64,000 nt of DNA. It comes from Luminiphilus syltensis NOR5-1B. Lineage in GTDB: Bacteria; Pseudomonadota; Gammaproteobacteria; Pseudomonadales; Halieaceae. Position 1 is the stretch's first letter; every line of letters starts with the position of its first letter. This document shows, piece by piece, positions 1 through 64,000 of the stretch. The stretch lies in assembly GCF_000158175.1 (NCBI RefSeq), contig NZ_DS999411.1:2865674-2929673 (forward strand), read 5' to 3'. The notes under the pieces are model-generated. The model did no database searches. It worked only from the letters and a program-made list of their open reading frames with translations, and was not told where the DNA came from. A program made the translations under genes and the position numbers.

Positions 1-484
1 GAAAAGCGCCAGATCTCTGCTTTATAAGATCGAGGTATCTGATACGGGATACTTCGCCGGGAAGGTCATCCAGCGCGACACCGTCAAGATGCCCACCCTG
101 GATGACAATACCTGCGGCGTTCAGACGTTCGCTGGCGGCATACCTGAGAGCAAGCCTTGCGCCCTGGGAGACACCGAATATCACCGCGGGCATCGCCAGT
201 GCTTGCAATATGGCCTCGAGGTCATCGGCTTCTCGACTGAGGTCCGGCGGCAGTGGGTTATCACCAAAACCACGACGGTCGTACAGAACTACCGGAATGC
301 CTCGATCAACAAGTGCCAGCTGTGGCAAAAACGAGGTTCGGTCCAGGGTCCAACCATGCACACAAATAAGTGCAGGTCCCCGCACCCGCTCGGGCATGTG
401 TACTTGCAGCGCGATCACTCCTCCGGATACCGGTACCTCAAGATCCTGCACCAGTGGTTTCACGATCGCCTGTTTTTCTTGCAT
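1..484 (-). CDS. Alpha/beta hydrolase, C-terminus cut by window edge
   Basis: On the minus strand an open frame runs from an ATG at 484 to the left edge, giving about 161 residues of an alpha/beta hydrolase. Visible landmarks are the oxyanion-hole segment VHGW, the strand YDRRGFG, and the nucleophile elbow GVSQG (G-x-S-x-G) in order. The acid and histidine of the triad lie beyond the edge. It starts 13 bases after the stop of the citryl-CoA-lyase-like gene, so the two probably form one transcript. The substrate is unknown; the neighbouring CoA-ligase operon suggests hydrolysis of an ester or ring-cleavage product. The fold call is firm, the role is inference. Confidence 0.8.
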   Translation of the reverse strand, partial: MQEKQAIVKPLVQDLEVPVSGGVIALQVHMPERVRGPALICVHGWTLDRTSFLPQLALVDRGIPVVLYDRRGFGDNPLPPDLSREADDLEAILQALAMPAVIFGVSQGARLALRYAASERLNAAGIVIQGGHLDGVALDDLPGEVSRIRYLDLIKQRSGAF

Positions 485-497
485 GCTGCGCTGAGGC

Positions 498-1250
498 TCA
501 ATCTTCCTGGTAGCTGACAGCACCTTGTGCCCCCTGCCATAGAGCATGCCCCACTGGGTCCGTCGATTCCTCGAGCACATGGCCGACCAGCCCGGCGCAG
601 CGGGCAACGAGCACCACACCGCGCATCATCGCTGGAGGGACATCGGCCTCTATCAAGAGCGCCGCCAGCACAGCGCTTACGTTCATTACCAGGGAGCGTC
701 CCAATGCATCACTAATCGCTGATTCCAGAGCAAACATGGTGCGTCTCGCGGGGGATTCGTCAGAAAGCATTTCAAGAAGCTTCTCCACCCTCGGATCACG
801 GCCCGTATGAATGGGATGACCAAAGCCAGGGACGGGCCGCTTGATACTTCGGTGTTCAGCCACCACCTTTACGGCCTCGCCGTCGATATCACCCGACGAA
901 ATGATCCGCTCGGCCAACTCACCGCACTTCCCTGCCGTCCCCGCATAACGATCACCCACGCCCAGCAGCCCCGCGGCAATCGCGCCCTGAAAAGATTCTG
1001 GTGCGCCATGGAGGGTCAGGCGACTGACCACGGCAGAGGGCACAAGACCGTGCTCCATGATCGTCACGAGAACCGCATCGACAAGCGCCATTTGCCGCTT
1101 TGTCGGTTCCTTGCCCAACGCCTGGAGCAGGAACGCACCCGTGAACGAGTAATTACCGATGACGTCGGCAACAAGGTCTTTACCTCGGAGCGTAATGCTG
1201 TCCGCGTCGTAGCCGCAGATCCTGGTCGTGGGTTGGTTATCCGTTGTCAT
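498..1250 (-). CDS. Citryl-CoA lyase / citrate synthase-family protein
   Basis: A protein of about 250 residues of the small citrate-synthase superfamily that includes citryl-CoA lyase. Seen: HGAPESFQGAIAAG in the middle, the RPVPGFGHP segment with the conserved His, and a Gly/Ala-rich C-terminal helical part. At this length it lacks the N-terminal part of full citrate synthases, as is usual for the lyase-type enzymes. Start: ATG codons at 1256 and 1250 are both possible; 1250 has AGGA seven bases upstream. It is divergent from the TonB receptor operon and followed by the hydrolase. It probably cleaves or condenses an acyl-CoA in the pathway encoded here; the actual substrate cannot be read from the sequence. 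Confidence 0.75.
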   Translation of the reverse strand: MTTDNQPTTRICGYDADSITLRGKDLVADVIGNYSFTGAFLLQALGKEPTKRQMALVDAVLVTIMEHGLVPSAVVSRLTLHGAPESFQGAIAAGLLGVGDRYAGTAGKCGELAERIISSGDIDGEAVKVVAEHRSIKRPVPGFGHPIHTGRDPRVEKLLEMLSDESPARRTMFALESAISDALGRSLVMNVSAVLAALLIEADVPPAMMRGVVLVARCAGLVGHVLEESTDPVGHALWQGAQGAVSYQED

Positions 1251-1315
1251 AGTCATTCCTGTCACTCACTAAAAAAAATTTAATCCGATTGTGCGGTTAT
1301 ACGGTAGAATCACTA

Positions 1316-1348
1316 ATTCGGATTCCGAATACCTTTTCGATTATCGAA
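1316..1348. promoter_or_regulatory. Two adjacent palindromes in a divergent promoter
   Basis: ATTCGGA-T-TCCGAAT (1316-1330) and TTCGA-TTA-TCGAA (1336-1348) lie in the AT-rich gap between the citryl-CoA-lyase-like gene and the TonB receptor operon. They look like operator half-site pairs for a dimeric regulator controlling both directions. No regulator gene is visible nearby. Confidence 0.45.
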
Positions 1349-1372
1349 TAATACAAAATTAGAGGACCAACC

Positions 1373-3607
1373 ATGGTTTACCAGCGAAAGCTTTTAGCAC
1401 TTGGGGTGTTGTCTGCACTATTGGCTACCGAAACACAGGCACAGGGATTGCTCGAGGAAGTCGTAGTGACCGCCCGGAAGCGCACCGAGACCCTCTCCGA
1501 CAGCCCGGTTTCCGTCCGCGCCTTTACTGAATCAGAGATACGCGCCACAGGAATCCAGACACCGCAGGATTTCGTCGATCTGACACCGAACGTAACGCTG
1601 GTGCAAACCCAAAGCACCGGCAACTCATTCCTGAACATCCGCGGCATATCCTCTTCGCGAAACAGCGAATTGGCGGCGGCCATCCTGATTGACGGCGTGC
1701 TGTTATCCAACCCCACCCAGCTTAACCAGCAGCTGTTCGATATCGAGCAGATTGAAGTACTGCGTGGTCCCCAGGGCGCACTCTACGGACGTAACGCGAT
1801 TGGCGGTGCAATCACGATTGTCACCAAGCAGCCAGGTGAAGAAACCGAAGCAGAGATCCGGGTCGGCGCGGAAAGCGCACCGGGTTACAGCGTCAAAGGC
1901 TACGTTGGCGGGCCACTGAACGACGACGGCTCAATAAAATACCGCCTCGCGGGTTCTTACATCGACCTTGACGGTTATCTCGACAACGAGTATCTCAACC
2001 AGGAAGCGGATCCGTATGAGGATACCTCCTTCCGTGGTCGACTGAACTGGGATGTCAGCGACAACCTGACTACCGACTTCCGCGTAAGCTACTCGAAGCT
2101 TGAGACCCAGGCCTTTTACTTTGTGATTGATGCGGAAGCGGACGACGTGGACATTCCTATCCAGGTCAACAACCCCGGGAACAACGAACGCGAATTCACC
2201 AGCGCGAGCTTCAAATTCGATTGGGAAACCGATGCCTTCACTGTGACCGGCATTACCTCCTACGACGATGTCACCGAACTCTCCAGCGGCGACAACTTCA
2301 ACTTCCTGCCCCGGGAAGCGGAGTTCAACTTCTTTAACAACGATCCTTTTGGAGAATTTATCAAGTTCCTCACCGGCGACGAATTCACCGACTTGAGCCA
2401 AAACCAGTTCCTCGAGGTTGAATCCATCAGTCAGGAAATCCGTCTGACCAGCAACAACGACACGGGTCTTCAGTGGATCGCCGGCGCTTACGTTATTGCA
2501 ACGGACCGTTACATCTCCACGGGCGGCCAGATCGACCGCGGCCTTGGCGTTTTTGATGTCGAGAAGAATTTCCGCCCGCAGATTTTTATCGACGCGGCTG
2601 ACGGCGTGGTCGATGACCCCAGCCCGCAACTCGGTGTGCTCGCGGATGAGCAGGACAACTTTGCCTGGGCGGTATTCGGGCAACTGGCCTACGATATCAA
2701 CGACTACTGGGAGGTCGCACTTTCAATTCGCTACGACGAGGACGAGCGGGAGAACACCACGCTGACACCACCGGAATACAACGTACCGTTCAACCCGGAG
2801 ATCGTGTTCGGTGAAGTTCGCAAAGAGACCTGGGACGCACTGCAACCCAAGTTCACCGTGCGTTACCGCCCCAATGAGGACTGGATGCTGTATGCCGATG
2901 CCAGCCGGGGCTTCCGCAGCGGCGGCTTTAACCAGACCGGCGTGGGTAGTGCAGTCACCTACCCTGGCATTGAGGATCTGTTTGATGAGCAGATCGCCGA
3001 TACTTACGAAGTCGGCGCAAAGGGAACAATGCTTGATGGCAAGCTACGCCTCTCGGCAGCCGCTTACCACACCACGCTTGAAGGCGCGTACTTCTTCTTC
3101 TACGACGCACCGACCAACACCCAGAATCTGGGCAGTATCGATGAGGTTGAATACACGGGTCTGGAAATCGAGGGTAGCGCCCTGCTGGGTGACTACGTGA
3201 CCCTGAATTTTGGACTGGGCCTTACTGACAGCGAAATCACAGAATCTCCAACCGAAGACTGGCTGGGTAACCAGGCACCGCTGGTCAGTGAAGTAACCGG
3301 TAATATCGGGTTGCAGTTCCGTGCACCGATTGGCGACGACAAGGAGTTCTTTATCCGTGGCGACTACCAGTATCTCGGCGAGACCTGGTGGGAGCCCAAT
3401 AATGACTCGTCCAGAAGCGGCGTTAATCTGCTCGATGCCCGAATGGGTATTGAGGACCTCGATAACTGGGCAGTGACGCTTTGGGTCAGGAATGCCGGCG
3501 ACAAAGAATACAACACCGAGTATTCACCGGGTCCGGCACCGGGCTTCAATTTCCTGTGGCGAGCGCAGCCAGTGCGCTACGGCATCGAGCTGACCAAGTG
3601 GTTTTAA
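1373..3607 (+). CDS. TonB-dependent outer-membrane receptor
   Basis: A 744-residue receptor importing an unidentified substrate across the outer membrane with energy from TonB. A signal peptide of about 24 residues ends at TQAQG, followed by the TonB box region EEVVVTARKR. The plug domain follows (approximately residues 45-160, with the QIEVLRGPQGALYGRNAIGG signature) and then a 22-strand barrel ending in an aromatic residue (KWF), as expected for Bam-assembled proteins. It belongs to the broad family with LEEVVVTARK N-termini, common where sterols, aromatics or plant products are used. It is the first gene of a four-gene operon (36 bases to the VOC gene). The ATG has a GAGGA-type ribosome site. 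Confidence 0.92.
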   Translation: MVYQRKLLALGVLSALLATETQAQGLLEEVVVTARKRTETLSDSPVSVRAFTESEIRATGIQTPQDFVDLTPNVTLVQTQSTGNSFLNIRGISSSRNSELAAAILIDGVLLSNPTQLNQQLFDIEQIEVLRGPQGALYGRNAIGGAITIVTKQPGEETEAEIRVGAESAPGYSVKGYVGGPLNDDGSIKYRLAGSYIDLDGYLDNEYLNQEADPYEDTSFRGRLNWDVSDNLTTDFRVSYSKLETQAFYFVIDAEADDVDIPIQVNNPGNNEREFTSASFKFDWETDAFTVTGITSYDDVTELSSGDNFNFLPREAEFNFFNNDPFGEFIKFLTGDEFTDLSQNQFLEVESISQEIRLTSNNDTGLQWIAGAYVIATDRYISTGGQIDRGLGVFDVEKNFRPQIFIDAADGVVDDPSPQLGVLADEQDNFAWAVFGQLAYDINDYWEVALSIRYDEDERENTTLTPPEYNVPFNPEIVFGEVRKETWDALQPKFTVRYRPNEDWMLYADASRGFRSGGFNQTGVGSAVTYPGIEDLFDEQIADTYEVGAKGTMLDGKLRLSAAAYHTTLEGAYFFFYDAPTNTQNLGSIDEVEYTGLEIEGSALLGDYVTLNFGLGLTDSEITESPTEDWLGNQAPLVSEVTGNIGLQFRAPIGDDKEFFIRGDYQYLGETWWEPNNDSSRSGVNLLDARMGIEDLDNWAVTLWVRNAGDKEYNTEYSPGPAPGFNFLWRAQPVRYGIELTKWF

Positions 3608-3643
3608 TTCACTGCAGCGAACAATAACAGCGGAGAACACACC

Positions 3644-4189
3644 ATGAACGCTATTACACAAATTAAGAGCAGCCTTCACCACAACGCCTACGTCTGCAAG
3701 GATCTGGAGGCAGTCAGAAAATTCTACGAGGAAATCATTGGCTTCAAATTGGTGGCCACATGGGCGGAACGAACCGATCTGTTCGGAAAAGTCCGCACCT
3801 ACTGTCACGGCTTCTTTGACCTTGGCGATGGTTCCTGCCTGGCCTTCTTCCAGTTTGCCGACGACGATGATGCGGCGGAATTTGGCCCCGAGCTGCCCCG
3901 TTCGGGCTTTCGTCATCTAGCGATGAAAGTTGATCAGGAAACGCAGGATGCGATCAAGGACCGACTCGAAGCAGCCGGCTACTTCGAAAGCGGAGAGGCC
4001 TATCCGCTCAACCACGGCTATTGTTGGTCGATTTACTGCTTCGACCCGTCGGGACTGCTCGTGGAGTTCACGGTTGATCACGACGATGTTGAAACCATCA
4101 ATCGCGACAAGGCAGCAACGGCACATGAGGACCTGAAGAAATGGCTTTCAGGGGATCACACACCCAACAACGAACAGTTCCACCGCTGA
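3644..4189 (+). CDS. VOC-family (glyoxalase/extradiol dioxygenase fold) protein
   Basis: 181 residues of the vicinal oxygen chelate superfamily. Putative metal ligands are a His in LHHNAYVC near the N-terminus, a His in FRHLAMKV mid-protein and the Glu in LVEFTVDH near the C-terminus, the usual H-H-E arrangement. Enzymes of this fold include extradiol dioxygenases, isomerases and glyoxalases; which applies cannot be decided. A GGAG ribosome site precedes the ATG. Its position between a TonB receptor, a flavodoxin and a CoA ligase suggests a step in breakdown of the imported compound. Confidence 0.85.
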   Translation: MNAITQIKSSLHHNAYVCKDLEAVRKFYEEIIGFKLVATWAERTDLFGKVRTYCHGFFDLGDGSCLAFFQFADDDDAAEFGPELPRSGFRHLAMKVDQETQDAIKDRLEAAGYFESGEAYPLNHGYCWSIYCFDPSGLLVEFTVDHDDVETINRDKAATAHEDLKKWLSGDHTPNNEQFHR

Positions 4190-4204
4190 TTCAGGAGAAA
4201 ACAG

Positions 4205-4786
4205 ATGTCATTGAATATCGCCGTAGTTTATCACTCGGGTTATGGTCACACCGACGCCGTAGCCGAAAAGGTAGCTGAAGGTGCCGCTTCTGTGGATGGT
4301 GTTGAGGTCATTATCGTCAAAGCCGGCGAAATCACCTCGCCCGAAAGTCCGGAGTTTGCGAAACTCGACAGCGCTGACGCCATGATTTTTGGCTCACCCA
4401 CCTATATGGGTTCCGCTGCCGCCGCTTTTAAAGGCTTCATGGAGGCCTCCTCCACGCGCTGGATGGAGCAACAGTGGGCGAACAAGCTCGCCGCCGGGTT
4501 TACCAACTCCGGGTCGATGAACGGTGACAAGCAGAACACGCTTGTTGAGTTTATGACCTTCGCCATGCAGCACAGCATGATCTGGGTGGGGCTGGGACAG
4601 ATGCCGGGCAACAATCATTCAGAGGGGTCGGAGTCGGACCTCAATCGTTGCGGTGCATCGATTGGGTGTATGACCCAGGCGAACGTAGACCAGGGCGGCG
4701 ACGTCGCCCCCCCCGACTCTGATCGTCAAACCGCCGTTGCCTTCGGTGCTCGTGTTGCAGAAGCCGCGAAGCGCTGGGGTCAATAG
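4205..4786 (+). CDS. Flavodoxin-fold NAD(P)H:quinone-oxidoreductase-like protein
   Basis: 193 residues of the WrbA-like flavodoxin family. The phosphate-binding loop for FMN is in VVYHSGYGHT at the N-terminus, and GSPTYMGSAAA is the typical second FMN loop. Known relatives reduce quinones with NAD(P)H by two electrons, which would suit aromatic intermediates. It starts 15 bases after the VOC gene and ends one base before the CoA-ligase start, so it is co-translated with its neighbours. The electron donor and substrate are inferred only from family. Confidence 0.85.
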   Translation: MSLNIAVVYHSGYGHTDAVAEKVAEGAASVDGVEVIIVKAGEITSPESPEFAKLDSADAMIFGSPTYMGSAAAAFKGFMEASSTRWMEQQWANKLAAGFTNSGSMNGDKQNTLVEFMTFAMQHSMIWVGLGQMPGNNHSEGSESDLNRCGASIGCMTQANVDQGGDVAPPDSDRQTAVAFGARVAEAAKRWGQ

Positions 4787-4787
4787 C

Positions 4788-6122
4788 ATGCGCGACCACC
4801 AAATCTTTGATCCGGATATCGAGACGCGTCCGATTGATCAGCAGTTCCAGCTCGACAGGGACGCCTACAGGAAACAGATCCGGTACCTGATGGAGAACTC
4901 CGAGTTCTATCAGGAGAAGCTGGCGAATGCCGGATTCGACACGCCGGAAAAGATCGGTGAGCTCGATGATATTTCAGCGCTGCCCTTTACCGAAAAGGAT
5001 GAGATTCGCTCCAGCCAGGCGAACCACCCGCCATTTGGCAATCACGTTGCCGCCGATCCGGACAGTCTGGTTCGGGTGTTCAGCACCAGCGGAACCACCG
5101 GCACGCCCTGCTATCTCGGCCTGACCCGCGGCGATCTGGATATGTACGCCACCAACGTGGCACGAGGCTATAGCGCCGCCGGCTTCAAGAAAGGACAGCG
5201 CCTGGTGGTCGGCTTCAACGCCGGTCCCTTCGTCGCCGGGGCCGTTTACTACGGCTTTGACAAGATTGGATGCAATGTCATACCCGTGGGCACCGGTAAT
5301 ACCGAGCGTATGGTCACCGCGATTCAAAAGCTTGGCGCCACAGGCGTGAGCTGTACACCCTCTTATGGCCTGTATCTGATCGACTGGTGCCGTGACCACG
5401 GTATCGACACCCAGTCACTGGGCTTGCAGAACATGATTACCGCGGGCGAGCCCGGCGGCGGTGATCCTCTGGTCCGGCGAACCATCACCGAGGCCTTCGG
5501 CTGCACACTCCGGGAATCAATGGGTATTGGTGATATCTCCCTGTCGGTCTGGGCCGAAGATGCCGCCGAAGATGGTATGAACTTCATGGCCCGGGGTTTC
5601 GTTCATGTCGAATTGATTGACCCTGCCTCGGGCAACCCTATCGCATGGGAAGACGGCGCTGAGGGTGAATTGGTCTACACGGCGCTGCAACGGGAATCGA
5701 TGCCGATGCTTCGCTTCCGTAGTCGCGATCACGTCGTGGTGAATATGCAGGACAATCCGACCGGAAGGACGGGACCGAGGATTCGCTGTGTCGGACGCAC
5801 CGATGACATGCTCATTGTGCGCGGCGTCAACCTGTTCCCAACCGCAGTTCGAAGTGTTCTGGAGTCTTTCGAGAATGAAGTATCGGGTATCTTCAGTATT
5901 CGGCCGAAAACCCATGGCGTATTGCAGACACCACCATTGCCGCTGCTGGTCGAGGTAGCCCACGGTACGGCGACAGACAATGCCGAACTCACAAAGAAAA
6001 TCAAAGACGAGATCAAAGCGCGACTGCTGGTCACCAGCGACGTTCGTCTCGTAGAACACGGGTCTCTGCCTCGAGAAACCTACAAGACCAAGCTGGTCGA
6101 CTATTCAGAGGCCGCCGCCTGA
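4788..6122 (+). CDS. Phenylacetate-CoA ligase-like adenylate-forming enzyme
   Basis: 444 residues, close in size to PaaK. Seen: the P-loop STSGTTGTPCYLG near residue 100, an adenine-binding region TAGEPGGG, and RTDDMLIVRGVNLFP in the C-terminal part, a classic PaaK-type signature. It would activate a carboxylic acid with ATP to an acyl-adenylate and then the CoA thioester. The start is the ATG at 4788, one base after the flavodoxin stop (TAGCATG). A longer frame upstream overlaps the flavodoxin and is unlikely. It is the last gene of the operon and is followed by a strong hairpin. The acid is probably aromatic, but this is not proven. Confidence 0.88.
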   Translation: MRDHQIFDPDIETRPIDQQFQLDRDAYRKQIRYLMENSEFYQEKLANAGFDTPEKIGELDDISALPFTEKDEIRSSQANHPPFGNHVAADPDSLVRVFSTSGTTGTPCYLGLTRGDLDMYATNVARGYSAAGFKKGQRLVVGFNAGPFVAGAVYYGFDKIGCNVIPVGTGNTERMVTAIQKLGATGVSCTPSYGLYLIDWCRDHGIDTQSLGLQNMITAGEPGGGDPLVRRTITEAFGCTLRESMGIGDISLSVWAEDAAEDGMNFMARGFVHVELIDPASGNPIAWEDGAEGELVYTALQRESMPMLRFRSRDHVVVNMQDNPTGRTGPRIRCVGRTDDMLIVRGVNLFPTAVRSVLESFENEVSGIFSIRPKTHGVLQTPPLPLLVEVAHGTATDNAELTKKIKDEIKARLLVTSDVRLVEHGSLPRETYKTKLVDYSEAAA

Positions 6123-6150
6123 TAGCACTGGGAGGCGCCAAACCCATCAA

Positions 6151-6170
6151 GGGGAGGAGCTGTCCTCCCC
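6151..6170. terminator. Strong hairpin between convergent genes
   Basis: A perfect 8-bp stem, GGGGAGGA-gctg-TCCTCCCC, sits between the CoA ligase and the convergent outer-membrane gene. There is only a weak T-run on either side, so it may act as a bidirectional terminator or RNA end stabiliser. Confidence 0.6.
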
Positions 6171-6222
6171 CGCTTTCAGCTTGTCTGAGAGCTTTATAGT
6201 CGCACCGAAAGATGCATGGCAT

Positions 6223-7053
6223 CTATCGCGGGTACACGAACACCACGTTCAATCGTACGCCCCAGCCCTCCGGTCTTTGATCGGGAGACTCGGCCCGGTA
6301 GCGGACACCCGCCCCCAACTGCATGAGTTGGTCGCCGAACTTGAGTAGCTGGCTGACCTGCAGATTAATGGGCACCGACCAGGCCGTATTCTCCCAGTTA
6401 TAGGTGGATTCGAGGTTCATACTGAATGTGGTCTTTGTCGGCGTTATATAGGACACGAAAGGCTGCAGAAACGTCGCACTGATATCGCCGCGGTCGTCGT
6501 CGCCGACAAACGACTCAATATGATTGACCAGCCCGCCAAAGGTCCAGGGACCAGACTGTTTGAGCGCAACGGCGGTCGGTCCGACACCCCACTGCTCGGC
6601 ACCAAGGAACTCATCTGTGGCCGTCGGCAGGAGAAAAGCCGGCCCAGCGCCCCAGGTCCAGCCACCCGCGGTAGGCTTACTCGGTGAGAAAAACAGGCTT
6701 TGCGTCACATCACCCAATCCGAACTCGCTATAGCCGACAAAGGGCGTGTCCTGCTGATCGATAATGGGCAGGATAGTGCGGGAAATAACATTCCAATCCT
6801 CGTTCAGGGAGAACGGGATCACCGGCTGAACATTGGTGCGAAACACTGAGCCCTTGTCGTCGATACCAAAATTGTCATCGTAGTTGGCCTGGATCGGCAC
6901 ACTGATCAGCGACGCAATTGGATTCGCCAATTGCGCCGCGATGTCGGTCTGCCCCCCCTCTTGTGAACTGGCGAACGCGGGTAATGCCAAGGCGATGGTC
7001 GGCAGCACACGCCTCAGTCGGGGTACGCTGTTATTGAACGGCATCAATGTCAC
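6223..7053 (-). CDS. Putative outer-membrane 'transporter' (phenol MetA-pathway type)
   Basis: 276 residues with an N-terminal signal peptide ending near FASSQ, then alternating polar/hydrophobic strands typical of a beta-barrel. It closes with VVFVYPR. Phrases such as NVQPVIPFSLNEDW and FSPSKPTAGGWTWG are those of proteins usually annotated as 'transporter' or MetA-pathway-of-phenol-degradation outer-membrane proteins. The start could be GTG at 7053 or ATG at 7044. It may admit hydrophobic substrates, but function is unproven. It is convergent with the CoA ligase operon. Confidence 0.7.
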   Translation of the reverse strand: MTLMPFNNSVPRLRRVLPTIALALPAFASSQEGGQTDIAAQLANPIASLISVPIQANYDDNFGIDDKGSVFRTNVQPVIPFSLNEDWNVISRTILPIIDQQDTPFVGYSEFGLGDVTQSLFFSPSKPTAGGWTWGAGPAFLLPTATDEFLGAEQWGVGPTAVALKQSGPWTFGGLVNHIESFVGDDDRGDISATFLQPFVSYITPTKTTFSMNLESTYNWENTAWSVPINLQVSQLLKFGDQLMQLGAGVRYRAESPDQRPEGWGVRLNVVFVYPR

Positions 7054-7313
7054 GGGTTCCTTTCTCGAACGGTTGTGTTTCTATCATTGTAGTGATCCTA
7101 ACCTAACTCAACGGCTGGGCTATGCGTCTTTTGGGTGCAAATAAGGTGCACATTGGGGTGCAGCCTACGCATTGGCCCTTTTTAACACGCCAAAAAACAC
7201 CGACCGATGACCTTAAATCACTGTGCATCGAGCGCGGACTGCACAATCGGAGAAACTGGTGATCACGACTGACCATGGGAAGCCGGCACGCTTATGCCGG
7301 GATTAAACGCGTA

Positions 7314-8333
7314 TCACTCGGGAAACCAGTGCCGAGTCCGGTTCGCAAACGCGACCAGCGAGAGCATCACGGGCACTTCAACCAGAACGCCGACGACAGT
7401 GGCCAGAGCCGCACCCGACTGAAGTCCAAACAGGGAGATGGCGACAGCGACGGCCAGTTCGAAGAAGTTTGACGTTCCAATCATGCAGGCGGGCGCGGCG
7501 ATGCTGTGCGGCAGTTTCAGCGAACGTGCTGCGGAGTAAGCAATAGCGAAGATACCGTAGGTCTGAATGAGCAAGGGTATCGCGATGAGCACGATTGCCA
7601 GCGGCTGACCGAGAATGGTCTCAGCCTGAAAGCCAAACAACAGGACTACCGTCATCAGCAGCCCGGCGATCGAGATCGGTTTTAGTTTGGCAAGAAAGCG
7701 GTCAAGCCGCCCGTGGTCGTCATTTGAATCCAGCACCCGTCGGGTAAAGTAACCCCCCAGCAGCGGCAGCAGCACGTAAAGCACGACCGACAGCAGCAAG
7801 GTCTCCCAGGGTACAGTGACATCGCTCACGCCGAGCAGAAAGGCGGCAATGGGCGCGAACGCGAAGATCATGATGATATCGTTCACTGAAACCTGTACCA
7901 GCGTGTAGTTAGCATCCCCTTTTGTCAGCTGGCTCCATACAAAGACCATCGCCGTACAGGGCGCCACACCGAGCAAAATCATCCCGGCGATGTATTCGCC
8001 AGCGGTGACTGGATCCACCCAATCGACGAACAGCACTCTGAAGAACAACCAGCCCAAAGCCGCCATGGTGAAAGGCTTAACCAGCCAGTTGATGGCCAGC
8101 GTCAATGCGAGTCCGCGCGGACGCTTACCAACATCCCTGATCGAAGAGAAATCAACCTGCACCATCATGGGGTAGATCATTAACCAGATCAGTACCGCGA
8201 CAGGCAGATTGACCTGCGCATATTCCAGTGCCGCAAATGTCTGGAAAATCGCGGGAAACAAGCTACCCAGTGAAACACCGGCAACGATGCAAAGCCCTAC
8301 CCACACGCTGAGATAACGTTCGAATAATCCCAT
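7314..8333 (-). CDS. acr3: ACR3-family arsenite efflux permease
   Basis: 339 residues with about ten membrane segments. The ACR3 signature [19 protein letters not shown] is present, including the conserved transmembrane Cys needed for As(III) transport in characterised members. The N-terminus ([14 protein letters not shown]) and the motif [11 protein letters not shown] also match the family. It extrudes As(OH)3 using the proton gradient. No arsR, arsC or arsH is adjacent, so it stands alone here; the arsenate reductase, if any, is elsewhere. Confidence 0.93.
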
Positions 8334-8976
8334 CTAAAATGTCCTCATCGCCAATGCTCTGCCGTTCGTCCGGCAGGTTACCTCTCCTATTTTACGGTGA
8401 AAGCGGCGCTGGTAGGGCTACGCCCAATCGTTACCGAATTGTCCTGAATGCATCGCTGTAAACCAGTCCTTGAAAACAAGGCCCTACAGTAGCGCTGCAC
8501 CCTGAAGAGTGCACTGCGGGCAACAGTACGTTCTGTCCATCGACGTCGACGATCCACCATTTCTGGGCAAGAAACGCATGCCGGTTTCCATGGACGAACA
8601 CCCACAATAAGGCACCACCGCACCACCGCACCACCGCACCAGCGGAACCGCCCCGCAGGGGCAGCGACGTCGAGCCGGAGAGTTGGGATGCATCTACCAC
8701 CGCTTCGCGACTGGCATCTCCGATAAAATCATGCAAGATGATCGCCTTAGCCGATGCATGAAATTTGCCATTACCGAGTGTGGCGCATTTAAAACAGTAC
8801 CCGACGAGTCACCGTGGAATTCGATGACGACTTTGCAAAGGCATGGATTTCTGTTGGGCGTCCGTGGATGACGGCCTCAGCTCGGAAGCGAACCTCCCGC
8901 GCGCACCGATTTTTCGGGGTTACCCGTCTGAAGCCGACGTCGCCGCATCCCGTTGGCGACCGGCAAGTCAGATCTG
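8334..8976. other. Intergenic stretch without a supportable gene
   Basis: No frame with convincing coding character. A short tandem tract of CACCACCG-type units lies at about 8611-8641. Small frames on both strands show no recognisable motif. Confidence 0.5.
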
Positions 8977-9483
8977 CTACTGGGTGCTGACAACCCGCAT
9001 ATCACCGGGACAGGCATCCAAAACCAGCGTCGGCGGTGCTATGGAAAGGGTGAACGGCGCACCGCGACTCAACGCGCTAAGGCCCAGCAGGTTTCGCCCG
9101 GCCCCTTTCATCACGGCGACCTCCACCGGCCCGAGTTCACAGTTGCCGCCCAACGTCAGCTCAGTAACTTCGTAGACGGTCATGACTTGCAGCCGATTGT
9201 TCGCCATCCGCGCTGCAACACGACGAACCTCGCGGACCTCACCAGTCTTTTTGATGCGGTTAAACAGTTTCTCGGTAACGGTTACCAGGTCGGCTCCGGT
9301 ATCCACCAGAAAATCGGCTTCAACGCCGGCAATCTGCGCACTGACATACATACCTCCAGCGCCGCTTCGTGCCAGAGAGACGGTATGGCCAAACTCCTCC
9401 GCGAAGCTATTCACCGACAGGAACAACGCCCACACAGAGAGTGCCATGGTAGGGATGAATCGTCGTGGCGCGCGCGCTGACAT
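8977..9483 (-). CDS. Secreted retropepsin-like aspartic protease
   Basis: 168 residues with a signal peptide ending near SFAEE and one retroviral-type aspartyl protease unit: FLVDTGADLVTV holds the catalytic D-T-G-A, and LLGLSALS near the C-terminus matches the second conserved segment of clan AA proteases. One active-site Asp per chain implies a homodimer. Known bacterial relatives are periplasmic or membrane-anchored. The start is the ATG at 9483; a TTG two codons upstream is less likely. Substrate unknown. Confidence 0.78.
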   Translation of the reverse strand: MSARAPRRFIPTMALSVWALFLSVNSFAEEFGHTVSLARSGAGGMYVSAQIAGVEADFLVDTGADLVTVTEKLFNRIKKTGEVREVRRVAARMANNRLQVMTVYEVTELTLGGNCELGPVEVAVMKGAGRNLLGLSALSRGAPFTLSIAPPTLVLDACPGDMRVVSTQ

Positions 9484-9662
9484 AGGCAAAACCCGGGAAA
9501 TAGTGCCGGTATATATTGCAACCGCCGTGCCAAAACCTAAGTTGATGTTTTTTAAAGAAGAATTACAATAAGGCGGAATTAAGGCGCACTAAAACGAAGC
9601 GCCCGCACCAGAAATGTGCAGGTTCAGCTACCGTAAATTAGCCTTTGCCTTTAAAATTTAGC

Positions 9663-9689
9663 TTTATGATAGCTAAAAACTATCATAAA
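9663..9689. promoter_or_regulatory. Perfect 10-bp inverted repeat upstream of small secreted gene
   Basis: TTTATGATAG-ctaaaaa-CTATCATAAA, a 10-bp perfect stem with a 7-base loop, lies 90 bases upstream of the small secreted protein at 9779. The AT-rich stem and lack of a T-run favour an operator over a terminator, but either is possible. Confidence 0.4.
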
Positions 9690-9778
9690 TAGCGGCAGAG
9701 TGGCGCAGGTTAACCCTGATTCCTCTGTTAGATTTGACTCGTGGGCTACACCACATCAACAAGGAGGTATTACTGATC

Positions 9779-10147
9779 ATGACTAAACACGCACTGGCTC
9801 TGGCAATGGCAATGGGAATCTCTGCGGGCCTGCCACTGGCGAACGCGCAACCAATGGAACAAGACATCGAAACGACAACGCTCTGGGAAGTGGACATGCG
9901 CGGCAAGCCGCCTTATGCCCGCAAGCGTATCGAAGTGCCGGTAGTGGATACTGCTCGCCTGGAGATCGCTGATGAAAACGCAGAGACTGTCAGAGTCTGG
10001 ACCATTGATCGCAGCGGCAAGCCCCCCTTCAAGCGCCGGTTTGAAGAGCTTCCGGTGTCCGAGGTATCGGCCATGAGTGTGGAAGCGGCCGAGGCGGCGG
10101 AACCCGTTCAGTTTCGCGGACGTCCTCCCTTCAACCGGCACCGCTAG
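9779..10147 (+). CDS. Small secreted protein with repeated PPF/PPY motif
   Basis: 122 residues. A signal peptide ends at ANAQP. The mature part holds three spaced copies of a basic motif: RGKPPYARKR, SGKPPFKRRF and RGRPPFNRHR, the first two followed by an acidic stretch with EVPV or ELPV. The internal ATG at 9779, with AAGGAGG upstream, is preferred because it yields the signal peptide. I do not recognise the family. Three G-[KR]-P-P-[FY]-x-R units suggest a multivalent binding peptide or protease-processed precursor; this is inference. Confidence 0.6.
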   Translation: MTKHALALAMAMGISAGLPLANAQPMEQDIETTTLWEVDMRGKPPYARKRIEVPVVDTARLEIADENAETVRVWTIDRSGKPPFKRRFEELPVSEVSAMSVEAAEAAEPVQFRGRPPFNRHR

Positions 10148-10406
10148 GGATTGCGGAGAAGAAAATTAGGCCCCGATCATGCGACGCTGCGATGGTCCCG
10201 GATTCTCATATCCCTGATTGTCATCGCGTCGCACCACTCCGTGCAGATCCCCTATTGATACCGAAACGCCCTCGTAACCTAAAAACCAAGCTCGCCAACC
10301 TGTGAGCAGTGGACCCGTCGAGAATACAAACAACGCTGATCATCCGGTTCGTCGGCGTTGGCGCTCTGCTCGCCTGGTTGGTTACTCGCGAACGGGACAA
10401 CGCAAG

Positions 10407-11615
10407 CTAAGGTCGCTGCAACTCCCGGAGAAACCACTCGATGTAGGAGCGCTCTTCTTTTTCCATGCCGGAAAATGGGCCTGGCTGGTAGTACTTCGAG
10501 TGCACGCCTTTTGAATTATTAACGATGATTTCCTTGTCGGAAATCGTCGTGATATCCCACAACCAGGTTAGCTCATCGACGTCAAAGTCTTTGCCCTCTT
10601 CCGCATCGCCTCGCACCATCCAGTAGATCTCGCATTTCGAGCTATTGTGATCGATCGGCGTGAAGACATAGGCAACAACGTGATCGCTGTAGGCGAGCAT
10701 GAAAGAGAAGGGACCAAAATTGAAATCCGAGGCACCATTGTCGTAGTCCGTTAAATTGCCAAGCAACGGCGCAACGGGACTGCCATCTCTGGTGCCGGTC
10801 TTGTACCTGTTGAACAACGCCGTACGCGAGTAGCCGTAACCCATCTCGCCCGGGCGTGCCGCTTCATTGAAAAAGTCTATTTCGATTTTCTTAAGACCAC
10901 AGGCGTCCATGCTATCCAACATCTTCTTCTGCACACGGGCCTTCTTGTCCTCGTCAAGCATGAGTGTGTGCATGCGTGCATATTCAGGGTGGGCAGTGGC
11001 GCAGTGATAGCACTCCTGGTAGTTCTCGACCGAGAGCTTCCAGTTGGCAGGTATTTCGTAGGATTTCGTGGCCGCGACTTTGAGATTCTCGAAATCGAAC
11101 ATGGCCATCGGTTCGGCCATGTCCCGCCGACAACCTTCCAGTGACAGCGGCTCATCGGTAAAACACACAAAGATCAGTCCGTGCACGGTTTCCACGGACA
11201 CTGTTTTCAACGAATGCGACGCCATATCGAAATCGTCAGGCATGTTCCTCGCGGCAAACAGTTTGCCGTCGATGTCATACATCCAGCCGTGGTACGGGCA
11301 CGTAAATTTTTCGGCGTGCCCGCGTTCTTCAAGACAAACCAGGGAGCCGCGGTGCCGACAGACGTTGGCAAAGCCTTTTAGCGTTCCGTCGCTGCCGCGC
11401 ACAATGATGGCGGATTCGCCCGCCACATTGAGGACTCGAAAATCACCCGAATCCGGCAGCTGGGATGCGTGGCCCGCAAAGATCCAGTTGCGATAGACGA
11501 CCTTGTCGAGTTCAAGTTCATAGATCGCGGGGTCAGTATAGAATCGCTGATCGAGCGAATAGCCCGGTTTCTGGTCCGCGATCAGTTCGTTAATGGATTG
11601 GATGCTATCTTTCAT
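10407..11615 (-). CDS. Rieske non-heme iron oxygenase, alpha subunit
   Basis: 402 residues of the aromatic ring-hydroxylating dioxygenase alpha family. The Rieske [2Fe-2S] ligands are in CRHRGSL and CPYHGW in the N-terminal third. The mononuclear iron site is in ENYQECYHCATAHPEY (two His), with the distal Asp probably in ISDKEIIVNN. No beta subunit, ferredoxin or reductase gene is adjacent, so electrons must come from an unlinked partner. Relatives of this single-subunit kind oxidise aromatics, quaternary amines or stachydrine; the substrate here is open. Its minus-strand ATG is preceded by a monocistronic-looking gap. Confidence 0.88.
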   Translation of the reverse strand: MKDSIQSINELIADQKPGYSLDQRFYTDPAIYELELDKVVYRNWIFAGHASQLPDSGDFRVLNVAGESAIIVRGSDGTLKGFANVCRHRGSLVCLEERGHAEKFTCPYHGWMYDIDGKLFAARNMPDDFDMASHSLKTVSVETVHGLIFVCFTDEPLSLEGCRRDMAEPMAMFDFENLKVAATKSYEIPANWKLSVENYQECYHCATAHPEYARMHTLMLDEDKKARVQKKMLDSMDACGLKKIEIDFFNEAARPGEMGYGYSRTALFNRYKTGTRDGSPVAPLLGNLTDYDNGASDFNFGPFSFMLAYSDHVVAYVFTPIDHNSSKCEIYWMVRGDAEEGKDFDVDELTWLWDITTISDKEIIVNNSKGVHSKYYQPGPFSGMEKEERSYIEWFLRELQRP

Positions 11616-11887
11616 ACTATGAAACAGGAGCAGAAATACATGCCTAAAATAGCACAGCGATCCGTAACCGCCAGAGGCATGATGATACGAACAACCGTCG
11701 TAAGCAGTCGCTCGTCGTAATACCCCTAAAATCCTCTATCGGCCAGCAGCACTCAGTGGGTGCCTTTGCATGAGCAGGCAGCTAACATCTCGAAACGGCT
11801 GTCTGGACGCTTACTTTAAGGTCGGTCTGGTCAAAATCCACTGATTACGGCAATCTTTATAGTCAGTCTCAATCCGGAAGCCATTCA

Positions 11888-12610
11888 ATGCTATTGCGCC
11901 GCATCACGGAGCACGTGAGGAATCAAAACTGGGTTGCTGTAGGCATTGATTTGCTCATTGTCATCGTCGGTGTCGTTATTGGTATTCAGGTGGCCAACTG
12001 GAATGACCAGCGCCAGCTGCGAATCAGTGATGGCGTTTTACTTGAGCGGCTAAAGGATGATTTTACAGACATCGTTGCGACTGCCGATTTGGTTGAACCA
12101 AAACTTCGCGAGCAAAGCGCTCTAACCAGCCATCTCATTGAAGCGCTATGGTCAGACAAAAACCTAACACTGAACCAGGAGACAGAAAGCTGGCTTCTTG
12201 CCGCATTAGATACTTGGACCAGCTATCCAATTCCTCCTTCATAGAATGAGGCCGTGGACTCGGGAATGCTATCGAGGATCGGAGACCCAGAGCTGAAAGA
12301 TGCCCTCACCTTCTATGCCCGTGAAGCTGACGCTGATCGAATGCTCCTTATAGAGCATGTAGCATTGCTCAACTCAGGTGTTATTGATGCGCCTATACGA
12401 TTAAAGACTGAAAGTGTTTTAGGAAGGCAGATTAGCAACGACGACTTTGAGGTTGAATCCGTTGATTGGGAGACGATGAGGCAGTCACTACCTCACCTTC
12501 AAACGATCCTTAAAATGCAGGCCATGCGAGCCCAGTGGCATAAATTCGCAAGCGACGACGCGAGAAAGGTGCTTCGCTTAGTCAGACTCGAATTGCTCCA
12601 CGACGATTAA
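11888..12610 (+). pseudogene. DUF6090-like membrane protein split by an in-frame TAG
   Basis: One continuous reading frame of about 240 codons encodes an N-terminal membrane anchor (LLIVIVGVVIGIQVANW) and a long helical part. It is interrupted only by an amber TAG at 12242-12244. Residues before (SYPIPPS) and after (NEAVDSGML) the stop join naturally and both halves are in the same frame, so a single nonsense change explains it. The family, recognised by the Asn-Trp after the anchor, is common in marine bacteria and uncharacterised. Alternatives are a sequencing error or amber readthrough. Confidence 0.7.
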
Positions 12611-12706
12611 CGTTTAGTTTGGCTGCGTCGGGTCGCGGTTGCCCTCCCCCCGATCAAGAGACGAGGGCGCAACCCCAAGCCTGTGTAACAAGCAGCCTGT
12701 TGTGCC

Positions 12707-14149
12707 TTACTTTTCGCCAACCTGATCATCGACAGCGGTGGCACGGCTCACCAGCACCGTGGCAAGTAAGCTAGCCACACTCGCGGGAATCATTTCATAC
12801 AAGCCAAAGGTTGCCGACTTGGCCAATAGTGCCCAGGTCACACTGGTAAAAAATCCTGCGATCATTCCCGCGATAACACCGCGCCCCGTTGTGCCGCTCC
12901 AGCGTAGGGTACAAAGCATCACGGGACCGAACGCCGCACCCAGGCCGCTCCAGGCAAATAGTACCAGCGAAAAAATAAAACCGTCCTGGACCAGTGCCAC
13001 CAGGCAACCCGCAATACCCAGCGCCAAGGTGACCCACTGCCCAATAATGGCCTCCCGCCTGGACGAACCGGAGCGCTGCGATACCTTGCGGTAGATATCG
13101 TGTACCAGTGCTGAAGAAGCCAGATTCAGCAGGGAGCTCACGGTGGACATAACCGCCGATAGCACCGCCACGACGAGCACACCGGTCACGATGGGGGAAA
13201 ACAGCTCCTGTGCCAGAACGGGCATGACTTGTTCGGCGTCCCCAAGAGAGGGAAACAGTATTCGACCCACGAGACCGGTTGCGACTGCGCCAACATCGAA
13301 TAGGATAATCACGACGATTGAAACCGCGGCGGCGCGCGGCACATCGCGAGTATCCCTGGTCGCCATGAACCGCACCAACAGTTGAGGCACACCCAAAAAT
13401 GGCAGACCAACAGCCAGTGCGCTAGCGATTGCTACCACGGCAACGAGTTTGCCCTCTCCCACCGACCAGGGAATTAATAACCTGGGATCAATGGCCTGAA
13501 GACCATGCCAGAGCTCAGTGGGCCCACCAATCGCAGCGATACCCACAACTGGTATGGCTACGAGAGCGAATAGCATGAGTAACGCCTGTACCGCGTCGGT
13601 GTATGCCACCGCCTTGAAGCCACCGAACGCCGTGTAAGCCACAGTCACCAGGCCGCCCACCCACACACCGGTGCTGTAATTCCATCCGAGAAAAACATTA
13701 AATGCCTTTCCGGTCGCCAACATCTGCGCCGCGATATAGGCACAGGCCATCACGAGAATGATTGCTACACTCACATAACGAATTGGGGCACCCTGCGCAG
13801 GGAAGCGAGTGGACAAGAAATCCGGCACGGTGATGGTATTGTTCTCGCGGGACTGCTCATTCAACCGCCGAGCCACCAAAAGCCACGCCAACGCAACGCC
13901 GATAGTCTCACCCGCAACCACCCAAAGTGCTTGCAAACCGGTGAGATAAGCAACACCGGATAAGCCCAACAAGAGCCAGGCGCTCTCTCCGGTTGCATTC
14001 ATGCTAAACGCTACAATCCAGTACGGTAGCTTACGTCCGGCCAGAAAATATCCAGCAGCAGAATCGTGACTACGCCGGGCCCAGACGCCGATTGCCAGCA
14101 TGAATCCGAGGTAGACCAATAGGACTGCAACGATCGGGGAGTTATCCAT
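12707..14149 (-). CDS. Sodium:solute symporter (PutP-like)
   Basis: 480 residues with about 13 membrane segments of the SSS family. Seen: GYFLAGRKLPYW in the first cytoplasmic loop, AFSMNATGESAWLLLG in TM2, and VPDFLSTRF, all close to Na+/proline symporters. It takes up a solute, possibly proline or another amino acid, with Na+. There is no adjacent catabolic gene such as putA, so the substrate is uncertain. Confidence 0.88.
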   Translation of the reverse strand: MDNSPIVAVLLVYLGFMLAIGVWARRSHDSAAGYFLAGRKLPYWIVAFSMNATGESAWLLLGLSGVAYLTGLQALWVVAGETIGVALAWLLVARRLNEQSRENNTITVPDFLSTRFPAQGAPIRYVSVAIILVMACAYIAAQMLATGKAFNVFLGWNYSTGVWVGGLVTVAYTAFGGFKAVAYTDAVQALLMLFALVAIPVVGIAAIGGPTELWHGLQAIDPRLLIPWSVGEGKLVAVVAIASALAVGLPFLGVPQLLVRFMATRDTRDVPRAAAVSIVVIILFDVGAVATGLVGRILFPSLGDAEQVMPVLAQELFSPIVTGVLVVAVLSAVMSTVSSLLNLASSALVHDIYRKVSQRSGSSRREAIIGQWVTLALGIAGCLVALVQDGFIFSLVLFAWSGLGAAFGPVMLCTLRWSGTTGRGVIAGMIAGFFTSVTWALLAKSATFGLYEMIPASVASLLATVLVSRATAVDDQVGEK

Positions 14150-14515
14150 AACCGTTCATCCACGTCACCACGAAGAGGGAGAACGCCCCATCGCCAGCTG
14201 CAACCCGACGGCGTGTCTTCGCTGAAGAATTATTTTGTGCCACACGAATGAGGGTAATAGGTTTACCCCTTTTTCGGTAGCGCGATGGCCAAAAATTGTA
14301 ATGCTTCGGGATATGCTTTTTGCACAGCGCCGAAATCAGGTCACCACTGCAACCACCAAAGAGATCGAAACACTTATTACCGATACTGAGCCGCGGCTGT
14401 CTCAATCACCGGTTTACTTGACGCTGTGCCTCGATCGGCCCCAGCGAAGACCTCCGATTACGCGTACTTTTGTGAACCCGACCAAACGATCCTGGCGGGC
14501 TCAAGCGCAAATTAC

Positions 14516-15157
14516 TCAGTAAAGCTCGTCTTGATAGGCGTGATCGACGATGTCGTCCATCACTGACACCGCCATATCGGATTCTGCCTGCTCACCAATA
14601 ATTTGGCCAAATGACGGGATTATCTTGTCCTCGGGCTGGTATTCATTGGTCCATAATTTAGAGCGAATAACGGCTTTACCACAGTGGAAATAGGCTTTGG
14701 TCACGGTAATCAGAAGCCCAACATCGAGGTGGCGGCCGTTGACGGCGCTATAGGCCAAAAGCTCCTCGCTTTTGATCAATCGTGCATGACCCGATAACCG
14801 CAGCGTCTCCTTGTAGCCCGGCACAAAGAAGATCAGCCCCAGCTTTGGGCTCTCAATGAGGTTATGAAACGACTCGAGCTTATTGTTACCCATGCGGTCG
14901 GGTATCAGCAGAGTATTCGAGTCGATGATTTTTACGAAACCGGGCGCGTCGCCCTTGGGTGAGATAGTGGGTTGTCCGCCCGCGTCGGCGGTCGCAATGC
15001 AACAAAAGGGCGAGGCGTTGATGAAAGCCGTATGATACTTATCAAGGCTCTCCAACATAATCGCCTTGGCGATCTCCAGAGGTTCTCCGTAGTTCTCTTC
15101 CAGCGCCTCCTCGGTTTCTATGAAACTTAGATCTTCAGCGTCTTTCTCCTGGTGCAT
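14516..15157 (-). CDS. Pyridoxamine 5'-phosphate oxidase-family flavin protein
   Basis: 213 residues with the FMN-binding split-barrel fold. Seen: TAFINASPFCCIATADAGG, ISPKGDAPGF and LIPDRMGNNKLESF, typical of the MSMEG_1061-type subfamily often annotated as general-stress or PPOX-class oxidoreductases. These relatives probably bind FMN or F420-like cofactors and reduce small substrates. The final residues DELY end just beyond the barrel. It appears to be a single-gene transcript. Physiological substrate unknown. Confidence 0.8.
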   Translation of the reverse strand: MHQEKDAEDLSFIETEEALEENYGEPLEIAKAIMLESLDKYHTAFINASPFCCIATADAGGQPTISPKGDAPGFVKIIDSNTLLIPDRMGNNKLESFHNLIESPKLGLIFFVPGYKETLRLSGHARLIKSEELLAYSAVNGRHLDVGLLITVTKAYFHCGKAVIRSKLWTNEYQPEDKIIPSFGQIIGEQAESDMAVSVMDDIVDHAYQDELY

Positions 15158-15794
15158 AAGCCAAGCCCTCGAGCTGTAATCGGTCGATCGATACCAGTGA
15201 CACTACCTTGAGCGTGGCTGCCATGGCAAACATAAGAAACATTGATACAAACGGTCGGGGGCTGCCGCTAGCGCTCAATCAGTGCCGCCGCCGATAAGGT
15301 ACTGCCCTCCCACGCCTTATCGCTGGTTGTGCTCAGACGCCGTGGCCGTCGTTTTCAGCCCCCCGACGGGGACTTACTCCCATTCCCGGCCGCTATGATA
15401 TGAAGACCCTCTCGCAACCGGTAGTCAATGGTGACAAACGTAAAAACGTTGTGCTCCAGAGTACTTTTTACGCCTCGCAGCGACGCAGCACACCAAACCC
15501 ATTGCATTCATGCCGTATATGATGCACTTCAACGTAGTATGGGTTAATCCCTTCCTGCACCCTGCTCTCAACGCTGCCTAGCCAACACCGCTTCGGCCGG
15601 GGTCAAAAAATGTTTGCCATCGGCCTGAGGCGGACCGATGCCTGCCCCGCACTCAGGCCTCAGCGAAAAAAGCTTGCGAAACGTACTGCGCTAGCTTACG
15701 TTTTCAGACACACAACGAAGGAGCAACAGCGTGTTCGCGCGCAACGACAAGGCGAACCTGTGCAGTTTAATACGCTGTTATACGCAGAATAGTC
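15158..15794. other. Long intergenic stretch, no gene seen
   Basis: About 640 bases with several stops in all frames and no recognisable RNA. It marks the left border of the repeat-rich accessory region. Confidence 0.5.
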
Positions 15795-16022
15795 ATGAAG
15801 CCTAAACTGGTGGTAGGCAAGCCTCTGGTCGCGGGACTCGCTGTTCTGCTGACCGGTGGCGTATTCGTCTGGCTAGAGAGCACTTTCTATCAGTATCTGG
15901 ATGAAGACGGCGTACTGAATGAAACTATGTTTCTCCCCCTAGGAGCATTGTTAATATTGATTGGAACAGTGTTGGTTGTTTTTGCGGCCGCCCGAAAAAT
16001 AATTGCAGTAACCAAGCGGTGA
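15795..16022 (+). CDS. Small DUF3955-like two-helix membrane protein
   Basis: 75 residues with two hydrophobic segments (about 10-27 and 48-68) flanking a short polar loop YLDEDGVLNETMFLPLG. The pattern DEDGVLxExxFLPLG resembles the DUF3955 family of small inner-membrane proteins of unknown function. The ATG is preceded by no clear Shine-Dalgarno, so the start is tentative. No operon partner. Confidence 0.6.
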   Translation: MKPKLVVGKPLVAGLAVLLTGGVFVWLESTFYQYLDEDGVLNETMFLPLGALLILIGTVLVVFAAARKIIAVTKR

Positions 16023-16094
16023 AGTAAAGCGGCTCGCATTGTAAGTGTGGCGCTAAGAATATCGATGTGTTGCATCCACCGATTCAATCCACAA

Positions 16095-16142
16095 TCGATA
16101 GCGGACATTGTCCCAGAAGCCTGCGAGCGTCCGCTATCAACC
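16095..16142. repeat. Palindromic repeat, copy 1
   Basis: Left arm TCGATAGCGGAC, right arm GTCCGCTATC, with the GCCTGCGAGC centre of one subfamily. It is the leftmost copy. The left end of the GGGTCG...GGCCA consensus is degenerate. Confidence 0.75.
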
Positions 16143-16305
16143 TGCAGCAATCATTGATAACAATGGAGCTTCGAATCAACACCAAAGGCGAAACAAGGAC
16201 TGCCATCGGCCAGGAGCGGAAACTCTGTCCTGCAGCACCAGAGAAAGAGAGCACTCCTCTGTTACGCTGCAAGGACAGCGGTAGAGCAGCAGCCCAGATC
16301 GAAGC

Positions 16306-16842
16306 ATGGAATACAGGATTCTCAATAACCTGAGTGACGAAGAACTATCGAGTCTTTTCACTTCAGTGTTTTCGTCATCTGAAGGGGAGCAAGAAGGCAG
16401 ACTGATCGGCGGTCTTGCTTCCCAGTTGGCTGCGCGTGTCGATGATCAGGAAGTAATCTGTCTGGGCGCTTATCAGGACGGATCGATCATCGGAGCTATT
16501 TTTTTCACCCGACTCCGATTCGATGAGCCTGTCGATACTTACATGCTTTCTCCCGTTGCGGTCAGCACTGCACATCAAGGATCGAGGGTTGGTCAGGCAT
16601 TAATCAATTTTGGGCTTCAGGAGCTAAAGAGACGTTCCGTATCCGTAGTGGTCACTTACGGGGACCCACTCTATTACTCAAAGGTCGGTTTTCACGCGTT
16701 ATCTGAAGATGTGATTCAAGCCCCTTTAGACCTGTCTATGCCCGAGGGGTGGCTCGGTCAGTCATTATCGGGAGAGGCTATCCCGGAGCTTAAGGGTCGC
16801 CCCGTGTGCGTTTCGGAGTTCGATAATCCAGATTATTGGTAA
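16306..16842 (+). CDS. GNAT-family N-acetyltransferase
   Basis: 178 residues with the GNAT fold. The acetyl-CoA-binding loop is in VSTAHQGSRVGQALINFGL (the Q/R-x-x-G-x-G/A pattern), preceded by the strand YMLSPVAVS. The last third (VTYGDPLYYSKVGFHAL) is typical of N-acetyltransferases of the YhbS type. The acceptor is unknown. It lies between repeat copies 1 and 2 near a recombinase. Confidence 0.85.
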   Translation: MEYRILNNLSDEELSSLFTSVFSSSEGEQEGRLIGGLASQLAARVDDQEVICLGAYQDGSIIGAIFFTRLRFDEPVDTYMLSPVAVSTAHQGSRVGQALINFGLQELKRRSVSVVVTYGDPLYYSKVGFHALSEDVIQAPLDLSMPEGWLGQSLSGEAIPELKGRPVCVSEFDNPDYW

Positions 16843-17013
16843 AAATACTGGAGAGGTGCTCTCATCCCACGAGCACGAGACGTGACTGCCACATCGCGAC
16901 TTCGCGTTTATTCCGAATCGGGTCGATTCCCGCCACGATAGTAGACAGTCACCAACGTCCGCTTTCCCCGGCGTCACAATGCGGTTCCTTCCAACCAAAG
17001 GAGGAATCGAAGG

Positions 17014-17640
17014 ATGTTCTATCTCGTTGACGACACAGCACCCCACCCACCCTGGAATAAGGGCAAGCTCATTGGCCAGAAGAAGCCCCTCAAGCTCAAG
17101 GAAATTTGGACGATCCGTGTCAGGTTGCAGATGGCCAGCGATGTGCGTGGGCTTGCACTGTTCAATCTAGCGATCGACAGTAAACTGCGAGCCTGCGATT
17201 TGGTGAAGCTGAGAGTCACGGACGTGACACACGGCAACAAAGTAATGCGCAGAGCAACCGTGATGCAACAGAAGACCCATCAGCGGGTCCAATTCGAGAT
17301 CACTGAGGACACACGTGAGGCTGTGTCGAGTTGGATTGACAAAGCGCGCCTGCAAGCGACGGACTATCTGTTCGCGAGCAGGGTTCGAGGCTCTTCACAC
17401 ATATCGACTAGGCAGTATGCAAGGATCGTTCATCACTGGATTGATCTCGTCGGCCTCGACGGGAGCGATTACGGGACGCACTCCCTGCGGCGCACGAAGG
17501 CATCGCTGATCTACCAGAGGACGAAGAATCTGCGCGCTGTACAGCTGCTGCTCGGTCACACAAAGCTGGAAAGCACCGTACGGTATCTTGGCGTCGAGGT
17601 AGATGACGCCCTTGAGCTGGCCGAGCAGACTGAGGTTTGA
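17014..17640 (+). CDS. Short tyrosine recombinase/integrase
   Basis: 208 residues comprising essentially only the catalytic domain of a tyrosine recombinase. Catalytic residues are visible: the first Arg in SKLRACDLVKLR, the H-x-x-R box in HSLRRTK, LLGHTKLE for the second His, and Tyr in TVRYLG. The N-terminal core-binding domain of phage integrases is missing; instead it opens with PPWNKGKLIGQKKPL, a signature of a compact, widespread proteobacterial recombinase group. AAAGGAGG lies upstream. Its position at the left of the repeat-rich region makes it a candidate for moving segments there; no attachment site could be defined. Confidence 0.9.
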   Translation: MFYLVDDTAPHPPWNKGKLIGQKKPLKLKEIWTIRVRLQMASDVRGLALFNLAIDSKLRACDLVKLRVTDVTHGNKVMRRATVMQQKTHQRVQFEITEDTREAVSSWIDKARLQATDYLFASRVRGSSHISTRQYARIVHHWIDLVGLDGSDYGTHSLRRTKASLIYQRTKNLRAVQLLLGHTKLESTVRYLGVEVDDALELAEQTEV

Positions 17641-17644
17641 CGAA

Positions 17645-17680
17645 CAAAGCGGCCGTTCGTGGACGGCCGCTATCGGCCAT
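17645..17680. repeat. Palindromic repeat, compact copy 2
   Basis: AAGCGGCCGTTCGTGGACGG then CCGCTATCGGCCA, immediately after the recombinase stop. The centre is shortened to a tight hairpin that could also serve as a terminator. Confidence 0.65.
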
Positions 17681-17738
17681 CAACTGATCTTTCCCCGCTG
17701 CCCTATCAGCCTCCACTTCAAGCGCATAATTTAATTCG

Positions 17739-18200
17739 TTACTGTGAGTTAAATTTGAGCAACATCCCTTGCTCACACAGCTCTAAGTCCTTTAACGTCA
17801 ACAGCTCGTCTGGTTCATTTAGGACCCGAGATAATCGCGTGTGGACATGGCTACCAGGATCCACAACATCTATGAGCTGCTTGGCCCAACTGTCTGCTAC
17901 CGTTCTGTATGCGTCCTTGTCTCGGCTGATCCAAAACAGAATCTGCCCCATACATCCCAGCCAATCAGGGAAACGGGCTTCATCAGCTATTTTTTTAATG
18001 TTAGCTAGAGCCGATACACGAGCCAGATGTCGCCACTTCGCGGTGTCTAAAACCATAGACTCTGCTGGGCTATCGACGTACGACTCTCGAATTGGAATGC
18101 CAGATGCAATGTCATGGATGGCACAGCGAATTTCATGATTCGCGCAGGTTGTACACGGGATTTTCCAGCACCAGCCTTTATCTGACGTCGATATGCACAA
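17739..18200 (-). CDS. Hypothetical Cys-rich protein, start unclear
   Basis: At least 153 residues. The N-terminal part has a C-x2-C cluster (PCTTCANHEIRC) that could bind a metal; the rest is helical (KKIADEARFPDW, SWAKQLIDVV). Only a TTG at 18200 is available as a conventional start. The frame remains open and protein-like for about 33 more codons upstream to a stop near 18303 (for example SVWSRTHARNGF). The gene may use a rare start or be a 5'-truncated remnant. No family recognised. Confidence 0.45.
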   Translation of the reverse strand: MCISTSDKGWCWKIPCTTCANHEIRCAIHDIASGIPIRESYVDSPAESMVLDTAKWRHLARVSALANIKKIADEARFPDWLGCMGQILFWISRDKDAYRTVADSWAKQLIDVVDPGSHVHTRLSRVLNEPDELLTLKDLELCEQGMLLKFNSQ

Positions 18201-18569
18201 CGACTCAAAGCCATTTCTCGCGTGTGTGCGAGACCAAACTGAGTTAGCGTCCGATGTATACTTCCCTGCGATATTTACGACCTCAACGTGGCTAATTCTC
18301 GCCGTTCACCAAGATACGCATTAATTCCTACTGAGTGGATGGGGCGTATACAAAACAAAAAAGGCGACCGTCGTTCCTTGGATTAGCCTAAAGATAATGA
18401 CTATAGGCAATAAAAACACGCATGTATATTTCACAGTAAACAAAGAATCTTCCGACTCGGTACGAAACGCTCCAGAGACCGCAACGGCCTCGGCGGGTGG
18501 ATTCACGCTGACCCCGACCAGGTTTGAAACGCCAGCCGATAGATTTAATGCCTGTGTTGCAGCGACCGA

Positions 18570-18662
18570 TTGAATCCGCAGTTGATAGCGGACATTCGCC
18601 GCCTCGCCCCATGGTGCGTGTACGGGCCGCCTTTGAACGTCTGCTATCGGCTGTGGATTCAA
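18570..18662. repeat. Palindromic repeat, copy 3 (extended arms)
   Basis: Outer arms TTGAATCC-CAG and CTGTGGATTCAA, inner arms GATAGCGGACA and GTCTGCTATC. It has a longer centre than most copies. Confidence 0.65.
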
Positions 18663-18813
18663 GGGTCAGTGCAACCCCAATGGTGAAGTTAGACCGATTC
18701 TGATCTTTCTATGGCGGAATGGCCGCGCAAGATTATGGGCGTACAGTATCGACCTCCACCAGGTCAGCCCCCGCCTGGGCGTGCAAGTGGGGCGTTTCTA
18801 TCGGGGACACGCT

Positions 18814-18933
18814 ATGAACGACCGAACCATGACCGTTCGAATCGAAGATATTTGGCAGGCGCTGGACGCCCTAGACGGGGTTCCCGAAGCGCAGGCTAAC
18901 GACTGGGCTGCCCAACAGTTTGTTCAATGTTAG
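18814..18933 (+). CDS. Possible 39-aa protein
   Basis: ATG to TAG frame encoding 39 residues with a helical, acidic composition (RIEDIWQALDALDG, NDWAAQQF). There is a weak GGGGA ribosome site upstream. No family recognised; it may be a remnant of a larger cassette gene. Confidence 0.25.
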   Translation: MNDRTMTVRIEDIWQALDALDGVPEAQANDWAAQQFVQC

Positions 18934-19063
18934 GCATTAACCAGAAAAAACTTGACTTGCTGTCCAATATTTGTTGACCACTACAAACCCTCTCTTTTTA
19001 AATGCGAGGTGTCAGATTTGGTCTGAACTACTTCATTTAATACGAAGAGGGGAAAGCGAGGTT

Positions 19064-20410
19064 TTAATATATCCTAACATCATAGCCTAAGGCTCGTAGT
19101 GCTTTGCTTGTCCGGCCATTTCTGGGAGGAGCTATTTCTGGTCTAGCCCAACCCACAAGTTCTGCCAAGGAGTTCAAACCATAATGAGGGAGGCTGTATT
19201 CGGCAGTTTTTGCTGCGGCATACAAACGCTCCCAAAGCATCTCATCATTTCCTTCGTACAGCACGTAGTGCAATAGCTTTCTAACGTCCCAACCCTTTTT
19301 GTTACGCAGTGAAAGCAACCAATTGGCGAATAATGGAATTCGCTCATCTCTGGGCATTGAGGAAATATCTGGTCTGCCAAGGGTTGCCAAATTGATTTTG
19401 ATTACATGATCTTTAGTGGCATGAGTGTGGTAGCAGACTTGAGAAAATTCTTCCGGCGTTAGATTTAGAATATTTTTCTGATCGAGTTTTTGTTGAATAT
19501 AAGGCGCCGACTCGTTAAAAGTGTGATCCTCATTTGACGGCGGGCTTGCAGTCTCTTTCCACCAGGAAACAGCATTCGCTAGTGCAAGCTGAGGATTTTT
19601 CTTGTTCAGCTGATAAAAATCTTCGTATGGTTTTTTTAAGCCATCAGAAACCTGACTGTAATAGTACGCATGTAAGAATTGATCCGTTTGCCATCCTATG
19701 GGAATGTCAGCAGGAACCCAATATGGTCTATTTCCACTTAATTCATCACCGATCTTTCGGAGGGTAGTTAGCGTGTCGTGCCACTCTTTTCGGAAGCTCT
19801 CCTTGCGACGATCCTTAGCCTTTTCTTTGCTTTCAAAACTAGGGCCGTTCCATTCGGGGATTTTACGTTGTGCCTTGCCTTTTTCGTCTAGGTCATTACG
19901 CAATTTTTGAAGCTCCTCCATTTCTAGAATTACCTCTTCCGAAAGAGGAAAAGCTACTTCTAGCCCCTGAAGCCTTTCAAAGAAGCCTTCGACTTCTGCC
20001 AGCATACCGCTTGTTTGTAGATCATCTTCGGATAAGAAAATACCTGCTTCAATATTTGTAAGCCATGCACGATCTGTTAAGTTTGCTGATCCCACATAGG
20101 CCCCATAACCTTTCCACCAGATAACTTTTGAATGAAGGTAATCGGGGATTAATTTACAAAAAATGTTGTTTCTATGATTAGCCAATATTCGCCTAAGTAC
20201 GGAAACTGCGACGGGAACTGTGTGGTCGTATCTCATCCAAATATCTAAACGGAGATTATTGGCTAAGCAGTTACCTATAAAGTCTTCTTTTTCGTTTACA
20301 CTTCTTGAGCCATAAGCAATGGCCGCGTAGACGCCTTCAATATCTCCGTCCGCGCCAGGTAATATGTCGCGCAAATGAACACCGTTGATCCTATTTGCTA
20401 TGAAACGCAC
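19064..20410 (-). CDS. Phospholipase D-like domain protein
   Basis: 448 residues. The N-terminal 150 residues form one PLD-type unit: YLHSKVIWWKGYGAYVGSANLT, with the H-x-K and the downstream G-S-x-N element of the HKD motif. Only one such motif is present, so a dimeric active site is expected. The remaining 300 residues are helical and polar with no recognised motif. Similar proteins are often nucleases or accessory subunits of restriction-like and defence loci. An upstream gene fragment on the same strand ends 12 bases before this start, suggesting a former operon. Base composition is AT-richer than the neighbours, hinting at transfer. Confidence 0.7.
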   Translation of the reverse strand: MRFIANRINGVHLRDILPGADGDIEGVYAAIAYGSRSVNEKEDFIGNCLANNLRLDIWMRYDHTVPVAVSVLRRILANHRNNIFCKLIPDYLHSKVIWWKGYGAYVGSANLTDRAWLTNIEAGIFLSEDDLQTSGMLAEVEGFFERLQGLEVAFPLSEEVILEMEELQKLRNDLDEKGKAQRKIPEWNGPSFESKEKAKDRRKESFRKEWHDTLTTLRKIGDELSGNRPYWVPADIPIGWQTDQFLHAYYYSQVSDGLKKPYEDFYQLNKKNPQLALANAVSWWKETASPPSNEDHTFNESAPYIQQKLDQKNILNLTPEEFSQVCYHTHATKDHVIKINLATLGRPDISSMPRDERIPLFANWLLSLRNKKGWDVRKLLHYVLYEGNDEMLWERLYAAAKTAEYSLPHYGLNSLAELVGWARPEIAPPRNGRTSKALRALGYDVRIY

Positions 20411-20422
20411 TTAATCACTTCC

Positions 20423-20560
20423 TTACAGACTTAAAAACCATTCCGGCTCAACGGTGACCTTTTCAACACGCTCCGTCTTTACCCCTAAAGCCAGCTCTTT
20501 CAATTTTTCCGCAAGCTGGTCGCCATTTTCCCTCGGGATTATAGAATAAGTGGCTTGTAT
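20423..20560 (-). pseudogene. C-terminal fragment of an unknown gene cut by a repeat
   Basis: An open frame of about 45 codons ending ...VEKVTVEPEWFLSL just upstream of the PLD gene. It reads like a true protein C-terminus (NGDQLAEKLKELALGVKTER) but has no start: coding sense stops where the palindromic repeat begins at 20561. It is probably the tail of the PLD gene's former operon partner, truncated at the repeat junction. Confidence 0.5.
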
Positions 20561-20633
20561 GAATGTCCGTTTTGGGTCGTAAGCGGACATCTGCTAAAGC
20601 CACTTAGTATGTCCGCTATCGGCCAGGAGCGGA
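20561..20633. repeat. Palindromic repeat, copy 4
   Basis: The core at 20574-20625 is GGGTCGTAAGCGGACAT...ATGTCCGCTATCGGCCA. An extra 5' arm GAATGTCCG makes a second small hairpin. It differs at two of 52 positions from the copy at 33629. Confidence 0.85.
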
Positions 20634-20804
20634 CTTGCACTTCGTCATTTGCCTTTAGTGTCGCACGTGACAACTTCTAGGTGTGCTTGCCAGCAGGAGG
20701 AACCCGTGAACCTCTCAAACCCGAATTGCTAAAAACGGGCTTTTACGGGGCGACTAGATCGCGTTGCTCCCGGCTCTACCTTGCGAAATTTGGCTCCGCC
20801 TGAT

Positions 20805-21407
20805 TCACACGTTCGCGCAGATAAGAATGAGCGTTGCATCGAGCGTCTGGCCGGTAGTCAAAATCCGAAATTCCCAGGGCTGATTGGTGAGATCGGTGCG
20901 GGGATAAATGAAGCTGCCTGTGATCGTGGAGACGTTAATTGCACCAGGTTTGATAAAGCCGCCAACTCCCGTTTTCCCGTCGGGGCATTCCCGTAGCCAC
21001 GTACCGGACTCAATCGCTGCTTCAATGGACACACCGAACGTCACCACCTGGTACCCGGACACACCTGCAGGCCCCTGCGGCCCCGGCACTCCTTGCGGCC
21101 CCGGCACTCCTTGCGGCCCCGGCACTCCTTGCGGCCCCGGCACTCCTTGCGGCCCCGGCACTCCTTGCGGCCCCGGCACTCCTTGAGGCCCCGGCACTCC
21201 TTGAGGCCCCGGCTCTCCTTGAGGACCTGCGGAACCCTGCGGACCAGCAGGGATGTTATCTATCGCGGATTCCAAAGCATCAAAGTTTTCGTTGAAATCC
21301 TCGGCCTCAATCACGTCGCCATTCTTAAAGGTATTCGGTACTTGCGTCTGAGCAGTCACCATAGAGGCAAATAATGAGACCGCTATCACCCCAATCAATC
21401 TGATCAT
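20805..21407 (-). CDS. Collagen-like secreted protein A
   Basis: About 200 residues: a signal peptide ([20 protein letters not shown]), a conserved leader [20 protein letters not shown] thought to trimerise such proteins, a collagen-like run of G-x-y triplets with seven GPQGVP units, and a C-terminal beta-rich domain of about 70 residues with several Cys. The start at 21407 is preferred because it gives the signal peptide and lies one base after the upstream stop (TAG-g-ATG), implying translational coupling. It is probably a surface or matrix fibre. A paralogous operon lies at 33780-34767. Confidence 0.82.
21079..21224. repeat. 18-bp tandem repeat inside collagen gene
   Basis: Eight head-to-tail units of GGCCCCGGCACTCCTTGC (minus-strand sense Gly-Val-Pro-Gly-Pro-Gln), the last with Glu for Val. 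Near-identical units predict length change by slippage without frameshift. Confidence 0.9.
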
Positions 21408-21408
21408 C

Positions 21409-21651
21409 CTAATCTCCATGGCTCGCCGTGCTGGGCTTGAGTTTAAAAGTGGTAATACAAAGGACAATTGCCGTCACGACTAGCATCCAAACAGGCGCAG
21501 TGGGGACAGGCGTTGGTGCGCTAGCAGTGCCACCGAAGACGGACTGACCGAAAACAGCTGTGCCGAAGAGCGGTAACACCTGTGCCACTGCCAGTCCCGA
21601 GACGGTGAGCGCCGATAGAGCGGTAATCAGCCGAAGGGCTTTACGTGCCAT
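21409..21651 (-). CDS. 80-aa membrane protein with IPTL-like motif (copy A)
   Basis: 80 residues: a signal peptide ending LAVAQ, a short conserved head [17 protein letters not shown], then [10 protein letters not shown] leading into a hydrophobic helix and a basic end KLKP. The VP-x3-P-W plus helix resembles IPTL/exosortase-H-type sorting signals, though the usual Arg cluster is replaced by Lys. The internal ATG at 21651 is chosen because the paralog at 34525 is also exactly 80 residues. It is first in a two-gene operon with the collagen-like gene. Confidence 0.75.
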
Positions 21652-21726
21652 GGTCGAACGCCTTAGAGGAGCATTGAACGGCATTGCATCATGACGAAAG
21701 CTACCTTGGCAAACGGTTTCCGTTAA

Positions 21727-21778
21727 GGGTCGGTAGCGGACATTGGCCCATTGGCCTGCGAGCGTCCGCTGTCGGCCA
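21727..21778. repeat. Palindromic repeat, copy 5
   Basis: 52-bp unit GGGTCGGTAGCGGACATT...GTCCGCTGTCGGCCA of the GCCTGCGAGC subfamily, between the 80-aa gene and the next secreted gene. Confidence 0.85.
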
Positions 21779-21801
21779 GAAGCGGTCATGGCATTTTAAT
21801 T

Positions 21802-22416
21802 CTAGGTAGCGCAGCTGATGTTTATGAAGAGAGGTTCACCGAACGCTAAATCATCCATATAAAAAAGAGTAATGCGGCCAACAGATGTATCTATGTTCAA
21901 ACGGGAGGCCCTCGAATTCCCTGTAATTTCTACTACGCAACTACTGTGATCTGCAACCCCAAGCACTACGATGTCGCAAGGAAAGGCGTCGCAAATGGTG
22001 TCAGGCCTCACGTTAGTGAATGATTCAAAACGGTCAGAAAGATAGACCCCCCCGCCAGAAGAAAAATCGACGAAGGTGTCGACGAGCGAGGCTGTTATAG
22101 GTTGCGCCGTGCATTGCCACCCATTAGTAGACGAGAACCTAAGAGCGTCTCCATCGTTGCACGATAGCCCAACAAATGGATCTGTCGCGCACACCCATGT
22201 TCCACCGGTATCGTCCCAACGGATTATTTGATCAGTCGTGCATCCAAGGTCGATCTCGGCCTGCATCAGTGCCGTCAGATCGACGAAGGGCTGGCCGTTA
22301 TCTGCCCCTTTTTGCTTTCCATTCTCGCTTGCGGCGAAGGTAGTCGTGGCGATACAGCTCGCCAGGAGCGTGAAACACGCTGCCGATCTTAAAGTGTTTC
22401 TATTTGTAGTTGTCAT
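21802..22416 (-). CDS. Secreted protein under a c-di-GMP riboswitch
   Basis: 204 residues from the ATG at 22416 (GGAGA upstream). A signal peptide ends near TTFAAS. The mature protein carries CTTDQIIRWDDTGGTWVC and CNDGDALRFSSTNGWQC, two short Cys-bounded units of a kind seen in collagen-like and tail-fibre-like secreted proteins. A beta-rich C-terminus follows with a Cys pair (CDAFPC). It is not recognised as a named family. The leader upstream matches a class I cyclic-di-GMP riboswitch, so expression should respond to c-di-GMP. Probable surface or matrix protein. Confidence 0.65.
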   Translation of the reverse strand: MTTTNRNTLRSAACFTLLASCIATTTFAASENGKQKGADNGQPFVDLTALMQAEIDLGCTTDQIIRWDDTGGTWVCATDPFVGLSCNDGDALRFSSTNGWQCTAQPITASLVDTFVDFSSGGGVYLSDRFESFTNVRPDTICDAFPCDIVVLGVADHSSCVVEITGNSRASRLNIDTSVGRITLFYMDDLAFGEPLFINISCAT

Positions 22417-22502
22417 GCGTTCTCCGTAGTGGCCCAGGACCACGTAATGGTTTGTCGCATGTCACTAGTCAGATTGACGGTAGCACCACCATGAGAGCGG
22501 CG

Positions 22503-22595
22503 TTATCGGCAGTCCGGCTGTCATAGGGCATGCGCCCGTTAGACCCGTGACTTTGCGTTGCCCGCCTTTCAGCGGGGTTGCCTTTAAGCAGCAAT
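22503..22595 (-). ncRNA. Class I cyclic-di-GMP riboswitch (GEMM-I), no. 1
   Basis: On the minus strand: AAAGGCAACCCCGC, then a GAAA loop, GGCGGGCAACGCAAAGTCAC, GGGTCTAACGG and an AGCCGGACTGCC 3' arm. These match the GEMM-I order of conserved segments (GGCAA-CC, GAAA tetraloop, ACGCAAAG, C-GG-CTA, GCCGG-TGCC). It sits about 90 bases upstream of the secreted-protein gene at 22416. Confidence 0.85.
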
Positions 22596-22719
22596 GGCGC
22601 TGCCCTGATCAAGATATCAGATAATGGAGCTTAGGCCACGTTAAATGGAGGGATGTGTTGCATAGCATCGGAGGCCCAGCACCGGTGACACCCACAACCC
22701 GTAATCTACACGTAGCTCA

Positions 22720-22771
22720 GGGTCGGAAGCGGACATCCGCCAAAGCCAGCTCATACGTCCGCCATCGGCCA
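22720..22771. repeat. Palindromic repeat, copy 6
   Basis: GGGTCGGAAGCGGACATCC...CGTCCGCCATCGGCCA, 52 bp, of the AAAGCCA-centre subfamily. No gene was found from 22600 to 22720. Confidence 0.8.
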
Positions 22772-22803
22772 CAAGCGATCATTGATAGCAATGGTGCATC
22801 GAA

Positions 22804-23574
22804 TCAATACCACAGGCGAAACCCGGCAACGATCGAAAAACCCCTGGCCTTGCCGTCTTGCCGTTGCACCATGTCGGCAGTGTCACCGAAATCACCGCCC
22901 CAGCTAACCCCAATGTACGGAGCAAACTCGCGACGAAATTCGTAGCGCAGCCGAAGCTCGGCTACCGTATCAAATAGGCCTTTACCAATCCCAGCTTCCT
23001 CGTCAGCGGATGCTGCAAGATTGATTTCCAGGCGGGGCTGCAGAATCAAACGCTGGGTCAAAGAAAGCTCGTATTCTGTCTCAATACGAGCGGTCACTTT
23101 GCCTTCGTCACTTAGGAATAGCGCGGCATCAACCTCGAACCAATACGGCGCGAGTCCCTGAGTGCCGATCACCAAATGGCTTCGACGGGGAGTGGGCTCA
23201 AAGTCATGCCGTATACCTGCCTGCACATCCCAGAAGGCGCTGACTGCGCGGCTGTAGAGCAATTGTAGTTCGGCTTCATCGATTTCTTCGCCGTCGACAT
23301 ATTCGCCTTCTGTCTTCACCCAGAATTTGTTGCGGTCAGTACCCAACCATCCTTGACCTTCCCAGACAACAGCATCTCCAGTGTCATTGGTGCTGTACTC
23401 GAGACGCTCCGCAATAATCAGACTGTTGACCTGATTGCCATGTCCTTCCTGCAATTTCGAGCGCGCAGTGGCCATGGCCTGCGCGTCATAAAAGGCATCG
23501 GCCGCATTCTGGGCATCAGCCCCGACAGCAAACAGGACGAGCCCAATGGTTGGCAGCGTCGGGATGCGGCTCAT
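22804..23574 (-). CDS. copB: Copper resistance outer-membrane protein CopB
   Basis: 256 residues. A short signal peptide (LPTIGLVLFAVGADAQ) is followed by a beta-barrel domain typical of CopB/PcoB: LLYSRAVSAFWDVQAGIRHD and LQPRLEINLAA, ending in FRLWY with terminal aromatic residues. The His/Met-rich N-terminal extension of longer CopB proteins is missing. Its ATG overlaps the copA stop by four bases (ATGA), so the two are co-translated. It is thought to help move or bind copper at the outer membrane with CopA. Confidence 0.88.
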   Translation of the reverse strand: MSRIPTLPTIGLVLFAVGADAQNAADAFYDAQAMATARSKLQEGHGNQVNSLIIAERLEYSTNDTGDAVVWEGQGWLGTDRNKFWVKTEGEYVDGEEIDEAELQLLYSRAVSAFWDVQAGIRHDFEPTPRRSHLVIGTQGLAPYWFEVDAALFLSDEGKVTARIETEYELSLTQRLILQPRLEINLAASADEEAGIGKGLFDTVAELRLRYEFRREFAPYIGVSWGGDFGDTADMVQRQDGKARGFSIVAGFRLWY

Positions 23575-25406
23575 ACTGGAACAAGCTCATCGACTACGGA
23601 GACAACGCGCATCATGCCCGCGTGCATGTGGTAAAGCAGATGACAATGGAATGCCCAATCTCCCACCGCATCGGCCGTGATGTCGACGGACATCTTCTCG
23701 CCGGGTTTTACAACGATGGTGTGTTTTCGGGGCTTGAATTCACTGTCGTTCGTTACGACTTCAAAGAACATGCCATGCAGGTGTATCGGGTGCGGCATCA
23801 TGGTGTCGTTGACCAGGGTCAGCCGAACCCGTTCACCCTTGTAAAACTTGATAGGCTCGTCCACCTCTGAAAACTTCACCCCGTCAAAGGACCACATATA
23901 GCGCTCCATATTGCTAGTGAGATGGAGCTCCAACTCACGCCCGGGCATGCGCACATCGGGGTTGCAGTCTCGTGCTCGCAGGTCCGTGTACACCAGCACC
24001 CGGTGATCCTCGTCCTGTAGGCCCAGGGGGCGTTCATGCAGACGATTGACCGGATTCGCGGCCAGCCCTACGACACCAGGGCCTTTGACGTGATCGTGCG
24101 CTTGTGGTGCGGCGGCTCTACCGTGGTTTGATACAGGGTTCATTGCCGCGTGATCCATTGTCCCATTCCCCATCAAATCATGGTTCATTGCGCCGTGATC
24201 CATCTTCCCGTGCCCCATCGCGGCGTGGTCAACCGGACCACCATCCATGCTCTCATGACCCGCGTCGCTGCTACCCATGCTGCCATGATCCATTGCCATA
24301 TCTTTCATGGTGAGGGTCGGCCGAGACCGCAATTCCGGGACGGGGGCAACCATGCCCTCCCTCGGCGCGAGGGTCGCGCGGGCGTATCCATACCGGTCAT
24401 TACTCTCCGCCATCAGTGTGTAGGCCCGGTCGTCGGGTTTCACTATGACGTCAAAGGTCTCGGCGACACCAATTTGAAACTCGTCTGTCTCAACGGGAAC
24501 AACCGGTAATCCGTCCGCCTGTACAACACTGAGTGGCAGCCCGGGGATTCGCACATTGAAAATGCTCATCGCCGAAGCATTGATGAACCGCAACCGCACC
24601 CGCTCTCCTGGCTTGAAAAGACCCGTCCAGTTGTCTTTTGGACCATGACCGTTAATCAGGTACGTGTAGGTTGCGCCAGTGACATCAGCAATATCCGTCG
24701 GGTTCATGCGCTTATCTCCCCACATGAGCCGGTCGTCAACGGCACTCGCGAGGCCATCCTCGCGGCTATCGCGGAAAAACTCTTGCACCGTGCGCTGCTG
24801 AAAATTGTAGTTGTCCGGCATCTTCTTCAGCTTCGCAAAAACGCGATGGGGGTCCTCAAAGGTCCAGTCCGACAGCAGGATCACATATTCGCGTTCAACA
24901 GAATCCGGATCGGCTTCCCGGGGCTCAATGATCAATGGCCCGTAGTGTCCACTCTGCTCCTGCAGCCCGGAGTGGCTGTGATACCAGTAGGTGCCTGCTT
25001 GTTGCAGGGGAAATTCGTAAACGAAGGTTTCGCCGGGGCTGATACCCGGGAAGCTCACGCCCGGAACTCCATCCATCTGAAAAGGTAACAATATGCCGTG
25101 CCAGTGAATCGACGTATCCACCTCGAGCCTGTTGGTGACCCGCAGGGTGACCGTATCACCCTCGCGCCAGCGTAACAGGGGTGCCGGCAACTGTTCATTT
25201 ACCAGAACACCGTGCCCACGGCGCCCGTCGATGATAGAGGATGCTGCAGCGACGCTGAGATCAAAGACCTTACCCGCTAACGGCCGCATTCCCGTTAGAT
25301 TTGACGCTGTTCCACTGCGCGCCCAGGGTGGCAGCGCCAAATTCAGGCCGACGCCGGCCACGGCAAAGGTCCCCTGCTGAAGAAATTTCCGACGCGTGAA
25401 ATTCAT
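23571..25406 (-). CDS. copA: Multicopper oxidase CopA (copper resistance)
   Basis: 611 residues. A twin-arginine signal (TRRKFLQQG) leads to three cupredoxin domains. Copper ligand motifs are in order: HWHG and WYHSHS near the N-terminus, and HPIHLHG and HCHLLYHMHAGM at the C-terminus. Between them lies a Met/His-rich insert of repeated MDHGSM, MDHAAM and MNHDLM units, as in CopA/PcoA, which binds extra Cu(I). It oxidises and detoxifies periplasmic copper. The start is the ATG at 25406, which gives the Tat signal. It is first in copAB and divergent from the csoR-like repressor across a GC-rich operator. Confidence 0.94.
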   Translation of the reverse strand: MNFTRRKFLQQGTFAVAGVGLNLALPPWARSGTASNLTGMRPLAGKVFDLSVAAASSIIDGRRGHGVLVNEQLPAPLLRWREGDTVTLRVTNRLEVDTSIHWHGILLPFQMDGVPGVSFPGISPGETFVYEFPLQQAGTYWYHSHSGLQEQSGHYGPLIIEPREADPDSVEREYVILLSDWTFEDPHRVFAKLKKMPDNYNFQQRTVQEFFRDSREDGLASAVDDRLMWGDKRMNPTDIADVTGATYTYLINGHGPKDNWTGLFKPGERVRLRFINASAMSIFNVRIPGLPLSVVQADGLPVVPVETDEFQIGVAETFDVIVKPDDRAYTLMAESNDRYGYARATLAPREGMVAPVPELRSRPTLTMKDMAMDHGSMGSSDAGHESMDGGPVDHAAMGHGKMDHGAMNHDLMGNGTMDHAAMNPVSNHGRAAAPQAHDHVKGPGVVGLAANPVNRLHERPLGLQDEDHRVLVYTDLRARDCNPDVRMPGRELELHLTSNMERYMWSFDGVKFSEVDEPIKFYKGERVRLTLVNDTMMPHPIHLHGMFFEVVTNDSEFKPRKHTIVVKPGEKMSVDITADAVGDWAFHCHLLYHMHAGMMRVVSVVDELVPV

Positions 25407-25437
25407 GTGATTCCTATCGAGCATTACCGTACACTTA

Positions 25438-25456
25438 ATACTCCCGGGGGGTATAC
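25438..25456. promoter_or_regulatory. CsoR-type operator between copA and csoR
   Basis: ATACTCCCGGGGGGTATAC: an AT-flanked G/C tract with near dyad symmetry, the form recognised by CsoR/RcnR-family repressors. It lies in the 64-base gap of the divergent promoter, so one repressor can control both directions. Confidence 0.72.
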
Positions 25457-25470
25457 GTCAAGGAGTAGGG

Positions 25471-25743
25471 ATGGATCAGCAACGCGATGGGACGCTCAGG
25501 CGACTGGCCCGCATCGAGGGCCAGGTCCGGGGAGTCATAGGGATGATCGAGTCAGACCGCTATTGTATTGACGTGCTTCAACAACTGCGGGCTATCCAGT
25601 CGGCACTTGCAAAAGTACAGGATGCTGTGCTGAAGGACCACGCCGCTACCTGCGTGGAGCGGGCTATTTCTTCCGGCGATCCCATCGATCAACGCCAAAA
25701 ATTCGATGAGCTCATCGATATCATTTCAAAGACAAGAAACTAG
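25471..25743 (+). CDS. csoR: CsoR/DUF156-family copper-sensing repressor
   Basis: 90 residues, all-helical metal-sensing repressor. Seen: RLARIEGQVRGVIGMIE, a Cys in DRYCIDVLQQL, and H plus C in KDHAATCVE, matching the Cys-His-Cys Cu(I) site of CsoR. Apo-protein would bind the operator at 25438-25456 and release on Cu(I). AAGGAG lies upstream of the ATG. Other members of the family sense nickel or formaldehyde; the adjacent copAB supports copper here. Confidence 0.88.
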   Translation: MDQQRDGTLRRLARIEGQVRGVIGMIESDRYCIDVLQQLRAIQSALAKVQDAVLKDHAATCVERAISSGDPIDQRQKFDELIDIISKTRN

Positions 25744-25759
25744 TTTATTGATTGCGGTT

Positions 25760-26045
25760 TAGATCATTGCCCGCCGCCAGAAACGGTCAATGCGGGTAGG
25801 CGCAGTTAGGATCGCGCCCACCAGCGCAAAATCGCTGCTAAAAGACTGACTGAATCGGCGGGGGGATATTGAACGATTTGTCTTGAAACAAACTAATGGT
25901 GGCGTTGACCACGACATTACATCCCAGGCAACATCTCCTGCACCCCGACCCTGGGCCAAACCCCGCCACAGTCGTAAGTACGCCCCGGGATACGCCGACC
26001 TTTGCGGGTCGGCTTTTTTTGCTCATAAAGTTGGGACAGCGTAGT
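25760..26045 (-). pseudogene. Relic of a reverse-transcriptase 3' end
   Basis: Positions 25951-26043 align with 28281-28374, the C-terminal part of the intact reverse transcriptase, at clear DNA identity. Read on the minus strand it gives QLYEQKK and, after a one-base loss in a T-run, YLRLWRG, matching RT residues near 280-305. Beyond 25950 the frame continues open but similarity fades. The rest of the gene is absent, cut at repeat copy 7. Confidence 0.72.
25994..26020 (+). terminator. Rho-independent terminator
   Basis: GCCGACC-tttgcg-GGTCGGC followed by seven T. It would end plus-strand transcripts from csoR. The same hairpin (28324-28343, tail TTTCTTTT) recurs inside the 3' end of the intact RT gene, where it would face the DUF1554 gene. 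Confidence 0.85.
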
Positions 26046-26060
26046 TAGCGCGTCGCCTTC

Positions 26061-26112
26061 GGGTCGTTAGCGGACATTGGCTCAGAGGCCTGCGAGCGTC
26101 CGCTATCGGCCA
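26061..26112. repeat. Palindromic repeat, copy 7
   Basis: GGGTCGTTAGCGGACATTGG...GTCCGCTATCGGCCA, 52 bp, the best match to the consensus, between the RT relic and the DUF1554 gene. Confidence 0.88.
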
Positions 26113-26268
26113 CAACCTGCCAGAGACTGAACGGCAAACTCACGACCCCGCTCAACCTCACGAGATAACCAAAGGCACCATCGGTCCGTGACTCTTGCAG
26201 ACGCGTTCTTTTACTGGAATGCTTGTCACTCCTCAATTTTCCGACACCTATTTCCTCAGGGAGTGCCC

Positions 26269-28158
26269 ATGTCTGTCTTCAGGCACGTATTAGCTTGGCT
26301 CGCAGTCACCCTACCCGTGTCAGCTATAGCTCAAACCACGGGCACCCTGACCTACGGGCCGTCGGCTGGGGCTGGAGGCAGTGGCGCGACCCCTGCAGAG
26401 CCTGTTCCGATTCCCTCCCTGTTCCTGTTGCCGCTGGCCGTTGCATTGGCGTTCTTCGGCTACCGGGCGCTGCGTAAGCAAGGTGGCAGGCAACTGCTGG
26501 GCGCGGTGCTGCTCGCCTCGGGCGTGAGCCTTGGCGGTATCAGCAGCCTGCACATACAGGACGCCATTGCGCAGATGATGATTGAGCTGAACCAGCCGAA
26601 CGGCGGCACGGTGGATATTCCTGTCTCGGATGCCATCTACACCAACACCTCGGGTGTGGCCCTGCAGATCGGAACGGTAACGGCACCGCCATCCTGCGCG
26701 ACCAGCGCACCTGCTGACGAGTGTGTTACGGACCTGACCCTTGAAAACGGTGAAAGCTGCAGCACGGTATATGACTGCACTCAAACCATCAGCTTCACAT
26801 CTACAGCCCCCACCGACGCCACCGCCGGTGGTGCCACTTACGCTGTGACAGCCGCTGCGACATCTGGCTTGGCGGTAACCTTCAGCACCACCAGCGCGGC
26901 CTGTTCTGTCAGTGACTCTACAGTGACCTTTGAGGCTGCTGGGGACTGCGTCATCAACGCCGATCAGGCGGGAGATGCGGACTACGACCCCGCACCGCAA
27001 GCTATGCAGACGGTGAGTGTTGGTAAGCAGGCGCAAACCATCAGCTTTACCTCGACGGCCCCCACCGACGCCACCTCCGGTGGTGGTACCTATGACGTGG
27101 CCGCCACAGCGACGTCTGGTCTGGACGTTACGTTCAGCACTACCAGCGCCGCCTGTTCTGTCAGCGGCTCCACTGTCACATTCGACGCTGTGGGTGACTG
27201 CGTCATCAACGCTGATCAGGCGGGGGATACGGACTTCTCTGCGGCCCCACAGATACAGCAATCATTCAGTGTTGCCTCGCCCGTGGTGACAGTCACGAAG
27301 ACGGCAGATGGGGCTGAGGGCATGACGCCCACGAATGCGTCCTTTACGGTGTCGCGGACGGGCGATACCACCAACCCTCTGATGGTGACCTATACATTGG
27401 CAGGAACCGCAACCGGAGTTGCTGTAGTGGCCACTCCCGATGATTTGTCTGATGATGAAGACTACACGGTAGCCAGTCTGACCCAGATTGAAATTCCCGC
27501 CGCATCGGCCACTGTTGACCTGCCGATTATTGTGTTAGGCGACGACGTCTACGATCCGAGTGAGACCGTGATTGTGACGGTGTCCGCTGGCGCTGCTTAT
27601 ACCGTCGGGACCGAGGATTCAGCGGAGGCAGCGATCACGGCTCCTGACAAGCGCCTCTTTGTGACTGCCGCTACTTTCACAGGCGATCTGCGGCCCGCTG
27701 GGGACACGGCGTCCACGAGTGGCATCGCGGGCGCGGATGCGAAGTGTGAGGCAGATGCAAACAAGCCCAACGATGGTAGTACCTACAAGGCGATGCTGGC
27801 GGGCGGGGGAAGGTCGGCAGCGCCAACCTCGACCGACTGGGTTCTGGCGGCCGACACGAAGTATTTCAGGCCGGACGCCGCGGGCACATTCATCGCTGGC
27901 ACAAATGGCAATGCGGTATTTGCTTTCCCGTTGTCGGCAGGCATTACCGCAACACCAGATCGGGATGTCTTCACGGCGCTTGATGCCGATTGGTCCAAGA
28001 GTGGGCTAGATTGCGAGGGGTGGACAACTCAGTTTCTCTTTCCAGTGAACGTTGGGCGTTCGAGCCTGCGAAACTCATTCGCCATAGACTCACCCGCGCC
28101 GGGTTCATCATTACCGTTTTGCGGTGCTCCTAACAGCCTGTATTGCGCCGAGCAGTGA
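26269..28158 (+). CDS. Surface protein: midcut-type sorting motif, repeats, Calx-beta, DUF1554
   Basis: 629 residues. A signal peptide ends at AIAQ (22). Residues 45-68 form PVPIPSLFLLPLAVALAFFG with RALRKQ after it: an IPTL/XrtH-like motif placed near the N-terminus, as in midcut-by-XrtH proteins, followed by a second hydrophobic segment. Next come two about 80-residue tandem repeats starting QTISFTSTAPTDAT, a Calx-beta domain (about 345-460) and a C-terminal DUF1554 domain from about 461 (RLFVTAATFTGDL... SLYCAEQ), a lectin-like fold with four Cys. The ATG at 26269 has GGGAG upstream. It ends 24 bases from the convergent reverse transcriptase. Probably displayed on the surface; ligand unknown. 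Confidence 0.8.
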   Translation: MSVFRHVLAWLAVTLPVSAIAQTTGTLTYGPSAGAGGSGATPAEPVPIPSLFLLPLAVALAFFGYRALRKQGGRQLLGAVLLASGVSLGGISSLHIQDAIAQMMIELNQPNGGTVDIPVSDAIYTNTSGVALQIGTVTAPPSCATSAPADECVTDLTLENGESCSTVYDCTQTISFTSTAPTDATAGGATYAVTAAATSGLAVTFSTTSAACSVSDSTVTFEAAGDCVINADQAGDADYDPAPQAMQTVSVGKQAQTISFTSTAPTDATSGGGTYDVAATATSGLDVTFSTTSAACSVSGSTVTFDAVGDCVINADQAGDTDFSAAPQIQQSFSVASPVVTVTKTADGAEGMTPTNASFTVSRTGDTTNPLMVTYTLAGTATGVAVVATPDDLSDDEDYTVASLTQIEIPAASATVDLPIIVLGDDVYDPSETVIVTVSAGAAYTVGTEDSAEAAITAPDKRLFVTAATFTGDLRPAGDTASTSGIAGADAKCEADANKPNDGSTYKAMLAGGGRSAAPTSTDWVLAADTKYFRPDAAGTFIAGTNGNAVFAFPLSAGITATPDRDVFTALDADWSKSGLDCEGWTTQFLFPVNVGRSSLRNSFAIDSPAPGSSLPFCGAPNSLYCAEQ

Positions 28159-28181
28159 TGCCCACATTCCGATACGGTAAC

Positions 28182-29201
28182 TTACGCGATAGACCTGCGG
28201 TTGTTCCATAGGAGCCCCTTTTTCGGCTCGCAGGACCTAGCACGCACCGCTAAATCCACCGATATTTCACACAGCCCACCCCTGGCCCAGCCTCGCCACC
28301 GTCGTAAGTACGCCCCAAGATAGGCCGACCTTTGCGGGTCGGCTTTCTTTTGCTCATAAAGCCGGGACAACGTACTTCGCATGTTGTCGAGGGTTTTGCG
28401 CGCCAATTGCAGTCTGTTGCGGCTAAATCGGTAACCGAGGAAATCGAATCCTCGGGCGATGTAGCCAATGCTCGTTTTGTCCGGATGCTTGGACAGCTTC
28501 AGCCGCCCCAGCACGCCATTGAGCACGGCGATGGCCCGTCGCAGTTGCCAGCGTGTTCGTGCCATCACCAAAATGTCGTCCATGTAGCGGACATAGAAGA
28601 CGTCGCGTGGCTCCAATGCGGCATCCAGCTCTTGCAGGTAAACCGCACCGAACAGTGGACTGAGTGGCGACCCGCGCCCAATGCCCCGGCGAATATCCCG
28701 GTAAAGCCCGCCATGCTCGACTGTACGGCCGATGAACTGGGACAGCAGGTTCAGGGTCCAGCGGTCATTGATATGGGCGGACAGTTGGGTCAGCAAAAGG
28801 GATTGGTCAATCGACTCGTAATACGCCTTGACGTCGGTGCGAATAACGAAGCGGAACCAGGTGCTGTTGCGCTCTACGGCGCGTACGGCGCCCTTCAGAC
28901 CGCCGTTTCCTTTGATGTGCGTGCAGCGCTTCGAAATACCAAGATGTGGCCTAATAGCCAGCGCCAGTGCTTTGGCTACCAGTGCGTCAGCGGCGCTCCA
29001 CAGGTGAATCACGGTGCCGTCGGCCCTGTGGATGCATTGCAGGGGAGAGACGCGATAACTGCTCTGGCGCAGCGCGTCCAGTATGCGCTCACGCTCGCTT
29101 TGCCAGTGAAATCGCAGGTGCCAGATGTCCGCATTATCTGGATAGTGCTGGCGCCGGTGGCAGAGCCAGAGGTAAGCGGTGTCGATGTGCTGCGCTTCCA
29201 T
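28182..29201 (-). CDS. Stand-alone reverse transcriptase
   Basis: 339 residues. RT motifs in order: RTDVKAYYESID (about 121-132, first catalytic Asp), RGSPLSPLFGA (176-186), YVRYMDDILV with the YMDD box (206-209), HPDKT (239-243) and FDFLGYRF (252-259), then a basic thumb region. There is no maturase or HNH domain, so it is not a complete group II intron protein. Motif 4 reads S-P-L-S-P rather than the S-Q of classical diversity-generating retroelements. It belongs to a proteobacterial group opening with WLCHRRQHYPDNADIWHLRFHW. It is convergent with the DUF1554 gene. Function unknown. Confidence 0.88.
   Translation of the reverse strand: MEAQHIDTAYLWLCHRRQHYPDNADIWHLRFHWQSERERILDALRQSSYRVSPLQCIHRADGTVIHLWSAADALVAKALALAIRPHLGISKRCTHIKGNGGLKGAVRAVERNSTWFRFVIRTDVKAYYESIDQSLLLTQLSAHINDRWTLNLLSQFIGRTVEHGGLYRDIRRGIGRGSPLSPLFGAVYLQELDAALEPRDVFYVRYMDDILVMARTRWQLRRAIAVLNGVLGRLKLSKHPDKTSIGYIARGFDFLGYRFSRNRLQLARKTLDNMRSTLSRLYEQKKADPQRSAYLGAYLRRWRGWARGGLCEISVDLAVRARSCEPKKGLLWNNRRSIA
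28281..28374. repeat. 94-bp direct repeat of the RT 3' end
   Basis: Same-orientation partner of 25951-26043; the pair brackets the DUF1554 gene and repeat copy 7. It includes the GCCGACC/GGTCGGC hairpin. Confidence 0.8.
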
Positions 29202-29278
29202 CGTTGTGTGAGCTTAGACGGAGGGACGCTGTTAGGCGATAGCCGACCTTCAGTAACGTCTAGCTGATCGTCTCGGTT

Positions 29279-29330
29279 GGGTCGAAAGCGGTCACTCGTC
29301 TGAAGCACCCATAATGTCCGCTATCGGCCA
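29279..29330. repeat. Palindromic repeat, copy 8
   Basis: GGGTCGAAAGCGGTCACT...TGTCCGCTATCGGCCA, 52 bp, upstream of the RT gene. The rest of 29202-29581 holds no gene I can support. Confidence 0.8.
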
Positions 29331-29581
29331 AGAGCGGAAGTGCGAGGCTTTACAAGTGGGCGACGGCTGTCACCTCGAAGCGGTCACGCGTATGGGCTAG
29401 GATCGCATATTCTTTGCTGCTGTAATCTGCCAAATGCCGCTGTTGGGAAGCCATAGATTTTCGCCTTGTGTCTGGCTAGTCTGTTGGACCGCGCTATGAA
29501 TTTAGGTGGCACGCGAAGTTGCATCAATAGCATTTTGAGAACACACTATTCTAATAACTGTAATTTAATTCAGGGTGGCTC

Positions 29582-30037
29582 ATGAATCGCATCAAAGTTT
29601 CTGCGTTGTTATTCTCAATGTTATTTTGCTCGCAGACTTTTGCGCAATCTGAAGGTTGCAATATCATAAATGGTATCGCGGTACTTCCAGCTTTTGTTGA
29701 CAGAATTAACGGCGCGCCAAGAGCCTATTTAGCTGGAGAGACTATTAGTGCCACTGCGGCAGCCCCCGGTTCGACAACAAATTTAGTCATTGAAGAAAAT
29801 GGCGTCGTTGTGGCGACTGCCGCTTTTCCAGGCACCGTTAGCTACAGAGTTCCAACTAGCGGCACGTTTACAATTGACATTGGAACTGACCCGAATGCTC
29901 AGGTGACGTTCACGAATGCTGTGTGCACTGTTCCGAGCGTTAGTGTTCCCACTACCCCTCTATGGTCTCTCGCTTTCTTGGCGCTTTCTTTACTTATTCT
30001 CGTCTATTTTGGCGTTCGCAGAAACAAGGTTGCGTAG
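29582..30037 (+). CDS. Secreted protein with C-terminal IPTL-like sorting signal
   Basis: 151 residues. A signal peptide ends TFAQS. A small beta-rich domain follows (YLAGETISATAAAPGSTTNL, with a Cys at each end), then VSVPTTPLWSLAFLALSLL plus the basic end GVRRNKVA, matching the order V-P-T-x2-P-x-W, hydrophobic helix, Arg cluster of the IPTL-CTERM signal for exosortase H. It would be processed and anchored at or released from the envelope. No other domain recognised. The ATG is preceded by GGTGG. Confidence 0.75.
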   Translation: MNRIKVSALLFSMLFCSQTFAQSEGCNIINGIAVLPAFVDRINGAPRAYLAGETISATAAAPGSTTNLVIEENGVVVATAAFPGTVSYRVPTSGTFTIDIGTDPNAQVTFTNAVCTVPSVSVPTTPLWSLAFLALSLLILVYFGVRRNKVA

Positions 30038-30098
30038 GGTCAGTTTTTCGCTAGTTGAGCACGTTGCAGGAGCTGCTGCGCGACAGTCCGCTGCTAGG

Positions 30099-30192
30099 CG
30101 AAAGCGGTCATCAATCGCGACCGCTTTGAGCGCCTCAGATGGGTCGTTAACGGACATCCGCTAGAGACGCACTGGACGGCTGCTATCGGCCA
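30099..30192. repeat. Palindromic repeat, copy 9, with extra hairpin
   Basis: A hairpin AAAGCGGTC...GACCGCTTT (30101-30127) precedes the 52-bp unit at 30141-30192. The unit differs at one position from the copy at 30795, and the two bracket a single gene. Confidence 0.82.
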
Positions 30193-30217
30193 TAAGCGAG
30201 CATCGCTTCACGGCGGT

Positions 30218-30742
30218 TCATTGCGAATTCTCTACTTCAACTTCAGCAATGATTTCGTCAATTTCGGTTCTAAATTTTGGCGGCCATTGAAAAGATTTGT
30301 AGGTCAGTGAAGCCAACGTTTTCTGTTCGAAATTACGCTTGATCGCAGAGCGTAATCTCGACCAGCTACCGTCGGGCATAAAGCCCATCTCATGCTGATA
30401 GTGAATATTGTTCCACTGCTGCCACATTGAAAGTGCGTGCAGGATACCGGCACGGTACTCCAACTCGGTCAATACTCCAGCAGATTCAGGTATATCAATC
30501 GGTAGACCTGTTACTTGATTATTGGGGTTTATTCCCTCCACTCTTAGCTCTGCGGATAGGGCTTCGGTGTTGGCAGCCCTCGCGCTGAACCCATCCGAAA
30601 GCGTCGTAGTACGCGCCTGAAACGACGCTGCTATCGCAATATCTTGAGTCTGTTTCATCTGAAGGCCGACAAAAATCAAAGACCCGACCACGGAGAATAA
30701 TCCGATAATCTCAAGCCATTCTCGAATCTTCTGTACCGTCAT
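30218..30742 (-). CDS. Membrane-anchored hypothetical protein
   Basis: 174 residues from the ATG at 30742 (GGGGT upstream); a longer frame reaches into no recognisable sequence. One N-terminal membrane segment (IIGLFSVVGSLIFVGLQM) is followed by KQTQDIAIAASFQAR and a soluble helical domain. This N-terminus is typical of an uncharacterised family frequent in marine bacteria. Framed on both sides by nearly identical 52-bp repeats, it looks like a mobile single-gene unit. Confidence 0.65.
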   Translation of the reverse strand: MTVQKIREWLEIIGLFSVVGSLIFVGLQMKQTQDIAIAASFQARTTTLSDGFSARAANTEALSAELRVEGINPNNQVTGLPIDIPESAGVLTELEYRAGILHALSMWQQWNNIHYQHEMGFMPDGSWSRLRSAIKRNFEQKTLASLTYKSFQWPPKFRTEIDEIIAEVEVENSQ

Positions 30743-30794
30743 TGGATACCCCATTCTCGCGACTGTAGTGGTAAGGCAAAGTGACGTCCACTCC

Positions 30795-30846
30795 GGGTCG
30801 TTAGCGGACATCCGCTAGAGACGCACTGGACGGCTGCTATCGGCCA
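30795..30846. repeat. Palindromic repeat, copy 10
   Basis: GGGTCGTTAGCGGACATCC...GGCTGCTATCGGCCA, 52 bp, near-identical partner of 30141-30192. Confidence 0.85.
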
Positions 30847-30967
30847 GGAGCGTAATGATTGAAAAAGCCGATCAGTCTTCCCACTTATGGCTACTTTCGA
30901 CTGATTTGATGTCCAACTTGTTATTAGTTACGCTCCTCTGACGTAGCGAATTCCCAAGTCGGGTGGG

Positions 30968-32437
30968 GTGCATGTCATGCGTACAAGTTGTTTCGGAATG
31001 CTGAGATTTTTCGCCGTAACTCTATTTCTGGTCGCGACCTGCTCTAACGCCGCGACCGTGCCGGAGTCCGCGGCCGACAATGATATGAATCCCTGCTTCG
31101 GCGACGACGGGTGGGTCAATGGTACTGGAAGCTATGATTGCGTTACACCCGCAGGATTCATTAATCACGAATTCCTAACTCCTCCAGACGGAAATAATTA
31201 CGGTGGCGGTGTTCAATTCAGCGGCGTCCCTGGTATTCAGGAAAGCATCAGTAAGAGCTACACCAATCTCGTAATCGGGCAAGAGTATGCCGTCGAGTGG
31301 TATGTCATGACGGATTTGGTACAGGGCGTCGGCCCCTCCGCGGAAGCTTGGTTTGAGGTTACCCTTTGCTCCGATACGCAGGATACGCTGCGACTCACTC
31401 CGGGACAGAGGCGGACGTGGTTTCAGGAGCGCCTCTTTTTCACTGCCGATGCCGAAACCTGTGACCTCACGTTCACCGCTCGCAATACCGACGGAGACAA
31501 CAGTAGCTGGGTGTTCCTAGACGGTGTATCGATCAGAGCCGCTGTCAGCAGTGACCTCGGTATCACCAAGACAGGGCCATCTCAGGTGGCGGCTAGCGGT
31601 GGGGTCGCAACCTTTACTATTACCGCGTCTAATGACGGTCCCGACGCGACCAGTAGCACTGTTGATATTACGGATATGTTGCCTGCAGGTATGTCGGTCA
31701 ACGGCGGTGCTGTTGGGTCGGTCTTGCTTTCCGGCGCGAATAGCGGTGAATGGACGTGCACATCGGATGCGGGAGCCCCACAAGAGATTTCGTGTAGGAG
31801 TGCAGGCGCTCTGGCCAACGGCGAGAGCAGCACTTTTAGCTACACAGCCACTGTTGCCCCGGGAGCTGGCGGTGACGAATTGACGAATACGGCGACCATC
31901 GAGCCCACTTTCGGGTCAGGAACAGAAGATCCGAATGCTTCAAACGACTCTTCATCAACAACAGTGTCGCTGTCAGCAGTTCCAATATCCGAATCGCTTT
32001 CGTCGATCAATGTAAGCGCTTCATCAGTGTTAGTTGATGACGACGTCATAATTACAGTAACCGTACGTGACTCAGCCGGCGACCCAGTTCCGGATATTTC
32101 AGTGACGATGGCTGTGGCAAGTGCATCCTTGGATACATCGGCAGTTACCATTGCCACTAGCCCCACCACGACTGATTCCAATGGTGAGGCGGCGTACACG
32201 GTCGCCAGCTCAATCGCGCAATCGGTGCAATTTCAGGCTTCGTTCAACCCCGATCTGTTCGTCACGGTCAACTGGTCTGAGCCAGCGGACCCTCCTCCGC
32301 CTCCACCAGGCCCTGCGACTCCGCCTTCGCCAGTCCCTGCTGCACCGCCGGAAGCTATTCCAGCCATGCCAATGTTTGGCTTGGGACTAACCCTGCTTGG
32401 GCTGCTGCTGTTGGCGCGGCGCAACCTTTCGACCTAA
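30968..32437 (+). CDS. Large surface protein: DUF11, Ig-like domain, IPTL-type C-terminus
   Basis: 489 residues; the start may be ATG 30968 or the ATG at 30977. A signal peptide ends CSNAATV. An N-terminal beta-sandwich domain (FINHEFLTPP... SWVFLDGVSI, choice-of-anchor-like) is followed by a DUF11 repeat (DLGITKTGPSQVAASGG... NTATI), a Big-1/invasin-like domain (VTVRDSAGDPVPDISVTM), a Pro-rich linker, and EAIPAMPMFGLGLTLLGLLLLARRN at the C-terminus: an IPTL-like signal with Arg-Arg end. Likely exosortase-sorted surface or matrix protein. Function beyond adhesion-type architecture is unknown. Confidence 0.8.
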   Translation: MHVMRTSCFGMLRFFAVTLFLVATCSNAATVPESAADNDMNPCFGDDGWVNGTGSYDCVTPAGFINHEFLTPPDGNNYGGGVQFSGVPGIQESISKSYTNLVIGQEYAVEWYVMTDLVQGVGPSAEAWFEVTLCSDTQDTLRLTPGQRRTWFQERLFFTADAETCDLTFTARNTDGDNSSWVFLDGVSIRAAVSSDLGITKTGPSQVAASGGVATFTITASNDGPDATSSTVDITDMLPAGMSVNGGAVGSVLLSGANSGEWTCTSDAGAPQEISCRSAGALANGESSTFSYTATVAPGAGGDELTNTATIEPTFGSGTEDPNASNDSSSTTVSLSAVPISESLSSINVSASSVLVDDDVIITVTVRDSAGDPVPDISVTMAVASASLDTSAVTIATSPTTTDSNGEAAYTVASSIAQSVQFQASFNPDLFVTVNWSEPADPPPPPPGPATPPSPVPAAPPEAIPAMPMFGLGLTLLGLLLLARRNLST

Positions 32438-32589
32438 TGATGCGAAATCGTACTTCCTCTGTGCTGGGATAGTTATCGCCTCTGATTTTGAATTGATATC
32501 GTGGGGTAGAACTTTCTATAGCTCTTTTAAAAGCGAAGGCGCCGACACTGATCAAGCTGGCCTCACGGAAAAGGGGCCATTGGCTGGCC

Positions 32590-32702
32590 ACCCACTGAGC
32601 GGGTCCTTCGGGTTATCGGCCATCTCTTGGGGAAGCTTGAACGTCTGCTCTCCCGATAGCGGACGTCAGAGCGGCTGGCGCTCAGTGCGTGCTATTGGCC
32701 AT
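32590..32702. repeat. Palindromic repeat, copy 11 (divergent, doubled)
   Basis: Contains ACGTCTGCTCTCCCGATAGC then GGACGTCAGAGC...GTGCTATTGGCCAT. The arms are diverged and an extra half-unit precedes. It abuts the stop of the Hcp-like gene. Confidence 0.55.
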
Positions 32703-33259
32703 CAACAGTCGTTGAATGATGCCTCTATTGTTTCGGCTGCAGAATGATCATCTTCCTGTACTGTGTAGCTGTATATGCCGCTATCGAAGCCCAACGTGAT
32801 GCGCTCCGTGACTCGCTGCCCCACACTGGCAGGCTCTGAGCCGCCCACAGCTTTGATGCTGGTGACAGTCACGTTATAAAGCGTGATCACAAGATAATCC
32901 AGATGCGCCTCACCACTGTCTTTGCGCACGGCCAGCACTGCCTCGTCGAAAACCTGCCCGGACAGTTGGGACATGATGAGCGGCGGTGACGCAGCGTCGA
33001 CGTACTTGAGGATCTCAAGGTCCTTGATGTCGCAACCGGCGCTTCTTTGCCGCGATGATGAACCCGTGCGCGAATCTGTACTGCTCTCCCAATAAAAACC
33101 GTGGACATCAATTTCCTCCTCGTGATCGACACGCTGAGATTCACCCTTGATATCGCCAATTTTTAAGTACGCCGTCAATGCAGCCGATGCTTGTGTAGAA
33201 AGCAGGGCCGTCGCCAGCAGGAATGGGAGTGTTAATTGCTTGAAGCAGGGGGTGTTCAT
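32702..33259 (-). CDS. Hcp-like secreted protein with signal peptide
   Basis: 185 residues from the ATG at 33259. A signal peptide ends STQASAAL. The mature protein has the Hcp fold signature: AYLKIGDIKGESQ at the start, a Ser/Arg loop, LEILKYVDAASPPLI, and ITLYNVTVTSI, with IYSYTVQ near the end. Hcp forms the hexameric tube of type VI secretion and normally has no signal peptide. No other T6SS gene is in the window, so this is probably an exported Hcp-fold protein with a different role. A class I c-di-GMP riboswitch precedes it. Confidence 0.75.
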   Translation of the reverse strand: MNTPCFKQLTLPFLLATALLSTQASAALTAYLKIGDIKGESQRVDHEEEIDVHGFYWESSTDSRTGSSSRQRSAGCDIKDLEILKYVDAASPPLIMSQLSGQVFDEAVLAVRKDSGEAHLDYLVITLYNVTVTSIKAVGGSEPASVGQRVTERITLGFDSGIYSYTVQEDDHSAAETIEASFNDC

Positions 33260-33439
33260 ATCAATAAGCTCCTCGGGATAAAATCCCATGGCATGTTGAA
33301 TCCTCCAGATACATCGGCGGATTTGCACAAAGAGCAAAGTCGGACGTTAGAAGCAGCTTACTTCAAGAGAGGGAGATTGCCTGCGGAGGAATTCGATGCC
33401 GGAGAGGAGCAAGCGCTCCGAAAGCCTCGGCAATTACCT

Positions 33440-33530
33440 TATGCGTTGCAATCCCGCGACCTTGGAGGCTTGCTCGGTAGGCCGGAAACTTTGCGTCCCC
33501 ACCTTTCGATGGGTTTGCCCTTGTGCATGA
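33440..33530 (-). ncRNA. Class I cyclic-di-GMP riboswitch (GEMM-I), no. 2
   Basis: Minus strand: CACAAGGGCAAACCCATC, GAAA, GGTGGGGACGCAAAGTTTCC, GGCCTACC, and 3' arm GCGGGATTGCAACGCAT, which pairs with the 5' ATGC. It matches all conserved GEMM-I segments. It lies about 180 bases upstream of the Hcp-like gene. Confidence 0.9.
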
Positions 33531-33628
33531 AGAGTAGCTCCCCCACACCCAAAATACAAGGAAACACGAATGTCCCTCTAGCACACGAGAATTCAATAGC
33601 GACAAATTAGCTGGCACTGGTTCGCAAT

Positions 33629-33680
33629 GGGTCGAAAGCAGACATCTGCTAAAGCCACTTAGTATGTCCGCTATCGGCCA
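33629..33680. repeat. Palindromic repeat, copy 12
   Basis: GGGTCGAAAGCAGACATC...ATGTCCGCTATCGGCCA, 52 bp, differing at two positions from the core at 20574-20625, 13 kb away. Confidence 0.85.
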
Positions 33681-33779
33681 GTAGCCGACTCAGTCGTTCT
33701 TCTTTCGCCCCCTGTTGTGGCTTGCCGCCGTTTCCGTCTTTCGCGAGAGCTACTCACGTAAAGTGGCGGCCGGGTCGTG

Positions 33780-34523
33780 TCACGGGCACAAGGCATCGGC
33801 TATACGACGCAATTCTGTTGCACAGGCATAAGTTTGTTCGGTGGCCGCCGCACCATTATTTATAACGATGGCGCCGCACTCGGCAGACGCTCCGGCACCC
33901 TCTACTTCAACCCCGCAAGCACCTCTAACAAGGGTGAGGGGGCGTTGCGCTCGAAAAAATATCCTGTTTTCACTAAAGCCAGAGGGGTCAGGGAGCGCGG
34001 TTACAATGCTCAAACGATAGTCATCCACGGCGTTGTCAAAAATGATACACGATGTCACGGATGTGGAAGCAGCGCCAATAATGGCATTAACTTGCGTTAG
34101 GTTGTACGGACTACACGTCAACTGGGAGCCATCTGCAACCGAAGCACATACCAACTGTCCCAGAGCGTCAAAACCCTTAGCTACCGTACTTCCAGGGCAC
34201 TGCGTGCCAATTGCATTCAAGGAACCCGCTGGACCCTGGGGTCCCGTAGCTCCTTGAGGCCCCGCTGGGCCCTGGGGTCCCGTAACTCCTTGAGGTCCAG
34301 CAGGTCCTTGGGCTCCAGCAGGTCCTTGGGCTCCAGCGGGTCCAGTAGGTCCTTGGGCTCCAGCAGGAATGCCGTCTATCGCGGATTCCAGCGCATCGAA
34401 GTTCTCATTGAACTCCTCAGCTTCAATCACATCACCATTCTTAAACGTGTTGGGCACTTGAGTTTGAGCGTAGGCCGTGAAAACCCCTGCGGCCAATACG
34501 ATGGTACATATCCACTTAAACAT
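33780..34523 (-). CDS. Collagen-like secreted protein B
   Basis: 247 residues, paralog of collagen-like protein A. A signal peptide ([13 protein letters not shown]) is followed by the same leader [20 protein letters not shown], a shorter, less regular collagen run ([16 protein letters not shown]...), and a larger C-terminal domain with six or more Cys ([23 protein letters not shown]). The start follows the upstream stop by one base (TAA-c-ATG), the same coupling as in copy A. Likely a trimeric surface or matrix fibre whose head differs from A. Confidence 0.82.
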
Positions 34524-34524
34524 G

Positions 34525-34767
34525 TTATTCCTCTTCTGATAGACGGGGTTTCAGTTTTATGACAACGCACCATAGAGCAGTGGCAGTCAACACAAGTGTC
34601 CACAGCGGCATAATTGGTACTGGCGTTGGAGGACTCGCAGTGCCCCCAAAGACCGACCCACCGAATGTCGCTGTGCCGAAAATTGGCAAGATCACCTGAG
34701 CAAAAGCCAACCCAGAAAACAGGATGGCAACCATCATCGTGGCTGATCGAAGCAACTTCAGTTTCAA
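34525..34767 (-). CDS. 80-aa membrane protein with IPTL-like motif (copy B), TTG start
   Basis: 80 residues when started at TTG 34767, which has AGGAGG nine bases upstream and makes the protein the same length as copy A. An ATG start upstream at 34878 would lie inside a repeat. A signal peptide ends LAFAQ, then [28 protein letters not shown], a hydrophobic helix and KLKP. About half the residues match copy A. First gene of the operon with collagen-like protein B. It may serve as anchor, pilot or processing partner of the collagen protein; this is inferred only from constant pairing. Confidence 0.75.
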
Positions 34768-34848
34768 CGGCTTGGCCCTCCTGACAGCAAATACGAGCAG
34801 TGTCTCAGCATGCTGAGCAAAAGAAAATAGTCGAATGGCTTCTGCTTG

Positions 34849-34900
34849 GGGTCGAAAGCAGACATCTGCCAAGGCCACCTAACACGTCCGCTACCGGCCA
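34849..34900. repeat. Palindromic repeat, copy 13
   Basis: GGGTCGAAAGCAGACATC...CGTCCGCTACCGGCCA, 52 bp, about 80 bases upstream of the TTG start of the 80-aa gene. Confidence 0.82.
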
Positions 34901-35297
34901 AGAGCAGACAAGAAAGAACGCAATTTTTGGCTTAGACCAATAATCCGACATTTAGCCCTGTCATTGATAACGTCGAGGGGCTGGTGTTGAACGTTAATGA
35001 TCCTAGCCAAGCTGAGGCTTCCTCAAAAGACATGTTGGCTTATGCCGAGCCACTCATTCTTAGAGCAACAGGCGAGGCTGCTCCCCAATGGTTCTTGACG
35101 CAATTATGCAAGGTCAGTTTTGGTCGCAGTCTGGCGGCACTGGCACAGTAAGGGTGAATAGTGACGACTGGGGCGCTGGCTACACAGTTGAGATAGTTAT
35201 TGAGCAATGGCTTTGGTTTGCTACGCTATTTAAAGTCCTGCAACGGGGTCTAAGCTTTCTTTTTATCTGGACATACCATTTAATAAAGTGTGCGGAT
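34901..35297. other. Intergenic stretch with possible gene remnants
   Basis: A start-less open frame of about 65 codons (for example DPSQAEASSKDMLAYAEP) and, in another frame, a short protein-like segment (GTGTVRVNSDDWGAGYTVEI) occur on the plus strand. Neither makes a complete gene. Confidence 0.35.
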
Positions 35298-36158
35298 TCA
35301 GTTAACCATTACACCATCCTTCCAGGTAACTTCCGATTTCTTCTGGCCGTCCTCGTACCAGGAGGTCACCAGCCCATGTCGCTCACCATCCTTGTAGGTG
35401 CCTTCCGATTTCTTCTGGCCGTTCTCATGCCAGTAGGTGTGCAGACCTTCTTCCTTGCCATCCTTGTAGGTGCCTTCCGATTTCTTCTGGCCGTTCTCGT
35501 ACCAGGAGGTCACCAGCCCTTCTACCTTGCCATCCTTGTAGGTGCCTTCCGAATACTTCTGGCCGTTCTCATGCCAGTAGGTGTGCAGACCTTCTTCCTT
35601 GCCATCCTTGAAGGTGCCTTCCGATTTCTTCTGGCCGTTCTCGTACCAGGTGGTGTACGGCCCTTCTCGCTTGCCATCCTTGGCAGTGCCTTCCGACTCT
35701 TTCTGGCCATTCTCGTACCAGGTGGTGGATGGCCCTTCTAGCTTGCCATCCTTCCAGGTGTCCTCCAATTTCTTCTGGCCATTCTCGTACCAGGTGGTGG
35801 ATGGACCTTCTGGCTTGCCATCCTTCCAGGTGTCCTCCAATTTCTTCTGGCCGTTCTCATGCCAGAAGATCACCAGCCCCTCAGGCTTGTTATCCTTCCA
35901 GGTGCCTTCCTCCTTTTTCTGGCCATTCTCGTACCAGGTGGTGGACGGCCCTTCTGGCTTGCCATCCTTGTAGGTGACTTCCTCCTGTTTCTGGCCGTTC
36001 TCGTACCAGATTACAGCGCGGCCGCTAAACGGTTCAGTCTCGTTGGGCAGGTAAAACAGGGAATTTCTCTCTTGCAGCTTGTCGGCGTCCACGACAGTCT
36101 CGGAGCAAGCGGATACCGTGAGGATCACCAGTGCCAGAAAAAAAGATGCCTGCCTCAT
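35298..36158 (-). CDS. MORN-type repeat lipoprotein (YwqK family)
   Basis: 286 residues. A lipoprotein signal ends LTVSAC with the Cys at about 18. From about residue 48 the protein is ten units of 24 residues with consensus YENGQKKSEGTYKDGKxEG, the MORN_2/YwqK type annotated as toxin-antitoxin YwqK-family antitoxin, although no toxin is adjacent. The 72-bp DNA units are highly similar, giving long antisense frames on the plus strand that are not genes. Expected to be tethered to the outer membrane with the repeat beta-sheet exposed to the periplasm or surface. Ligand unknown. Confidence 0.85.
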   Translation of the reverse strand: MRQASFFLALVILTVSACSETVVDADKLQERNSLFYLPNETEPFSGRAVIWYENGQKQEEVTYKDGKPEGPSTTWYENGQKKEEGTWKDNKPEGLVIFWHENGQKKLEDTWKDGKPEGPSTTWYENGQKKLEDTWKDGKLEGPSTTWYENGQKESEGTAKDGKREGPYTTWYENGQKKSEGTFKDGKEEGLHTYWHENGQKYSEGTYKDGKVEGLVTSWYENGQKKSEGTYKDGKEEGLHTYWHENGQKKSEGTYKDGERHGLVTSWYEDGQKKSEVTWKDGVMVN

Positions 36159-36508
36159 TACTCATTCCTCTGAGAGTTAAGTCTCGCGACTATGCTTTGT
36201 TGGGGGATTCGCACGATTGAGGCATAGTACTCAGATCACCTGGAGGCGGCTAGGCTTTACGAGACAGCTATGGGATGCCCCGTTTGCGCCTGGTGGGGCT
36301 GACCAAAGGAAGCGGCTGGGCTTCTTGTTCCGCCATCTTTGGCTGATCCGTTTCAGCCTTTCAATAAACCGGTATCAATTGGTTGGTGGCAAGCCTCATG
36401 CAAAGACGCCTACTTCGCTAATCCTGAGCGCGCCAGCGGTGCCAGAGTCTCTATTGGGTCGACAGCTGTCACATCAGAGTGATCATTAGGCACTTGGGTT
36501 TCGTACGT

Positions 36509-37039
36509 CTAATCGGTGTCTAAGGTTGGGGGTTTCTCGCCACCAATCATTCCGAGTGCTATTAGGCCCATTGAAATGGTACCACCCCAGAGCGCCCATT
36601 CAGGCCAATCAAGGTAATTGCTAATTGCCAACCAAGTTGTATACCCCCAAAGAGCACCGCAAGCAATTCCCGCCAAGTTCGACAGCACCGCATGACCACG
36701 CAGCTTTGCCGGCATACCTATCATCCCCAGAAAAGCACTTGCAGCGAAAAAAGCTGCTGCAGACTCCCATTGCTCAAAATCGTAACTTGCCCAAACACCT
36801 AGAGCGCCGATGCAGGTGAACAAAATGAATCCCTGAGCAGCTTTGCCAAATTCCTTTGAGTACTTATCAGTCTGCTTAATAAAACGCTCGGTATTTTCTT
36901 CTATGCTCCGGTTCTCAAGGGCTTGAATTTGACGTTCTAGAACTCCAGCATCATTAGGGGCACCACAATTAGGGCACGTCGATGCCCGTCGGCTAATATC
37001 TTTTCCGCAGTCACGACATGTAGTTAGGTTCGCATTCAT
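36509..37039 (-). CDS. Zinc-ribbon membrane protein
   Basis: 176 residues. The N-terminal zinc ribbon is CRDCGKDISRRASTCPNCGA (two C-x2-C pairs). A short coiled segment (ERQIQALENRSIEENTERF) and four hydrophobic segments follow (about 72-175). Function unknown; such proteins are common single-gene passengers. GGAGGAAACG precedes the ATG. No gene was found in 36178-36508. Confidence 0.72.
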   Translation of the reverse strand: MNANLTTCRDCGKDISRRASTCPNCGAPNDAGVLERQIQALENRSIEENTERFIKQTDKYSKEFGKAAQGFILFTCIGALGVWASYDFEQWESAAAFFAASAFLGMIGMPAKLRGHAVLSNLAGIACGALWGYTTWLAISNYLDWPEWALWGGTISMGLIALGMIGGEKPPTLDTD

Positions 37040-37196
37040 TTCGTTTCCTCCTGCCTTGGATGGCTACAGTCTAGGCCCGCTGAATCTATGTATCCATGCT
37101 TTCTGAGGCCATGAGCTTGACCCGATGCGACAAGAGGTTTCTATTAGTTGAGGTCTCAATCGATCACCAATTGCGACCTCTTCAGGTGTCTCAGTT

Positions 37197-37248
37197 GGGT
37201 CGAAACCGGCCCTCTACCAACAGCCGGTGAATGACTGCTTTCTAGAGT
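37197..37248. repeat. Palindromic repeat, copy 14 (degenerate)
   Basis: Begins GGGTCGAAACCGGCC, but the right arm is reduced to GACTGCTTTCTAGAG. Recognised mainly by its left end and spacing. Confidence 0.45.
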
Positions 37249-37339
37249 GGGGAAGCTCAATCAAACAGCGAAGACTTGGAAGGAAGATAGATGCCTTCTG
37301 ATAGTCGTCAAACTGTGTTGTTGAGGTACCGAACCTCAC

Positions 37340-38305
37340 CTATCCAGAGTTCGGCGCGCGGTGGTGGCGCATAAGTTCTTCTAAAACCCTGGGGCACCGC
37401 AAAATCCGGCGGTGTCCAAGGTTGGCCGTTGAAACAAAGCGAGCCCCTCGCCATTCCTCCGCCAAACGTGCGCCTACGCTGTGAGCAATTACTGGATCAT
37501 GCAGGTCATGGATTACGAGTCCGGGAAGGTCCAAGCTCCTGATGGCTGGCATTGAGCAGACTGCGTCCACTGGGCCATCAATCATACGTTCCACTCGATC
37601 TCTTAAACGATCTACGCGGGATTTTGACAAGCGCGCTATGTCAGCGAAGATGCTCAGGTGTTGCGCAAAGTTTTGCATTGGCGAAATCAGCGCCATGCGC
37701 CGCGGCATTAACTGTGGCTGCTCTGCAACCATGCGGCAGACTGCCGCGGCGCCGAAAGAGTGCGCAATGATGCTTTCGATGGGACCAAGCTCTCGCACAG
37801 TGGCTGCGAGCGCAATACTGGCATCAACTAAATGCGTGCCTCGCATGGGCGAGAGCCCGTGACCCGGCATATCAACAACGGCTACGCGGTAGCCCAGAGA
37901 CAGCAATGGTGTTACGAAACCGAGCATGCTGCCCGAGTTATCTTCCCACCCGTGAACGAGTAAAACCTTAGGCCCAACGCTACCCCACTCCCATCCCACA
38001 AGTTCGATGTCTTCATGGGCGATAGCGAGCCGCACTGCTCCCGCGGGCATGCTTTGGAAATAGTCGCCCCTCGGCTTGCGCCTGGGTCGGGTGAAGTGCC
38101 GAAGCATCAGTTCAGTAGCAATAGTTGGCGCGAACGCGTCTAACGCCGCCGCGCTCGCAGCGACGAGCTTCAGTACGGGAGAGAGCTCCGCCATCCCGGT
38201 CCGATGCACGTCGCGCTCATACGCTCGGCGCTCTAAACGGAGCTCAGGCGGGGCCTCAGTCTTCGGTTCAGCCGGAGTCTCGCGGCGCGCAGGCGAAGTA
38301 GGCAT
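37340..38305 (-). CDS. Alpha/beta hydrolase under a c-di-GMP riboswitch
   Basis: 321 residues. Seen: VLLVHGWEDNSGSM (oxyanion region), VVDMPGHGLSP, the nucleophile elbow AHSFGAA (Ser between His and Phe; first Gly of G-x-S-x-G is Ala), and a C-terminal LGHRRIL with the likely catalytic His. The N-terminal 70 residues are a polar extension with FTRPRRKPRGDY. Possibly a lipase- or esterase-like enzyme. A GEMM-I riboswitch about 135 bases upstream implies control by c-di-GMP. The AUG at 38305 has only a weak ribosome site. Confidence 0.8.
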   Translation of the reverse strand: MPTSPARRETPAEPKTEAPPELRLERRAYERDVHRTGMAELSPVLKLVAASAAALDAFAPTIATELMLRHFTRPRRKPRGDYFQSMPAGAVRLAIAHEDIELVGWEWGSVGPKVLLVHGWEDNSGSMLGFVTPLLSLGYRVAVVDMPGHGLSPMRGTHLVDASIALAATVRELGPIESIIAHSFGAAAVCRMVAEQPQLMPRRMALISPMQNFAQHLSIFADIARLSKSRVDRLRDRVERMIDGPVDAVCSMPAIRSLDLPGLVIHDLHDPVIAHSVGARLAEEWRGARFVSTANLGHRRILRCPRVLEELMRHHRAPNSG

Positions 38306-38437
38306 GACTACATTACGAGGTTCATAGGATCGACGGTATCGACGACCACCTATCTCCCCTAACTTTCTTAAGGGGCGATTTATTTCGCAATGCGATGTGG
38401 GATTTGTGCGAGGAACTGCGATTCATATTCAACATAT

Positions 38438-38527
38438 TTCCGGTAATCCCGCTGCCGTAGGTTTTGCCCTTAGGCCGGTAACTTTGCGCCACCACCTTTC
38501 GATGGTCATGCCCTTTTTGCTACGTGA
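38438..38527 (-). ncRNA. Class I cyclic-di-GMP riboswitch (GEMM-I), no. 3
   Basis: Minus strand: AAAAAGGGCATGACCATC, GAAA, GGTGGTGGCGCAAAGTTACC, GGCCTAAGG, AAACCTACGG, AGCGGGATTACCGG. All conserved GEMM-I parts are in order. It shares its central part almost exactly with no. 2. Confidence 0.9.
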
Positions 38528-38614
38528 AAACTCTACCCACTGTTGTGCGAGCCAGATTGAGTATAGTCGCACACCGCTTCTTGTCAATTCAACGGCTGAC
38601 CTAGCGTCGGGTCC

Positions 38615-38666
38615 GGGTCGGAAGCGGTCATATCCCAATCCCAGCCTGGACGCCCGCCTTCGGCCA
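38615..38666. repeat. Palindromic repeat, copy 15
   Basis: GGGTCGGAAGCGGTCATA...CGCCCGCCTTCGGCCA, 52 bp, arms partly decayed. Confidence 0.7.
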
Positions 38667-38750
38667 AAAGCAATTTATAGATTAGTCAATGATCAAGGGT
38701 CTGCTGACACTTAATTTGTGACATCCAGGTGAACCTGCCTTGTTAGGCGG

Positions 38751-39119
38751 TTAAGCGGCTGCTTCTTTTGGGTTTTCGCCGAATCTGTTTCCGTTTGCGC
38801 TACTGTCTTGAACGAAAAATACGATTAATACAATTACTCCGACAATTGGAATTAAACCAATTAACAACCACCAGCCTGATCTATCAGTATCATGTAACCT
38901 GCGGACGCCTACGGCAATGCTGGGTAATAAAACGGCAAGTTGATACAGAGCGGCTAGGACGCTTTGATCTGTTTCTGGTGCTATTCCTGCAAATACTTCT
39001 GCCAATCCAAGGATGAGCGTGATAATCAAGTTAAAAAGAAAGAAATACCAGTATTCCTTGCGGCGTGAACGGCCCGAAAATACTGCATACTTTTTCAGCG
39101 CTTCAAAATACCAATTCAT
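38751..39119 (-). CDS. DUF805 inner-membrane protein
   Basis: 122 residues of the DUF805 family. The N-terminal WYFEALKKYAVFSGRSRRKEYWYF and the central VGVRRLHDTDRSGWW are hallmarks. Four hydrophobic segments are present and the end is NRFGENP. Function is unknown in all relatives. GGAGAAAAC precedes the ATG. It is a frequent passenger of mobile regions. Confidence 0.9.
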   Translation of the reverse strand: MNWYFEALKKYAVFSGRSRRKEYWYFFLFNLIITLILGLAEVFAGIAPETDQSVLAALYQLAVLLPSIAVGVRRLHDTDRSGWWLLIGLIPIVGVIVLIVFFVQDSSANGNRFGENPKEAAA

Positions 39120-39314
39120 GTTTTCTCCTTCCTTATTGCCTCATTGGCTGGACTTAGAATTACAGCAGTTAATCGCGCACTAGCGCTAGCGACGCATAAC
39201 ATGAAGCTAAAGCAAACCAGCGAACCTGTCACCCCGCATGCTTACGCATGCTCCACGCCGGGACGTCCACTGCACGGCCGCCCCAGGCCGCGGAATTAGT
39301 GACCGAGTAGAGTC

Positions 39315-39388
39315 GTGGATTCAACCGGTCGATAGCGGCCATTGGCCCAGAAACCTGAGAGCGCCCGCTATCGGCTGTGGATTCAACC
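39315..39388. repeat. Palindromic repeat, copy 16 (extended arms)
   Basis: GTGGATTCAACCGGTCGATAGC...GCCCGCTATCGGCTGTGGATTCAACC. The GTGGATTCAACC at both ends is a direct repeat flanking the palindrome. Confidence 0.72.
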
Positions 39389-39543
39389 TAGCACTTTCAG
39401 TGTAAGACAATATACAGTGACAAAAGTCGTTCCCTGCCACCAGGAACTGACCAAAGGTCGGCAGCAGGGACAGTCCTCTTTTCTTCGCCACCGTGGTTTA
39501 CGATGGTTACTCCGCAAAAGACCTGAATCAAAGGAAATGCTCC

Positions 39544-39951
39544 ATGACAAACAGCGGAAAATCTGGATTTGGCTACTTCATATCAGTAATCGAGCGCGCC
39601 GTGATTGTGGTGATAATAGCGCTGACTGTTATCGCTGTGCTCTTCGAGATCTTTACCATATGGGAACAGCGCAACGTTACTATTGCCGATATACTGCTTC
39701 TTTTCCTTTATACCGAGGTGCTGTCCATGGCCGGCGCTTTTTACACCAGCCGACAGATTCCGACAGTATATCCCCTGTTGATTGCGATAACCGCCCTATC
39801 CCGGCTGATTGTTCTTCAGTCTAAAGAGATGGAGCCGTCTGCAATTCTGTATGAGGCGTCCGCGATCGTTATCCTTTCCGTGGCAGTGGCGGTTCTCTAT
39901 CGCTTTGGCGGAGAGAAGCGGCTGGATTCGGAGCAATCTGACGGAGACTAG
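39544..39951 (+). CDS. PsiE-like phosphate-starvation-inducible membrane protein
   Basis: 135 residues from the ATG at 39544 (AAAGGAAA upstream). Four hydrophobic segments and the family signatures FISVIERAVIVVIIALTVIA and SRLIVL place it in the PsiE family. PsiE is induced by phosphate limitation in E. coli; its biochemical role is unknown. Framed by repeats 16 and 17. Confidence 0.78.
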   Translation: MTNSGKSGFGYFISVIERAVIVVIIALTVIAVLFEIFTIWEQRNVTIADILLLFLYTEVLSMAGAFYTSRQIPTVYPLLIAITALSRLIVLQSKEMEPSAILYEASAIVILSVAVAVLYRFGGEKRLDSEQSDGD

Positions 39952-39994
39952 AGCGCGCGGCGGCGTAGAGCTTCGTTGACACGTGATATACAAA

Positions 39995-40069
39995 ATGGAT
40001 TCAGCCAAGGGTCGGAAGCGGTCATGGGCCAAAAAGCCTGCGAGCGTCCGCTACCGGCTACGGATTCGA
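39995..40069. repeat. Palindromic repeat, copy 17
   Basis: Core 40009-40060, GGGTCGGAAGCGGTCATGG...GCGTCCGCTACCGGCTA, of the GCCTGCGAGC subfamily. Flanked by GGATTCAG and GGATTCGA. Confidence 0.75.
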
Positions 40070-40147
40070 TCGTTCGCCAACGAGTTCAAATGAATTCTGA
40101 AGCATCGTAATGCTACTCGGCCACCGGCTCACTAAGCGGCACCGGTG

Positions 40148-40354
40148 CTACACCTTGCCGCGCTCCTGGGCACGCGCGGCGACGCCGGCATGTAGGGAAA
40201 ATAAGGCTTCCTCGCAGGCCGGCAGGGTTTGCACAGTGAAGACCTTGCGCCCCTGCTGGGGACCGAGCGCGACACGGTAGGTGATGGGAGCACCGTGCAG
40301 GGCCGTCAGTGCATCGGCTTTGAAGGCAGTCTCCGCAGGGTAATCGTTCTCCAC
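40148..40354 (-). pseudogene. Fragment of an IS91-family transposase
   Basis: A 68-codon frame including ALTALHGAPITYRVALGPQQ, GRKVFTVQTLP and FSLHAGVAARAQERGK. The phrases match the central part of IS91-type transposases, but a piece between them is deleted and the frame stops where the catalytic region should begin. It is a dead remnant of an insertion sequence. Confidence 0.65.
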
Positions 40355-40629
40355 ATCTCACTGGCAAACAACAGCAGGCTTGCCGCCAGACCAAATTGCC
40401 AGGGTAGCGTTGGAATCCACTCGATGAGTCGATGAGACCGCTATTTCACGGGCTTACGGCAAAAGAGTACCGGGTATGTGCCGCCACCCCTATACCGCGT
40501 ACCCTGCCGCAACAGGCATCGTTGTCCCGGAGGGGATGGATGCCGTGACAGAATACGGTGAAGCGGAACGTCTCGACGCTTAAGTCCGACGCGGTACAAT
40601 AGCCGATGCATTTAATCAGGAATCAAAGC

Positions 40630-42318
40630 ATGCGGCTTTCCCCAGTGTTCTTCGTAACAGCCCTGCTCACTTCGACGACCGTGAGTAGCGCAGGAGAAGC
40701 GAGTTTAAGCGTGGTGAGCCGCATCAAAGACCAGGCTTTCAACCACTCGCGTGTGATGGAATACATGCATCACCTGGCCGATGAAAATGGTCCGCGTCTG
40801 GCAGCGTCGCCCGGATACCAGCGCGCCGCACAGTGGGCAGTGGATACCCTCAGTAAAGACGGCATCGAAAGCGCGCGGATAGAGAAATTTGGTGATTTCG
40901 GGCGTAGCTGGACATGGTCGGGCATCTCAGTGCAAATGATCGAACCTCAAGCCACGACCCTCAATGCCGTACCCCTAGCCTGGAGTTCCGGCACCGACGG
41001 CCTAATAACAGCGCCCGTGGTTTTTGCACCACTGTGGGAAAATCCGAGGGACACGGCGCAAACCGACCTGGTAAAACTGGCTGAACGCATCGACGCCTAC
41101 AAAAACCAGTATGCGGGCAAGCTGAAGGACAAAATCGTTTTGCTCTCTGGAAAACGTCCCTTCAAGCTACCTTCAGAACCGGAAACCCAACGCTGGAGCG
41201 CGGATGACCTGAACGGCATGATGTCGGCCCGCGACCCACGGACAGAAGACCTCTACGAATGGCCGCTGCTTAAAGTGCCGTTTAAAACCGCGGATCGCTG
41301 GTTGATGTACGAAATGATCCCCGCCGAAATTCAGAGTGATTATTCCGATCGGACTGCCAGGCTCATGAATCGCCTGATTGAATTTCTCAACAAAGAGCAA
41401 GTCGCTGCGGTAGCGATGACCAATACCGAAGGCAATGGTGCAGTGATCTTCGCGGAAAGCTTCGGTTCCAACCTGGCGTCGGGGCCCATCCCGGCAGCAG
41501 CCGTTCAATTGATGCCGGAACATTACAATCGCCTGGTAAGGCTGGTCCAGCGCAAGGTTCCCGTATCCCTGAGTATCAAGGTCGACGCCACATTTCCCGA
41601 ACTGAACGCAAAGGGAAAAAACGTGATTGCCGACCTGCCGGGCGGTAGCAAACGTCGCGAGGTGGTGATGATGGGCGCCCATCTCGATTCATGGCACGGC
41701 GGCACGGGCGCCACCGATAACGCCGCCGGAGTGGCGGTTGTCATGGAAGCAATGCGGATTCTGAAGACACTGGATCTCGAGCTGGATCGCACTGTACGTC
41801 TGGGGCTGTGGGACGCAGAGGAAGTCGGCCACCTCGGCTCGCGGGCTTACGTCAAGGAGCACCTGGGCGATCCCCGAACCATGAAATTGAAATCCGCGCA
41901 CGAGACGTTTTCGGTTTACTTCAACATAGACACCGGGTCGGGCAAGACCCGTGGCATCCTGACCCAGGGCAACGACATGGTGAAACCCATTTTCATTGAA
42001 CTGATGAAGCCCTTCGAAGAACATGGTATTTCCGCGGCGGTTCCCCGCAATGATTGGGGCACGGATCACCAGGCCTTCGATGCGGTTGGTCTGCCCTCTT
42101 TTAACCTACTGCAGGATCAACTGGATTACTGGTCACATACCCACCATTCCAATGTTGATACCGTCGACCATATCGTTCCCCAGGACCTGATGGTATCTGC
42201 CGCCTTCATGGCCAGCCTGGTCTATCACGCGGCGATACGCGACGAACTCATGCCAAGGGAACCGCTTCCGCCTCCCTTACCTAAACCGCAGCCATTGCCT
42301 GAGATACTGCAAGACTGA
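40630..42318 (+). CDS. Secreted M28-family metallopeptidase
   Basis: 562 residues from the internal ATG at 40630, which gives the signal peptide (VFFVTALLTSTTVSSAGE); an upstream ATG at 40606 lacks a ribosome site. The zinc peptidase core has GAHLDSWHGGTGATDNAAG (first His and bridging Asp), WDAEEVGHLGS (catalytic Glu), FNIDTGSG and WSHTHHSNVDT (last His). A PA-like insert lies before the core. The architecture resembles carboxypeptidase Q/aminopeptidase-type M28 enzymes that digest peptides outside the cytoplasm. Confidence 0.88.
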   Translation: MRLSPVFFVTALLTSTTVSSAGEASLSVVSRIKDQAFNHSRVMEYMHHLADENGPRLAASPGYQRAAQWAVDTLSKDGIESARIEKFGDFGRSWTWSGISVQMIEPQATTLNAVPLAWSSGTDGLITAPVVFAPLWENPRDTAQTDLVKLAERIDAYKNQYAGKLKDKIVLLSGKRPFKLPSEPETQRWSADDLNGMMSARDPRTEDLYEWPLLKVPFKTADRWLMYEMIPAEIQSDYSDRTARLMNRLIEFLNKEQVAAVAMTNTEGNGAVIFAESFGSNLASGPIPAAAVQLMPEHYNRLVRLVQRKVPVSLSIKVDATFPELNAKGKNVIADLPGGSKRREVVMMGAHLDSWHGGTGATDNAAGVAVVMEAMRILKTLDLELDRTVRLGLWDAEEVGHLGSRAYVKEHLGDPRTMKLKSAHETFSVYFNIDTGSGKTRGILTQGNDMVKPIFIELMKPFEEHGISAAVPRNDWGTDHQAFDAVGLPSFNLLQDQLDYWSHTHHSNVDTVDHIVPQDLMVSAAFMASLVYHAAIRDELMPREPLPPPLPKPQPLPEILQD

Positions 42319-42404
42319 TCCTTAGTTAAAAAATGATCGTTTCTTCGCTTGGCGCCGTTCTTCACGCGAAAACTGATGATAGAAGACTCGCGGCTGACGG
42401 CTGT

Positions 42405-42456
42405 GGGTCGTGAGTGGTCATGTGCCTGAAACGGCCGGAGCACTCGCGTTGAGCCA
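42405..42456. repeat. Palindromic repeat, copy 18 (decayed)
   Basis: GGGTCGTGAGTGGTCATG...CACTCGCGTTGAGCCA. Arms still complement partly. Last copy to the right. Confidence 0.5.
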
Positions 42457-42666
42457 AAATCAAGCGGCCGCCGAGGAACAATGAATGGACCAGTCACCCT
42501 ATCTGTGACCCAATAGTCGTTTTATCGGCGCTCTGGTGATGGTTTGGCTAATTAAAACCCCGCTGAAGCGGCTAAGCGCGTATGCTACGTGGCCAAATTA
42601 CCGAGGGGCATGGATGGATGATTGCCGGCCTCGCAAATCAAGATCCGATAAAGGAGACAACGCACT

Positions 42667-42810
42667 ATGGCGAAAAAGAAAGAGGAACTCTCGCGCGAGG
42701 AACTTAACCAGCAAATTGAGGCGTTCAAGCGAGAGGGCGGCAAAATCACGACCATTCCTTCCGGTGTCAGCGGTGTTCAACCCAAAGAAAAACGGCCAAC
42801 CTCTGCCTGA
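42667..42810 (+). CDS. 47-aa basic protein
   Basis: 47 residues: MAKKKEELSREELNQQIEAF, then KREGGKITTIPSGVSGV and a basic tail. AAAGGAG is suitably placed upstream of the ATG. The helix plus F-x3-GGKI-x3-P arrangement recalls the short conserved helix of small regulators such as SutA, but the match is weak. Small free-standing gene; function unknown. Confidence 0.55.
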   Translation: MAKKKEELSREELNQQIEAFKREGGKITTIPSGVSGVQPKEKRPTSA

Positions 42811-43374
42811 ATCACTGCACTTTTTTTAGCGGATTCACTGATTGCAGCAGGCTACTCCCGGCCGGGATCAGTCGCTTGATCCAGGTCAGTGAAGCGCTTT
42901 TAAACGCGGTCCCCTAAAGCGCCACCTCTGTTTCGTCATCAGGCATGCGCAGCATTCTCTCGAACTGCATTACCCAACCTTTCAAGCAGTCGCAGCGACG
43001 GCCTATTGTCAGGCGACACAATGGCCAGCATCGAAGACGCATCGGCCTCAGTGACCCAGCGCAGGGTTAGACCAACCGTTTGCAGCTCAACCTGGGGGCC
43101 CCTGCGCATCATCCGGACAGTTTACAGCGTGTAATCGTCAGCTCTACCAGGCGTTTCGCGCCTGCCGGCCATCTAAAAAACGAGAATCATGTGCATTGAG
43201 CCGATCCTGTCGACGGGATATCCTCACGTTACGGGGCGGGAATCATCAGATTCTCACGGTGTTTTTTTCACTTTCAGTCGCTTCATCTTGCGAGCTGGTA
43301 GCAAGGCAAAGCGACCCAATAAATCGATCATGACAGGCGATCATGACAAGCGATCAGGACAATGGAGCAACACT
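42811..43374. other. Intergenic stretch, nothing supported
   Basis: No coding frame or RNA recognised. A short direct repeat of GCGATCATGACA/AGCGATCAGGACA occurs just before the lipoprotein start. Confidence 0.4.
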
Positions 43375-44079
43375 ATGATTTTTCTCAGGCGCACGTTCAT
43401 CGCCTTCGGCACTGCCGCCATTCTGATCCTGATGGGCTGCGCAGGTGAACCGACGATACAGACGGGTGAAGACGCCGAAGTCCTCATGGGCAATCTTAAC
43501 CGAGTCGACAACGCCAGATCCGGACTGGCCTACGTTGACCCTGAAGCAGACTACGCCCGTTATCAGCGCGTGCTCATCCAGCCCCTGAATCTGGATAATG
43601 TGGAGATCGTTCAGCCCAGCTCCAGCGGCACGCTCAATCGCTACAATCGTGAGTGGGAACTTACGGATTCAGACAAAGCGGCTCTACAGAGCGCCTACCT
43701 TGAGGTTATGACTCGAGAAATTTCCGAGAAAGGTGAATTTGCCATCGCAGACACCAATGGTGACGATGTTCTAATCATCAGCGCCATGATCACGCGCATA
43801 GCGCCATCCGCCCCGAAGGAGGACATGGCCTCCCGGTCCAGCGCTCGAGGTCGTGTCTACACCGATGGTGCCGGCAGTATTTCCATCGCCATCGCGTTTA
43901 TGGATGGAGACAGCGGTGAAATCGTTGCACTGATCAAGGACGCCCGCCGCGGAGACCACAATATCTGGGGTATCAATAACTCGGTCACCAACATGGCTGA
44001 AGTGCGCCGGGCCTTCGGTAGTTGGGCAATGCGTATTAATGATGGGCTTCTGGCTCTGAAATCGCGCGATGAAGGTTGA
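43375..44079 (+). CDS. DUF3313-like lipoprotein
   Basis: 234 residues from the ATG at 43375 (TGGAG upstream); the frame extends further 5' but without coding sense. The lipobox is LILMGC with Cys near residue 21. The mature part (YQRVLIQPLNL, LQSAYLEVMTREIS, IISAMITRIAPSAP, and VTNMAEVRRAFGSWA) fits the DUF3313 family of envelope lipoproteins. Function unknown. Confidence 0.75.
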   Translation: MIFLRRTFIAFGTAAILILMGCAGEPTIQTGEDAEVLMGNLNRVDNARSGLAYVDPEADYARYQRVLIQPLNLDNVEIVQPSSSGTLNRYNREWELTDSDKAALQSAYLEVMTREISEKGEFAIADTNGDDVLIISAMITRIAPSAPKEDMASRSSARGRVYTDGAGSISIAIAFMDGDSGEIVALIKDARRGDHNIWGINNSVTNMAEVRRAFGSWAMRINDGLLALKSRDEG

Positions 44080-44602
44080 GGAGGCGACGTCAACCGCCTC
44101 TCCGATCACTCCTTGCCAAACATAAAGCGCAGAAACCCGTCAGGGAATTGGATACTGTTATCCTGAAAAACACCGGTGATGCATCAAAGGCTATCTCGAG
44201 CAGGTACGCCCTTGCCAGGTACCCAATGTGGTCATCAAATCAACAACGGGTCGAACATACTCCCCCGCCCGAGCTTCATCTTCTTGATTGCGATCGCCGT
44301 TGGGGGGCTTTGCGCCGCCGTCCTTGTTAGACTTGCTCCTGGTTTCGGTGGTGGCCGTGTCGTCGCATTGACTGAAGGGGTGCTCTGGCTGCCTAAAGAT
44401 CTCCCCATTTTTTCGGGTGGTGTAGATTCAATCTGCATCAATGTTGTGACGGGCCAACTTCAATCTGCGCTTTCTACACTTTCTTGTACGCCAATGGGTG
44501 CAATGCGGAGAAGGAACTGGGGAGTTAGGGACATAGACAGTGGACCCATTAAGTGCAGCCTCACACTGATATAGCGGATTATTCGGGGTTTTAAACCTAG
44601 CA
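44080..44602. other. Intergenic stretch before mutS
   Basis: A 132-codon frame on the plus strand contains one membrane-like segment (FIFLIAIAVGGLCAAVLVRL) but no start with a ribosome site and no domain beyond it. Probably a remnant or chance frame. Confidence 0.35.
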
Positions 44603-47164
44603 ATGACAGGACCGTCAGACCAGTCACATACCCCCATGATGCAACAGTATTGGGGCATTAAAGAGCAGCACCCCAACGAGCTACTCTTTTACCGCATGGG
44701 CGATTTCTACGAACTGTTCTATGAAGATGCCCAGGTCGCGGCAAAAGTCCTCGATATCACCCTCACCGCCCGCGGCAAATCCGCGGGGGAACCGATTCCC
44801 ATGGCCGGAGTGCCCTACCACGCGGCAGAGAATTATCTCGCGCGGCTGGTTCGTGCGGGGTATCCCGTCGCGATTGCGGAACAAAAAGGCGACCCCGCCA
44901 CCAGCAAAGGACCGGTGGCGCGTGAGGTGGTTCGCGTCGTCACACCCGGAACCCTATCCGATGAGTCACTACTCGATGCACGCAATGACTCGCTGCTCAT
45001 GGCCGTATACAGCCAGAGTGATGCACATGGGCTGGCCTGGCTCGATATCAGTAGCGGACGCTTCCGGGTGTCTGAGGTCAGGGGCAGCGACGCACTGCTC
45101 TCCGAACTCGAGCGGCTCCGCCCGGCGGAGCTGCTTATCGATGAAAACTCGGTCCATGAAGGCATTGAACATCGACGCGGTCTCAGGAGGCAGCCCAGCT
45201 GGGCCTTTGACGGGAGCGCCGCCCGCGAAATGCTGAATCGTCAGTTTCAGACCCGAGACCTCAGAGGATTCGGTGTCGAAGACATGGAACTGGCCGTGCG
45301 CGCGGCAGGATGCCTGCTGGAGTACGTCAAGGATACCCAGCGCTGCAGCCTTCCCCACCTGCAGGGGCTGCAGGCCGAATCCCTCGGCGATACGGTGGTT
45401 CTTGATGCCGCCACCCGGCGCAACCTGGAAATCGACATCAACCTCAGCGGCGGCGAGACCCATACCCTGTTTTCGGTCCTCGAAACCACGATTACCGCGA
45501 TGGGCTCCAGGCACCTGCGACGTTGGCTGCATCGCCCCGTACGCGATCCTGAAATCCTCAACCACCGCTTCGACGCCATCGACGCCCTGCGCAGCAACTA
45601 CGGCTTTGAGACGGTCCGCAATGCCCTCAAACCGATCGCCGATCTGGAGCGCATCCTGGCACGAGTTGCCCTGGGTTCTGCCCGACCGCGGGACCTCTCG
45701 CGACTCGCCGATACCCTCGCGGCACTGCCTGCACTCCGGACTACCCTGCCCCCTGACTGCCCGGCCATCGACAGTCTCATTGAGCATTTACCGGACTACC
45801 CCGAGTTGGTGGAACTACTTCAGCGTGCCCTGGTTGACAATCCGCCGGTATTGATCCGCGATGGCGGCGTTATCGCCGAGGGCTATGACACGGAGCTCGA
45901 TGAGCTCAGGGGCATTAGTCAGAATGCCGGTGATTACCTGCTCCAGATCGAACAGCGAGAGCGCGAAGCGACCGAGCTCAGCACACTGAAAGTCGGCTAT
46001 AACCGCGTGCATGGCTATTACATTGAGATCAGCCGCGCCCAGTCTGATGGTGCTCCCGAGCATTACATCCGCCGCCAGACACTCAAGAACGTCGAGCGAT
46101 TTATCACCCCCGAGCTCAAGGCATTTGAAGACAAGGCCCTGTCGAGCAAAAGCCGGGCACTATCCCGGGAAAAAGCGCTCTACGAAGAACTGATCAGCAA
46201 AACCGGTGAGTGGCTGAGGCCATTACAACAGACCGCTGAAGCCCTCTGTAATCTCGACGTGTTTGCCTGCTTCGCCGAACGCAGCCTCGCGCTGGATTTC
46301 TGTCGTCCCGAGTTTTCGGATCAGCCGGTGCTCGACATCACCCACGGACGCCATCCGGTCGTGGAGCAACTCACCGAAACCCCATTCATCCCCAACAATA
46401 GCCGCCTCGACAGCCAACGGCGAATGCTGCTGATCACCGGACCCAATATGGGCGGCAAGTCGACCTACATGCGTCAGACGGCACTGATTGCATTGCTCGC
46501 CCACGTCGGCAGCTTTGTTCCCGCCTCGTCAGCGATTCTGTCACCCCTCGATCGAATCTTCACCCGGATCGGCTCTTCCGACGACCTGGCCTCCGGCCGC
46601 TCAACCTTTATGGTCGAAATGACCGAAACCGCCAATATCCTGCACAACGCCACACGCCGCAGTCTGGTGTTGATGGACGAGGTCGGCCGTGGCACCAGCA
46701 CCTTCGATGGGTTGAGTATCGCCTGGGCCGCCGCGCTGGACCTGGCCCAACGCATTGAGGCGTTCACCCTGTTCGCGACGCATTATTTCGAGCTGACGGC
46801 GCTGCCCACCCAGTGCCCAGGTATGGCCAATGTTCATCTGGACGCCACCGAACACGAAGACCATGTGGTCTTTATGCACCAGATACAGGAAGGGCCCGCC
46901 AATCGCAGCTTTGGTCTCCAGGTCGCAAGACTGGCCGGCGTACCGGCTCCGGTACTCACCAACGCCGCCGAAAAACTGGCCGCACTCGAGCGTGGTGATA
47001 CGACCACCCCGGTGGTTCCCACGCCACCGCCGGCCCAGACTGATCTTTTCAGCGGAGAACCTCACCCCGTGCTCAAACAGCTTCAGCAGCTCGATCCAGA
47101 CACACTCACCCCGAGGGAAGCGCTGGATTTCCTGTATAAGCTAAAAGAAAAAAGTGATCAGTGA
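44603..47164 (+). CDS. mutS: DNA mismatch repair protein MutS
   Basis: 853 residues, full length. The N-terminal mismatch-binding motif [11 protein letters not shown] carries the Phe-x-Glu. Walker A is GPNMGGKST, Walker B is [15 protein letters not shown], and the C-terminal helix-turn-helix region ends [19 protein letters not shown]. It recognises mispairs as a dimer and recruits MutL. Preceded by no clear ribosome site, and followed closely by fdxA. Confidence 0.98.
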
Positions 47165-47236
47165 AGCGCCCCAAGGCATTTTTTTTAATCCCATAGAAGG
47201 GTATCCTTCGCGGCTCAAATTTGGAGGAAATCACTC

Positions 47237-47560
47237 ATGACGTTTGTTGTTGGCGAGGACTGCATCAAGTGCAAGCACACCGACTGTGTCGAGGTCTGCC
47301 CGGTGGACTGCTTCTACGAGGGGCCGAACTTCCTGGTTATTCACCCCGACGAGTGTATCGATTGTGCGCTCTGCGAGCCCGAATGCCCGGTTGACGCGAT
47401 CTTCTCCGAAGACGAGCTCCCAGCCGATCAGACCGAGTTCATGGAACTCAACGCCGAGTTAGCGGATATCTGGCCCAATATCACCGAAAAGAAAGACCCT
47501 CCCCCAGACGCGGAAGATTGGGCCGGCAAGCCCGACAAGCTCCAATTTCTCGAGCGCTGA
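47237..47560 (+). CDS. fdxA: Seven-iron ferredoxin FdxA
   Basis: 107 residues. N-terminal [18 protein letters not shown] and [16 protein letters not shown] supply the Cys sets for [3Fe-4S] and [4Fe-4S] clusters. The C-terminal extension [13 protein letters not shown] matches the FdxA type found next to mutS in many gammaproteobacteria. GGAGG lies upstream. Electron carrier; partner not known. Confidence 0.95.
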
Positions 47561-47562
47561 GC

Positions 47563-48441
47563 TCAACGCGCGGGCAGTAGTTTTAATGGATTGACCGGTT
47601 TGCCGTCCTGGCGAATCTCAAAATGCAGTTTGACCGAGTCGGTGCCCGTACTGCCCATTCGGGCTATTTGCTGCCCTTCACGCACGCCGTCACCCTCTTT
47701 CACCAGCATTGCGTCGTTGTGTCCGTAAGCACTCAGAAATCGCTCGTTGTGCTTGATGATCAGTAACGCGCCATAGCCACTGAGGCCCGTGCCCGCATAA
47801 ACCACCACTCCCGGCGCAGTCGCGCGAACGGGCGCCCCGCGAGCCCCACCAATATCGATGCCTTTGTGCAGGTTGTTTGAAAACGTTCTCTGCACGCCAC
47901 CATTGGTCGGCCATCGCCAGGTGCTGACCGGCCCCAGCTTGACCGCTGTCACGGGGGACACAGTCCTGGCGGGTGTTGACGACGGCAATGGTGCCGGGGT
48001 TTTTGCCACTGGGGGGGCCGACTTGACGGGTTTAGGCGGCGATGGTCGGGCCGCGGGTTGCGGTGCTGGCTTCGCAGCGACGGACGTTTTCCTGGTTTTA
48101 GAGAGATCGGTTGTCAATATCGCACCCGGATTGATGACATAGGGACTCTCGATGCCATTAACCGCCGCCAGGCGACGAAAATCGATACCCAGCCGGAAGG
48201 CAATGGAATACAGCGTATCGCCCTTTTCCACCCGATAGGGAACACCAGGCCGCAGCGGAGGGCTGCTTGTCGCGGCGACCTTTTTGTCGGCGACAATCGA
48301 GCTCGAGGTTGTGGCGGTTCTGTTCTGCTTGACCGGAGCCGCGACCGCGTTCCGATCCTCAATCGGCGCGGGCGGGTGGTCGGCACAGGCCGCGAACAGC
48401 ACAATACCGAGACCCATCAATCCCAGCAGGTACCGGGTCAT
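47563..48441 (-). CDS. nlpD: NlpD-like lipoprotein, LysM and M23 domains
   Basis: 292 residues from the ATG at 48441, which gives a lipoprotein signal (FAAC). A LysM domain (YRVEKGDTLYSIAFRLGI) is followed by a Pro/Ala linker and a C-terminal LytM/M23 domain (HKGIDIGGARG... SAYGHNDAML... LHFEIR). The last H-x-H motif reads K-L-H, so one zinc ligand is missing, as in E. coli NlpD, which activates amidase AmiC rather than cutting itself. Its start overlaps the DUF368 stop by 4 bases. rpoS, often downstream of nlpD, is not here. Confidence 0.9.
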   Translation of the reverse strand: MTRYLLGLMGLGIVLFAACADHPPAPIEDRNAVAAPVKQNRTATTSSSIVADKKVAATSSPPLRPGVPYRVEKGDTLYSIAFRLGIDFRRLAAVNGIESPYVINPGAILTTDLSKTRKTSVAAKPAPQPAARPSPPKPVKSAPPVAKTPAPLPSSTPARTVSPVTAVKLGPVSTWRWPTNGGVQRTFSNNLHKGIDIGGARGAPVRATAPGVVVYAGTGLSGYGALLIIKHNERFLSAYGHNDAMLVKEGDGVREGQQIARMGSTGTDSVKLHFEIRQDGKPVNPLKLLPAR

Positions 48442-49367
48442 GGCCTCGCCGCACTCGAGTATTTGTCCGCTACGGTAGCCGAAGCGATGACGGCAATGCC
48501 GAAAACCATGGCTACAAGACACAACAGTATCGTGGGATCACTCACCTGGTCGGCGAACGTCGAAGGCAACACGGGATCGGACTGAACCACCCGGTCCTCA
48601 CCATGGCGATCCATAACGACTACCGTGGGAATTTGCCAGGGCCACAGGGACACCAAAGACCCCGCCAGAAACCCCGTCAGCAACGCCATGGTCGGTGCAC
48701 GATAATGCCCCACCAAAAAATGCAACAGCTTGGAGAAGCTCAGCAAGCCCACGGTACAGCCGACTATAAAACAGGCGAGATAACCCATGGCGGGAGTCGT
48801 CAGCGCCTCAATAACCGGGGCATACATGCCGATAATCAGCAAAATAAAGCTTCCACTAATACCCGGCAAAATCATGGCGCAGATCGCCAGTGCCCCGGCA
48901 AAAGTAAACCCCCAGTAGGTGGGCGGGAAACCGGCGACCGGCGCAAACGCAATGGCGAGAGCCACGATAACACCGAGGCCACCCAACACCAGCGACACGG
49001 GCGTCACTGGCCAAAGCTCCTTTTGCAGTAAATGAATAACAGAGGCCAGAACCAACCCAAAGAAAAACGACCACAGCGGCAGCGGGTGTGTCTCGAGCAA
49101 AAAATGGATGACGTTGGCGAGTGTGATGATCGCCGTGACAATGCCGAGAAAAAGAACCGCCAGAAACCCGGCATCAAAATGCTGCCAGAGCTGGCGCCAC
49201 TGGCCTTGCAGCAACAGCCTGACCGACGTTTTGTTGACCGCAGAAAGCGCCGCGATCAGCCGATCATAAATGCCGGTAATGAGTGCAATGGTGCCGCCGG
49301 AGACACCGGGAACCACATCAGCCGCCCCCATCGCCATACCCCGCCAAAAAATACCAAGGGGATTCAT
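48438..49367 (-). CDS. DUF368 membrane protein (putative C55-P translocase)
   Basis: 309 residues with about nine membrane segments. The N-terminal GAADVVPGVSGGTIALITG and later ILPGISGSFILLIIGMY are the duplicated hallmark of DUF368. Some members (PopT) have been shown to flip undecaprenyl phosphate back across the membrane for cell-wall recycling. It overlaps pcm and nlpD by 4 bases each, so it is fully embedded in the operon. It occupies the place that surE/truD have in E. coli. Role inferred from family. Confidence 0.9.
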   Translation of the reverse strand: MNPLGIFWRGMAMGAADVVPGVSGGTIALITGIYDRLIAALSAVNKTSVRLLLQGQWRQLWQHFDAGFLAVLFLGIVTAIITLANVIHFLLETHPLPLWSFFFGLVLASVIHLLQKELWPVTPVSLVLGGLGVIVALAIAFAPVAGFPPTYWGFTFAGALAICAMILPGISGSFILLIIGMYAPVIEALTTPAMGYLACFIVGCTVGLLSFSKLLHFLVGHYRAPTMALLTGFLAGSLVSLWPWQIPTVVVMDRHGEDRVVQSDPVLPSTFADQVSDPTILLCLVAMVFGIAVIASATVADKYSSAARP

Positions 49368-49996
49368 CGAAGAGTGCCGGGCAGCATCGGGACAAAGGTC
49401 ACCGGTTCAACAACGGTCTCCTTGAGTCCCTCCTCGGTTGAGTCGATTACCACCAGGGACTGTTTCACGCCACCCACGGGCAGGATCAGACGGCCGCCGG
49501 GGGCTAACTGTTCGAGCAACTCCCCGGGGATACGTTCGGGTGCCGCCGCGGCAATAATGACGTCGAAGGGTGCTTCCTTGGCCCACCCGACCAGGCCATC
49601 ACCATGGCGCAACTGGACATTGCGCAGACGCAGCTCCCGAATCCGGGCTCGCGATTTTTCCAGCAAACCGCGGATGCGCTCCAGCGCATAGACCTGCCCC
49701 ACCAGCGGCGCGATAACCGCCGTCTGATAACCGGAGCCGCTGCCGATCTCCAGTACTTTTTCAGGTTTGCCATGGGCGATCGCAAGTTCGGTCATCCGCG
49801 CGACAATATAGGGCTGGGAGATCGTCTGGTTGAAGCCAATCGGTAACGCGGTGTCTTCATAGGCCCGATGCGCCAGCGCTTCATCGACAAACAGGTGTCG
49901 CGGTGTTTCGCGAATTGAATCGAGCACCGAGTAATCTTTGATACCCTGGTCCATGAGGCGCTGAATCAAGCGCTCTCGGGTCCGTTTCGAGGTCAT
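49364..49996 (-). CDS. pcm: Protein-L-isoaspartate O-methyltransferase
   Basis: 210 residues from the ATG at 49996 (AGGGGC upstream), matching the usual length; a GTG at 50023 overlapping the ispF stop would add nine residues. Motifs: ALPIGFNQTISQPYIVARMT, EIGSGSGYQTAVIAPL for S-adenosylmethionine, and VLIPAR-like LILPVGG near the end. It repairs isoaspartyl residues in aged proteins. Confidence 0.95.
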   Translation of the reverse strand: MTSKRTRERLIQRLMDQGIKDYSVLDSIRETPRHLFVDEALAHRAYEDTALPIGFNQTISQPYIVARMTELAIAHGKPEKVLEIGSGSGYQTAVIAPLVGQVYALERIRGLLEKSRARIRELRLRNVQLRHGDGLVGWAKEAPFDVIIAAAAPERIPGELLEQLAPGGRLILPVGGVKQSLVVIDSTEEGLKETVVEPVTFVPMLPGTLR

Positions 49997-50019
49997 GCCA
50001 ATGCCCCTGCGATCCACCG

Positions 50020-50499
50020 TCACTTGCCCTCGGTTCGCAACAGTGCGACGGCGTGGGCAGCAATGCCCTCACCGCGGCCAATGTAGCCCAGCTGTTCCGT
50101 CGTGGTCGCTTTGACATTGACTGCACCTTCGCCGACCTCAAGATCACGAGCGATAGCGTTGACCATGGCGGTAACGTGGGCTGCCAATCGCGGCTTTTGG
50201 GCAATCACCGTGATATCGACGTTACCCACACGCAAACCCTTCTGCTGCAACCGCGAGACCACATCCCGCAGCAGTTGTCTGCTATCGGCATTGGCGTAGG
50301 CAGCGTCCGTATCGGGAAACAACTTCCCAATATCCCCGAGAGCGGCAGCGCCCAGTAACGCGTCGATCAGCGCATGCAGAACCACATCGCCATCCGAGTG
50401 GGCGACAAGGCCCGCGTCATTGGCAATCCGCACGCCGCCCAAAACCACATGATCGCCCTGGCCAAAAGCATGGACATCAAAACCATGACCAATTCGCAT
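50020..50499 (-). CDS. ispF: 2-C-methyl-D-erythritol 2,4-cyclodiphosphate synthase
   Basis: 159 residues from the ATG at 50499, overlapping the ispD stop by one base (TAATG). Zinc ligands are in GHGFDVHAF and the His of [21 protein letters not shown](Y) lies near the C-terminus. It makes the cyclic diphosphate of the non-mevalonate isoprenoid pathway, directly after IspD (and unlinked IspE). Confidence 0.97.
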
Positions 50500-51209
50500 T
50501 ACTGAAGCCCTCGCTCGGTAGTGGTGAGGTACCACTCAGCGAGAGCGACATCCTCAGCAACCGTGACTTTAATATTGCAGCGTGGTCCCGGCACCGTCGC
50601 CACCGGGTGTCCAGCAAACTCCATGGCCGAGGCCTCATCAGTCACCGAATAATGGGCGGCCAGTGCCTCCGCAATCGATGCGCGCAGGACACCGAGCGGG
50701 AACATCTGCGGCGTCTGCGCGCGTCGCATCGCCTCGCGATCGACGGTAGCAATTACCTCGCCCTCGGCATTGACCTGCTTTAGCGTATCGTCGACGGGAC
50801 TGACAAGAATGGATCCCGTATTGCTTGAGCGCGCAGCAGCAATCAATCGATCCAATGCGGATCGAGGGAGACAGGGGCGTGCCGCATCGTGCACCAACAC
50901 CCAATCCCCGGACTTGCCCAGCTCTGCGACCGTATCCAGCGCGGCTAACACCGAGTGACTGCGCTCCTGCCCGCCATGAACAATAATAACGCGGCGATCG
51001 GTAGCCGATGGCAGCGTATCAATCAGGGTATCGGCGGGATCAACGGCAACCACCACGGCCCGAATCTGGTCATTGGCCAGCAGCGCTCGCAGGGTATGCT
51101 CGATCATCGGCAGACCCGCCAGGGTCAGGTATTGCTTGGGGATATCCGCGCCCAGGCGGACTCCGGTACCCGCGGCCGGTACCACAGCCCACAGGTCACT
51201 CACGGGCAT
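50499..51209 (-). CDS. ispD: 2-C-methyl-D-erythritol 4-phosphate cytidylyltransferase
   Basis: 236 residues from the ATG at 51209, which lies 14 bases inside the ftsB end. The nucleotide-binding start [28 protein letters not shown] and the C-terminal [14 protein letters not shown] are typical. It couples CTP to methylerythritol phosphate. Starts upstream are possible but would deepen the overlap. Confidence 0.97.
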
Positions 51210-51492
51210 CACCGCCCGGCAGTGGTTCGGCAAACTGATAGTAGCGCTCGCCCTCGCGAACCAGACCCAGATCTTCCCTGGCGCGTTGCTCGATCACCTT
51301 GTTGCCACTCTGTAACTCGAGGACCCGCTTTTCGAGTGCGTCGTTACGCAATTGAATCTCCGCATTGCGCGCCTGCTCTTCAGCAATTTGCTGCCTCAAA
51401 CGAGTCGCCTCAGCGATGCCACCCTCGGCGAGCCAAAGACGGTACTGAAGCAACACGAGCAGGGCGACAAGAACCCCCAATAACCATCGCAT
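51196..51492 (-). CDS. ftsB: Cell division protein FtsB
   Basis: 98 residues. One N-terminal membrane segment (LLGVLVALLVLLQYRLWL), a coiled coil (RLRQQIAEEQARNAEIQLRN), then ARE-rich tail and DLGLVREGERYYQF, typical of FtsB. Part of the FtsQBL divisome complex in the periplasm. One base from the eno stop. Confidence 0.95.
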   Translation of the reverse strand: MRWLLGVLVALLVLLQYRLWLAEGGIAEATRLRQQIAEEQARNAEIQLRNDALEKRVLELQSGNKVIEQRAREDLGLVREGERYYQFAEPLPGGDARE

Positions 51493-51493
51493 A

Positions 51494-52786
<1,293 letters not shown>

Positions 52787-52812
52787 TTATCTCCTCAAAA
52801 AGACGTAAAAAA

Positions 52813-55385
<2,573 letters not shown>

Positions 55386-55436
55386 CTACCAGCATCGGTG
55401 GCATACCCTCAATGACAGATGTGCTTACCGCCACCT

Positions 55437-56756
55437 TTAATCGACAACCCTCCCCCCCAGTTGCCGCATTGAATCGGGCACCCAAACCGGGGCCAGAGGG
55501 TCGGTGGATAGAGCTTCAATATCGGGCTTAGCCGAAGACAACAGTCCGACGGGCAACAGGGCAACAGGATTGCCCTCCCACTCGATAAGCGGCAGTTGAT
55601 CCCTCCACCAGGGCGGCACGGCACGCTCCTGCAGCAGCTTGCGAATGCTTCGCCGCCGACCTCCCGGAACCCTGACGCGCTCGCCGGGCCCTGGCAGCCT
55701 TGTCGACAGTCGCGTACCCGCGGGAATACCCAGGGGATCGCTCCTCCATTCCAGTCGGCCCACGGGTGTTTTTACGATTTGCCCGGCGACCAGTTGCCTG
55801 GGCAGCGCTATGTCAACCGAACTCGCGTGCCAGTAAATCACCCCGCGCCAGCTCTCCAGCACCGTTGGCCCCAGGGCTAAGCGCGGCTGACGATCTGCTC
55901 TGGCAAACATCGCCTGCCGCGCAAACTCTACCAGCCGACGCTGATCCGGCACCGAGAGCCCCTCAGTCGCCAGCCAGTGATGCAGACGGGTCGCCAGGCG
56001 TTGCGGATCGGAATCCGTGCGATCAAATGAGATGCCGGGATCGCCCATCAACCCGACCTCAATGTGGAGCCCCTCCTCCTCCAGCCAGGTGACCATCAGG
56101 TTCTGGGTAGCCGCTGCGCGACTCAAGGTAGCCCGATAACCGGGCCATCGCTGCTCAATCACCGGCAAAACGGCGTGGCGTAGGTAGTTTCGATCAAACC
56201 GAAAATCGTCGTTTGACGGATCCTGAACAAAGGACAGTCGAGCATCACGGCAAAAATTGAGCAGTTCCAGGCGGCCGATATCGAGCAGTGGCCGAACCAC
56301 CTTACCTCGCGTCAGGGAGCGCTCGGCCGGAATGCCCCGAAGACCTCGGGGTCCGCTGCCACGCAGCAGCCGATACAGCACCGTCTCCACCTGATCATCA
56401 AGATGGTGCGCCTGAAACAGGGCTTCACCCTGCCCAACCGCATCATCAAAGGCGCGATAGCGCGCCTCCCGTGCACGCACCTCGATGGCCGATGACTCGT
56501 CGCCCAGGGTCACGCGGGTCAGCGTGAGCGGTATATTGCGCGCTTCACAGAAACGCTCACAGAATTGAGCCCACTGGTCCGCTTCGGCTGCGAGACCATG
56601 GTGGACGTGGAGCGCACGTAACGGCGGGGTCTTGCGAAGGCGGCACCACTGATAAAGCAGTTCGAGAAGGGCAACGCTGTCTGCGCCACCGGACAGGGCG
56701 ACCCACCATGCCGGGGCCGAAAGCTGCGCCTGCAGCGCTGGCTCTATACGCTGCAG
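55437..56756 (-). CDS. tilS: tRNA(Ile)-lysidine synthase, non-ATG start
   Basis: About 439 residues. The PP-loop ATPase motif LSGGADSVALL is near residue 25, then HVHHGLAAEADQW, and HHLDDQVETVLYRLLRGSG. C-terminal TilS substrate domain follows. The first ATG-like in-frame codon is at 56513, after the PP-loop, so it cannot be the real start. Upstream, the frame has no ATG, GTG or TTG; CTG at 56756, 11 bases after a GGGGAAAA tract, is the best candidate. It modifies C34 of tRNA-Ile(CAU) and is essential. The start overlaps no gene; accA begins just downstream on the same strand's upstream side. Confidence 0.88.
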   Translation of the reverse strand: MQRIEPALQAQLSAPAWWVALSGGADSVALLELLYQWCRLRKTPPLRALHVHHGLAAEADQWAQFCERFCEARNIPLTLTRVTLGDESSAIEVRAREARYRAFDDAVGQGEALFQAHHLDDQVETVLYRLLRGSGPRGLRGIPAERSLTRGKVVRPLLDIGRLELLNFCRDARLSFVQDPSNDDFRFDRNYLRHAVLPVIEQRWPGYRATLSRAAATQNLMVTWLEEEGLHIEVGLMGDPGISFDRTDSDPQRLATRLHHWLATEGLSVPDQRRLVEFARQAMFARADRQPRLALGPTVLESWRGVIYWHASSVDIALPRQLVAGQIVKTPVGRLEWRSDPLGIPAGTRLSTRLPGPGERVRVPGGRRRSIRKLLQERAVPPWWRDQLPLIEWEGNPVALLPVGLLSSAKPDIEALSTDPLAPVWVPDSMRQLGGRVVD

Positions 56757-56772
56757 TAGCGGGTTTTCCCCG

Positions 56773-57720
56773 TTAGTTTCCGTAGGACATTAAGCGCTGA
56801 TAGCGCGCCTCAAGCATGGCCTCCATCTCCATATCGCAGAGCCGGTCGACCTGGTCGACCAGATGTGCGCGGATACGATCGGCCATCACATCGGCATTGC
56901 GGTGAGCGCCACCCAGCGGCTCCTCGATGGTGGCATCGATAATCCCCAATTCAAGCAGTTGCGACGACGTCACTCCCATTGCCGCGGCGGCGTCGGGCGC
57001 ATTCTCCGAACTCTTCCAGATAATATTGGCGCAGCCCTCGGGAGAGATCACGAAATAGGTGGAGTACTGCAGCATCGCCAGGTGGTCCCCCACACCGATA
57101 CCCAATGCGCCGCCAGAAGACCCCTCACCGATAACCACACACACAATGGGCGTGCGTAAACTGGACATGACCGCCAGATTCTGCGCGATGGCCTCGGAGA
57201 TACCGCGCTCCTCGGAATCGATCCCCGGATAGGCCCCTGGCGTGTCGATTAAGGTAATTACGGGCATTGTGTAGCGCTCGGCCAACTGCATCAGTCGCAG
57301 TGCCTTTCGGTAGCCCTCGGGTTTTGGCATGCCAAAGTTTCGGCGTACCTTGTCCTTGATGGCACGTCCCTTTTCCTGACCGATAACCATCACAGGACGC
57401 CCGTCCAAACGTGCCACACCACCCACAATTGCCTTGTCATCACCAAAGTGGCGATCACCGTGCAACTCGTCAAACTCAGTAAAGAGCCGTGGGATGTAAT
57501 CCATCGAATAAGGCCGCAGCGGGTGGCGCGCGACCCGGACAATGTCCCAGGGGCTCAGATTGGAATAGATCTTTCGCGTCAGCTCTTCGTTCTTCTTCTG
57601 CAACTGACTGACTTCATCATCCAGATTGACATCAGAATCGGTACTGACGTTACCCAACTCTCGAATCTTGACTTCGAGTTCGGCGATGGGCTGTTCAAAG
57701 TCCAGATAATTGGGGTTCAT
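56773..57720 (-). CDS. accA: Acetyl-CoA carboxylase carboxyltransferase subunit alpha
   Basis: 315 residues from the ATG at 57720. Seen: the N-terminal coiled segment ([15 protein letters not shown]), [36 protein letters not shown] and the C-terminal end LMSYGN. It partners with AccD to move carboxyl from biotin to acetyl-CoA for fatty-acid synthesis. First gene of the long minus-strand operon, divergent from dusC. Confidence 0.98.
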
Positions 57721-57853
57721 GTCCGCGGTGGCATCCTGTCGATAGTGGCGATGGTCACAGTCTACAAAAGCGGCGCGCCAATAGCTATGAGGCGGTGACC
57801 CGTGAATCACTTTACGCTACGCTGCACCGCTGTCGATAACATCCAGTATCCCG

Positions 57854-58816
57854 ATGCAACTCATCCTGGCACCAATGGAAGGTGTAATAGACGCGGTCAT
57901 GCGAGACCTTCTGACCCGCATCGGAGGTTATAACCGCTGCGTCACAGAGTTTGTCCGAGTGTCCCAAACCGTGTTGCCGAAACGGGTTTTCTACCGCCTC
58001 GCACCGGAGCTCCTGGGGGATGGAAAAACTGCCGCGGGCATACCTGTTTACGTGCAACTACTCGGGTCTGACCCTGCGCTCATGGCAGACAACGCGGCGG
58101 TAGCCGCGCGCCTTGGCGCACCGGGTATCGATCTCAATTTTGGCTGCCCCGCAAAAACCGTCAACAAATCTTCCGGTGGCGCCATTCTGCTGCGACAGCC
58201 CCAGCGGATTGCTGCGATCTGTACGGCGGTCCGGGCAACTGTGCCTGCGTCGATACCTGTCACGGCCAAGATCCGCCTGGGCTACGCTGATGACGACGGT
58301 TTCGAAGATGTGGTTGATGCCGTCGCCGACTCGGGCGTCAGTGAAATCACCATACATGCACGGACTCGCGAACAAGGCTATCGGCCCCCCGCCTATTGGG
58401 ACCGAATTGCAGACGCGGTGAACCGATCATCGATCCCCGTTATTGCCAATGGGGAATTGTGGTCCCCCGCAGACGTCGATCGATGCGCTGCTGTCACCGG
58501 GTGCGATCGGTTTATGCTCGCCAGGGGGGCGCTGTGTCGACCCGACCTCGGGCTAGCTATCCGGGCCCGGATCGAAGCCCTCGACTACCCGGTACTCCAA
58601 TGGACCGATATCGAAGCGTTACTACTGGAATTCCTGACAACGAATGCCCATCGTTACTCCGAACGGCACGCGGTCAATCCGGTCAAGCAGTGGCTCATGT
58701 ACCTGAAACACCATTACCCACAAGCTGCCGCCCTGTTTGAGCGGGTCAAGCGTATCAAGGACCCCGCGGAAATGGACGCGTCGCTTCGCGCGCCGGTGCT
58801 CGCCGGGGTTGCCTGA
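57854..58816 (+). CDS. dusC: tRNA-dihydrouridine synthase (DusC type)
   Basis: 320 residues. FMN and substrate motifs: LAPMEGVIDAVMRDLL, DLNFGCPAKTVNKSSGGA with the catalytic Cys, EITIHARTREQGY, and IPVIANGELW. It reduces uridine in tRNA; the short N-terminus and RVSQTVLP fit DusC (U16). No ribosome site stronger than GATGC is seen near the ATG. Confidence 0.92.
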   Translation: MQLILAPMEGVIDAVMRDLLTRIGGYNRCVTEFVRVSQTVLPKRVFYRLAPELLGDGKTAAGIPVYVQLLGSDPALMADNAAVAARLGAPGIDLNFGCPAKTVNKSSGGAILLRQPQRIAAICTAVRATVPASIPVTAKIRLGYADDDGFEDVVDAVADSGVSEITIHARTREQGYRPPAYWDRIADAVNRSSIPVIANGELWSPADVDRCAAVTGCDRFMLARGALCRPDLGLAIRARIEALDYPVLQWTDIEALLLEFLTTNAHRYSERHAVNPVKQWLMYLKHHYPQAAALFERVKRIKDPAEMDASLRAPVLAGVA

Positions 58817-58842
58817 TCCGTGAGCCCCGGGGACAACGCGCT

Positions 58843-60360
58843 TTGAACACAAGCCCGGTATCTGATCTTTTTGGTCATCCGCGGGGCCTGTACATTTGTT
58901 TCGCGACCGAAATGTGGGAGCGCTTTTCCTTCTATGGAATGAAATACCTGCTCCTGCTCTACCTGACCAAATACCATCTGTTGAGCGATATCGACGGGCT
59001 CGCCGTTCTCGGTAGCTATGCCTCATTGGTCTACGGCATGCCGGTTATCGGCGGGCTGATTGCCGATCGCTATCTCGGCGTCCGCAAGGCGGTTGTCCTC
59101 GGTGGTACGTTCCTGGTGATGGGACACATCGGGATGGCTTTCGAGGGACATCCGGCCATTGCGTCCACAGGGGGTGTCCAACGCGACGAGGGCGCTTTAC
59201 AACTACTTTTCCTCTCGCTGGCGCTTATTGTCGTGGGCGTGGGCTTTTTGAAGCCCAATATCTCTGCGGTTGTCGGTAAGCTTTATGCAACCAATGACCC
59301 GCGAAGAGACGCGGGCTTCACGATTTTTTACATGGGTATTAACACCGGCGCTTTCGTCGCCACTCTGTTGTGTGGCTGGCTCGGTGAGACCTATGGTTGG
59401 CGATACGGCTTCGGCGCTGCCGGTGTCGGCATGCTGCTGGGCCTGGTGATTTTTCTTTGGGGCCAGCGTTTTCTGGAGGGGCACGGCAACCCACCCTATC
59501 CACAAGAGATCCGCACGCGTTTCGGGCCTATAACACTGGAGCAGTGGCTTTACGTGGCGTCCGTGGTTGCAGTCATCCTGGTCTGGCAACTGATTCAGTT
59601 CAATGCAGCGGTAGGTGCCGCGCTCAATATCGTCTCCGTGGGTATTCTGGGGTGGCTTGTCTGGTTCCTCGCACGCCGCTGCGATAAGCAAGCTCGCGGG
59701 CGCATGATTGCACTGGTGATTCTGATTGTTTTTTCCGTGGTCTTCTGGAGTCTGTTTGAGCAGGCGGCGGGGTCGATGACCCTCTATGCTGACCGAGTGA
59801 CCGACCGCACGCTGTTTGGCGTAACCTTTACGGCGTCTCAGTTCGGCGCGGCGGGGGCCCTCTTCATCATTCTACTCGCGCCCGCATTCGCCCTGTTGTG
59901 GACCCGCCTCGGTGCGCGACACCGGGAGCCATCGACACCGATCAAGTTTGCCCTGGGTATTGCACAGGCGGGTCTCGGGTTTGGTGCGCTTCTCGTCGGG
60001 GCTCACTTCCCCGATGAGGCGGGTCGAGTTTCTGCGTGGTGGCTTATTCTCGCCTATTTGCTGCACACCACCGGCGAACTGTGTCTCAGCCCGGTTGGAC
60101 TGTCGGCAGTGACCAAGCTCGCTGTCCCGTCAGTTGTCGGGATTATGATGGGCACCTGGTTTCTTGCGACCGCCTACTCGTCGTGGGTCGCTGCCAGGCT
60201 GGCGCAGCTGACCAGCGGCCGCGCTGGTCAGGGTATTGTCAGCCAGCTTGAAGGGTTCAATACCCTGTTTGGCCACCTGATGCTTGCCGGGTTGATTGCG
60301 GCAGCAATCCTGTTTCTGGCTACCCCGCTTCTTCGGCGACTGATGGCTGGGGTTCGATAG
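58843..60360 (+). CDS. POT-family proton:peptide symporter
   Basis: 505 residues, 12-14 membrane segments. The E-R-F-S-F-Y-G-M-K motif (proton coupling ExxER type) in TM1, GGLIADRYLGVRKAV, and FYMGINTGAFVATLLCG are typical of the POT/PTR2 group. It imports di- and tripeptides. The start used is TTG at 58843, with CGGGGACAA upstream; a later start is possible. Convergent with the RND genes, with a 41-base overlap at the 3' ends. Confidence 0.9.
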   Translation: MNTSPVSDLFGHPRGLYICFATEMWERFSFYGMKYLLLLYLTKYHLLSDIDGLAVLGSYASLVYGMPVIGGLIADRYLGVRKAVVLGGTFLVMGHIGMAFEGHPAIASTGGVQRDEGALQLLFLSLALIVVGVGFLKPNISAVVGKLYATNDPRRDAGFTIFYMGINTGAFVATLLCGWLGETYGWRYGFGAAGVGMLLGLVIFLWGQRFLEGHGNPPYPQEIRTRFGPITLEQWLYVASVVAVILVWQLIQFNAAVGAALNIVSVGILGWLVWFLARRCDKQARGRMIALVILIVFSVVFWSLFEQAAGSMTLYADRVTDRTLFGVTFTASQFGAAGALFIILLAPAFALLWTRLGARHREPSTPIKFALGIAQAGLGFGALLVGAHFPDEAGRVSAWWLILAYLLHTTGELCLSPVGLSAVTKLAVPSVVGIMMGTWFLATAYSSWVAARLAQLTSGRAGQGIVSQLEGFNTLFGHLMLAGLIAAAILFLATPLLRRLMAGVR

Positions 60361-63300
60361 CAGCACCGCTCTTGGTGCTCATAAAGCGCTGTTTCAGGCC
60401 AATGAATCCGCGTTTCATATCCCATCCGGCCATGTAGAGCGCCGGCACCATCAACAGGCTGACAAACAGCGCGAAAAACACACCAAAGGCGAGAGACAAG
60501 ACCGCCGGTTTAAGGAATTGCGCGTTGGTCGATCGCTCCGCCATCATCGGTATAAGCCCTACGAACGTGGTTACCGTGGTTAGCAGGATCGGGCGGAAAC
60601 GATTCACCGCCGCATCCATCACCGCATCAAGGGGTTTTAAACCGTCGTCTTCTCGCCGGCGAATGTAATCAACCAGAACGAGATTGTCGTTAACGACCAC
60701 GCCGGCCGCGGCACCAATTCCAAAGTAGGAGAATAGCGCCATCGGGAGATCGAACAGAAAATGTCCGAATACGGCGCCCATAAAGCCGTAGGGAATGGCT
60801 GTCATGATCAGCAGCGGCAACGAGTAGGACTTGAATGCCACCGCAATGAGCGCATACATCGCGAACAATGCAACGACATATAACGCAAAAATCTCTGAGA
60901 AAAACTCCTGCTCAGACTCCTGCGATCCGCCCTTCAACACCTGAAGTCCGGGATAACGATCGAGCAGCTGGGGAACAAAATCCTCGTTCACCGATCGGGA
61001 AATTTCCTGCACACTGTCGGGTTCAACATTGGCTCGCACTGTAACAATCCGATCACCGTTACGCCGACGAATCTGTTGTACGCCCTCACCCACCGCCACA
61101 TCAACTACCGACAATAAAGGCACCGACCGCCCATCCGAGAGGCGGATCATGAGATCGCTCAGCGAATGCAGATCACGCCGGGTCTCATCGGGATAACGCA
61201 CCATCACGCGGACGTCACCGAACTCCCGGGGCAGCCGCTGAACCTCCTCACCGTAATAGGCCTGGCGGACCTGCTGGGAAACGTCGGCGAGTGTCATACC
61301 GAGTTTCTCAGCACCGGGCAACAAACGAAAGTGCAATTCGCTGACCGCCCCACGCTGGTCATCGCGCACAAAGTAAACATCGTCATAGGTTCGAAAATGG
61401 CTCTGCAGCATCGCGCTGGCGGATTTTAGCGTGTCAAAATCATCGTGCTGGAGCAGTAGCGTTACGTCCGCCGTATCGTCGTTGATGGTGTAGCGAATAC
61501 GAACCTCGTCCGCGTCAGGAATCTCACCCATTAGCTCCTGAAAACGCTCGGCGGTCTCCCTGGCACTCAAGTCCCGAACTTCGGGTGGTGCCAGCTCGAC
61601 AATCGCCATCACGGTGCCGCGCTCGGCACTGGTGAACCAGCCTCTGATGATCTCACCACTGCCCTCTCCCGACGCCTCAGCCTCGGCCTCTACCTGTTCA
61701 ACGAGTCGTCGCTCAGCCGATTGGAGTTGACGAAGCACCTGGAGCGACCGTTCGTAGGGTGCGCCCGTCGGCATGGTCACATTGACAAAAATAGACTCGT
61801 TTTCTACCTGCGGAGAAAAGTAGAAACGAACCCAACCGCTATTGAAGAGGCCAAGGGCAATCACAAAGCCCGTTATGAAAATAGCGATCGTGGTGTAGCG
61901 ATGGACAAGTATTCGTCGCAGGAATGGCTGATACACCGTTTCGGCGAAGCGCACAATCGAGTGTGCAAAATCCTGCTGGCGCTTGGCCAGGCCGCGTAAA
62001 TTATGTCTCGGTTCAACATGGCGCAAGTGCGCGGGCAAAATGCAAAACGCTTCGATCAGCGAAATGATCAGCGCGAGGGTAATCACAATCGACAGCTGTC
62101 GTGTTATCTGAGCCTCGACGCCACTGAGAAAAAGCCAGGGTGAAAAAGCGACGATAGTGGTAAGCACCGCAAAAATAACGGGGCGACTCACCGCCAGGGT
62201 ACCTATAACCGCCGCCTGTTCGCCGGGCATGCCGCTGTGCGCGTGGTGATGCACACTTTCGCCAACCACAATGGCGTCGTCAACGACGATGCCCAGAACG
62301 AGCAAGAATGCAAAGGTCGAAATAACATTGAGTGACACGTCGTTGGCAGGAAGCAGTGCGAAGGTTCCAACAAACGCAATGCCAATACCTGCGGTCACCC
62401 AGATCGCGACCTTGGGCCTGAGGGTTAAGATCAGCACCAAAAATACCAGCGCCAAACCCATCAGCGAAGAGCGTGTGATCAGCTCCATTCGCGAACTGTA
62501 AATGTCGGCGGTATCAAACCAGAGCGACAGCTCCACCGAATCAGGTAAGGTTTTCTGACGCTCCGAGATCCACTCTTTGATAGTCTCGCTCGACTTCATG
62601 ACCTGCATGTTGTCGAGTGCCCTTACATCCAGAACGATTCCCGGAGTACCATTAAAGCTCGCGTAAACCTCATCCTGCTGAAATCCATCGATGACCGTCG
62701 CAATATCGCCGACTCTGATCACCGCGCCCTCAGGGTCCTGACGTACCACGATTTGCTCGAAGTCATCTTCATTGTCCGCCAGGTTAAGCGCTCGAAGCTG
62801 GATATCGCCGGTTGGCGTTCTTACCGATCCCGACGATACATTGAGCGAACTATCGCGAATGGCATCGGCAACCTCACTGAACGTCAGGTCATAACTGCGC
62901 ATGGCGCGTTCTGACAACTCAATGGTCACCTCCTCCGTGCGGCCACCCCACATTTCTACCTTAGAGGTATAGGGCAGTGCTGCGACTTCCTCGCGCAGAT
63001 CTTCCGCGAGTCGCGACAGGGCGCGCTCACCAATATCTCCGGATATCGAGATATAAATCATATCGTTGCGCCATTCGGTGCGCCTGACCCGGGGATTTTC
63101 GATGTCGCGGGGGAAGGAATTGATGGAATCAACCGCGCCCTTTACTTCGTTGACGAAGCCGTTGATATCGACGCCAGGGAGTGTTTCGACCTCGACATAG
63201 GCGCTGCCCTCGCTTGCCGTGGAATTAAATCGGTAAACCTGGCTGATATCCTCCAGTGATTCCTCAATGCGCTGCAGAACCTGTTGCTCCACCTCCTGAG

Positions 63301-63469
63301 GTGAGGCCCCTGGCCAGATTACATTGATCGATACCCGATCGGGCGCAATCGCGGGAAAGGCTTCCTTTTCGATATTGATAAGGCCGAGCACTCCCGATAG
63401 GAGAATGCCGAGCATGAGCAAATTGGCCGCGACCGGGTTACGTACCCACCAGGCAATCAATCCCTGCAT
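60320..63469 (-). CDS. RND efflux permease
   Basis: 1049 residues. Twelve membrane segments, N-terminal LIAWWVRNPVAANLLMLGIL, two large periplasmic loops, and the proton-relay ILGIVVDDAIVVGES in TM4. GAAAGVVVNDNLVLVDY appears in the second half. This is the hydrophobe/amphiphile type but diverged from AcrB, closest to poorly characterised members with no fixed substrate. It works as a trimer with the adaptor encoded immediately upstream and an unlinked outer-membrane channel. Its 3' end overlaps the POT gene. Confidence 0.92.
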   Translation of the reverse strand: MQGLIAWWVRNPVAANLLMLGILLSGVLGLINIEKEAFPAIAPDRVSINVIWPGASPQEVEQQVLQRIEESLEDISQVYRFNSTASEGSAYVEVETLPGVDINGFVNEVKGAVDSINSFPRDIENPRVRRTEWRNDMIYISISGDIGERALSRLAEDLREEVAALPYTSKVEMWGGRTEEVTIELSERAMRSYDLTFSEVADAIRDSSLNVSSGSVRTPTGDIQLRALNLADNEDDFEQIVVRQDPEGAVIRVGDIATVIDGFQQDEVYASFNGTPGIVLDVRALDNMQVMKSSETIKEWISERQKTLPDSVELSLWFDTADIYSSRMELITRSSLMGLALVFLVLILTLRPKVAIWVTAGIGIAFVGTFALLPANDVSLNVISTFAFLLVLGIVVDDAIVVGESVHHHAHSGMPGEQAAVIGTLAVSRPVIFAVLTTIVAFSPWLFLSGVEAQITRQLSIVITLALIISLIEAFCILPAHLRHVEPRHNLRGLAKRQQDFAHSIVRFAETVYQPFLRRILVHRYTTIAIFITGFVIALGLFNSGWVRFYFSPQVENESIFVNVTMPTGAPYERSLQVLRQLQSAERRLVEQVEAEAEASGEGSGEIIRGWFTSAERGTVMAIVELAPPEVRDLSARETAERFQELMGEIPDADEVRIRYTINDDTADVTLLLQHDDFDTLKSASAMLQSHFRTYDDVYFVRDDQRGAVSELHFRLLPGAEKLGMTLADVSQQVRQAYYGEEVQRLPREFGDVRVMVRYPDETRRDLHSLSDLMIRLSDGRSVPLLSVVDVAVGEGVQQIRRRNGDRIVTVRANVEPDSVQEISRSVNEDFVPQLLDRYPGLQVLKGGSQESEQEFFSEIFALYVVALFAMYALIAVAFKSYSLPLLIMTAIPYGFMGAVFGHFLFDLPMALFSYFGIGAAAGVVVNDNLVLVDYIRRREDDGLKPLDAVMDAAVNRFRPILLTTVTTFVGLIPMMAERSTNAQFLKPAVLSLAFGVFFALFVSLLMVPALYMAGWDMKRGFIGLKQRFMSTKSGAAIEPQPSVAEEAG

Positions 63470-63478
63470 AAAAGCCCC

Positions 63479-64000
63479 TTAACCCTTCTGTCCAAGGAAA
63501 CTCTCGTCTCCTACCGGCTGCTCCTCAGAGTCGCTAATCAACTCGAGCTTCATACCGGGAATCGCATTGCGGATGGCCGAGGTGACAATCATCTCTCCAG
63601 CCAATACCCCGTCCTCGAGTATCGCGCCCTCGCTATTAAGATAAACCACGGATGCATCACGTATCTCCAGTCGACCTTCCTTGTTCAGGACGTAAACCTG
63701 ATCTCCGGCACGCAAGCCTGCGGCGGGTATACGTATCGCATCCTCCACCATACGACCCGCGATGCGGGCATCAACAAAAAGGCCAATGGCCAGCGGCATA
63801 TCAGAGGCCGCGCCTCCTGCATCATAGGGTTTATCAACTTCGGCGGTGGCAAAAACAGTCCGTGTGGTCGGGTCGATAAACGCATCCAAACGTCTCACCC
63901 ATCCTGTCCAGTGGTGGGTCTCACCGGCGACCCTGGCACTGAAATCAACCGGGAATCCGTCTTCAGAATCCCCAGCGCTGAAACCAATGGGCACGCCCAG
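63479..64000 (-). CDS. RND membrane-fusion adaptor, N-terminus beyond window
   Basis: The C-terminal 170 or so residues of a periplasmic adaptor. Visible: the beta-barrel domain (FIDPTTRTVFATAEVDKP, LPLAIGLFVDARI) and the membrane-proximal part (RIPAAGLRAGDQVYVLN, VSAMVTS-like GEMIVTSAI). The lipoyl and coiled-coil parts lie past the right edge. It ends nine bases before the permease start, so they form one operon. Confidence 0.88.
   Translation of the reverse strand: MGVPIGFSAGDSEDGFPVDFSARVAGETHHWTGWVRRLDAFIDPTTRTVFATAEVDKPYDAGGAASDMPLAIGLFVDARIAGRMVEDAIRIPAAGLRAGDQVYVLNKEGRLEIRDASVVYLNSEGAILEDGVLAGEMIVTSAIRNAIPGMKLELISDSEEQPVGDESFLGQKG

What the first reader, a model, noticed from the sequence alone, without database searches (positions are those of the whole stretch)
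25951..29201. Reverse transcriptase paired with a sorted lectin-fold surface protein
Seen: an RT with all catalytic motifs lies 24 bases from, and convergent with, a 629-residue secreted protein that has an exosortase-type motif near its N-terminus, tandem repeats, Calx-beta and a C-terminal DUF1554 domain. Known: retroelements that diversify proteins act on lectin-like folds at a C-terminus. Inference: this could be an unrecognised RT-linked system acting on surface proteins. Against: RT motif 4 is SPLSP, not the SQ of classical diversity-generating retroelements, and I found no template copy of the DUF1554 end.
Basis: partly seen in the sequence, partly recalled or inferred. Interest (0 to 1): 0.82.

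Follow-up and report, generated by a model that had tools for sequence, protein, structure and literature searches.

The report
Reverse transcriptase beside variable adhesin ends
A little-studied bacterial reverse transcriptase sits against one end of a surface protein, and that end differs strongly between otherwise near-identical copies, which hints at an unrecognised way for bacteria to vary what they stick to.

Summary
The RT (28182-29201, -) belongs to the unassigned class UG4. Its neighbour (26269-28158, +, 629 aa) is a midcut-by-XrtH protein ending in DUF1554; a profile of RT-linked DUF1554-type domains matches endostatin. The genome holds a second unit: 740 bp at the surface gene's 5' end and 1008 bp of RT are identical in DNA, the stretch between differs strongly. 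In 38 of 53 non-redundant UG4 sites that I read, the RT 3' end lies against a gene for an extracellular protein (18 convergent, 20 codirectional; my tally). In 10 of 10 compared allele pairs the RT-proximal third of that protein is the less conserved one: C-terminal when convergent, N-terminal when codirectional. Two E. albertii plasmid stretches of 10.85 kb differ by 12 substitutions, all within 198 bp just after the RT, plus two single-base indels. No template copy was found in the one-contig genome and the RT is not of DGR type: not a classical DGR. Best reading: UG4 helps renew receptor-binding ends by segment replacement. RT causation is inferred; an RT-free control is missing. UG4's fimbrial association is in print.

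The parts
28182..29201 (-). UG4-class reverse transcriptase, 339 aa, open frame with YMDD
   Evidence: RVT_1 E=1.6e-16; RT_UG4 E=2.7e-123, residues 2-310
26269..28158 (+). surface protein, 629 aa: midcut-by-XrtH N-terminal region, repeats, C-terminal DUF1554 domain
26098..26837 (+). constant 5' segment (upstream region plus first 189 codons), identical in DNA to the second unit
   Evidence: no difference over 740 nt
26838..28266 (+). variable segment: rest of the surface gene, gap and last ~28 RT codons; 77% to no reliable alignment against the second unit
28267..29274 (-). constant RT segment, identical in DNA to the second unit
   Evidence: no difference over 1008 nt
27706..28032 (+). DUF1554 domain
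   Evidence: G000:C1:2893379-2893705, 84.9 bits
25945..26049 (-). remnant of an RT 3' end, 85% identical in DNA to 28275-28380; protein match to RT residues 283-315 with one stop
28324..28351 (+). hairpin (28324-28343) followed by a T-rich run, inside the RT gene on the opposite strand; possible terminator of the surface-gene transcript (not tested)
   Evidence: present in the remnant too
26061..26115 (.). REP-like element at one edge of the duplicated unit
29279..29336 (.). REP-like element at the other edge of the duplicated unit

Best explanation
UG4 reverse transcriptases are partners of adhesins and other extracellular proteins and take part in renewing the receptor-binding segment that lies against their 3' end. 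Proposed steps: (1) a transcript that covers the RT 3' end and the adjacent segment is reverse transcribed [inferred]; (2) the cDNA, copied from another allele or with errors, recombines into the resident gene through the constant flanks, RT on one side and the rest of the surface gene on the other [inferred]; (3) this leaves constant-variable-constant loci [shown in several lineages]. In the window the replaced stretch is the DUF1554 end of the midcut-by-XrtH protein. Shown: the linkage, its position and strand logic, and where the variation lies. Inferred: that the RT causes it, the template, the recombination step, and that the partner's variable end binds a receptor.
For: Two units in one genome: 740 + 1008 nt identical, middle different. 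Constant-variable-constant in Budvicia invasin-like genes, Salmonella inverse autotransporters, three of the four G025 partners (the fourth, L088, shares no N-terminus with them), and E. marmotae and E. albertii fimbrial tip genes. RT-proximal third less conserved in 10 of 10 compared pairs, in both orientations. L072/L073: 12 substitutions in 198 bp right after the RT, no other substitution in 10.85 kb; 8 of 12 at codon positions 1-2. Partner domains: profile of six RT-linked DUF1554-type domains hits endostatin E=5e-7, and three of three G025 partners scanned show weak Pfam Endostatin matches; Budvicia hits invasin E=7e-17; codirectional partners carry MrpH_C or Fimbrial domains at the RT-distal end (L080 just below, L182 and L051 above cut-off). 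Partner at the RT 3' end in 38 of 53 non-redundant sites (my tally).
Against: No experiment. No template or donor copy found in the window's genome or on the 42.5-kb E. albertii plasmid. Receptor domains vary by selection and recombination without any RT; no RT-free control was run. The one hypermutated pair could be a conversion patch, and its adenine share (8 of 12) is not significant. L070/L071 show 1 of 5 substitutions in the adhesin, no clear concentration. L054/L086 and L082/L087 are identical and say nothing. Synonymous divergence at the RT 3' end is low but no lower than elsewhere in the RT. L054 has a fimbrial partner in convergent orientation, against the strand rule. In L002, L008 and L097 the RT abuts a PEP-CTERM sorting signal, not a lectin-like domain. 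15 of 53 sites lack a clear extracellular partner in my tally, though three of them (L001, L092, L096) have signal-like N-termini. Orientation and partner type are confounded: nearly all of the 17-row codirectional clade is fimbrial.
Confidence: 0.45

Rival explanations
1. Ordinary adhesin evolution: receptor-binding domains diversify by selection, horizontal import and homologous recombination; the RT is only a conserved neighbour with another role.
For: The window pair's variable part carries 67 synonymous against 101 nonsynonymous codon changes, as expected of an imported older allele; boundaries differ between pairs; other patches of divergence occur in the same plasmids, for example L075 2400-2800 and beyond 7800.
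Against: Does not explain why the RT's 3' end is placed against the variable end in both orientations and with unrelated partner families, nor the 12-in-198-bp cluster.
Confidence: 0.32
2. UG4 is an antiphage or regulatory RT kept beside phage-accessible surface proteins; variation is a separate consequence of phage pressure.
For: PADLOC lists the RT_UG4 model under the description DRT.
Against: By my reading no toxin or effector gene is constantly linked; the constant neighbour is an extracellular protein.
Confidence: 0.12
3. The RT is a mobile or homing element that targets ends of surface-protein genes and drags neighbouring sequence along.
For: RT genes 91-94% identical in different surroundings in E. 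coli (L052, L067, L068); RT remnants keep the 3' end in G025 and in the window.
Against: Position in fimbrial operons is stable over long RT divergence; an Rfam gathering search of the window found only c-di-GMP riboswitches, no group II intron RNA. Target-site duplications were not sought.
Confidence: 0.08
4. Classical diversity-generating retroelement with a template repeat.
For: A lectin-like C-terminal domain beside an RT.
Against: No template copy in the one-contig genome; SPLSP instead of SQ; full-length RT_UG4 match; indels and synonymous changes in the variable part.
Confidence: 0.03

Closest known systems
UG4 class of bacterial reverse transcriptases (PMC8934634; PMC4244168)
   Same: The RT belongs to it; Table 4 of PMC8934634 gives a fimbrial domain near 66% of UG4 RTs (passage seen)
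   Different: The passages seen say nothing of intimin/invasin, DUF1554 or PEP-CTERM partners, of position at the RT 3' end, or of variability
Diversity-generating retroelements (Bordetella phage BPP-1, Legionella; recalled)
   Same: RT beside a lectin-like surface end that varies
   Different: No template repeat found, no DGR-type RT motif, no accessory gene noticed (no profile search for it), variation includes indels and synonymous changes
midcut-by-XrtH proteins (NCBIfam NF033207)
   Same: N-terminal region of the partner belongs to it; XrtH present
   Different: 3 of 5 NF033207 matches in this genome are not beside a UG4 RT
Intimin/invasin inverse autotransporters and two-domain fimbrial tip adhesins
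   Same: Partners of UG4 RTs elsewhere are of these kinds
   Different: That their well-studied members lack an RT neighbour is recalled, not tested

Membership tests
UG4 reverse transcriptases | full-length match to the UG4 profile, better than to other RT classes | tested here: met
   409 bits, next model 134 bits
UG4 reverse transcriptases | fimbrial neighbours (frequent in print, 66%, not defining) | tested here: not met
   none among the nine neighbouring proteins scanned between 21802 and 32437
Diversity-generating retroelement | template repeat nearly identical to the variable region | tested here: not met
   no such copy of 26840-28380 in the single contig
Diversity-generating retroelement | adenine-specific substitutions | tested here: inconclusive
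   8 of 12 differences include A in one pair, not significant by my estimate; window pair has mixed changes
Diversity-generating retroelement | DGR-type RT with SQ motif (motif recalled) | tested here: not met
   GRGSPLSP, no SQ
Diversity-generating retroelement | variable C-type-lectin-like or Ig-like target domain | tested here: met
   profile of RT-linked DUF1554-type domains hits endostatin over its whole length; that this fold is C-type-lectin-like is recalled; no usable structure model
Group II intron | intron RNA and full maturase | tested here: not met
   no group II RNA at gathering score; 115 bits against a cut-off of 300
midcut-by-XrtH protein | score above the NCBIfam cut-off | tested here: met
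   75.9 against 45
Antiviral DRT system | protection against phage | not testable with these tools
   needs an experiment

The most novel reading that the evidence does not exclude
UG4 RTs are the engine of a template-repeat-free diversification system: the variable segment serves as its own template (or takes variants from other alleles), the RT's own 3' end marks where copying starts, and the same enzyme class serves fimbrial tips, intimin/invasin-like proteins, exosortase-sorted proteins and fibre-like proteins.
Probability: 0.3. Interest if true: 0.93.

Novelty: new variant of a known kind. Interest (0 to 1): 0.78.

Why it matters
UG4 is a class of bacterial RTs for which I found no stated function. 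If it renews receptor-binding ends of surface proteins, it would be a second retroelement route, besides DGRs, by which bacteria vary adhesion, in fimbriae and invasin-like proteins as well as in environmental exosortase-sorted proteins, and it makes the function of the class directly testable.

Tried and rejected
Classical DGR: no template copy found. Silent cassettes in the same genome: only two DUF1554 matches, each beside an RT. Template on the E. albertii plasmid: none found. Phage origin: no match at E<=1e-20 in phage records; one UG4 relative in viral contigs (L180); the 80 loci are distant RTs (21-32% identity) and were not used; one search found nothing. Constrained cis element at the RT 3' end: synonymous divergence 0.11 and 0.16 per codon in codons 281-300 and 301-320 against 0.11-0.30 elsewhere, not decisive. 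Structure of the DUF1554 end from a single sequence: mean pLDDT 29.5, useless. Identical plasmid pairs gave nothing. A PDB search with the window domain alone gave no match. A control with RT-free adhesin operons was not run. Papers: searches; only PMC8934634 and PMC4244168 were opened and only passages were seen; all others were seen as listings. That the receptor-end link is not in print rests on these searches alone.

Full report
1. The observation. The RT (28182-29201, -) and the 629-aa protein (26269-28158, +) are real and convergent, 23 bases apart. The RT matches the UG4 profile at residues 2-310 (409 bits; next model 134 bits). The partner carries the midcut-by-XrtH region (75.9 bits against a cut-off of 45) and DUF1554 near its C-terminus. 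One XrtH gene lies at G000:C1:2506466-2506930. Calx-beta was not reported for the window protein at E<=0.01, but a sub-threshold match exists in its paralogue.

2. A second unit in the same genome. The genome is one contig of 3.26 Mb with two full-length UG4 RTs. The second unit (L017) has a 517-aa partner and an RT 98% identical over residues 1-323. Window 26098-26837 (740 nt) and 28267-29274 (1008 nt) are identical in DNA; between them identity falls to 77% and then to no reliable alignment. The partner proteins have 189 of 189 identical codons at the N-terminus and 19 of 84 identical aligned codons at residues 541-629. REP-like elements lie at both edges of the unit. Only two DUF1554 matches exist in the genome at E<=0.01, both beside UG4 RTs. 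A search with 26840-28380 found no further copy besides the second unit and RT 3'-end pieces. In a sample of 293 genomes of the order, 2 (this one and one other) have DUF1554 at E<=1e-8.

3. The variable part looks replaced, not hypermutated in place. Between the two units 67 codons differ synonymously and 101 nonsynonymously, with third positions changed most (129 of 271 changes). That is ordinary older divergence between identical flanks.

4. UG4 loci elsewhere. I read 57 RT sites: window and L017 (2); L001-L013 (14, two in L010); 28 from 25 of 44 plasmid records and 3 of 8 E. coli genome records; 11 in G025, G171, G253, G357, G404 and G056; L180; L182. Four near-duplicates (L071, L073, L086, L087) were dropped, leaving 53. 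In 38 a protein that I judge extracellular, by signal-like N-terminus, annotation or family match, ends or starts within about 270 bp of the RT 3' end or overlaps it: 18 convergent (window, L017, L002, L003, L008, two in L010, L050, L054, L065, L066, L088, L089, two in L090, L094, L097, L180) and 20 codirectional (L006, L049, L051-L053, L068-L070, L072, L074-L083, L182). In 15 I found none or could not tell (L001, L004, L005, L007, L009, L011-L013, L067, L084, L091-L093, L095, L096). Of these, L001, L092 and L096 do have adjacent genes with signal-like N-termini and were not moved into the count; L009, L012 and L013 are partial matches; L067 and L084 lie beside transposase genes; L004, L005, L007 and L011 group in the tree (with L091) and sit in another setting. 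Sources. Not fetched: 19 plasmid records, 5 E. coli records, 6 weaker genomes and 4 genomes. The judgement 'extracellular' is mine; no signal-peptide predictor was available.

5. What the partners are. Window and L017: DUF1554 above its cut-off. G025: related domains, one above the DUF1554 cut-off (L090:2674-3750), one just below (L089), two weaker (L088, L090:4820-5845), with weak Pfam Endostatin matches in three of three scanned. A profile of these six domains hits endostatin (1koe, E=5e-7, positions 1-143 of 144); the window domain alone hits nothing in the PDB. That endostatin has a C-type-lectin-like fold is recalled. Budvicia: invasin (1cwv, E=7e-17; PF21764 Invasin_D4). Salmonella: inverse autotransporters. 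Codirectional partners: mostly at the tip-gene position after usher and chaperone genes, with MrpH_C or Fimbrial domains at the RT-distal C-terminus in three (L182 and L051 above cut-off, L080 just under); of the other codirectional partners scanned (L006, L052, L068, L070, L072, L079, L081, L082) none had a Pfam match at E<=0.05. L094: collagen plus a sub-threshold Lcl_C match. L002, L008, L097: PEP-CTERM proteins, where the RT abuts the sorting signal. L180: a fibre-like protein on a viral contig.

6. Where the variation lies. In 10 of 10 compared pairs the RT-proximal third of the partner is less identical than the RT-distal third: window/L017 0.55 against 0.90; G025 0.22-0.33 against 0.82-0.93 (three pairs); Budvicia 0.17 against 0.94; Salmonella 0.23-0.25 against 0.63-0.77 (two pairs); E. 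marmotae 0.54 against 0.80; E. albertii 0.40 against 0.67 and 0.92 against 1.00. The variable end is the C-terminus in the seven convergent pairs and the N-terminus in the three codirectional pairs. The pairs were chosen because their flanks align, not blind; three come from one genome; identical or nearly identical pairs (L054/L086, L082/L087, L070/L071) were left out. At DNA level in L075/L076: 6 mismatches in 2300 nt up to the RT end, then 146 in 474 aligned positions plus gaps, then 49 in 400, and 3 in 600 at 7200-7799; divergence also occurs at 2400-2800 and after 7800. In L070/L074: 97.4% over 2.4 kb through the RT, then no DNA match for about 550 nt, then 76-97%.

7. A recent event. Stretches L072 and L073 (10,852 nt each) differ, apart from end effects of the alignment, by two single-base indels and 12 substitutions, all at 6091-6288, in the gene that starts 10 nt after the RT. 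Nine codons change, six with an amino-acid change; 8 of 12 changes are at positions 1-2. Eight differences include A and two include T; by my estimate from base composition the A share is not significant. No template or donor was found on the plasmid, and apart from this pair no plasmid record matched beyond the first 85 nt of the query, which is the RT end. L070/L071 do not show such a concentration (1 of 5).

8. Cis element. The three decayed RTs of G025 keep the RT 3' end (91-97% identical from about +20 to +265 or beyond after the partner's stop), as does the window remnant 25945-26049. The 3' end may be needed in cis, but chance deletion is not excluded, and synonymous divergence there is no lower than elsewhere in the Escherichia RTs.

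9. Reading. The linkage in both orientations, with unrelated partner families, over long RT divergence, together with localised variation, is best explained by an RT that helps to renew the segment at its 3' end. The causal role, template and strand are not shown. The main rival is ordinary diversifying evolution beside an RT with another role; an RT-free control is missing. Orientation and partner type are confounded: nearly all of the 17-row codirectional clade is fimbrial (L006 by my reading of its genes; the stretch of L077 shows no fimbrial gene).

10. Literature. The fimbrial association of UG4 (66%) is in print (PMC8934634, passages). Searches gave nothing on the receptor-end position, on DUF1554 beside an RT, or on variability. 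The library lacks most subscription papers and all bioRxiv preprints.

Noticed in passing
22505-22592, 33444-33529, 38439-38522 (-): Three c-di-GMP-I riboswitches in one window, the first two just upstream of genes for proteins with signal-like N-termini.
   Followed up: no
20573-20635, 21727-21781, 26061-26115, 29279-29336, 30141-30198, 30795-30852, 33628-33690 and others: Dispersed REP-like repeats of about 55-65 nt, also at the edges of the duplicated RT unit.
   Followed up: partly
35312-36009: Tandem array with a 72-nt period.
   Followed up: no
22804-25743: Copper resistance genes copB and copA and a RicR-like repressor beside the unit.
   Followed up: no
L065:1-2231: A second, partial UG4 RT sequence convergent with another inverse autotransporter gene on the same Salmonella plasmid.
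   Followed up: partly
L077:633-4466: Five hypothetical genes before the RT, two of them 942 and 891 bp long, possibly older tip genes.
   Followed up: no
L004, L005, L007, L011: A UG4 subclade (with L091) in another setting, in L005 and L007 after long proteins with acetyltransferase domains.
   Followed up: no
L180:4972-6939: UG4 RT fragment convergent with a fibre-like protein on a viral contig.
   Followed up: partly
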